From ANME-2 cluster archaeon (GTDB lineage: Archaea; Halobacteriota; Methanosarcinia; Methanosarcinales; Methanocomedenaceae): a DNA stretch of 34,075 nt. Shown piece by piece: positions 1 to 34,075 of the stretch. Position 1 is the stretch's first letter, and each line of letters begins with the position of its first letter. A program made the position numbers and the translations under genes. The notes under the pieces were generated by a model. The model saw nothing but the letters and a program-made list of their open reading frames with translations. It was not told where the DNA came from and ran no database searches. The stretch is from the NCBI GenBank assembly GCA_023544605.1, contig JAMJFQ010000003.1:1-34075 (forward strand), read 5' to 3'.

Positions 1-15
1 AGTTTGGGAATGAAA

Positions 16-89
16 ACAGATTCTGAATTTTGATGTAATAGATCAACAAACAGATTCTGAATTTTGATGTAATAGATCAACAAACAGAT
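16..89. repeat. 34-bp tandem direct repeat, about 2.2 copies (acagattctgaattttgatgtaatagatcaacaa)
   Basis: Two copies at 16-49 and 50-83, then a partial third (acagat) at 84-89. Confidence 0.9.
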
Positions 90-130
90 CACTGCGGTAA
101 ACATTGTATTATATCACATAACTGGATTAC

Positions 131-308
131 GGCACAATACCAAAATCCAGTTATACAGTGAATATATCTTAAATAGATACGACTACAAATCTGTGTTAAT
201 CAGTGAAATCCGTGTCTTTTTATATTTCCAGACACTGATTAACACCGATTCACACAGATTTTACCTAAAGTCGGTGTCAACAAAATAACTGATTTTTGGA
301 ACAGTGCC
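131..308 (-). mobile_element. MITE-like element, about 178 bp, with terminal inverted repeats and an internal imperfect hairpin (copy A)
   Basis: Left end GGCACAATACCAAAATCCAGTTAT; reverse complement of the right end GGCACTGTTCCAAAAATCAGTTAT. The interior has the inverted pair AAATCTGTGTTAATCAGTG / CACTGATTAACACCGATTCACACAGATTT. Closely similar in inverted orientation to 22744-22919. Confidence 0.75.
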
Positions 309-670
309 TTAGCACATATCATCTGCTAATCCGATCCCTCCTTCAGCTCTCCTGCCGCCCCTTTTGGTTCACTTATACAGGGTACGCCGTTCTGATTTGC
401 TCTCGACCGCCCTTGTGGTGTGGGGGGCTGGCTAGTGCTTTTCAATTAATCTGGTAATTTATTTTATGGAATTCGAAACATTATTACTGAACTAATTTTA
501 TGGATAAGTCCTTCATTTCCAATGGAGACAGCCCTTCTCAAGATACTCTCCGCCGCCCGTCCTCTTCACTCCTAGGCACTGTCCCTCTATCACTCAAAAG
601 ACCGCCCTGACTTATGCTACCGCCACCCTTTACCACAAGTAGCTACACCCGGTGCATCAGAATAGTGGGA

Positions 671-1162
671 TTACCCTTCGCCCCATCTTTTTGCCTCAAT
701 CCTGTAGAGTCCATCTACTCGCTCTATTTTCGGGAATTCCCTTATCTCATCCACCCGGAACCCCTTCCCATCCGCTTCGAATCTCTCGGCCACAACGTTC
801 CAAGGAATAGCAAAGGCAACCCGCCCCTTGCCTACACCCTGCCGCAGTTCCACTGCTAAAAACCCTTTCCTGCCTGAGAGCCTGAGGAAATCCGACATCC
901 TGTCCACCTGGTGCGCTCCCTGTTTGTCTGTTGTGAAATGCTGGGTGAAATACAGTGCTTTCGTTCCCTTGTCAGTAGAGATGCTCTTGCATTCGATACC
1001 AAGGTAGTAGTCAGGGTGGAGGGAATCCACAATAACATCCAGGAACTGGTGGGTGAACCTGTGCTGTTTGAGTCTGAAAGAGATTCCTTTGATGCCGTTT
1101 TCCTGGAAAAATATGTTGAATGATCTTACAAGCTGTCGTTCGAACTCTGTCATATCATGCAC
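671..1162 (-). CDS. Conserved hypothetical protein, possible PD-(D/E)XK nuclease-like fold
   Basis: 163-aa ORF with FLDVIVDS...YYLGIECKSIS, resembling D-Xn-E-X-K. Confidence 0.5.
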   Translation of the reverse strand: MHDMTEFERQLVRSFNIFFQENGIKGISFRLKQHRFTHQFLDVIVDSLHPDYYLGIECKSISTDKGTKALYFTQHFTTDKQGAHQVDRMSDFLRLSGRKGFLAVELRQGVGKGRVAFAIPWNVVAERFEADGKGFRVDEIREFPKIERVDGLYRIEAKRWGEG

Positions 1163-1279
1163 CGCGTTGTACGTGGTGTAGTGTTTTCGTCATAACCATT
1201 TTAATGTTGCTATCAGTATTGCTATTATGTATCATCATATTCAATCAGGCACTATCAGGAACCATCAGGTTTAACTTCA

Positions 1280-1483
1280 ATGAAATCTTATCAGGGGTCA
1301 ATGAAAAAGATATATCTGGAGATAGGTTCTTCAGTGGGCCTGGTACTTTTATTCATCATTGCCCTGGTCATTGTTAACACAACATTTGTGGCTCATTCCG
1401 CTTATGGTAATGTTGCATTGCTCTTAGTTTTCGTAATCGTCGCTGGGATAATTGGTCTCAAGCTGGCTGAAATTCAAGATTAG
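1280..1483 (+). CDS. Small membrane protein
   Basis: 67-aa ORF with two hydrophobic segments (VGLVLLFIIALVIV; VALLLVFVIVAGIIGL). Confidence 0.5.
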   Translation: MKSYQGSMKKIYLEIGSSVGLVLLFIIALVIVNTTFVAHSAYGNVALLLVFVIVAGIIGLKLAEIQD

Positions 1484-1510
1484 CTGTTTCCCAAAAACCC
1501 GGGGGAAAGG

Positions 1511-1520
1511 TTTTTATATA
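1511..1520 (+). promoter_or_regulatory. Candidate archaeal TATA box upstream of the roadblock gene
   Basis: aaaggtttttatataag about 40 bp before the ATG at 1561. Confidence 0.45.
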
Positions 1521-1560
1521 AGATACTCTTACATTTAATTATTTAAACAGTGAAACAGGC

Positions 1561-1929
1561 ATGTCTAAAAGCATAAATATGGACATATTGTTCAAAAAAG
1601 TACAAAAAGACCTGTCGAACCTAAAGGGAGTGAAAAAATCCCTGGTTGCCAGTCAAGATGGATATATCTTCAGCAATACTGCCGAGTCAATGTTAGAAAT
1701 GTATGCAAAGGCATCGGCAGCACTGTTAAGGACAGCAGATACAGCCACAGCAAAAGTGGGTAGGAATTGTTCAAAACGGGTGGTCATAGACTACCCTAAT
1801 GAAAGGCTTATAGCCATACGTGCAGGCCCCAAAGCCCTTGTGGCAGTCATTGCAAGAACCGGCACCGGACTGGATCCCCTCATAATAGAACTCGACAAAG
1901 CTGCAGATAAGGTCCGAGAGATAATATAG
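1561..1929 (+). CDS. Roadblock/LC7 domain protein
   Basis: 122 aa; VQKDLSNLKGVKKSLVASQDGYIFSN... followed by a typical roadblock pattern. Confidence 0.75.
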   Translation: MSKSINMDILFKKVQKDLSNLKGVKKSLVASQDGYIFSNTAESMLEMYAKASAALLRTADTATAKVGRNCSKRVVIDYPNERLIAIRAGPKALVAVIARTGTGLDPLIIELDKAADKVREII

Positions 1930-1998
1930 TCCTTCAAACTAAATATTTAAGGGTCTTGAAAACTGTCTGAGCTGACAGCATTTAACAGAGGTATACCC

Positions 1999-3006
1999 TT
2001 GACAAACACGTCAGGACCCATTATTCTCGGAATAGAAGGCACAGCATGGAACCTGAGCGCAGCCATCGTGGATTACAACGATGTAATAACAGAGACCACA
2101 GCTACTTATTCTCCACCCACTGGCGGCATTCATCCCAGGGAAGCATCCCAGCACCATGCCGACCACATAGGATCAGTAATCACAAAGGTATTTTTAGAAG
2201 CAGATGGTAAGGGAATCAATCCTTCTGACATTGATGCAGTGGCATTCTCCCAGGGTCCGGGTTTAGGACCATGCCTGCGTACTGTAGCTACTGCTGCCAG
2301 GGCACTATCCCTTTCGTTGGACATCCCGCTCATAGGTGTTAACCACTGCATCGCCCACATCGAGGTCGGGCGCTGGAAAACTGATGCCGTCGATCCGGTG
2401 GTGCTGTATGTAAGTGGAGCCAATTCACAAGTACTGGCATACAGGAAGGGGCGGTACCGGGTATTTGGGGAGACCCTGGATATAGGCATTGGTAACGCTC
2501 TTGATAAGTTTGCAAGAGGCGCGGGACTTTTGCACCCGGGTGGTCCCAGGATAGAGGAACTGGCCAAAGGAGCCACATCGTACATCCATTTGCCCTATGT
2601 TGTCAAGGGCATGGACTTCTCCTTCACTGGCATGTCCACGGCAGCATCTAACGCCCTTCAATCGTCCCTGTTGGAAGATGTATGTTATTCCCTGCAGGAG
2701 AATGCATTCGCAATGCTGGTAGAGGTGACCGAGCGAGCCGTAGCACATACGGGTAAGGACGAGGTACTACTGGCCGGGGGCGTGGGCGCTAATATGCGGT
2801 TACAGGAGATGTTGAAAATTATGTGCCGTGAGCGTGGTATCAAGTTCTATGCGCCCGAGCGTCGGTTCATGGGAGATAACGGCACTATGATCGCATATCT
2901 GGGACTAATAATGTACCAGCACCATACCTTCACGTCCATATCGCAATCCCATGCGTGGCCCAATTACAGACCTGACGATACGCCCGTGACCTGGCGCCAG
3001 GACTGA
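1999..3006 (+). CDS. kae1: KEOPS subunit Kae1 / tRNA N6-threonylcarbamoyladenosine biosynthesis protein (no Bud32 domain)
   Basis: LGIEGTAWNLSAAIV, HPREASQHHADHI, NHCIAHIEVGRW and LAGGVGANMRLQEML motifs; 335 aa, ending before any kinase domain. TTG start. Confidence 0.93.
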   Translation: MTNTSGPIILGIEGTAWNLSAAIVDYNDVITETTATYSPPTGGIHPREASQHHADHIGSVITKVFLEADGKGINPSDIDAVAFSQGPGLGPCLRTVATAARALSLSLDIPLIGVNHCIAHIEVGRWKTDAVDPVVLYVSGANSQVLAYRKGRYRVFGETLDIGIGNALDKFARGAGLLHPGGPRIEELAKGATSYIHLPYVVKGMDFSFTGMSTAASNALQSSLLEDVCYSLQENAFAMLVEVTERAVAHTGKDEVLLAGGVGANMRLQEMLKIMCRERGIKFYAPERRFMGDNGTMIAYLGLIMYQHHTFTSISQSHAWPNYRPDDTPVTWRQD

Positions 3007-3129
3007 ACACAATCTATCCATTTGAAATCGTGGGGTAAACTACGTATAACTATGGTGATTTATGCTCATATTCCGACAACAAAAGCAAAAAGGAATACTT
3101 ATTTTATGCCTGCCATCGTCATAGGGCTG

Positions 3130-4593
3130 ATGAATGCCAAACCTTTGGAATGGGCAGAAAAATATCGACCCCGGGTGTTGACAGAATTAGCAGGGCACCC
3201 TAATATTGTAAAAGAACTACTTGGGTGGGGGCAGGGCTGGGAGAAGGGTATACCTAAGGACAGGGCGCTGATACTGTACGGCAAACCTGGTATCGGCAAG
3301 ACCTCTGCAGCCTTTGCATTGGCAAACCAGATGGAATGGGATGTAATAGAACTCAACGCCAGTGACCAGCGCACGGCAAGTATCATCCAGAAAGTAGCCG
3401 GTTCTGCAAGTATGATGGGGACCTTTGATGGCACTTCCGGACGGCGCCTCGTCATACTGGATGAAGCCGATAACCTGCACGGCAACTATGACCGGGGCGG
3501 TGCCAGGGCCATCATCAATGTTGTCAAGAACACAAAACAACCTCTCATCCTGATAGCCAACGAGTTCTATGACATGGACTCTGCGCTGCGCCTGGCATGT
3601 AAACCGGTACAGTTTCGGGTAATGAACAACACTACCATGGTGAATGTACTCAAATCTATCTGCAGGCAAGAAGGTGTCATGGCGGGTGTTGGCGTTATAG
3701 AGCAGATCGCCGACAATGCCGGTGGAGATCTGCGAAGCGCTATTAATGACCTGCAGGCTATCGCTATAGGGAAACATGAACTTGATGTGGATGATATCGT
3801 CACTGCTCCAAGAGATACCAGGGAAACAGTTTTTAGGGCAATGGACAAGATATTCAAAGCCTCTGACATGAGGTCTGCCCAGGAAGCTGCATGGCATGTG
3901 GATGAGAGTCCTGATAATCTTATCAACTGGATAGACGAGAACCTGCCTGTAGGATATACGGATGAGAGGGATATGTCGGCTGGTTTTTGCCAGTTGTCCA
4001 GGGCAGACCAGTTCCTTGGTCGGGTAAGGATCAGGCAGAACTACAGGCTGTGGCGGTATGCCAGCCTGTTCATGACAGGCGGTGTGGCTGCTGTTAAGAC
4101 CCGGAACTATACAGGTTATAACAAATACCAGGCTCCTCAATTCTGGAAGAAACTTGGACAGACCAGGGCAAAACGCAATATAAGGGATTCCCTTGCCGGT
4201 AAGATTGGGGGTATATGCCATGTATCCAAGAGATATGCACGCTCAGACCTTATCTGGTTCTTTAAGCATATGATGAATAGTAAGGAACATGCTGTTGATG
4301 TGGCTGCTGAATTGGAAATGAATCCTGATGAGATAGCGTTTTTACTTGATACCAAGGCATCCACCAAGAAGGTCAAGACTATTTATGAGTCAGCCCAGCA
4401 ATTGATTCAGGCACGAGTGGAACATGATATAGAGGTGTTCGGCGGATTTACACATACAGCGCCGGTAGATGAACATCAGCTTGAACTGGACTTAATTGAA
4501 GCAGACAATAATGGCGATGCAGATGAGCCACTGGAAGATAACATTGCCAGCAAAGGAGATACAAAAAACCAGAGTTCGTTATTCGATTTTTGA
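3130..4593 (+). CDS. rfcL: Replication factor C large subunit
   Basis: Walker A LYGKPGIGKTS, Walker B LVILDEAD, LEWAEKYRP N-terminus; C-terminal PIP-box-like QSSLFDF. Start trimmed from ORF 3022. Confidence 0.93.
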   Translation: MNAKPLEWAEKYRPRVLTELAGHPNIVKELLGWGQGWEKGIPKDRALILYGKPGIGKTSAAFALANQMEWDVIELNASDQRTASIIQKVAGSASMMGTFDGTSGRRLVILDEADNLHGNYDRGGARAIINVVKNTKQPLILIANEFYDMDSALRLACKPVQFRVMNNTTMVNVLKSICRQEGVMAGVGVIEQIADNAGGDLRSAINDLQAIAIGKHELDVDDIVTAPRDTRETVFRAMDKIFKASDMRSAQEAAWHVDESPDNLINWIDENLPVGYTDERDMSAGFCQLSRADQFLGRVRIRQNYRLWRYASLFMTGGVAAVKTRNYTGYNKYQAPQFWKKLGQTRAKRNIRDSLAGKIGGICHVSKRYARSDLIWFFKHMMNSKEHAVDVAAELEMNPDEIAFLLDTKASTKKVKTIYESAQQLIQARVEHDIEVFGGFTHTAPVDEHQLELDLIEADNNGDADEPLEDNIASKGDTKNQSSLFDF

Positions 4594-4604
4594 GGATTAC
4601 ACAG

Positions 4605-5210
4605 ATGACGGGAAAACTGATAACACTTGAAGGTATTGACGGTTCAGGCAAATCCACGATGAGAAAACGCCTGGAACATCATTTCAGGGATGACCCTGGC
4701 GTGATATTTACCAGGGAACCCACCAGGGATTGGACAGGTGAGGCAGTGAACCGGGCCATAAGGGAAGAAACTGACCATTTGGCAGAGTTATTCTTATTTG
4801 TTGCAGACCATGCAAACCACCTGAGCAGGACAATAAGACCTGCCCTTGAAAATAATAAGACCGTGATATCTGACAGATACTCGGACAGCAGGTATGCATA
4901 CCAGGGTGCCACGTTAAATGGGATCATCAATAAGCCCATGGAATGGGTTATAGAAATTCACAAAGGTTGGACTGTGGTCCCAGATAGTACTATCCTGTTC
5001 GATGTCAGCCCGGAAGTGGCAGTTTCCAGGGTGGGGAACCGTGACCATCAGACCAAGTTCGAGAAGATCAGTTTCCTGGAGCAAGTGCGCTCAAATTATC
5101 TTAGACTGGTAGATATACAGCCGGAGCGTTTCATTATTGTGGATGCTGAGCAACCATTTAGTAAGGTAGAACAAGCAGTGTTCAAAGCTGTAAAAGATAA
5201 TATGGCTTAA
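4605..5210 (+). CDS. tmk: dTMP kinase
   Basis: LITLEGIDGSGKSTMRKRLE P-loop, FTREPT, DRYSDSRYAYQGA; ATG at 4605 preceded by gagg. Confidence 0.93.
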   Translation: MTGKLITLEGIDGSGKSTMRKRLEHHFRDDPGVIFTREPTRDWTGEAVNRAIREETDHLAELFLFVADHANHLSRTIRPALENNKTVISDRYSDSRYAYQGATLNGIINKPMEWVIEIHKGWTVVPDSTILFDVSPEVAVSRVGNRDHQTKFEKISFLEQVRSNYLRLVDIQPERFIIVDAEQPFSKVEQAVFKAVKDNMA

Positions 5211-5236
5211 CAAATCACCAAAATAATAAAAATGAA

Positions 5237-5530
5237 TGGTGGGCTGACCCTCCAGATTTTGGAGGGCTCCCGGTTAGGGACTTACGCTTGCATTCACCCA
5301 CTCCTGCGCACGTACGTACATCGTACACATGCACCAACGTTCTTGAAATGAAGGAGGGAGGTCTGACCCTTCAAGACTATGTTCTGTCTTGTGCCTCTCA
5401 CGGCAATGTCAGTCAGCTCCGATATGTTATCGGAAGCATATACCTTCACTCTTTCATTGCTAGCCCACGTAGCATGCACTTCAGTGGTGTCAGTTCTATT
5501 TCTGACCTCGAAATACTGAAGCATGGTTTA
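5237..5530 (-). mobile_element. Probable degenerate 3' end of an IS200/IS605 (IS1341-type) tnpB with an omega-RNA-like terminal hairpin
   Basis: Minus-strand fragments in different frames: EIELTPLKCMLRG, and ...GECKRKSLTGSPPKSGGSAHH. The terminal hairpin is CCCTCC-aaaatct-GGAGGG (5248-5266). The frame is broken. Confidence 0.45.
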
Positions 5531-5655
5531 TGTTGTTCTATACTCTATTATATTTTTTGGTAAATAACCAGATAACACCATTGAATATAAAATTGATAAC
5601 AATTACGATAACAATTAGGGTAATGAATAGAATAACTGGCCCGACAATAACGAAT

Positions 5656-6399
5656 TTAAATTGCCCTTGCAAATGTAATGAAACCAGTATGCCCTACCCT
5701 GCTCGTGGATGGGCGTGTCCCCCTTTCGCTGAATGATATTTCTCTCTGGGTACACTCCAGGGTGACCACCTCTTCAAATTTTGCAGAATTTATAGCCATG
5801 CGAACATCCCTGGCTTGCTCTATAAAAGGTGAGAACACCACAAGATATCCACCGGGTTTGAGCACCAGTAGGACATAGGGCACAACTTCAGCTGCTGTGT
5901 GCATATCAAGGGTTACCACATCAAAGGTCTCATCCAATGAACGTATTTCCTCAACTAAATCGCCCCCCCTGACATCCACGTTATCAAGTCCTGCTAGTGC
6001 AATGTTTGACCTTGCCACCTCTGCAAAATCCTCCCTTACCTCAAAGGTCACAACCTTCCTGGCAACAAGCCCCAGATAGATGGCAAGGATACCTGAACCC
6101 GTACCAGCATCCAATACAGTATCCTCTTTATTGAGACCAGTGTGGCCCATTATCATCCCGATATCTTTTGGACTAATAGGAGCCCCGGTTCGTTTTATAG
6201 AATTGAAAAGATCAATAGCCCTCAGGCGATATATCTCCATTTCAAAACCAAGGTGGGATGCGATAATGTCTCCATACTCCTTTTCCAGAAGTTGACCCAA
6301 CTTGAAAACTCCCACTTCGGTATGAAGGTCTTCATTACCTGCACTAACAATATATTTCTTACCGCCCCCTTTAAGCAGTACAGCCACTCCCTGTTTCAA
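5656..6399 (-). CDS. trmI: tRNA (adenine-N1)-methyltransferase, TrmI family
   Basis: GHTGLNKEDTVLDAGTGSGILAIYLGLVARKVVTFEVRED SAM-binding motif; N-terminal domain typical of archaeal TrmI. Confidence 0.85.
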   Translation of the reverse strand: MKQGVAVLLKGGGKKYIVSAGNEDLHTEVGVFKLGQLLEKEYGDIIASHLGFEMEIYRLRAIDLFNSIKRTGAPISPKDIGMIMGHTGLNKEDTVLDAGTGSGILAIYLGLVARKVVTFEVREDFAEVARSNIALAGLDNVDVRGGDLVEEIRSLDETFDVVTLDMHTAAEVVPYVLLVLKPGGYLVVFSPFIEQARDVRMAINSAKFEEVVTLECTQREISFSERGTRPSTSRVGHTGFITFARAI

Positions 6400-6495
6400 A
6401 ATCTATCACACTCAATTGATACTATCCGTGTAATTGGTTTTATCACGGGACAGGTTTCTTCATTAACGTATTTGATAAATTACCCTCCTACTATT

Positions 6496-8046
6496 TCAAG
6501 CAGTCTGATTATTGCGAACCAGCAAGGAATGCCCGGTCATCTGGGGTGGGATATCCAGGTGGAGCAGCTCCAGCATGGTGGGGACAATATCCGCAAATAT
6601 CCCTTCCAGCAGGCTTACATTTTCCATTTGTGATACAAAGACCAGCGGCACCCGGTTAGTAGTATGCGCCGTATGTGGGCTGTTATCATCATAGTATATC
6701 ATCTGCTCGCTATTACCGTGATCAGACGTTACCAGTGCTGCACCACCGCAGGACTTTATTGCATCCAGCACCCTGCCCAGGCATTCATCCACAACTTGTG
6801 CAGACTGCACAGCAGCATCCAGCATACCGGTATGTCCCACCATATCCAGATTAGCATAATTAGCTATAATAACATCATAATTCCCGGACGTTATCCTGTT
6901 TTGCAATATTTCGGTCACTTCATAGGCACTCATCTCTGGTTGCAGGTCGTAGGTGGGTACTTTTGGTGAAGGGACAAGCACCCGTTCTTCTCCTGGATAT
7001 GGTTTTTCGACACCTCCATTGAAGAAGAATGTTACATGGGCATATTTTTCTGTCTCAGCAATGTGAAGCTGCCTTTTATTGCATTTGCTCAGATATTCGG
7101 CCAACGTATTTTCAATATGCGCATGGGGGAATGCAAGGGGCAGGTTAAAGGTCTCGTCATACTGGGTCATACAGACAAAATAGATGTCTGGCACCTGTTT
7201 TCGTTCAAAGCCGGAAAAATCATTTAACGTCACGGCGCCTGTCAGTTCCCTTGCCCTATCAGGTCTGAAATTGAAGAAAATCACAGCATCGCCATCATTT
7301 ATAGTGGGAGTGGCCTCTTTTCCTGACAACATCACAGTAGGTCTGATGAACTCGTCGTTCTCACCCCTCTCGTAAGCAGACGTCACGGCCTCCTGTGCAC
7401 TGGATGCCTTCTCACCTTCACCCAATGTCAGTGCATTGTATGCCAGGCTGACCCGCTCCCACCTCTTGTCCCGGTCCATGCTATAATACCGGCCACTTAC
7501 TGTGGCTATCTTCCCAACACCAAGTTCTTGCATTCGGTTTTCGGTCCGCATGATATATTGCAGGGCGGACCGGGGCGGTACATCCCTGCCATCCAAAAAA
7601 GCATGAATAAATACCCTGTCAAGTCCTATCTGCTTAGCCATCTCCAGCAACGAGAACAGATGGTCAATATGACTGTGGACGCCTCCATCAGACAACAAGC
7701 CCATAAGGTGAAGTGAGGACCCCATCTCCAGCGCATGATTAAAAGCACTTCTTAATACCTCATTGGAAAAAAAATCACCATTACCTATAGAATTATTTAT
7801 CATGGTAATGTCCTGGTATACCACCCTGCCCGAACCCAGGTTCAGGTGTCCAACCTCGCTATTCCCCATAAGACCTTCTGGGAGACCCACCGATTTACCA
7901 GAAGACTCTAGAGTAGTATTAGGATATTCACTCAACAGCCGGTCCATCACTGGTGTATGAGCTAGAGCTACTGCATTTCCCTCAGCTCGCTGATTAATGC
8001 CCCAACCGTCAAGTATTACCAGAACAATCGGTTTTGGAACTACCAT
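6496..8046 (-). CDS. gpmI: 2,3-bisphosphoglycerate-independent phosphoglycerate mutase
   Basis: VLVILDGWGINQ, GNSEVGHLNLGSGRVVYQD, HAFLDGRDVPPRSA, TSDHGNSEQM, PHTAHTTNRVPLVF. Confidence 0.97.
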   Translation of the reverse strand: MVVPKPIVLVILDGWGINQRAEGNAVALAHTPVMDRLLSEYPNTTLESSGKSVGLPEGLMGNSEVGHLNLGSGRVVYQDITMINNSIGNGDFFSNEVLRSAFNHALEMGSSLHLMGLLSDGGVHSHIDHLFSLLEMAKQIGLDRVFIHAFLDGRDVPPRSALQYIMRTENRMQELGVGKIATVSGRYYSMDRDKRWERVSLAYNALTLGEGEKASSAQEAVTSAYERGENDEFIRPTVMLSGKEATPTINDGDAVIFFNFRPDRARELTGAVTLNDFSGFERKQVPDIYFVCMTQYDETFNLPLAFPHAHIENTLAEYLSKCNKRQLHIAETEKYAHVTFFFNGGVEKPYPGEERVLVPSPKVPTYDLQPEMSAYEVTEILQNRITSGNYDVIIANYANLDMVGHTGMLDAAVQSAQVVDECLGRVLDAIKSCGGAALVTSDHGNSEQMIYYDDNSPHTAHTTNRVPLVFVSQMENVSLLEGIFADIVPTMLELLHLDIPPQMTGHSLLVRNNQTA

Positions 8047-8067
8047 TATATAGCAACCTTCATTGAG

Positions 8068-8550
8068 CTATTTCTTCTTTCCGAAGAGTTCATTCATGGT
8101 AATAATACTTCCAATTACCAATACAATTACAGACGCAATATTGAACATTAAGGAAGTATTATAATCCTGCCATATCTCACCCGTACGGTTGGTGCCCAAT
8201 GGAATAACTAACGGCTCAAGCAGTGTCATATCCATTTTAGTATACAGGTAAATGGTAATTCCAACAATGATAAAGAACACCCCAAATACCAGATCAGGTG
8301 TATATAGGGTATGTCTATACTCGATCTTCTTCAGCGGTATCTGGAATTCGCCAAGGATCTCATCTTCTACTATCCTTCCCTCTACCCTGGCCAACAATTC
8401 CCTGTACTTAGTACTAAGACTGTTTTTGGTATGTTCAGATATCTCCTGATTCTGGTACTTCTCTTCTATCCTGATAAGAGCTCCTTCAATTTTAGTTTTG
8501 ATGCGATTTAGCTGAAAGATCATCTGTTCTTTTTGGACCATACTCTGCAC
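8068..8550 (-). CDS. Hypothetical membrane protein (N-terminal coiled coil, two predicted TM helices)
   Basis: 160-aa ORF; helical N-terminus, then FGVFFIIVGITIYLYT and IASVIVLVIGSIITM. Confidence 0.6.
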   Translation of the reverse strand: MQSMVQKEQMIFQLNRIKTKIEGALIRIEEKYQNQEISEHTKNSLSTKYRELLARVEGRIVEDEILGEFQIPLKKIEYRHTLYTPDLVFGVFFIIVGITIYLYTKMDMTLLEPLVIPLGTNRTGEIWQDYNTSLMFNIASVIVLVIGSIITMNELFGKKK

Positions 8551-8660
8551 CTTCTAAATTAATATATGATATTAATAATTAAGATATATAGCAATATATC
8601 TTTTACTACCATAAAAAAGAATAAGAGTACATGAAACTGTTCATGCACTCACGTTCATTT

Positions 8661-9800
8661 TTATTTTACTTCCGGGAAACCCAGATTGTGTGCACTCTGG
8701 TGGCAAGTAGTACATCCACTTGACATCCCGTGCTTTGAACCATGACATGTGGTACATGAAGGGATATGTCCATGTTGTGGATGACAGTATGCACAATTCT
8801 TGTTGGTATGGCCTGTGACCTTTTCTATAAGATGTCTTGCATTCTCTTCATGACATCCTGCACATAGGGTCGAAGGCGTATCTGCCGGATAGTCCACCTG
8901 GGTTGGGATGTGGCCTTGCAAATGACACTGCTTACAGTCTTGTTGAGTCATTGTCTCATCATGGCCTTTATGACAGCTGGTACAATCCAGCCAGTCCCCA
9001 TGAACCGGGTGACATAGTGTGCAATCAAGCTCTGCATGCCTGGTTGGTTTGGTTTCAAATGTTGTCTCTATCACTGGAGAATGGCATTTAGCGCATTCAT
9101 TCTCGCTGACCAAAGAAGAGAACTCAATATCCCTTGGAGCATGGGCATTTATGTGACATTGTGAACAATCCTCAAATCCTGACGGATGATACACACCATG
9201 ACAGTCAGTACATTTTGGTTTATAACCATGCTGTGGATGACAGAAAGCACAACCTTTCTTGGAATGTTTACCTCCTTCCAGGTTTAATGATGCCACAGGT
9301 TTTACATGACATTCACCGCATGTCTGTTCAGACATGCCCCGTTCGTGTCCCTTATGACACGAATTACAATCTGTCACATCTTCATGAGGATTAATTAACC
9401 GCCGGCTGGTCCGTGAAATATAGTCTTCATGACATTTCAGGCAGCGCAACTTATTCTCAAGCGTCACTACCTCTTCCGGAGCCGGAGGTGCATCCAGGCC
9501 GGTCACATCATAAATGAGCATTTTTCCGATTTCTTTCTTGAATAACACTGTACCTAAACTTCCGGTTTCTTCATGGCACTGGGTGCATGTGATACCATGT
9601 TCATTGTGGAGAAAATCAAGGGAATCACCAGGAGTTATATATTTTTCATATTCAATTCCATGGCACATCTCACAGAATTCGGTTTTTGTTACGAAGTTCC
9701 AGCCTTCGGTTGCACTGAACACTACGATCAATGCCATTATTGCAATCAGTATTACTATCGTAATTCTTGTAGATAGTGCCATATCAATATCTCCATCCAT
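8661..9800 (-). CDS. Membrane-anchored multihaem c-type cytochrome (16 CXXCH motifs)
   Basis: N-terminal TM anchor (ITIVILIAIMALIVVFSA); 16 CXXCH motifs counted in 379 aa. Confidence 0.93.
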   Translation of the reverse strand: MDGDIDMALSTRITIVILIAIMALIVVFSATEGWNFVTKTEFCEMCHGIEYEKYITPGDSLDFLHNEHGITCTQCHEETGSLGTVLFKKEIGKMLIYDVTGLDAPPAPEEVVTLENKLRCLKCHEDYISRTSRRLINPHEDVTDCNSCHKGHERGMSEQTCGECHVKPVASLNLEGGKHSKKGCAFCHPQHGYKPKCTDCHGVYHPSGFEDCSQCHINAHAPRDIEFSSLVSENECAKCHSPVIETTFETKPTRHAELDCTLCHPVHGDWLDCTSCHKGHDETMTQQDCKQCHLQGHIPTQVDYPADTPSTLCAGCHEENARHLIEKVTGHTNKNCAYCHPQHGHIPSCTTCHGSKHGMSSGCTTCHQSAHNLGFPEVK

Positions 9801-10005
9801 TATTCAAAATTATACAACGCTTAGTTAATGATTGACTTTTTTGTGGTGTTAAACCTTCTTAACCTTTACGATAATGGTTGAATTGTTATTGCATTATTTC
9901 TGAATGGTAATATTTTTTTGCATAGATAACTGGCATCATACATTTACAATCAGAAAGTATCCAATGATTTATATTGTTCAAATCTATAGTAAGATATGAA
10001 TTTGT

Positions 10006-11214
10006 ATGAAAGCAGTCATTCTTGCAGCAGGAGAAGGTCTCAGATGTAAGCCTCTAACGCTTACTCGTTCAAAGGTAATGCTTTTCGCTGCAAACAAACC
10101 AATTCTGGAACATGTGATCAATGCCCTTGTACAGTGTGGTATTACTGATATCATAATGGTTGTGGGATATAAGAAAGAGCGCATCATGGATTATTTCCAG
10201 GATGGGGTGGAATGGGGAGTGAACATCATATATGTTGAACAAAAAGGTCAGCTTGGGACCGCTCATGCCATTAAACAGACCTCAACGTATCTGGATGATG
10301 AGTTTATTGTGTTAAATGGCGATAATATCGTAGAATCAGGTACAATCTCCGATATTTTGGAAAATCGTTCAGGTGATGCAACGATCTTGACAGTCACACG
10401 CGAGCAAACCAGAGGCTATGGCGTGGTTGTACATGATGACCATCACGTGCTGAGGATAGTGGAAAAACCTGTGGAAGACCTTAGTCATAATGTGAATACA
10501 GGTATATACATCTTCAAACCTGATATCTTCGAATTTATTAAAGCAACTTCCGTATCTGATACCGGGGAATATGCAATAACCGATACTCTGCAGGATATGA
10601 TAGATGCAGGAAAGAACATTAGTTTTGTGCATTCAGAATCTACGTGGATTGACGCTGTACATTCATGGGACCTGCTGCGTTCCAATGCCTACTTGCTGGA
10701 GCGTTGTGAAAAGTCGGTAATGGATGGCACCATTGAAGAAGGGGCTGTGGTCAAAGGCAATGTCATTATCGGAACCAATACCATTATTCGTTCAGGATCA
10801 TATGTAATAGGGCCGGTAGTAATTGGAAAGAATTGTGAGATCGGGCCCAATGCCGTAATACTCCCTTCAACAACCATAGGTAATAATTCAACTGTGGAAT
10901 CATCGGTGCAGATCAAGAATAGTATTATTATGAACGATGTAAGGATAGGTCCGTTCTCATATATATCCAACTCCATTATTGGTGCAAATAACACTATTGG
11001 GTCACATTTTATTACGCAAACAGGCGAGAATATTTTAATCGAATTAATAGGTATACTTCACTGGGCTGAAAAACTAGGGACCGTGATCGGCGACGGGAAT
11101 GATATCCAGCATAGGGTACTTACCGAACCTGGAAAGATGATATCCACCGGGTGCAGTATCTCATCTGGGGTCATTATCTCAAAGGACCTGCCAAGAGATT
11201 CCATAGTAATTTGA
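10006..11214 (+). CDS. Nucleotidyltransferase / left-handed beta-helix protein, GlmU-like paralog with divergent signature
   Basis: MKAVILAAGEGLRCKPLT...LGTAHAI...LNGDNIV, then hexapeptide repeats; 402 aa. Confidence 0.8.
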   Translation: MKAVILAAGEGLRCKPLTLTRSKVMLFAANKPILEHVINALVQCGITDIIMVVGYKKERIMDYFQDGVEWGVNIIYVEQKGQLGTAHAIKQTSTYLDDEFIVLNGDNIVESGTISDILENRSGDATILTVTREQTRGYGVVVHDDHHVLRIVEKPVEDLSHNVNTGIYIFKPDIFEFIKATSVSDTGEYAITDTLQDMIDAGKNISFVHSESTWIDAVHSWDLLRSNAYLLERCEKSVMDGTIEEGAVVKGNVIIGTNTIIRSGSYVIGPVVIGKNCEIGPNAVILPSTTIGNNSTVESSVQIKNSIIMNDVRIGPFSYISNSIIGANNTIGSHFITQTGENILIELIGILHWAEKLGTVIGDGNDIQHRVLTEPGKMISTGCSISSGVIISKDLPRDSIVI

Positions 11215-11243
11215 AAGAATATATTTGGGATGAACTAAAAACA

Positions 11244-13073
11244 ATGTGCGGCATAGTCGGTTATATAGGGGAGGGGGATGCGGTCAGTATCCTCATCGAA
11301 TCCTTAAAGAAACTGGAGTACAGGGGATATGATTCAGCGGGCTTGGCCCTTCTGGACGATGAAGGCAAACCACAGGTGTTCAAGAGTGAAGGGGAGATAT
11401 CCCAGCTTGAATCGATCCTGCCAAAACTATCGTCATGCGTGGGTATAGGTCATACCAGGTGGGCAACCCATGGCAAACCCAGTACCGTAAATGCACATCC
11501 TCATGTTTCAGGGAGTATTTGCGTAGTACATAACGGAATCATTGAAAATTACCAGGAGTTAAAGGAAGCACTTGAATCAGAAGGTTTTATTTTTGTTTCA
11601 GATACTGACACGGAAGTACTGGCCCACCTGATAAACAAGTATCACACAGAACATCCGGGTGACCTCGCTGGTGCCCTGAAAAGCGCCTTGGAAGTAGTAC
11701 GTGGTTCTTATGCACTGGCTGTGCTTAGCGAAGAGCATCCCCATGAACTTGTGGCTGCCAGGAAGGACAGCCCCCTTATCATCGGGTTGGGTGAGAATGA
11801 GAATTTTATTGCATCTGATATACCTGCCATTCTGAAATATACTAACAGGGTCATATACGTGGACAATCTTGAGATGGTCACGGTCAAAAAGACTTCGGTC
11901 CAGGTGTTCGACCTTGAAGGTAATCCTAAAACCAAGGAAGAACATATCATCCAATGGGATCTGGAGGCGGCTGAGAAGGCCGGATATCCCCATTTCATGC
12001 TCAAAGAGATCCATGAACAGACCAGTTCAATTCATGAGACACTGGCGGGGAGGCTGCAAGAACTCGAAGGTGATGTTACCTTCGAAGAACTTGGCCTGGA
12101 TAAGGAGCAGATACGCAAACTTCAGAGAATCGAGATAATTGCCTGCGGGACCTCATATAATGCGGGTCTGGTGGGCAAGTACCTTTTTGAAGGGCAGACT
12201 GGCATTCATACAGATGTGGATAATGGTTCCGAGTTCAGGTATTCAAATCCCGTATTAGCACCTTCTACTTTGGTAATAGCCATCACCCAGTCAGGTGAGA
12301 CCGCAGATACACTGGCAGCAGTACGTGAGGCTGCATCCTATGGTTGTAAGACCCTGGCTATTACTAATGTAGTGGGCAGTACCATGTCCAGAGAGGCATC
12401 TAACACTATCTATACCAGGGCCGGGCCCGAAATTGGGGTAGCTGCTACTAAATCATTCATTTCACAGCTTGTGGTACTTTATCTTTTAGCTATTCACTTT
12501 GCACGGGTATGCTCGATGATGGATGCTGACAGGGTGCGAAAGCTCTTATCCGAACTTCGCAAAATACCTGGGCATGTGGACCGCATCCTGATGGATAAGG
12601 AGAGGATACAGAAATGTGCTGCCAGATTCTCAGCATCAAAAGATTATTTCTTTATCGGGCGTAATATCAATTACCCTATAGCTCTTGAAGGAGCACTGAA
12701 ATTAAAGGAGATATCATATATACATGCCGAAGGATATGCCGCCGGAGAATTAAAACACGGACCGCTTGCCTTATTATCAAAAGATGTACCAGTGGTGGCT
12801 ATTGCCCCCCAGGGTCATACGTATGATAAGATACTCAGCAACATCAGGGAAGTAAAATCACGGGAGGCCTCTGTCATTGCCATTGCCGATTCAGATGACA
12901 ATGAAATATCCAAGTACGTGGATGTGGTCATACCCATTCCGAAGACTGATGTAATATTATCACCCTTGCTCACTACCGTGGTTGTCCAGTTACTGGCTTA
13001 TTATACTGCACTGGAGAGGGACTGTTCCATTGACAAACCCAGGAATCTTGCCAAGAGCGTGACTGTGGAATAA
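11244..13073 (+). CDS. glmS: Glutamine--fructose-6-phosphate aminotransferase (isomerizing)
   Basis: MCGIVGYIG N-terminus, LEYRGYDSAGLAL, GHTRWATHGKP, two SIS domains, C-terminal DKPRNLAKSVTVE. Start trimmed from ORF 11151. Confidence 0.97.
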   Translation: MCGIVGYIGEGDAVSILIESLKKLEYRGYDSAGLALLDDEGKPQVFKSEGEISQLESILPKLSSCVGIGHTRWATHGKPSTVNAHPHVSGSICVVHNGIIENYQELKEALESEGFIFVSDTDTEVLAHLINKYHTEHPGDLAGALKSALEVVRGSYALAVLSEEHPHELVAARKDSPLIIGLGENENFIASDIPAILKYTNRVIYVDNLEMVTVKKTSVQVFDLEGNPKTKEEHIIQWDLEAAEKAGYPHFMLKEIHEQTSSIHETLAGRLQELEGDVTFEELGLDKEQIRKLQRIEIIACGTSYNAGLVGKYLFEGQTGIHTDVDNGSEFRYSNPVLAPSTLVIAITQSGETADTLAAVREAASYGCKTLAITNVVGSTMSREASNTIYTRAGPEIGVAATKSFISQLVVLYLLAIHFARVCSMMDADRVRKLLSELRKIPGHVDRILMDKERIQKCAARFSASKDYFFIGRNINYPIALEGALKLKEISYIHAEGYAAGELKHGPLALLSKDVPVVAIAPQGHTYDKILSNIREVKSREASVIAIADSDDNEISKYVDVVIPIPKTDVILSPLLTTVVVQLLAYYTALERDCSIDKPRNLAKSVTVE

Positions 13074-13082
13074 GGTGATGCA

Positions 13083-14396
13083 ATGAAACTGTTCGGCTCA
13101 TCAGGAATTAGGGGACTGACCAATGTTGATGTTACACCCCAACTGGCATTGAATGTGGGGAAGGCTGTCGGGAAGGGGCGCTCCTCGGCAGTGATCGCCC
13201 AAGACCCGAGGGTGGCGGGGAAGATGATAGAGGAAGGAGTATCGGCAGGGCTCATGTCAGCCGGGGTTTGTGTGACCCGGCTTGGTGTGGTACCGACTCC
13301 TACCCTTGCCTATGCTGCAAGGAACTTTGATGTGGGAGTAATGGTTACGGCTTCCCACAATCCAGCCAGGGATATCGGTATCAAGTTATGGAACCCTGAT
13401 GGAATGGCCTTTGACAGTCGTCAGCAACAGAAGATAGAACAGGCAGTTGAGACGGCTGGATACATAACGGCAGATTGGGACTGTATCGGCACCACCAGCA
13501 TGTATGAAAGGGGTGTTAAAGACCATATTAGTGCTATCATCGATAGGGTCGTACCACCTGATAACTCACCTAAGGTGGTGGTGGACTGCGGCAGCGGTGC
13601 CGGTTCAGTTATCACACCCCTACTACTGAGGAAGATAGGATGCAAGGTACTTGCATTGAATTCGCAGTTAGATGGCCATTTTCCGGCCAGGGACCCCGAA
13701 CCCAAGGAAGTGAACCTGGGACTTCTTATGAGGACGGTGAAGGACTGGGGTGCTGATATGGGCATAGCTCACGATGGTGATGCGGATAGGATGATGGCAG
13801 TGGATGATAAGGGCAGGTTCGTAGGCGGGGACCAGTTGCTGGCCATATTTGCGGCCCATGAGGACGCAAAGAGCATTGTTGTACCTGTGGATACTTCCCT
13901 GGTAGTGGATGACGCCCTGCCTGATGCAAAGGTCATACGGAGCAGGGTGGGTGACGTCTATGTTGCAGAGGCAATGAAAAAGGACGGGGCCAAATTTGGC
14001 GGAGAACCATCAGGAAGCTGGATATTCCCGAGGCTGTCATTCTGTCCTGATGGTATTTATGCCGCAGCCAGGCTGATCGAGATAGTAGGCAGCGGGAAAC
14101 TGTCGGAAATGGTGGACGTACTGCCCACTTACCAGACCAGGAGGACCGGAACTGCCTGTTCCAATGAACAAAAGGCAGAGGTAATGGCAGCAGTTTACGC
14201 CGAATTATCCTCATTGGGTAAGGTCAGTGACATTGACGGCATAAGGGTAGAACTGGATGAGGGCTGGGTTCTGGTGAGACCGTCCGGCACCGAGCCTAAG
14301 ATAAGGATAACTGCCGAAAGCAGGTCGGGTGTGGATGATATATTTCATACAGTCTGCCGTATCGTAAAGTCGGCAACTGGCTCGACATGTGAGTAA
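13083..14396 (+). CDS. glmM: Phosphoglucosamine mutase / phosphohexomutase
   Basis: [50 protein letters not shown]. Confidence 0.93.
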
Positions 14397-14439
14397 AGTA
14401 AACATCTTTTTATTGTAACAGATATAAAACAGGAACAGT

Positions 14440-15648
14440 ATGAAAGCCGTTATCCTCGCTGCCGGAGAAGGGACACGCATGCGCCCCCTTACCAGGCATT
14501 GTCCCAAAGTGATGCTTCCTATCGGGAACAAGCCCTTGCTGCAGCATGTCATAGAACAGGTAAAAGACGCTGGTGTAGACCACTTTGTCCTGGTAATAGG
14601 ATACCAGGGTGATACTATTATCGAACATTTCGGGGAAGGGGACCGGTTCGGTATCAAAATTGATTATGTGATACAGGAGGAACGCTTGGGTACTGCTCAC
14701 GCTATCGGCACTGCCCGTTCTTTGATCGATGAGCGGTTCCTTGTGTTGAACGGTGATGTGATGGTCACCACAGCACAGGTCAGGACCCTGCTTGAGCGGG
14801 ATGAAGTGGCGGTAATGGCTGCTCTGGAAGTGGATGACCCTTCACAGTTCGGCGTGCTTGAAGTGCATGGAGGGCTGGTTGTCAAACTCCATGAAAAACC
14901 TGACAACCCCCCCACCAATCTTGCCAATGCAGGTATCTATGTATTCGAACCCGAGGTATTCGGAGGTATTGACAACACGTCCCTGTCATCCCGGGAAGAA
15001 TATGAGATAACCAGGACCATCCAGGATATGATAGATAGCGGCATCCATGTAGGATACCAGGTACTGTCCGGCACATGGCAGGACGTAGGCAGGCCGTGGG
15101 ACCTGCTGGATGCGAACAGGGAATGTCTTAAGACCATCAGCAATGATATCAAGGGCGAGATCGAGGATGATGTACACATCCACGGCCCGGTAATGATAGA
15201 AGCGGGTGCCAGGGTCCGAAGCGGTGCATATATTGAAGGGCCGGTCATTATCGGGCCTGACTGCGATATCGGGCCCAACTGTTATATCAGGCCATATACC
15301 AGCCTGGGCAGAGGTGTGCGTATTGGCAATGCCGTTGAGGTCAAGAACTCGATAATCATGGACCGCACACATGTTGGCCATCTATCTTATGTGGGTGACA
15401 GTGTTATTGGCAGCGGCTGCAATTTCGGTGCAGGGACAAAGGTAGCGAACCTGAGGCATGATGGCGGCAATATCAAGATCATGATAAACGGCAGTAGGAT
15501 TGATTCCGGGCGCAGGAAACTGGGCACTATTATGGGTGATAACGTGCATACTGGCATCAACAGTATGTTGAACGTTGGTTCGGTCATTGAGCCAGGCAGT
15601 ACTATCAAGCCAGGTGAATTTGTAAGGGATCATTATCCTCATGAATAG
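14440..15648 (+). CDS. glmU: Bifunctional sugar-1-phosphate nucleotidylyltransferase / acetyltransferase (archaeal GlmU type)
   Basis: MKAVILAAGEGTRMRPLTRHCPKVMLPIGNKPLLQH, LGTAHAI, hexapeptide repeats, GAGTKVANLRHDGGNIKI. Confidence 0.88.
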   Translation: MKAVILAAGEGTRMRPLTRHCPKVMLPIGNKPLLQHVIEQVKDAGVDHFVLVIGYQGDTIIEHFGEGDRFGIKIDYVIQEERLGTAHAIGTARSLIDERFLVLNGDVMVTTAQVRTLLERDEVAVMAALEVDDPSQFGVLEVHGGLVVKLHEKPDNPPTNLANAGIYVFEPEVFGGIDNTSLSSREEYEITRTIQDMIDSGIHVGYQVLSGTWQDVGRPWDLLDANRECLKTISNDIKGEIEDDVHIHGPVMIEAGARVRSGAYIEGPVIIGPDCDIGPNCYIRPYTSLGRGVRIGNAVEVKNSIIMDRTHVGHLSYVGDSVIGSGCNFGAGTKVANLRHDGGNIKIMINGSRIDSGRRKLGTIMGDNVHTGINSMLNVGSVIEPGSTIKPGEFVRDHYPHE

Positions 15649-15673
15649 AACTTGAAAAATGGGTGAATGAAAG

Positions 15674-16963
15674 TTGAAAGTATCTGTTATAGGTTCCGGT
15701 TATGTGGGTACGGTTACAGCAGCGTGTTTTGCTGAACTGGGTCATAGTGTGGTATGCATAGATATCGACCCTGAAAAGGTGGATATGATAAACAGGGGCG
15801 AGCCCCCGATCTATGAAGAGGGGCTAAAAGAGTTACTGAAAAAACATGCTGCTAAGACGCTCAGGGCCACTGCAGATTATGATGATGCCATATCCAACAC
15901 TGATATATCGTTCATCTGCGTGGGCACGCCGTCTGATGATGAAGGCAATATAGAGCTGTCCATTGTACGCGCAGCCAGTGAGAGCCTTGGTACCGCACTG
16001 GCAAAAAAAGAAGGATATCACGTAGTTGTGGTCAAAAGCACGGTGGTTCCCCAGACCACGGTAAAAGTAATAGTACCTATAATTGAGAACGTATCAGGTA
16101 AAAAAGCTGGTGTGGATTTCGGTGCTGCCATGAATCCCGAGTTCCTGCGTGAAGGAAAAGCAGTCTATGACTTCATGCATCCTGATAAGATAGTTGTGGG
16201 TGCTGTAGACCAGAGGTCAGATGATGCCGTATCCGCACTCTATGCAGGTCTTGATCGTGAGATAACCCATACTGATCCAAGCACTGCAGAGATGATAAAA
16301 TATGTCAATAATTCGTTCCTTGCCACAAAGATATCCTTCTCCAACGAGATAGGCAATATCTGCAAGCAACTGGGTATCGATACATATCAGGTTATGGAAG
16401 CCGTTGGCAAGGATTTCAGGATTTCACCGTATTTCCTGAACTCCGGTGCTGGTTTCGGGGGTTCATGCTTTCCTAAAGATGTAAAAGCGCTGATAGGAAA
16501 AGCCAGGGAGCAGGGATATGAGCCTATATTGCTTGAATCCGTGGTCAAGATCAATGAGGCTCAACCCCTGTTGATGATCGACCTGCTGGAGTCAAGGCTG
16601 GGAGAGCTGAGCGGCCTGACAATATCTGTGCTGGGTCTTGCTTTCAAGAACGATACTGATGATATCAGGGAGTCCAGGTCTATACCGGTTATCAGGACAC
16701 TACTTGATAAAGGCGCAATTGTAGCTGCTTATGACCCCATGGCTGCTGATAATATGCGCCGGTTGTTCGATGGTGATAGTATCCGGTACTGTGATAGTGC
16801 GGCACAGGCCCTGGAAGGCGCCAATGGCTGCCTGGTGATGACCGAGTGGGATGAGTTCAGGTCACTATGCAGCGAGTTTACTAAAATGGAGAGGCCGCTT
16901 GTGATCGATGGTCGTAATGTCGTGCATTGTGATGATATAGAATATGTGGGCCTCTGCTGGTGA
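15674..16963 (+). CDS. UDP-glucose/UDP-sugar 6-dehydrogenase
   Basis: MKVSVIGSGYVGTVTAACFAELGH, NPEFLREGKAVYDFMHPDKIVVG, GFGGSCFPKDVKAL. TTG start. Confidence 0.9.
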   Translation: MKVSVIGSGYVGTVTAACFAELGHSVVCIDIDPEKVDMINRGEPPIYEEGLKELLKKHAAKTLRATADYDDAISNTDISFICVGTPSDDEGNIELSIVRAASESLGTALAKKEGYHVVVVKSTVVPQTTVKVIVPIIENVSGKKAGVDFGAAMNPEFLREGKAVYDFMHPDKIVVGAVDQRSDDAVSALYAGLDREITHTDPSTAEMIKYVNNSFLATKISFSNEIGNICKQLGIDTYQVMEAVGKDFRISPYFLNSGAGFGGSCFPKDVKALIGKAREQGYEPILLESVVKINEAQPLLMIDLLESRLGELSGLTISVLGLAFKNDTDDIRESRSIPVIRTLLDKGAIVAAYDPMAADNMRRLFDGDSIRYCDSAAQALEGANGCLVMTEWDEFRSLCSEFTKMERPLVIDGRNVVHCDDIEYVGLCW

Positions 16964-18120
16964 GTGAGTTTCGCATGACCTCAAAACGTTGTGAATATTT
17001 TGGTGAATCAGTGATAAGGGATATGACCAGATTGGCCTTGCGTCATGATGCCGTGAACCTTGCCCAGGGATTTCCCGATTTCCCTGCACCCGAAGAACTT
17101 AAAAAAGCTGCCTGTGAAGCGATAATAGCCGACCATAACCAGTACGCTATTACCTGGGGCGCCAGGGAACTGAGAGAAGCGATAGCGAACAAGTCCGCCC
17201 AGTTCAATGGTATCCAGGTAGACCCTGAGAAGGAAGTGACTGTGACCTGCGGCACCACTGAGGCTATGATGGCATCAATGCTGGCGGTTATCGATTCGGG
17301 AGATGAGGTCATCATCTTTGAACCGTTCTATGAGAATTACGGGCCTGATGCCGCAGTTTCCGGTGCAGTGCCCAAGTTCGTGCCCCTGGAAGGAGATGAT
17401 TTTACTTTTGATCATGATGATCTGGCGGCGGCGTTCAATCACCGGACCAAGGCACTGGTACTGAACACACCGAACAACCCCACCGGGAAGGTATTTGGTA
17501 AAGAGGAACTTTCGATCATAGCCGACCTTGCATTTGATCATGATATAACGGTGATCACAGATGAGATATACGAGCATATCATCTATGATGGGGCACAGCA
17601 TACCAGCATTGCCTCTATGGGTGATATGGATCAGCGCACCATTACCATAGGTGGTTTCAGTAAAACATACAGCGTTACCGGTTGGCGGGTGGGGTATGCG
17701 CTTGCACCGTCCCACCTTACAGGTGCCCTGCGCAAAGTGCATGATTTTCTCACAGTAGGTGCACCTGCTCCATTGCAGCATGCTTGTGTTGCAGCCCTCA
17801 ACCTGCCTCCAATGTACTATGAAGAATTGGTCAGCATGTATGATAAAAAGCGACATATGCTCTACAATGCACTTCAAAACAACGGCTTTAAGTGCACACT
17901 TCCCCAGGGGGCGTATTATATACTGGCTGACATTTCAGGTTTTGATCTGGGAGATGATGTCTCCTTTGCTCATTACCTGGCTTCTGAGATCGGTGTGGCG
18001 GCAGTGCCTGGTAGCAGTTTTTATAAAGTAGCTGAGATGGGAAGCAGTACGGTCAGGTTCACATTCTCAAAGAGTGATTCAACTCTCCAGGAAGCTGTCA
18101 TCAGGCTGGAAAACCTGTAA
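16960..18120 (+). CDS. Class I/II PLP-dependent aminotransferase
   Basis: NLAQGFPDFPAP, LNTPNNPTGKVF, TDEIYEHIIYDG, GGFSKTYSVTGWRVGYA; GTG start overlapping the upstream stop. Confidence 0.92.
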   Translation: MSEFRMTSKRCEYFGESVIRDMTRLALRHDAVNLAQGFPDFPAPEELKKAACEAIIADHNQYAITWGARELREAIANKSAQFNGIQVDPEKEVTVTCGTTEAMMASMLAVIDSGDEVIIFEPFYENYGPDAAVSGAVPKFVPLEGDDFTFDHDDLAAAFNHRTKALVLNTPNNPTGKVFGKEELSIIADLAFDHDITVITDEIYEHIIYDGAQHTSIASMGDMDQRTITIGGFSKTYSVTGWRVGYALAPSHLTGALRKVHDFLTVGAPAPLQHACVAALNLPPMYYEELVSMYDKKRHMLYNALQNNGFKCTLPQGAYYILADISGFDLGDDVSFAHYLASEIGVAAVPGSSFYKVAEMGSSTVRFTFSKSDSTLQEAVIRLENL

Positions 18121-18183
18121 CATTCGCTCCAATATCGATGTACTTATTTACAAGGAGTTACTAATTGAAATTTTGGTGAGACT

Positions 18184-18936
18184 ATGCCAGGTGATGAAAG
18201 ATCTCAATATGGAGAAAACGTTACAATCATTACTAAGCCGATATCACTTGAAAATCCGATTATTGTAGAAGGTTTTCCTGGAATTGGGCTAGTGGGGAAT
18301 ATTGCCAGCCAGCATCTGATAGATGAACTTGAGATGGAATATATGGGAAGTATTGAATCGAGATATTTCCCGCCAATTGCAGTGCTGTTCAATGGTATTA
18401 TCAATATGCCTGTGCGCATATATGAGAGTGTTGAACATAACATTTTGGCCGTCATTTCAGATATTCCTATTCATCCAACTATTTCATACGAGGTCAGCAA
18501 GGTCCTGATAGACTGGGCCCAGTCGGTCAATGTGAAGGAGATCATCTCAATTGCCGGGATAGCTACCATGTCTGCTGAAAATAAGGTCTTCGGGGCAGCT
18601 ACCAACGATACGATGCTTGAGAAGATAAAGGAACATGTTGAGGTGTTCCAGGTGGGTACTATTAGCGGCATTTCCGGTAGTGTGATGACCGAATGTTATA
18701 TGCGCAACATTCCTGCCATAAGCCTCTTAGGTGAGACAAACAGCCCGAATCCTGATCCCAGGGCATCGGCTATGGTTATCAAGATACTTAACAAGATCTA
18801 TGACCTTTCCATTAACACTGAGAATCTAATAGACCAGGCCGAACAGATAGAAATTGAACTGCATAAACTGGCTGAACAGGTCAAGTCTTCAGAGGAGGGT
18901 GACCAGCCCAGACGTGAGTTCCCTATGTACGGGTAA
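18184..18936 (+). CDS. PAC2 (proteasome assembly chaperone-like) family protein
   Basis: IIVEGFPGIGLVGNIASQHLIDELEMEYMGSIESRYFPP. Confidence 0.88.
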   Translation: MPGDERSQYGENVTIITKPISLENPIIVEGFPGIGLVGNIASQHLIDELEMEYMGSIESRYFPPIAVLFNGIINMPVRIYESVEHNILAVISDIPIHPTISYEVSKVLIDWAQSVNVKEIISIAGIATMSAENKVFGAATNDTMLEKIKEHVEVFQVGTISGISGSVMTECYMRNIPAISLLGETNSPNPDPRASAMVIKILNKIYDLSINTENLIDQAEQIEIELHKLAEQVKSSEEGDQPRREFPMYG

Positions 18937-18959
18937 TATGAAATATGGGAGTGTAGTGA

Positions 18960-19349
18960 ATGCAATATGTAGCGATTACAGGTATATCATCCCAGGTACT
19001 CAAGGACCTTCAGGAGAACCGTATACGTACTATTGAGATACACAGTCCCCACAATTTTTTCTCGGTATATTCTACTGATGTTGGAGACCTTATTTTCCTG
19101 ACAAAATCCAGTTACGATGACATTAAGGCAGGTACAATAGGCATGTTGGCCAGGATAAAGGAACGGCAAGTAGCTATGCATCGTCTTGTTCACAGATCGG
19201 GTGAGATGTTTGAAGAGGGTGAAACTTTTGCTGCAAGGCTTCAACTGGAATTGCAGGGGATTGGCAGGGTGCGCACGGTCAATAAGGCTGTGATGGGACA
19301 GCCTTTCCTGGTAGATGCTGATAGTGTTACTTACCTGGAAGCAAGATGA
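18960..19349 (+). CDS. Conserved archaeal hypothetical protein (resembles DUF473)
   Basis: 129 aa; MQYVAITGISSQVLKDLQENRIRTIEI...GDLIFLTKSSYDDIKAGTIGMLARIKER. Confidence 0.6.
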   Translation: MQYVAITGISSQVLKDLQENRIRTIEIHSPHNFFSVYSTDVGDLIFLTKSSYDDIKAGTIGMLARIKERQVAMHRLVHRSGEMFEEGETFAARLQLELQGIGRVRTVNKAVMGQPFLVDADSVTYLEAR

Positions 19350-19447
19350 TGTCGGGATGACCCTGTTGTATCTGCAGTAGTACCAAAGAGTTTTTATGGT
19401 TAGAATACTATTTTGAAGTCCACTGGTCAAATCGGTAAACGCCTGTG

Positions 19448-19524
19448 GGCTCGTGGCTTAGCCAGGATATAGCGCCGGGCTTCTAACCCGGATGTCGAGG
19501 GTTCGAATCCCTCCGGGCCCGCCA
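19448..19524 (+). tRNA. tRNA-Arg(TCT) with encoded CCA
   Basis: Acceptor GGGCTCG/CGGGCCC, anticodon arm CCGGG-CTTCTAA-CCCGG, T arm with GTTCGAAT; gCCA at 19521-19524. Confidence 0.95.
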
Positions 19525-19548
19525 GTTGATAATTGATCAAAAAAGAGT

Positions 19549-19654
<106 letters not shown>

Positions 19655-19793
19655 TAATTTTTTGTGTATAGTACACAACACTGTGGTCCTGATGGGTAAA
19701 AACCCGGTTTAATAATTTAAATTCGCATTAAAATAAAAATAGATATATAAGTTATTTATATGTTAATGTATTAAACCTAAATTAGGTGAATAA

Positions 19794-20153
19794 ATGTCTG
19801 ACATTTATGATTTAGTATCAATATTTTTCAATCTGGCCTCAATTATCCTGGGATTGCTCGGATTATATTTTGTTATCAAGAATTGGCAAACGTGGCAAAA
19901 AATAGGTGTGGACCTCATAAAAGCCAGGGCATTCCTTGATAAGAAATTTTTAGAAAAAAATTGGCTTTACCTGGTGATAGTTGGTGGAATAATCATGTTC
20001 CGTAGAATTTACCGGTATCTGGAACTTTATTCCACCGAATTTCCCGGGGTCGGAGTAATTGAGGTTTTGTTTGACTTTTTAGGTTTTTTAGTAATATTAA
20101 TCCTTGTGTTAATGGCATATCAGTGGTATAAGATCATCCAGTCTCATATCTGA
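19794..20153 (+). CDS. Small membrane protein of unknown function
   Basis: 119 aa with three hydrophobic segments; AT-rich TATA-like region upstream. Confidence 0.6.
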   Translation: MSDIYDLVSIFFNLASIILGLLGLYFVIKNWQTWQKIGVDLIKARAFLDKKFLEKNWLYLVIVGGIIMFRRIYRYLELYSTEFPGVGVIEVLFDFLGFLVILILVLMAYQWYKIIQSHI

Positions 20154-20255
20154 AAAATACTATTATCTTGTCACAGACCTGTTATTGGATTAATACCACC
20201 CTCACATCAAAACCTTTATGAACATCGATAACTACAATAATCAATGGTGAACAAT

Positions 20256-20654
20256 ATGGTCAAATTATCCCCTGACGTTAAGGAAGTAATCCAAAAACAG
20301 AAACCTCTGCCTATTGCAACAGCAGATAGTACCGGTAAGCCTAATGTGGTTTTTGTTGGTACGTGGAAGTTCATTGATGATGAGACTATAATGATCGTGG
20401 ATAATTTCTTTAAAAAAACCGCAGTAAATCTCAAAGCCAATCCCAGGCTGTCCATTGTGGCTTATGATAGTGAATCCAAGCAGTCATATCAGGTCAAGGG
20501 TTCGGTAGATTATCTTGATGAGGGCGACCGTTTCGATGAAGCCAAAGCCATAGCACAAGCAAAGAACCTACCAGGCAAGGCTGTTGTAATATTCCACATT
20601 GAAGAGGTCTATGATGCCGTGTACGGAAAACATGCCGGTGAACAAATAGCTTAA
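20256..20654 (+). CDS. Pyridoxamine 5'-phosphate oxidase family FMN-binding protein
   Basis: MVKLSPDVKEVIQKQKPLPIATADSTGKPNVVFVGTWKFIDDETIMIVDNFFKKTAVNLKANPRLSIV; ggtga precedes the start. Confidence 0.82.
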   Translation: MVKLSPDVKEVIQKQKPLPIATADSTGKPNVVFVGTWKFIDDETIMIVDNFFKKTAVNLKANPRLSIVAYDSESKQSYQVKGSVDYLDEGDRFDEAKAIAQAKNLPGKAVVIFHIEEVYDAVYGKHAGEQIA

Positions 20655-20691
20655 TAGTAATAATTATCGAATAAAATCTTTTGGTGATCAA

Positions 20692-21045
20692 TTGACAGAA
20701 ACAGCATCGAAAAAACAGAATGATAAAGACGTATACATTGGTGATGAATTCTCTGAAGAAGAGGATTCACAGGGAGAACAGGAGGTCAATGAACTGGAAG
20801 GCTTGTATGACCTTTTAATACCGCCTGGAGTACCTGAATCATTGATAGTGGAACTGGTGGATGAGTTTGATCTGGAACCGGTGACCAGACTTGCCAATGT
20901 TGACATCGTTGAAGTTGACCCTCGCGAACTTATGGCACTGCGCGGTGATTTGGAAATAGTAAACGAGGCCCACGATTACATGGTCAAGCGAATGCATGAA
21001 ATAACGAATGGTGGATATAAAAGCCCGTGGGTAGATAACGATTGA
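20692..21045 (+). CDS. Hypothetical acidic protein
   Basis: 117-aa ORF, TTG start, acidic N-terminus; convergent with the next gene. Confidence 0.55.
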   Translation: MTETASKKQNDKDVYIGDEFSEEEDSQGEQEVNELEGLYDLLIPPGVPESLIVELVDEFDLEPVTRLANVDIVEVDPRELMALRGDLEIVNEAHDYMVKRMHEITNGGYKSPWVDND

Positions 21046-21047
21046 AC

Positions 21048-21761
21048 CTATCTGCTGCTATTTGATCTTTCCCTGTACAGAGCTGCACCCAGGGCATTGA
21101 CCAGCTGGGGTGCAATCGGTACTTCTATTTTTGAATCCAGCACAGCATTTACTGCATCGACTATACCTGTGTTCTGTACCGTACCACCAATGAGCATTAC
21201 CTTATCGGCAGGCGGGACCATCTGGGCGATACGCCGTGCAAAAGCCTGGTGCAGTCCGTATATGACGTCTTCCATAGTGTATCCCCCAACAAGCTGAGAG
21301 ATCATCTCAGATATAGCGAACACGCCACATGTGTTGTTTATCTGTACTTCTTTTGTTGCCCGTTGGTGCATATCGCCCAGAGAGTCGACAGGTATGTCAA
21401 AATAGCGTGCGGCCAGTTCTAAAAAAGCGCCTGTGCCTGCACTGCACTTATCGTTTATAATAAAGGTATTACTGCGCAGGTCGATGACTTTTGTGTCCTG
21501 CCCGCCGATATCAATAATAACCTGTGCCTCTGGGTCATGATATCTGGCACCCAGTGATGCAGCGGTTATTTCAGTTATTGCAGTAAAGTGGGGTACTTTC
21601 TTCCTGAAATAGCCGGTGGATATAATGCGCTTTTCATCCTGTCCATCATCTATCAGTTCCCTCCAGCGATGGCTCGGCACAACTTCTGAGAAAATTATCT
21701 CTCCTGTTTCCATATGCACTATTTTGGCAGTGGTACTGCCCACATCAAGCCCTATATTCAC
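21048..21761 (-). CDS. HgdC/BadF-type [4Fe-4S] ATPase, 2-hydroxyacyl-CoA dehydratase activator family
   Basis: MNIGLDVGSTTAKIVHM, IDIGGQDTKVI, NDKCSAGTGAFLE, NNTCGVFAISEMISQL, MLIGGTVQN. Confidence 0.88.
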   Translation of the reverse strand: MNIGLDVGSTTAKIVHMETGEIIFSEVVPSHRWRELIDDGQDEKRIISTGYFRKKVPHFTAITEITAASLGARYHDPEAQVIIDIGGQDTKVIDLRSNTFIINDKCSAGTGAFLELAARYFDIPVDSLGDMHQRATKEVQINNTCGVFAISEMISQLVGGYTMEDVIYGLHQAFARRIAQMVPPADKVMLIGGTVQNTGIVDAVNAVLDSKIEVPIAPQLVNALGAALYRERSNSSR

Positions 21762-22699
21762 GGCATTACCTCCAGCATCTCTGCAAAGGCTTCCAGCCTG
21801 AGCTTGAGCTGTTCAGAAGACGGGCGGGGCAGGTCGCCCTGGACGGTCAAGATGGGGTAATCAAGGTGCTGTCTGAATATTTCATCTTCCAGGGTATGAT
21901 GGCAGGCAAATTGGGTATAATGTATGACTCCATCTACACGCCTCTGGCGCAGTTCATCCTGTATGAACCATACCCTGGTCTCAATGGGCCCGGCAAATGA
22001 GTACTTTGTATAATTACGGGCCAGGGAATCAAGGTCACACCCCCCCAGACGTATGAACTCGTACGGCAGTTCATCATATACTATATGCAATCCGAAACCT
22101 TCAGCCACCTCATGGAAGTCCGGATATATGGGCGGGACACCAATAAGTGCCACCCTGCTGGTATATTCTACATCTGCTTCGGGTATGCTGTCAAGTGTTC
22201 TTTCAAATGCATCCAGGTCTCCTGCCAGGTCACTGAACGATATCAGTGCTGAGAACACATCACTTGCCCGTGCACGGTCATTCACCCTTTGTTCATCCAG
22301 TGCCTTGCCCCTGGATTTCAGGTCAGTGATGCGGGTAATTATTCCGTCATCTTGTACGCCGCCAAGAAACAAGCTGAGTTTTTCCAGTTGTGATCTAAAG
22401 TAATCTGTATCCCCATCAAAGGGATAAAAGAAATAATGAGTAGGCTTACCGCTCAGCTCTGCTTTTTGCCCATCCACCAGTGCGTTGTGGCAGTCACCGC
22501 CGGCAACCACTACCAGCGAATCAATGTCCAGTTCACCGCTCAGGATCATATCCCTCCACACAGCGGTCCAGGCACACAGTTTACTAGCCGGACTTGAGGA
22601 GGAGCCAGGTACTACATTGTTCACATCCAGGGGGCGCTTACCGCATGCATAAATGAGTTCAGGCGGCACCAGGGCAGTTATACCGACCGTATCTTTCAT
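21758..22699 (-). CDS. HgdB/BcrC/DCCP-type 2-hydroxyacyl-CoA dehydratase family protein
   Basis: VGITALVPPELIYACGKRPLDVNN, SKLCAWTAVWRD, GGDCHNAL, QFACHHTLEDEIFR; overlaps the activator by 4 bp. ATG at 22699 preferred; the longer TTG ORF (22756) runs into a MITE end. Confidence 0.8.
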   Translation of the reverse strand: MKDTVGITALVPPELIYACGKRPLDVNNVVPGSSSSPASKLCAWTAVWRDMILSGELDIDSLVVVAGGDCHNALVDGQKAELSGKPTHYFFYPFDGDTDYFRSQLEKLSLFLGGVQDDGIITRITDLKSRGKALDEQRVNDRARASDVFSALISFSDLAGDLDAFERTLDSIPEADVEYTSRVALIGVPPIYPDFHEVAEGFGLHIVYDELPYEFIRLGGCDLDSLARNYTKYSFAGPIETRVWFIQDELRQRRVDGVIHYTQFACHHTLEDEIFRQHLDYPILTVQGDLPRPSSEQLKLRLEAFAEMLEVMP

Positions 22700-22743
22700 C
22701 GGGTGACAATAGATTTGTTCACTATTATCTCTTACCCCCAACA

Positions 22744-23112
22744 GGCACTGTACCAAAAATCAGTTATTTTGTTGACACCGACTTAGGGTAAAATCTGTGT
22801 TAATCAGTGAAATCTGTGTCTGAAAAATAAATAGACACAGATTTCACAGATTCACACTGATTTGTAGTCGCATTTGCATCTGATATATTCGCTGTATAAC
22901 TGGATTTTGGTATTGTGTCATTCGTATTCATTGCCAAATCCACTGAAAACGTTATGAAAGATTGGGATTTCGGAAAAGTTATTAAGGGTGCTGTTTATTG
23001 TTGTCATGTTTGATGCAAAGTAATATCATCACTTTATATTACAAATAAATTATGTATTTATTGTGATGATATTACAACTTTGTATTACATAACTGGATTA
23101 TGGGACTGTGCC
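22744..23112. mobile_element. 369-bp MITE-like element with about 24-bp imperfect TIRs and a 9-bp direct repeat CCCCCAACA at its borders
   Basis: Left TIR GGCACTGTACCAAAAATCAGTTAT; right TIR (reverse complement) GGCACAGTCCCATAATCCAGTTAT, 19/24 identical. CCCCCAACA at 22735-22743 and 23113-23121. No transposase ORF. Confidence 0.8.
23016..23081. repeat. Long hairpin inside the 369-bp element
   Basis: Perfect 13-bp arms GTAATATCATCAC (23020-23032) and GTGATGATATTAC (23063-23075), with further imperfect pairing outside. Confidence 0.85.
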
Positions 23113-23158
23113 CCCCCAACATAAAGATTTAATCATATGAATCCTATGGGGGACTGGC

Positions 23159-24199
23159 ATGAAACTATCGGATTTTGATTACCACCTACCACAGGATATG
23201 ATAGCCCAGAAACCTGCCGACCCACGGGATTCTTCAAGATTGATGGTGCTCGATGAAAACGAGCGGCATCACAGTACTTTTTCTGAACTTCCCCATTTAT
23301 CGCATTCCCAAGATCTGTTGATATTGAATGACAGCAGGGTGATACCGGCCAGGTTATACGGTACCAAAAATACAGGTGGGAAAGTAGAAGTGCTACTGGT
23401 TAAACGGCTTGAGGATAAGTACTATGAATGCCTGGTCAGGGGTAGGGTAAAGGTGGGGGGGAAACTCAATTTTACGACTCTATCAGGCACAATAGAGGAA
23501 CGTGTAGACTCCCATACAGGATACCGTTATAATATCAGGTTCCAGTGTGATGAGGATTTCATGTCCTGTCTCTTCGTGGATGGAGTCATGCCAGTACCGC
23601 CCTATATTAAAGAGCATCTGGATGATGGAGAGAGGTACCAGACAATTTATTCAAGGGATGAAGGCTCTATTGCGGCACCCACTGCCGGACTGCATTTTAC
23701 AGCACAGTTACTTGACAGGATTAAGAAGATGGGAGTAAGGCTGGCATTTATCACACTGCACGTGGGTGTAGGCACATTCATGCCGGTTCGTGCCGAAGAT
23801 GTGGAAGAGCATACCATGGAGAGCGAATATTATACCATTGACGAAGATACCGCTCGTGCCATTAATGATACCATAAAGGGGGGAGGCAGGATAATCGTGG
23901 TCGGTACAACCACGGTCCGGGCGCTGGAAAGTGCGAATTGGCACAATGGCAACATTGCACCATCCCGGGGCTGGAGTGAGATATTCATACATCCCCCTTA
24001 CCAGTTCAAGACACCCATCAGTGGTCTGATCACCAATTTCCACCTTCCAAGATCAACACTGCTAATGCTGATCAGTGCCTATGCTGGCAGGGATGTGGTG
24101 CTGGCGGCATACAGCGAGGCCATTGCTAAGGGTTACAGGTTCTACAGTTTTGGAGATGCGATGTTCATTATGGGTAACAAGGAGGGGAAGAATGTTTGA
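23159..24199 (+). CDS. queA: S-adenosylmethionine:tRNA ribosyltransferase-isomerase (QueA)
   Basis: MKLSDFDYHLPQDMIAQKPADPRDSSRLMVLD, NDSRVIPARLYG, AAPTAGLHFT, LHVGVGTFMPVRAEDVEEHTMESEYY, NFHLPRSTLLMLISAYAG. Confidence 0.96.
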   Translation: MKLSDFDYHLPQDMIAQKPADPRDSSRLMVLDENERHHSTFSELPHLSHSQDLLILNDSRVIPARLYGTKNTGGKVEVLLVKRLEDKYYECLVRGRVKVGGKLNFTTLSGTIEERVDSHTGYRYNIRFQCDEDFMSCLFVDGVMPVPPYIKEHLDDGERYQTIYSRDEGSIAAPTAGLHFTAQLLDRIKKMGVRLAFITLHVGVGTFMPVRAEDVEEHTMESEYYTIDEDTARAINDTIKGGGRIIVVGTTTVRALESANWHNGNIAPSRGWSEIFIHPPYQFKTPISGLITNFHLPRSTLLMLISAYAGRDVVLAAYSEAIAKGYRFYSFGDAMFIMGNKEGKNV

Positions 24200-25307
24200 G
24201 ATAGTGCGCCAGGAAAAAATGTCTGGAGCAAGGGTGGGAAAACTGACCACACCTCACCAGGTTGTAGATACCCCGGCATTCATGCCTGTGGCGACCAAGG
24301 CCACGATCAAGACGCTTACTCCCAACGAGATACGTGAGATGGGAACCCAGGCCATCATAAGCAATGCCTTCCACCTCTATCTTAGCCCGGGTTACGAACT
24401 GATCCAGGAGGCAGGTGGCCTGCATACATTCATGGATTGGGACGGTGCCATTTTCACGGACAGCGGCGGGTTCCAGATATTGCGCAAGGAGTTCAGGTTC
24501 AAACTGAACAACAAGGGTATAAGTTATGTAAATTCCAGGGACGCAAAGCGATATATGTATACCCCTGAGCTGTGTATGGAAATACAGGGTGCCCTGGGTT
24601 CTGACGTGGCAATGGTGCTGGATGACTGCCCGCCCTGGGGCAGCACCCGTGATGAGGTCATGGAGTCGGTTTGCAGGACAGTGAACTGGGGGCAGCGCAG
24701 CCTTGATGCCAGGTGCAATAAAAACCAGCTGGTCTTTGCCATATTGCAGGGGGGGACATATCCTGAGATGCGGGAAGCCTGTGCCAGTCGATTAGTGGAT
24801 ATGGACTTTGACGGTTATGGTATCGGGGGATTGAGTATTGGCGAGCCAAAAGATGTCATGCATGAGACTATCAGGCTGAACCTGACCCAGATACCGCCTG
24901 AGAAGCCCCGCTACCTGATGGGAGTGGGCTCGCCCGTGGAACTGCTGGAATCCATATCATTGGGGGTTGACATCTTTGACAGTGCATTCCCCACCCGCAA
25001 CGCCCGGCACCAGACCGTGATGACCCGATACGGGCAGATGGATCTGCGGCGCTCATCCCTGGTTAGGGATTTCAGACCCATTGATGAGAAATGCGGCTGC
25101 TATACCTGCAGGCATTTTTCCAGGGCATATCTGTACCACCTGTTCAAGGAATCAGAACTGCTGGCCATGCGGCTTGCATCCATACATAATGTCCATTTCC
25201 TGCAAGAGTTGATGAGAGAGGCAAGGAATGCTATTTCAGAGGAGCGGTACAGTGAGTTTCGGGAACAGTTCAAGCGTGAATATTCAAGTCCGGCCAATAC
25301 AGCCTAA
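24192..25307 (+). CDS. tgt: tRNA-guanine transglycosylase, bacterial type (Tgt)
   Basis: TPAFMPVATKATIKTLTP, FTDSGGFQIL, LDDCPPW, FAILQGGTYPEMRE, GGLSIGEPKDVM, RYLMGVGSP, zinc motif CGCYTCRHFSRAYLYHL; 371 aa, no PUA domain. ATG at 24192 overlaps queA by 8 bp. Confidence 0.95.
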   Translation: MFEIVRQEKMSGARVGKLTTPHQVVDTPAFMPVATKATIKTLTPNEIREMGTQAIISNAFHLYLSPGYELIQEAGGLHTFMDWDGAIFTDSGGFQILRKEFRFKLNNKGISYVNSRDAKRYMYTPELCMEIQGALGSDVAMVLDDCPPWGSTRDEVMESVCRTVNWGQRSLDARCNKNQLVFAILQGGTYPEMREACASRLVDMDFDGYGIGGLSIGEPKDVMHETIRLNLTQIPPEKPRYLMGVGSPVELLESISLGVDIFDSAFPTRNARHQTVMTRYGQMDLRRSSLVRDFRPIDEKCGCYTCRHFSRAYLYHLFKESELLAMRLASIHNVHFLQELMREARNAISEERYSEFREQFKREYSSPANTA

Positions 25308-25531
25308 GTCTTCTGGAGAGTTATCCTGAAAATACTGTTCTCATTTACCCATTTCAATACCCTGCACCGCTTATGGAATATGGACATAAGGTCAGGCAGT
25401 AGGGAAGCACAATCAGAAACCACTTCCAGTCTTTCACCGTGGGACATCTGCTTTAACCTTGAATTTGTCAAGAACAACGGGATAGGGCAGGTTTTTCCAA
25501 TAGTATCGAGGAACTGGATATTCATTGTCAT
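25304..25531 (-). CDS. TusA-like sulfur carrier family protein
   Basis: MNIQFLDTIGKTCPIPLFLTNSRLKQMSHGERLEVVSDCASLLPDL; CPxP motif. Confidence 0.75.
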   Translation of the reverse strand: MTMNIQFLDTIGKTCPIPLFLTNSRLKQMSHGERLEVVSDCASLLPDLMSIFHKRCRVLKWVNENSIFRITLQKT

Positions 25532-25763
25532 ATCTCTTTTCTTCCTGTAATATTCTTTGCCAAAATACCGGACCTTTATTCTCATTATTTGGAATGAAAA
25601 ATACATATTTAATAGTTTCCGTATTTGCATGGATAATGGTCTAATTGTGACAATATTGAACAAACATTATACAAATCGGTAATTATTGATTTAAAATAGT
25701 CGTATAAAAAAGCTTCACTGGCTGTGAGTTAAGTATTGTTTACATTAGCATTATACGGGATTT

Positions 25764-26177
25764 TCACACTATGTGCTTAGCCACTTCCCCGGCAAGTTCC
25801 TGGAACTCTTCCTGTGACGGTGTGGTCCCATCATATTTGTATTCAATGCCATCCCCGGTGTTTCGCGGTACAATATGGCAGTGGAAGTGGTGAATAACCT
25901 GGCCTGCCACTTCTCCGTGATTGATAACAAGATTGAACCCTTCAGGTCCTATAACTGCCTGTAAGCCATTGACAACCTTTTTTACCGTCCTGAACACTGC
26001 CGCAACATCATTGTCATCCAGATCGGTGATCTTTTCACCATGCTTTTTTGGTATGACCAATGTATGGCCCCGGTTGTTAGGGTTTATGTCCAGAAATGCG
26101 AGGGTATCATCGTCCTCGTATATGGTATAGCTCGGTATCTCTCCAGAGATTATTTTACAAAATATGCAATCTTCCAT
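25764..26177 (-). CDS. HIT (histidine triad) family protein
   Basis: CIFCKIISGEIPSYTIYEDD and HFHCHIVPR triad. Confidence 0.95.
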   Translation of the reverse strand: MEDCIFCKIISGEIPSYTIYEDDDTLAFLDINPNNRGHTLVIPKKHGEKITDLDDNDVAAVFRTVKKVVNGLQAVIGPEGFNLVINHGEVAGQVIHHFHCHIVPRNTGDGIEYKYDGTTPSQEEFQELAGEVAKHIV

Positions 26178-26183
26178 TACAAA

Positions 26184-27347
26184 TCACCTTTTATGATTGT
26201 TCTGTGGAATATTCATGTGTTTGAACTGCATATTCCTCATTATATCCTTCATTGTTACGATCCCTTTTATCCTGCTATCCTGGATGACCAGAAGCCTACC
26301 GATATTATTTTTAGCAATGGTCTGGAGGGCATGATATGCCTCATGTTCAGGACGTACTGAAATAATATCCTTTGTCATAATATCCCTCACATGGACAGTA
26401 TTGTGCAGTTCCATTGACACTTTTTGCACATCTTCGAAGGTTACAACTCCCATTGGGGGCTTATCCAGGTCTTCCTGCACTGGATATCCCATATGCTTGA
26501 ACCTGAACATAACATCCACAAGCTGGGATATGGTCCAGTCCGGGGGTATATATATTAAATCCGGCGCATGGGTCATGACATCTTTCACCTTGATCCCTTC
26601 AAGGCTTATGGCAAAGAACGTTTCCCGCTCTTCACCCTGCGCACCATAGTACACAAATAACGCTATTAAGACAAGTATTATGTTTATTGTGAGCAAACCG
26701 AAAATTCCCATTAAGAATGCAAAGGTCTTACCTATCGAAACTGCCATGCGGGTGGCATCCATGTACGGCAGCCATAATGCCAGAAATGCCCTTAGGACAC
26801 GGCCCCCGTCCATGGGAAAAGCTGGCAGCAGGTTGAATATACCCAGTACCAGGTTGTAGAAGGAAATGATCCCGGCTGTTATAAGTACCGCATTTTTAGC
26901 GTTCATCCCCATCTCGCCCATGTCCGCAGGACCATAATACATATAGAAAGCATAGGTCACTATACCTATAACCAGGCTTATGCCCGGACCTGCGGCAGCC
27001 ATTTTCAGTTCAAGCTTTGGGTCGCGGGGTATTTCCTCCATCTGGGCCACTCCTCCGAATACAAAAAGGGTTATGCTCTTGATATCCAGTCCATTTCTTT
27101 TTGCAACGAATGAATGGCTTATCTCATGCAGCAGGATAGTAGAGAAGAACAGGATAGATGCAATGGTACTGAAAACAAGTTTTTCCATCAATGATATGTC
27201 CATGCCGTAGAAACCCAGTACGAGTGTACCTATCTGGAATTCAAATGATGAAAAGTAGTAAATGAACAATAGTAGTATAAAGAGGAAAGTGATGTGTAGT
27301 TGTATAGGAATCCCGATGACTTTTCCGATCTGTACTGACCATTTCAC
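26184..27347 (-). CDS. Site-2 protease-like M50 metallopeptidase with tandem CBS domains
   Basis: LLHEISHSFVAKRNGLDI (HExxH), NLLPAFPMDGGRVLRA, two CBS repeats (VKDVMTHAP..., VRDIMTKDI...). Confidence 0.93.
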   Translation of the reverse strand: MKWSVQIGKVIGIPIQLHITFLFILLLFIYYFSSFEFQIGTLVLGFYGMDISLMEKLVFSTIASILFFSTILLHEISHSFVAKRNGLDIKSITLFVFGGVAQMEEIPRDPKLELKMAAAGPGISLVIGIVTYAFYMYYGPADMGEMGMNAKNAVLITAGIISFYNLVLGIFNLLPAFPMDGGRVLRAFLALWLPYMDATRMAVSIGKTFAFLMGIFGLLTINIILVLIALFVYYGAQGEERETFFAISLEGIKVKDVMTHAPDLIYIPPDWTISQLVDVMFRFKHMGYPVQEDLDKPPMGVVTFEDVQKVSMELHNTVHVRDIMTKDIISVRPEHEAYHALQTIAKNNIGRLLVIQDSRIKGIVTMKDIMRNMQFKHMNIPQNNHKR

Positions 27348-27484
27348 TGTGCTACCCCCTGTTTAAGTGATAGTAATCTTATTTTAACTATATTTAATAC
27401 TTTACAATGGATATATTCAACGTATTTTTTTCTGCTGCAGAAGCATTAATAGAACCAAATAATACAAAATATAATACGAACGCG

Positions 27485-27943
27485 TCATTTCTTGTTAACA
27501 GTAGACTTAGTTTGGTGTATCTTTTCATGGCATTGTGAACACAATGAAGTAAGGTTTTCAGGCTTGTTCCGGCCACCGTTTGACCTTGAGGTCTGGTGGT
27601 GCACTTCATCGGCAGGCCGGCCGCACATGGTACACACAAATCCATCCCGCACCCTGGTCCTTTGTCTTTGCTGATGGGAAAGTGGTCCTGTGGGTGCCCC
27701 TCCCACAAAGGGCCAGCGCTCAAGCAGATCGATCCACCCGTCCAGTGCCTTCTCCTGCCCGCGCTCGGTAATGCCCCACCGCTGGCAATGGTCTACGAAC
27801 CCGAGCAGTTCATGATAACCCTGGTAACCGGCGGACAGTTCGGCTTTCTTGCTCTGGAACAGGCGGGTGAGCCGCTGTATTTTGGTGCGGTGTTTCATGC
27901 TCCTTTTCAGGTCGGTATCCTTCATGCGGGCATAACAGGTCAA
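27485..27943 (-). CDS. HNH endonuclease domain protein
   Basis: VRDGFVCTMCGRPADEVHHQTSRSNGGRNKPENLTSLCSQCHEKIHQ. Confidence 0.85.
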   Translation of the reverse strand: MTCYARMKDTDLKRSMKHRTKIQRLTRLFQSKKAELSAGYQGYHELLGFVDHCQRWGITERGQEKALDGWIDLLERWPFVGGAPTGPLSHQQRQRTRVRDGFVCTMCGRPADEVHHQTSRSNGGRNKPENLTSLCSQCHEKIHQTKSTVNKK

Positions 27944-28019
27944 TCAGCACATAAAAATGTTATCCAATATCCCGATATTTCCCAAAAGATTAATAAAATA
28001 AAATCAATAGTCCTTTACT

Positions 28020-28715
28020 ATGGGGGACTTTACCGGTTCGGATTATACAAAGAAAGAACGTTTCCGCTGCCAGCTGATAACCTGGGGTGAGGCGGCAGGG
28101 ATGTCACGTGAACTGGCACGTATGGTATATGCCTCCCGATTTGAACCTGATATTATTATTGCCATCGGCCGGGGAGGTTATGTACCTGCACGTGTGGTAT
28201 CCGATTACCTGTTGTTCCGTGACCTGACTACCATCAAGATGGAGCACTGGGGTGTAGCTGCCACCATTGATGAGCAGGCTCACATACGGTTCGGCCTGTC
28301 CACCGACATATCAAATATGCGGGTGCTGCTCGTGGACGATATCACTGATACTGGTGATACACTGCAGGTCGCCCTTGACTATATCAAGGATCTTAATCCG
28401 GCTAAGGTGTGCACTGCTGTCCTCCAGCACAAAACCTGCTCATCCTTTATACCTGACTTCTATGTGCACCGGATACTCAAATGGCGCTGGATCATCTATC
28501 CCTGGGCTATGTTCGAGGATATCTCAGGGTTCATAAAGAGGATAGTGGGAAATGGATGGATGTCAGTGCAGGATATTCAGCAGCGTTTGTCACATGATTT
28601 CCAACTTTCAATAAGCATCGGGAAACTTGCAGGCATCCTTGAAGATATGGAAATGCAGGGTTTGATCGGGAGAAGTGGAAATGAGGGACGAAGTGTCTAC
28701 AGGGATGTAGATTAA
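28020..28715 (+). CDS. Phosphoribosyltransferase with a C-terminal winged-helix-like extension
   Basis: PDIIIAIGRGGYVPARVVSDYL, VLLVDDITDTGDTL (PRPP loop), plus about 60 C-terminal residues WMSVQDIQQRLSHDFQLSISIGKLAGILEDMEMQGLIGR. Confidence 0.85.
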   Translation: MGDFTGSDYTKKERFRCQLITWGEAAGMSRELARMVYASRFEPDIIIAIGRGGYVPARVVSDYLLFRDLTTIKMEHWGVAATIDEQAHIRFGLSTDISNMRVLLVDDITDTGDTLQVALDYIKDLNPAKVCTAVLQHKTCSSFIPDFYVHRILKWRWIIYPWAMFEDISGFIKRIVGNGWMSVQDIQQRLSHDFQLSISIGKLAGILEDMEMQGLIGRSGNEGRSVYRDVD

Positions 28716-28727
28716 TACTGCCCGAAC

Positions 28728-29795
28728 TTAAGGAATTTTATATATCCAGCCATTTGTATCAGGTATTTCGCCGTACTGTATGCCTGATATCTCATCGAAC
28801 AACCGGTTTGCAACTGGACCTATCTTGCCATCATTGATATTGATGTTGGTATCTTTATATTGTATCTCACCCACAGGTGATATGACGGCTGCAGTACCAG
28901 TGCCAAAGACTTCCTGGAGGCGACCCTCATTTGATGCCTCTATGACCTCGTCTATTGAGATGCGTTTCTCCTGCACATCCATACCCCATGACTTAGCAAG
29001 AATGATGGCTGTGTCCCTGGTAATACCAGGCAGGATGGAACCTTCCAGTGGTGGGGTTATTATCACATCATCGATGACAAAGAAGATGTTCATGGTACCC
29101 ACTTCGTCGATGTACTTGTGCTGCTCGCCGTCCAGCCACAGTACCTGGGTAAAGCCTTTTTCCTGTGCGATCTTTGCGGGCAGCAGGCTGGCGGCATAGT
29201 TACCGGCGGTCTTTGCCTCACCCACACCCCCCTTTACTGCCCTGACATATTCATCAGGGACAAGCAGGCTTACCGGATTGAATCCTTCTTTGTAGTAGGC
29301 GCCTACCGGGGAGAGGATTATCAGGAAGCGGTAGGTGCTGGACGGATGAACACCAAGGAAATTATCTGTTCCAAAGACGATGGGGCGAATGTACAGTGAG
29401 TATCCTTTTGAGGTAGGTACCCAGTTGCGGTCCTGTTTTATCAGTTCGGTCATGGCCTCCAGGAATATATCCAGATCGATCTGCGGGATGCACATCCTTT
29501 CGTTGGACCGGTTCATTCGTTCCAGATTTTTCTCGGGGCGGAATATGTTGATGCTTCCGTCTTTGGTGTGGAAGGCCTTGAGCCCTTCAAATACTGCCTG
29601 TGCATAGTGCAGTGTGCACATGGCAGGTTCGAACTCGATCTTCCCATAGGGTTCTATCCTGGGATTGATCCATTTTCCATTATCGTAATCCATACTGAAC
29701 ATGTGATCGGTAAAAACATCACCGAAGCCCAGTGTATCAAAGTCCACTTCAGATATATGGCTGTTCTGGGTCTTTGTGATCTTGATGTTTGACAT
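28728..29795 (-). CDS. ilvE: Branched-chain amino acid aminotransferase
   Basis: YAQAVFEGLKAF, RPEKNLERMNRS, YIRPIVFGTD, EVFGTGTAAVISPV. Start trimmed from ORF 29903. Confidence 0.95.
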   Translation of the reverse strand: MSNIKITKTQNSHISEVDFDTLGFGDVFTDHMFSMDYDNGKWINPRIEPYGKIEFEPAMCTLHYAQAVFEGLKAFHTKDGSINIFRPEKNLERMNRSNERMCIPQIDLDIFLEAMTELIKQDRNWVPTSKGYSLYIRPIVFGTDNFLGVHPSSTYRFLIILSPVGAYYKEGFNPVSLLVPDEYVRAVKGGVGEAKTAGNYAASLLPAKIAQEKGFTQVLWLDGEQHKYIDEVGTMNIFFVIDDVIITPPLEGSILPGITRDTAIILAKSWGMDVQEKRISIDEVIEASNEGRLQEVFGTGTAAVISPVGEIQYKDTNININDGKIGPVANRLFDEISGIQYGEIPDTNGWIYKIP

Positions 29796-30024
29796 GATTG
29801 ATTTCCCGTGTAATATTCGGTATTTCCGATACCCTATTACCGATAACCTATAATAAATATAATGGATAGGTAATTGTGTTAAGGCAACAATTTTCAAATC
29901 CATTATTGATCGGGCTGTCCTTAACTAAATCGATACGAGAATCCTAAAATCTGAAAAGACTTTTATTCTATTATCTTCAATAAAGCTGACAATTGAATAT
30001 TAAATGTATCATAAAGGGAATTCT

Positions 30025-31305
30025 ATGTTCACAATAAAGAATCATCTTGAAAAGCGGGACGGTCACCTTACCATCGGAGGGATTGACACTGTTGACCTTG
30101 TTGAAAAATATGGGACGCCGCTGTACGTGACGAATGAGCAGCGTGTCCGGGACAATTTCCGACGTTACAGTGAGGCTTTTCCCGATGCTGATTTGTATTA
30201 TGCGGCTAAGGCGAACGGAAACTTCACCATCCTGCGTATACTGGCACAGGAGGGGGCTGGCGCAGATGTGTTCGGAGATGGTGAGCTTTACATGGCATTG
30301 CTTGCTGGTATCCCAAAAGAAAAGATACTGTTCAACGGCAATTCCAAGAGCGACAGGGAACTGGCAATGGCTGTGGAGACCGGTGTCAGGGTATCAGTGG
30401 ACTCACGTGATGAGTTGAATACCTTAAGCCGCATTGCCACATCGCAGAACAAGATTGTGGATATAGCCTTCAGGGTCAACCCGGATGTATCCCCTGATAC
30501 TCATCCCAAGATAAGTACCGGACTTCGGACATCCAAGTTCGGAATACCACACAAGGAAGTGGTTGCCGCATATAAGGAGGCAGTGGAACTGGGAGGGGTA
30601 AATCCAGTGGGAATGCACTGTCATATTGGTAGCCAGATACTGGATACGTCCCCATTCGACGAAGCTGTCAACCGTATGATGGACCTGGTGGAACAGGTGA
30701 AAAGGCTTGGCGTGGAGCTTGAGTTCCTGGATATGGGGTCGGGACTGGGTATACCGTATAAGAAGGGTGAACATGCACCTACACCTAAGGACCTGTCAGA
30801 AGTGATACTCCCCATCTTTGAGATGCGTTCAAAGGCTATAGGCGTAAATATTAAATTAATAATCGAACCTGGCAGGTACATTATGGGAGATACCACCATA
30901 CTGCTGACAACGGTTAATACCATGAAGCATGCTGCCAAGAAGTTCGTTGGCGTGGATGCAGGATTCAACCTGTTGATAAGACCTGCCATGTATGACAGTT
31001 ATCATCATGTAGTAGTGGCCAACAAGGTAGATGCCAAGGTCTCAAGCCTGTACACGGTGGTAGGTCCTATTTGCGAGACCGGAGATATACTGGCACATGA
31101 CAGGGAACTGCCAGAGGTTGCAAAGGATGATATCATAGCCATACTTGATGCTGGTGCCTATGGTTTCAGTATGAGCAGCCAGTATAACGGGCGGCCCAGG
31201 TGTGCCGAGTTGCTGGTCAATGGGGCATGGGTGGATGTAATAAGGAAGGCTGAGACCTATGATGACCTGTTGGCGAACCAGCTCGTACCCGAGAGATTAC
31301 TTTAG
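30025..31305 (+). CDS. lysA: Diaminopimelate decarboxylase
   Basis: YGTPLYVTNEQRVRDNF, YYAAKANGN, GMHCHIGSQI, EPGRYIMGD, CETGDILA, DAGAYGFSMSSQYNGRPR. Confidence 0.95.
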   Translation: MFTIKNHLEKRDGHLTIGGIDTVDLVEKYGTPLYVTNEQRVRDNFRRYSEAFPDADLYYAAKANGNFTILRILAQEGAGADVFGDGELYMALLAGIPKEKILFNGNSKSDRELAMAVETGVRVSVDSRDELNTLSRIATSQNKIVDIAFRVNPDVSPDTHPKISTGLRTSKFGIPHKEVVAAYKEAVELGGVNPVGMHCHIGSQILDTSPFDEAVNRMMDLVEQVKRLGVELEFLDMGSGLGIPYKKGEHAPTPKDLSEVILPIFEMRSKAIGVNIKLIIEPGRYIMGDTTILLTTVNTMKHAAKKFVGVDAGFNLLIRPAMYDSYHHVVVANKVDAKVSSLYTVVGPICETGDILAHDRELPEVAKDDIIAILDAGAYGFSMSSQYNGRPRCAELLVNGAWVDVIRKAETYDDLLANQLVPERLL

Positions 31306-31444
31306 GAGGGTTGATGGGTGGTCTGTAGCGCGGTCTCTTTCCTGAACCAGAAGCGATTACGACAAATATAAATGTATAAAAAGGAATTGTGGTTAGCATA
31401 TTTTGGGGTTTAGAACAAAATCACATGTATTGGAGAGAAAATCT

Positions 31445-31618
31445 TTGACAGTAAGTGTAGACAGATTCAAATGCGGATATTGTGGTGCATGTGTCAGTGT
31501 ATGCCCTACAGGTGCCCTTGAGTTGATGGAGACCTGGATAGAAGTGGACGGATCATGTAATGATTGTGGGATATGTGCAAAGATATGTCCTGTGGGTGCG
31601 CTGGAGGTATCCAAATGA
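31445..31618 (+). CDS. 2x[4Fe-4S] ferredoxin-type protein
   Basis: [12 protein letters not shown] and [15 protein letters not shown] start after ggagag; stop overlaps the next ATG. Confidence 0.88.
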
Positions 31619-32841
31619 AAGACCGCTATGATGTAATCGTGGTGGGAGCGGGACCTGGGGGTTCTATGACTGCCAAGACAGCAGCCCTTGAAGGGCTAGA
31701 TGTCCTGCTTATCGAGAAGCGTCAGCAGATAGGTGACCCTGTGCGGTGTGCCGAGGGAGTGAATAAGGAATACCTTAAGGAGTATATCGAGCCTGACCCT
31801 GCCTGGATATCTGCCGAGGTCAAGGGTTCTAAAATATACTCACCTGACGGCACCATGATAGAGATGAGTGAAGAACTTTCGGGTGCTGAAGTAGGATATG
31901 TACTGGAGCGTAAGGTATTTGACCGGGCACTGGCCAGGGAAGCTGCATTGGCAGGTGCCGAGGTGATGGTCAAGACCAGGGCAACAGGACTGTTGATCGA
32001 AGATGGTTTTGTGAAAGGTATAAAAGCAGAACATATGGGTAAGAAGTATGATATCAGGGCAAAGATCGTGGTGGGTGCTGACGGTGTTGAGTCGAAAGTG
32101 GGACGCTGGGCCGGCATTGACACGACGTTAAAACCAAGCGATATGTGTACCTGTGCCCAGTATCTCATGACCGATATTGATATTGACCCGGATTTTTGCG
32201 AGTTCTTCCTGGGAAATGAGATCGCTCCTATTGGTTATATCTGGGTATTTCCAAAGGGCAATAATATGGCCAATGTAGGGATAGGTATCACTGGAAATGC
32301 ATCGGGTAAAGTCAGGGCAATAGAACTGCTGGATGATTTTGTGCAGGAACATTATCCCGGCGGAAAGGCCATTGAACTGGTGGTAGGAGGAGTACCTGTT
32401 TGTGGTACAATTGAGAGGACGGTTGCCAACGGGCTCATGCTTGTGGGGGACGCTGCCCGTCAATCAGACCCGGTGACCGGTGGTGGGATATTCAATTCCA
32501 TGTGGGCCGGGGATATGGCGGGTAAGGTGGCAGCCAGTGCCATCAGGCGCTCGGACGTGTCTGCTGAGTCCCTGGAAGAATATGAGAAGAAATGGCGTGC
32601 TGAACTGGGGCGTGATATAAATATGAGTCTGGTGGTCAAGCAGCGGTTTACCAGATTAAGTGATCATGAGTTGAATACACTGGCCCATTCCCTGGAAGGT
32701 ATCGACCTGGGAAGTGCTACTCTTATCGGGCTGTTGTGGGCCCTATTCAAGGCCAATAAGAAACTTTTATGGGATTTGAGGAGCATATTCAAGGGGATAA
32801 AGGATATCGAGATGGAAGTAAGTGCGGAGGTAGGATCATGA
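31615..32841 (+). CDS. Geranylgeranyl reductase family (archaeal lipid reductase)
   Basis: [64 protein letters not shown]. Confidence 0.92.
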
Positions 32842-33977
32842 GCGATACAGATTTTAAGCCAAAACCCGGTTCTTTGTTGTTTAACAACTTGAAAGATAAG
32901 GATACTATTATACTTGCAGCCAATCCCAGGATAGCCCTGGTGAACAAGGGTATTTTCCAGGCAGCTAAGGATATGGATGCGGCGCTGATAGTTGAGCTTG
33001 CCAGGTCTGAGTGTGACCTGATGGGTGGTTATTCGGGGCAGAAACCTGCTGATTTTTCGCGAATGGCCGGTGAAGCGGCCCGGGAGGTCGGGTTTGATAT
33101 ATGGGCACTGCATGCTGACCATATCGGCATCAAGAAGGGTACACCCGAGGATATCCAGGCTACCAAGGAACTGGTGAGCGGGCAGATAGATGCGGGTTAT
33201 ACGTCCTTTGCCATTGATGCGTCACATCTGTTCAATTTCCAGGGTGGGGATCTGAGGGAGGAACTGGCTGATAATATCAATGCTACTACTGAAATTGGCA
33301 AACATATACAACAACAGATGGCTGGTAAGGAGTACGGCCTTGAAGTTGAAGTAGGTGAGATAGGCAGGGAGGACGAGTCGGGCAGGGTGCTGACCAGGCC
33401 CGAGGAGGCAGTTACTTTCATTACGGCGCTGAACAAGAATGGCATCCGCCCTCACGTGTTGGCTATCGCAAACGGCAGCGCCCATGGCAATACGTATGAC
33501 GCCTTGGGTAACCTTATCGAGCAGGTGTCCATCGACATCCCCCAGACCATAGCTGTGGCAAAGGCGCTGAGGGACAACAAGTTGGATGTGAGGATAGCCC
33601 AGCATGGTATTACGGGTACGCCCAGAGACCTGATACATAATCATTTCCCGCGTGGGGATATTATCAAGGGCAATGTGGCCACGTTCTACCAGAACATGGT
33701 GTGGGACCTGTTCAAGGTGTACGAGCCTGAACTGTACAGTGATATCTGGAACTGGACAATGGAGAACTATAGAGAGCAGGCGAAGGGCAAGGCTGACAAT
33801 GAGGTGTTCGGTAAGTTCAGCAAGTTTGCTATCAAGCAGTTCTACGACAGGATATATTCTGTAGGCGGGGATACGAGGCAGGCCATTGATGCCCTGGCGT
33901 ATGCCGAGACGCTGATATTCTTGAAGGCGTTCAATGCCAAGGGCTCTGCGCAGTTCGTCAGGGATGCGATGAGGTAA
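32838..33977 (+). CDS. Class II (zinc) ketose-bisphosphate aldolase family protein
   Basis: [53 protein letters not shown]; 379 aa; ATGA overlap with the upstream gene. Confidence 0.75.
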
Positions 33978-34075
33978 GGGTTGTTTTTTAGAGGGCCTAT
34001 TTATCAGGGCTTATAAGAGATAATCCGACAATCTCACTGTAGCTATACAAATACTTTTATTCTACCTTACTTTTT

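What the first reader, a model, noticed from the sequence alone, without database searches (positions are those of the whole stretch)
23159..25307. Bacterial-type queuosine pair queA-tgt in an archaeal chromosome
QueA (epoxyqueuosine-forming step) and a 371-aa bacterial-type Tgt lacking the PUA/C-terminal domains of archaeal ArcTGT lie in a translationally coupled pair (8-bp overlap) between archaeal genes. Archaea normally modify G15 to archaeosine with ArcTGT and lack QueA. The Tgt has the D-x-C motif (LDDCPP) and GGLSIGEP seen in preQ1-accepting bacterial enzymes. This suggests an archaeon that may make queuosine at G34, perhaps alongside archaeosine. The adjacent MITE is consistent with lateral acquisition.
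Basis: partly seen in the sequence, partly recalled or inferred. Interest (0 to 1): 0.8.

Follow-up and report, generated by a model that had tools for sequence, protein, structure and literature searches.

The report
Archaeal queuosine genes with unusual reductase
This methane-cycling archaeon carries a bacterial-style set of genes for the tRNA modification queuosine, already reported in archaea, but it lacks the enzyme for one essential step, and the two genes next door look like an unrecognised ATP-driven replacement for it.

Summary
In detail: queA (23159-24199) and a bacterial-type tgt (24192-25307) overlap by 8 bp in an archaeal chromosome (ANME-2c type). The genome also has QueH, ArcTGT and ArcS, so queuosine at G34 alongside archaeosine at G15 is plausible. 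But this is neither isolated nor recent: queA is in 51 of 188 genomes of the order and 85 of 392 Thermoplasmatota, and QueA/QueH/Tgt were reported in DPANN and Methanosarcinales in 2021. The 'MITE' is a later insertion.

What is new is the missing step. QueF (preQ0 to preQ1) is on no archaeal contig tested in this order. The pair divergent from queA, an uncharacterised HGD-D/double-cubane-type Fe-S protein (21758-22699) and its HgdC-type ATPase (21048-21761), has its HGD-D gene in all 43 queA+ genomes tested here and in 1 of 16 without queA. It is linked to queA or queH in several lineages, including a five-gene queH-tgt-queA-HgdD-HgdC cluster. In Thermoplasmatota it is in 16 genomes, 15 with queA and none with QueF (41 other queA+ genomes have QueF). 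I propose that it replaces QueF as an ATP-driven nitrile reductase. This is inferred, not biochemically shown.

The parts
23159..24199 (+). queA, SAM:tRNA ribosyltransferase-isomerase (346 aa)
   Evidence: TIGR00113/NF001140/PF02547 over cut-off; PDB QueA 1yy3 9e-101
24192..25307 (+). tgt, bacterial-type tRNA-guanine(34) transglycosylase (371 aa), no PUA domain
   Evidence: TIGR00430 444 bits, ArcTGT model fails its cut-off; catalytic Asp and zinc motifs aligned with 2ash
21758..22699 (-). HGD-D/double-cubane-superfamily Fe-S protein (313 aa from ATG 22699; the ORF can be read from TTG 22756): proposed catalytic subunit of a QueF-replacing preQ0 reductase
   Evidence: PF06050 2.5e-26; phyletic co-occurrence with queA; AlphaFold pLDDT 85 with the fold of HadBC/BzdO/DCCP; C42, C70 and C266 invariant
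21048..21761 (-). HgdC/BcrAD-type ATPase (237 aa), proposed ATP-driven electron injector for the HGD-D protein
   Evidence: TIGR00241 182 bits over cut-off; activator of 2-hydroxyisocaproyl-CoA dehydratase 4eht 1e-53 with the bridging-cluster Cys motifs; subfamily present in 17 of 19 tested genomes with the close HGD-D type
   Evidence: relatives G017/G014 lack it

Best explanation
The locus belongs to an archaeal queuosine pathway. The archaeon makes preQ0 (which it needs anyway for archaeosine), reduces it to preQ1, exchanges preQ1 for G34 in GUN-anticodon tRNAs with the bacterial-type Tgt, adds the epoxycyclopentane with QueA, and removes the epoxide with QueH (encoded on contig C126). The preQ0-to-preQ1 step, done by QueF in bacteria and apparently in many Thermoplasmatota, is done here by the divergently transcribed pair at 21048-22699. 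An HgdC-type ATPase injects low-potential electrons into a three-cysteine [4Fe-4S] cluster of an HGD-D/double-cubane-superfamily protein, which reduces the nitrile by four electrons to the aminomethyl group. Shown: gene identities, absence of detectable QueF and QPTR, co-occurrence, synteny, exclusivity with QueF, fold superfamily, conserved cysteines. Inferred: the substrate (preQ0 base), the cluster and chemistry, and Q34 itself.
For: (1) QueF PF14489: none on archaeal contigs of the 43 queA+ genomes tested in the order; the single strong hit, in G049, lies on a phage-like contig with queC, folE and queE-like genes. No QPTR in the queA+ genomes tested. (2) HGD-D ortholog in 43/43 queA+ genomes (E<1e-100) against 1/16 queA- genomes; the exception G005 is 61% complete and has QueH. 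(3) All 6 non-Methanosarcinales genomes hit in the named-genome scan for HGD-D also encode QueA. (4) 392 Thermoplasmatota: HGD-D in 16, QueA in 15 of these (background 22%; Fisher 5e-10, no phylogenetic correction); QueF in 45; overlap HGD-D/QueF zero; among 60 genomes with a strong QueA, 14 HGD-D only, 38 QueF only, 0 both, 8 neither (p 2e-8, uncorrected). (5) Synteny: HGD-D divergent from queA-tgt in the ANME-2c genus and in Thermoplasmata bin33, and divergent from queA in Methanomassiliicoccales bin396; near queH in four Methanoperedens; all five genes within 5.2 kb in G191. (6) QueH co-occurs with HGD-D, so HGD-D does not replace the last step. (7) Fold of HadBC, BzdO and DCCP; DCCPs reduce acetylene, hydrazine and azide, and BzdO uses a [4Fe-4S]-OH2 cluster (PMC11971306).
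Against: No biochemistry; Q has not been measured in these organisms. The statistics treat genomes as independent; a branch-based test gave only 2 well-supported independent contrasts, 1.6 on average agreeing and none opposing. Ten of the 16 Thermoplasmatota homologs are divergent (about 27-36% identity; one of them, G262, lacks QueA) and may have a different function; with the six close ones alone the figures are 6/6 QueA (p 9e-5) and 0/6 QueF (p 0.016). Eight Thermoplasmatota with a strong QueA have neither QueF nor HGD-D. G188 and G189 lack the dedicated HgdC subfamily. QueC/D/E were not searched in the window's genome.
Confidence: 0.6

Rival explanations
1. The archaeon makes queuosine, but takes preQ1 from its surroundings through an unrecognised transporter; the HGD-D/HgdC pair does something else and travels with queA by shared ancestry.
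For: preQ1 salvage is common in bacteria and new transporter families keep being found (PMC11130926); ANME live in consortia; eight queA+ Thermoplasmatota have neither QueF nor HGD-D.
Against: Does not explain recurrent linkage of HGD-D to queA/queH in separate classes, zero overlap with QueF, or 43/43 co-occurrence. QPTR is absent, and ArcTGT plus ArcS imply that preQ0 is available in the cell.
Confidence: 0.2
2. The pair acts on the queuosine pathway at another point, for example reducing preQ0 after Tgt has put it into tRNA, or forming a different G34 derivative.
For: Genomic evidence fixes the pathway and the exclusivity with QueF, not whether the substrate is the free base or preQ0-tRNA. 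Archaeal ArcS acts on preQ0 already in tRNA (PMC11298593, abstract).
Against: Tgt keeps the bacterial preQ1-type motifs; QueA is the normal preQ1-tRNA enzyme and QueH is retained.
Confidence: 0.14
3. One reading: a recent lateral acquisition of queA-tgt marked by a MITE.
For: The proteins are of bacterial families and an inverted repeat lies between the genes.
Against: Lineage-wide distribution, archaeal grouping of QueA, G+C like the neighbours, and the repeat is absent from every other fetched locus.
Confidence: 0.03
4. QueA and Tgt have been recruited for something other than queuosine.
For: Q has not been measured in these archaea.
Against: Both score over equivalog cut-offs, QueH is co-distributed, and Tgt active-site motifs are intact.
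Confidence: 0.03

Closest known systems
QueA/QueH/Tgt in DPANN archaea and Methanosarcinales (Castelle et al. 2021, PMC8204110)
   Same: Same three enzymes, same order among the hosts, often co-localised
   Different: The passages read report only the last three steps, in 34 archaeal genomes; the paper's main text does not contain the word QueF in our search and no mention of the HGD-D/HgdC pair was seen
QueF, NADPH-dependent preQ0 reductase (PF14489)
   Same: Proposed same reaction and pathway position; found in other queA+ archaea
   Different: Unrelated T-fold protein without Fe-S cluster or ATP (established knowledge); never found in the same Thermoplasmatota genome as the HGD-D protein
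Double-cubane cluster protein DCCP and its reductase DCCP-R (6eno, 7yyl)
   Same: Same superfamily, fold and two-component ATP-driven design
   Different: The family here is about 100 residues shorter, has three cysteines invariant across the 16 members aligned, and is far below the NCBIfam double_cubane cut-off (33 of 350 bits)
2-hydroxyacyl-CoA dehydratases and class I benzoyl-CoA reductases (HadBC/HadI, BzdNO)
   Same: Fold, HgdC-type activator, three-Cys [4Fe-4S] type of cluster site
   Different: Those are heterodimers acting on CoA thioesters; here there is one short catalytic gene, linked to tRNA-modification genes

Membership tests
QueA (TIGR00113) | Full-length match over equivalog cut-off | tested here: met
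   397 bits against 267
Bacterial-type Tgt (TIGR00430) | Over equivalog cut-off, no PUA, catalytic Asp and zinc motifs | tested here: met
   444 bits against 307; alignment to 2ash
Archaeal ArcTGT | TIGR00432 cut-off | tested here: not met
   163 of 350 bits
Queuosine pathway | QueH or QueG for the last step | tested here: met
   QueH at C126:6035-6538, 203 bits
Queuosine pathway | QueF for preQ0 reduction | tested here: not met
   No match in the genome
Queuosine pathway | preQ0 synthesis QueD/QueE/QueC | not tested
Queuosine pathway | Q present at G34 | not testable with these tools
   Needs LC-MS or APB gel
BCR/HAD/DCCP superfamily (PF06050) | Domain match, fold and cluster cysteines | tested here: met
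   2.5e-26; Foldseek to 3o3n 2e-14; C42, C70, C266 invariant in 16 sequences
Double-cubane anaerobic reductase (NF040772) | Equivalog cut-off 350 bits | tested here: not met
   33 bits
HgdC/archerase-type ATPase (TIGR00241) | Cut-off 125 bits and the two cluster cysteines | tested here: met
   182 bits; C106 and C145 invariant

The most novel reading that the evidence does not exclude
A second, unrelated class of enzyme for reducing a nitrile to an amine: an oxygen-sensitive, ATP-driven Fe-S reductase of the BCR/HAD/DCCP superfamily that makes preQ1, allowing anaerobic archaea to synthesise queuosine from scratch without QueF.
Probability: 0.55. Interest if true: 0.85.

Novelty: new variant of a known kind. 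Interest (0 to 1): 0.7.

Why it matters
A 2024 paper by specialists still states that only bacteria synthesise queuosine de novo (PMC11130926). If the inference is right, several archaeal lineages do so while also making archaeosine, with a non-homologous enzyme at the one step where the known pathway is broken. It would give a physiological role to a branch of a reductase superfamily whose small-molecule-reducing members have no clear biological substrate (PMC11971306), add a second enzyme class for nitrile-to-amine reduction (to my knowledge QueF is the only one known), and correct the '2-hydroxyglutaryl-CoA dehydratase' family label on dozens of archaeal genes. It is directly testable in laboratory E. 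coli.

Tried and rejected
Chimeric contig: rejected, relatives share the arrangement. MITE as a mark of transfer: rejected. preQ1 riboswitch or other Rfam element upstream of queA: none at gathering thresholds in the window. QueF in G044 and G071: weak hits; the G044 one is a FolE-like (GTP cyclohydrolase I) frame beside a queE-like radical-SAM gene. QueF in G049: phage-like contig. HGD-D as a replacement of the epoxide-removing step: rejected because QueH co-occurs. The recurrent DUF62-like gene upstream of queA in Methanoperedenaceae as a reductase: rejected, wrong chemistry for that fold (my knowledge of the family). Literature linking queuosine to 2-hydroxyglutaryl-CoA dehydratase: no paper in the held library.

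Full report
Observation. queA runs 23159-24199 and tgt 24192-25307, overlapping by 8 bp. Both score over the curated equivalog cut-offs for tRNA preQ1(34) ribosyltransferase-isomerase and tRNA guanosine(34) transglycosylase, and the ArcTGT model fails its cut-off. The Tgt aligns over its whole length with bacterial Tgt structures, with catalytic-Asp contexts (TDSGGFQ, FDSAFPTR), DDC, GGLSIGEP and the CxCxxC...H zinc site. The window is G000 contig C23 of a 1.63-Mb, 97% complete, 0% contaminated genome. Named relatives are ANME-2 MAGs; the own family includes ANME-2 cluster archaeon HR1, which I take, from my own knowledge, to be ANME-2c.

Pathway in the genome. G000 also encodes an ArcTGT (C25, 485-aa frame), a third TGT-domain gene of ArcS size (C78, 633-aa frame) and QueH (C126, 203 bits). 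So the archaeosine and queuosine tailoring enzymes coexist. QueC/D/E were not searched in G000.

Distribution. QueA is in 51 of 188 genomes of the order: nearly all of the own family, Methanoperedenaceae (f4), and one GoM-Arc1-type genus of f2; no match is listed for f3, and the f5 genomes tested (which I take to be Methanosarcinaceae) lack QueH and a bacterial-type Tgt. bTgt lies beside queA in nearly all carriers. In Thermoplasmatota QueA is in 85 of 392 genomes. In a QueA tree with seven bacterial sequences, archaeal QueAs group together apart from one (SH-aLRT 89, limited bacterial sampling), and the window's QueA sits with its ANME relatives. Castelle et al. 2021 already reported QueA, QueH and Tgt in 34 archaeal genomes, including DPANN and Methanosarcinales. 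The finding as titled is therefore known and not recent.

The missing step. Tgt and QueA need preQ1, made from preQ0 by QueF. PF14489 finds no QueF on any archaeal contig among the queA+ genomes tested in the order. The one strong hit, in G049, is on a contig of phage-like genes (RecA-like, DNA polymerase, exonuclease) with its own queC, folE and queE-like genes. The QPTR transporter family is absent from the queA+ genomes tested too; QueT was not tested.

The neighbouring pair. Divergent from queA lie two genes that overlap each other: an HGD-D domain protein (PF06050) and an HgdC-type ATPase. Homolog starts put the HGD-D start at ATG 22699, leaving a 459-bp gap to queA that holds the inverted repeat; in G017 and G014 the gap is about 100 bp and the repeat is absent.

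Co-occurrence in the order. Of 59 genomes searched for the HGD-D protein, all 43 with QueA have an ortholog (E below 1e-100, at least 55% identity). Of the 16 without QueA only G005 does; it is 61% complete and has QueH. Paralogs elsewhere score no better than about 1e-7.

Outside the order. A scan of 85,462 named genomes found 51 loci, all archaeal. All six tested non-Methanosarcinales genomes with an HGD-D ortholog also encode QueA. Gene order repeats: tgt-queA divergent from HGD-D in Thermoplasmata bin33 (L166), queA divergent from HGD-D in Methanomassiliicoccales bin396 (L159), in both with one ACT-domain-like gene between, and queH, tgt, queA, HGD-D and HgdC within 5.2 kb in G191 (L283). 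In four Methanoperedens genomes the pair lies a few genes from queH.

Exclusivity with QueF. In 392 Thermoplasmatota genomes HGD-D is in 16, QueF in 45, both in none. Fifteen of the 16 HGD-D genomes and 41 of the 45 QueF genomes have QueA. Among 60 genomes with a strong QueA match, 14 have HGD-D only, 38 QueF only, 8 neither. The p-values (5e-10 for HGD-D with QueA, 2e-8 for exclusivity) ignore relatedness; a branch-based test had too few contrasts to be significant, though none opposed. Ten of the 16 are divergent homologs (about 27-36% identity) that may differ in function; with the six close ones alone, 6/6 have QueA (p 9e-5) and 0/6 QueF (p 0.016).

What the pair is. The HGD-D protein matches no curated equivalog over its cut-off (best: double_cubane, 33 of 350 bits). 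Its AlphaFold model (pLDDT 85) matches 2-hydroxyisocaproyl-CoA dehydratase, benzoyl-CoA-type reductases and DCCP. Across 16 diverse members C42, C70 and C266 are invariant, which fits a three-cysteine [4Fe-4S] cluster with an open site, the [4Fe-4S]-OH2 type described for BzdO and HADs (PMC11971306). The ATPase matches the activator of 2-hydroxyisocaproyl-CoA dehydratase (1e-53), including the two bridging-cluster cysteines. A dedicated HgdC subfamily (E below 1e-80) is present in 17 of the 19 genomes tested that carry the close HGD-D type, sometimes unlinked, and in none of the others tested.

Mechanism proposed. ATP-dependent injection of low-potential electrons into the HGD-D cluster reduces the nitrile of preQ0 to the aminomethyl group of preQ1. 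DCCP relatives reduce acetylene, hydrazine and azide (PMC11971306), so a nitrile is a reasonable substrate for this chemistry. QueH co-occurs with the pair, so the pair does not replace the epoxide-removing step. Substrate, chemistry and Q34 are inferred. The main rivals are preQ1 salvage by an unknown transporter, and action on preQ0 already in tRNA.

Verdict. The real interest is the QueF-less archaeal queuosine pathway and its candidate Fe-S reductase, for which I found no report in the held literature.

Noticed in passing
L108 (G049:C66:1-20000): Phage-like contig binned with a Methanoperedens genome carries queF, queC, folE and queE-like genes with phage-like replication genes, suggesting viral 7-deazaguanine DNA modification.
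   Followed up: partly
window 19549-19652 (+): Rfam calls a 104-nt tRNA (54 bits) that ARAGORN misses, just after the tRNA-Arg at 19447; it may hold an intron or a long variable arm.
   Followed up: no
L081, L082, L083, L084, L087, L088, L089: A gene resembling DUF62 / SAM hydroxide adenosyltransferase (about 260 aa) lies upstream of queA in seven Methanoperedenaceae loci; the name is from memory of the family, not from a profile search.
   Followed up: no
Thermoplasmatota genomes such as G235, G381, G558: Divergent QueA-like matches, several in 640-783-aa open frames; 21 of the 25 genomes with weaker QueA hits have neither QueF nor HGD-D, so these may do something else.
   Followed up: no
L273, L278 (G213, G270): A divergent HGD-D/HgdC pair is followed by a large HgdC-containing protein (1464 aa in L273; 673 aa to the contig end in L278), so the divergent subfamily may belong to a different reductase system.
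   Followed up: no
window 8661-9800 (-): Multihaem c-type cytochrome, ordinary for ANME archaea.
   Followed up: no
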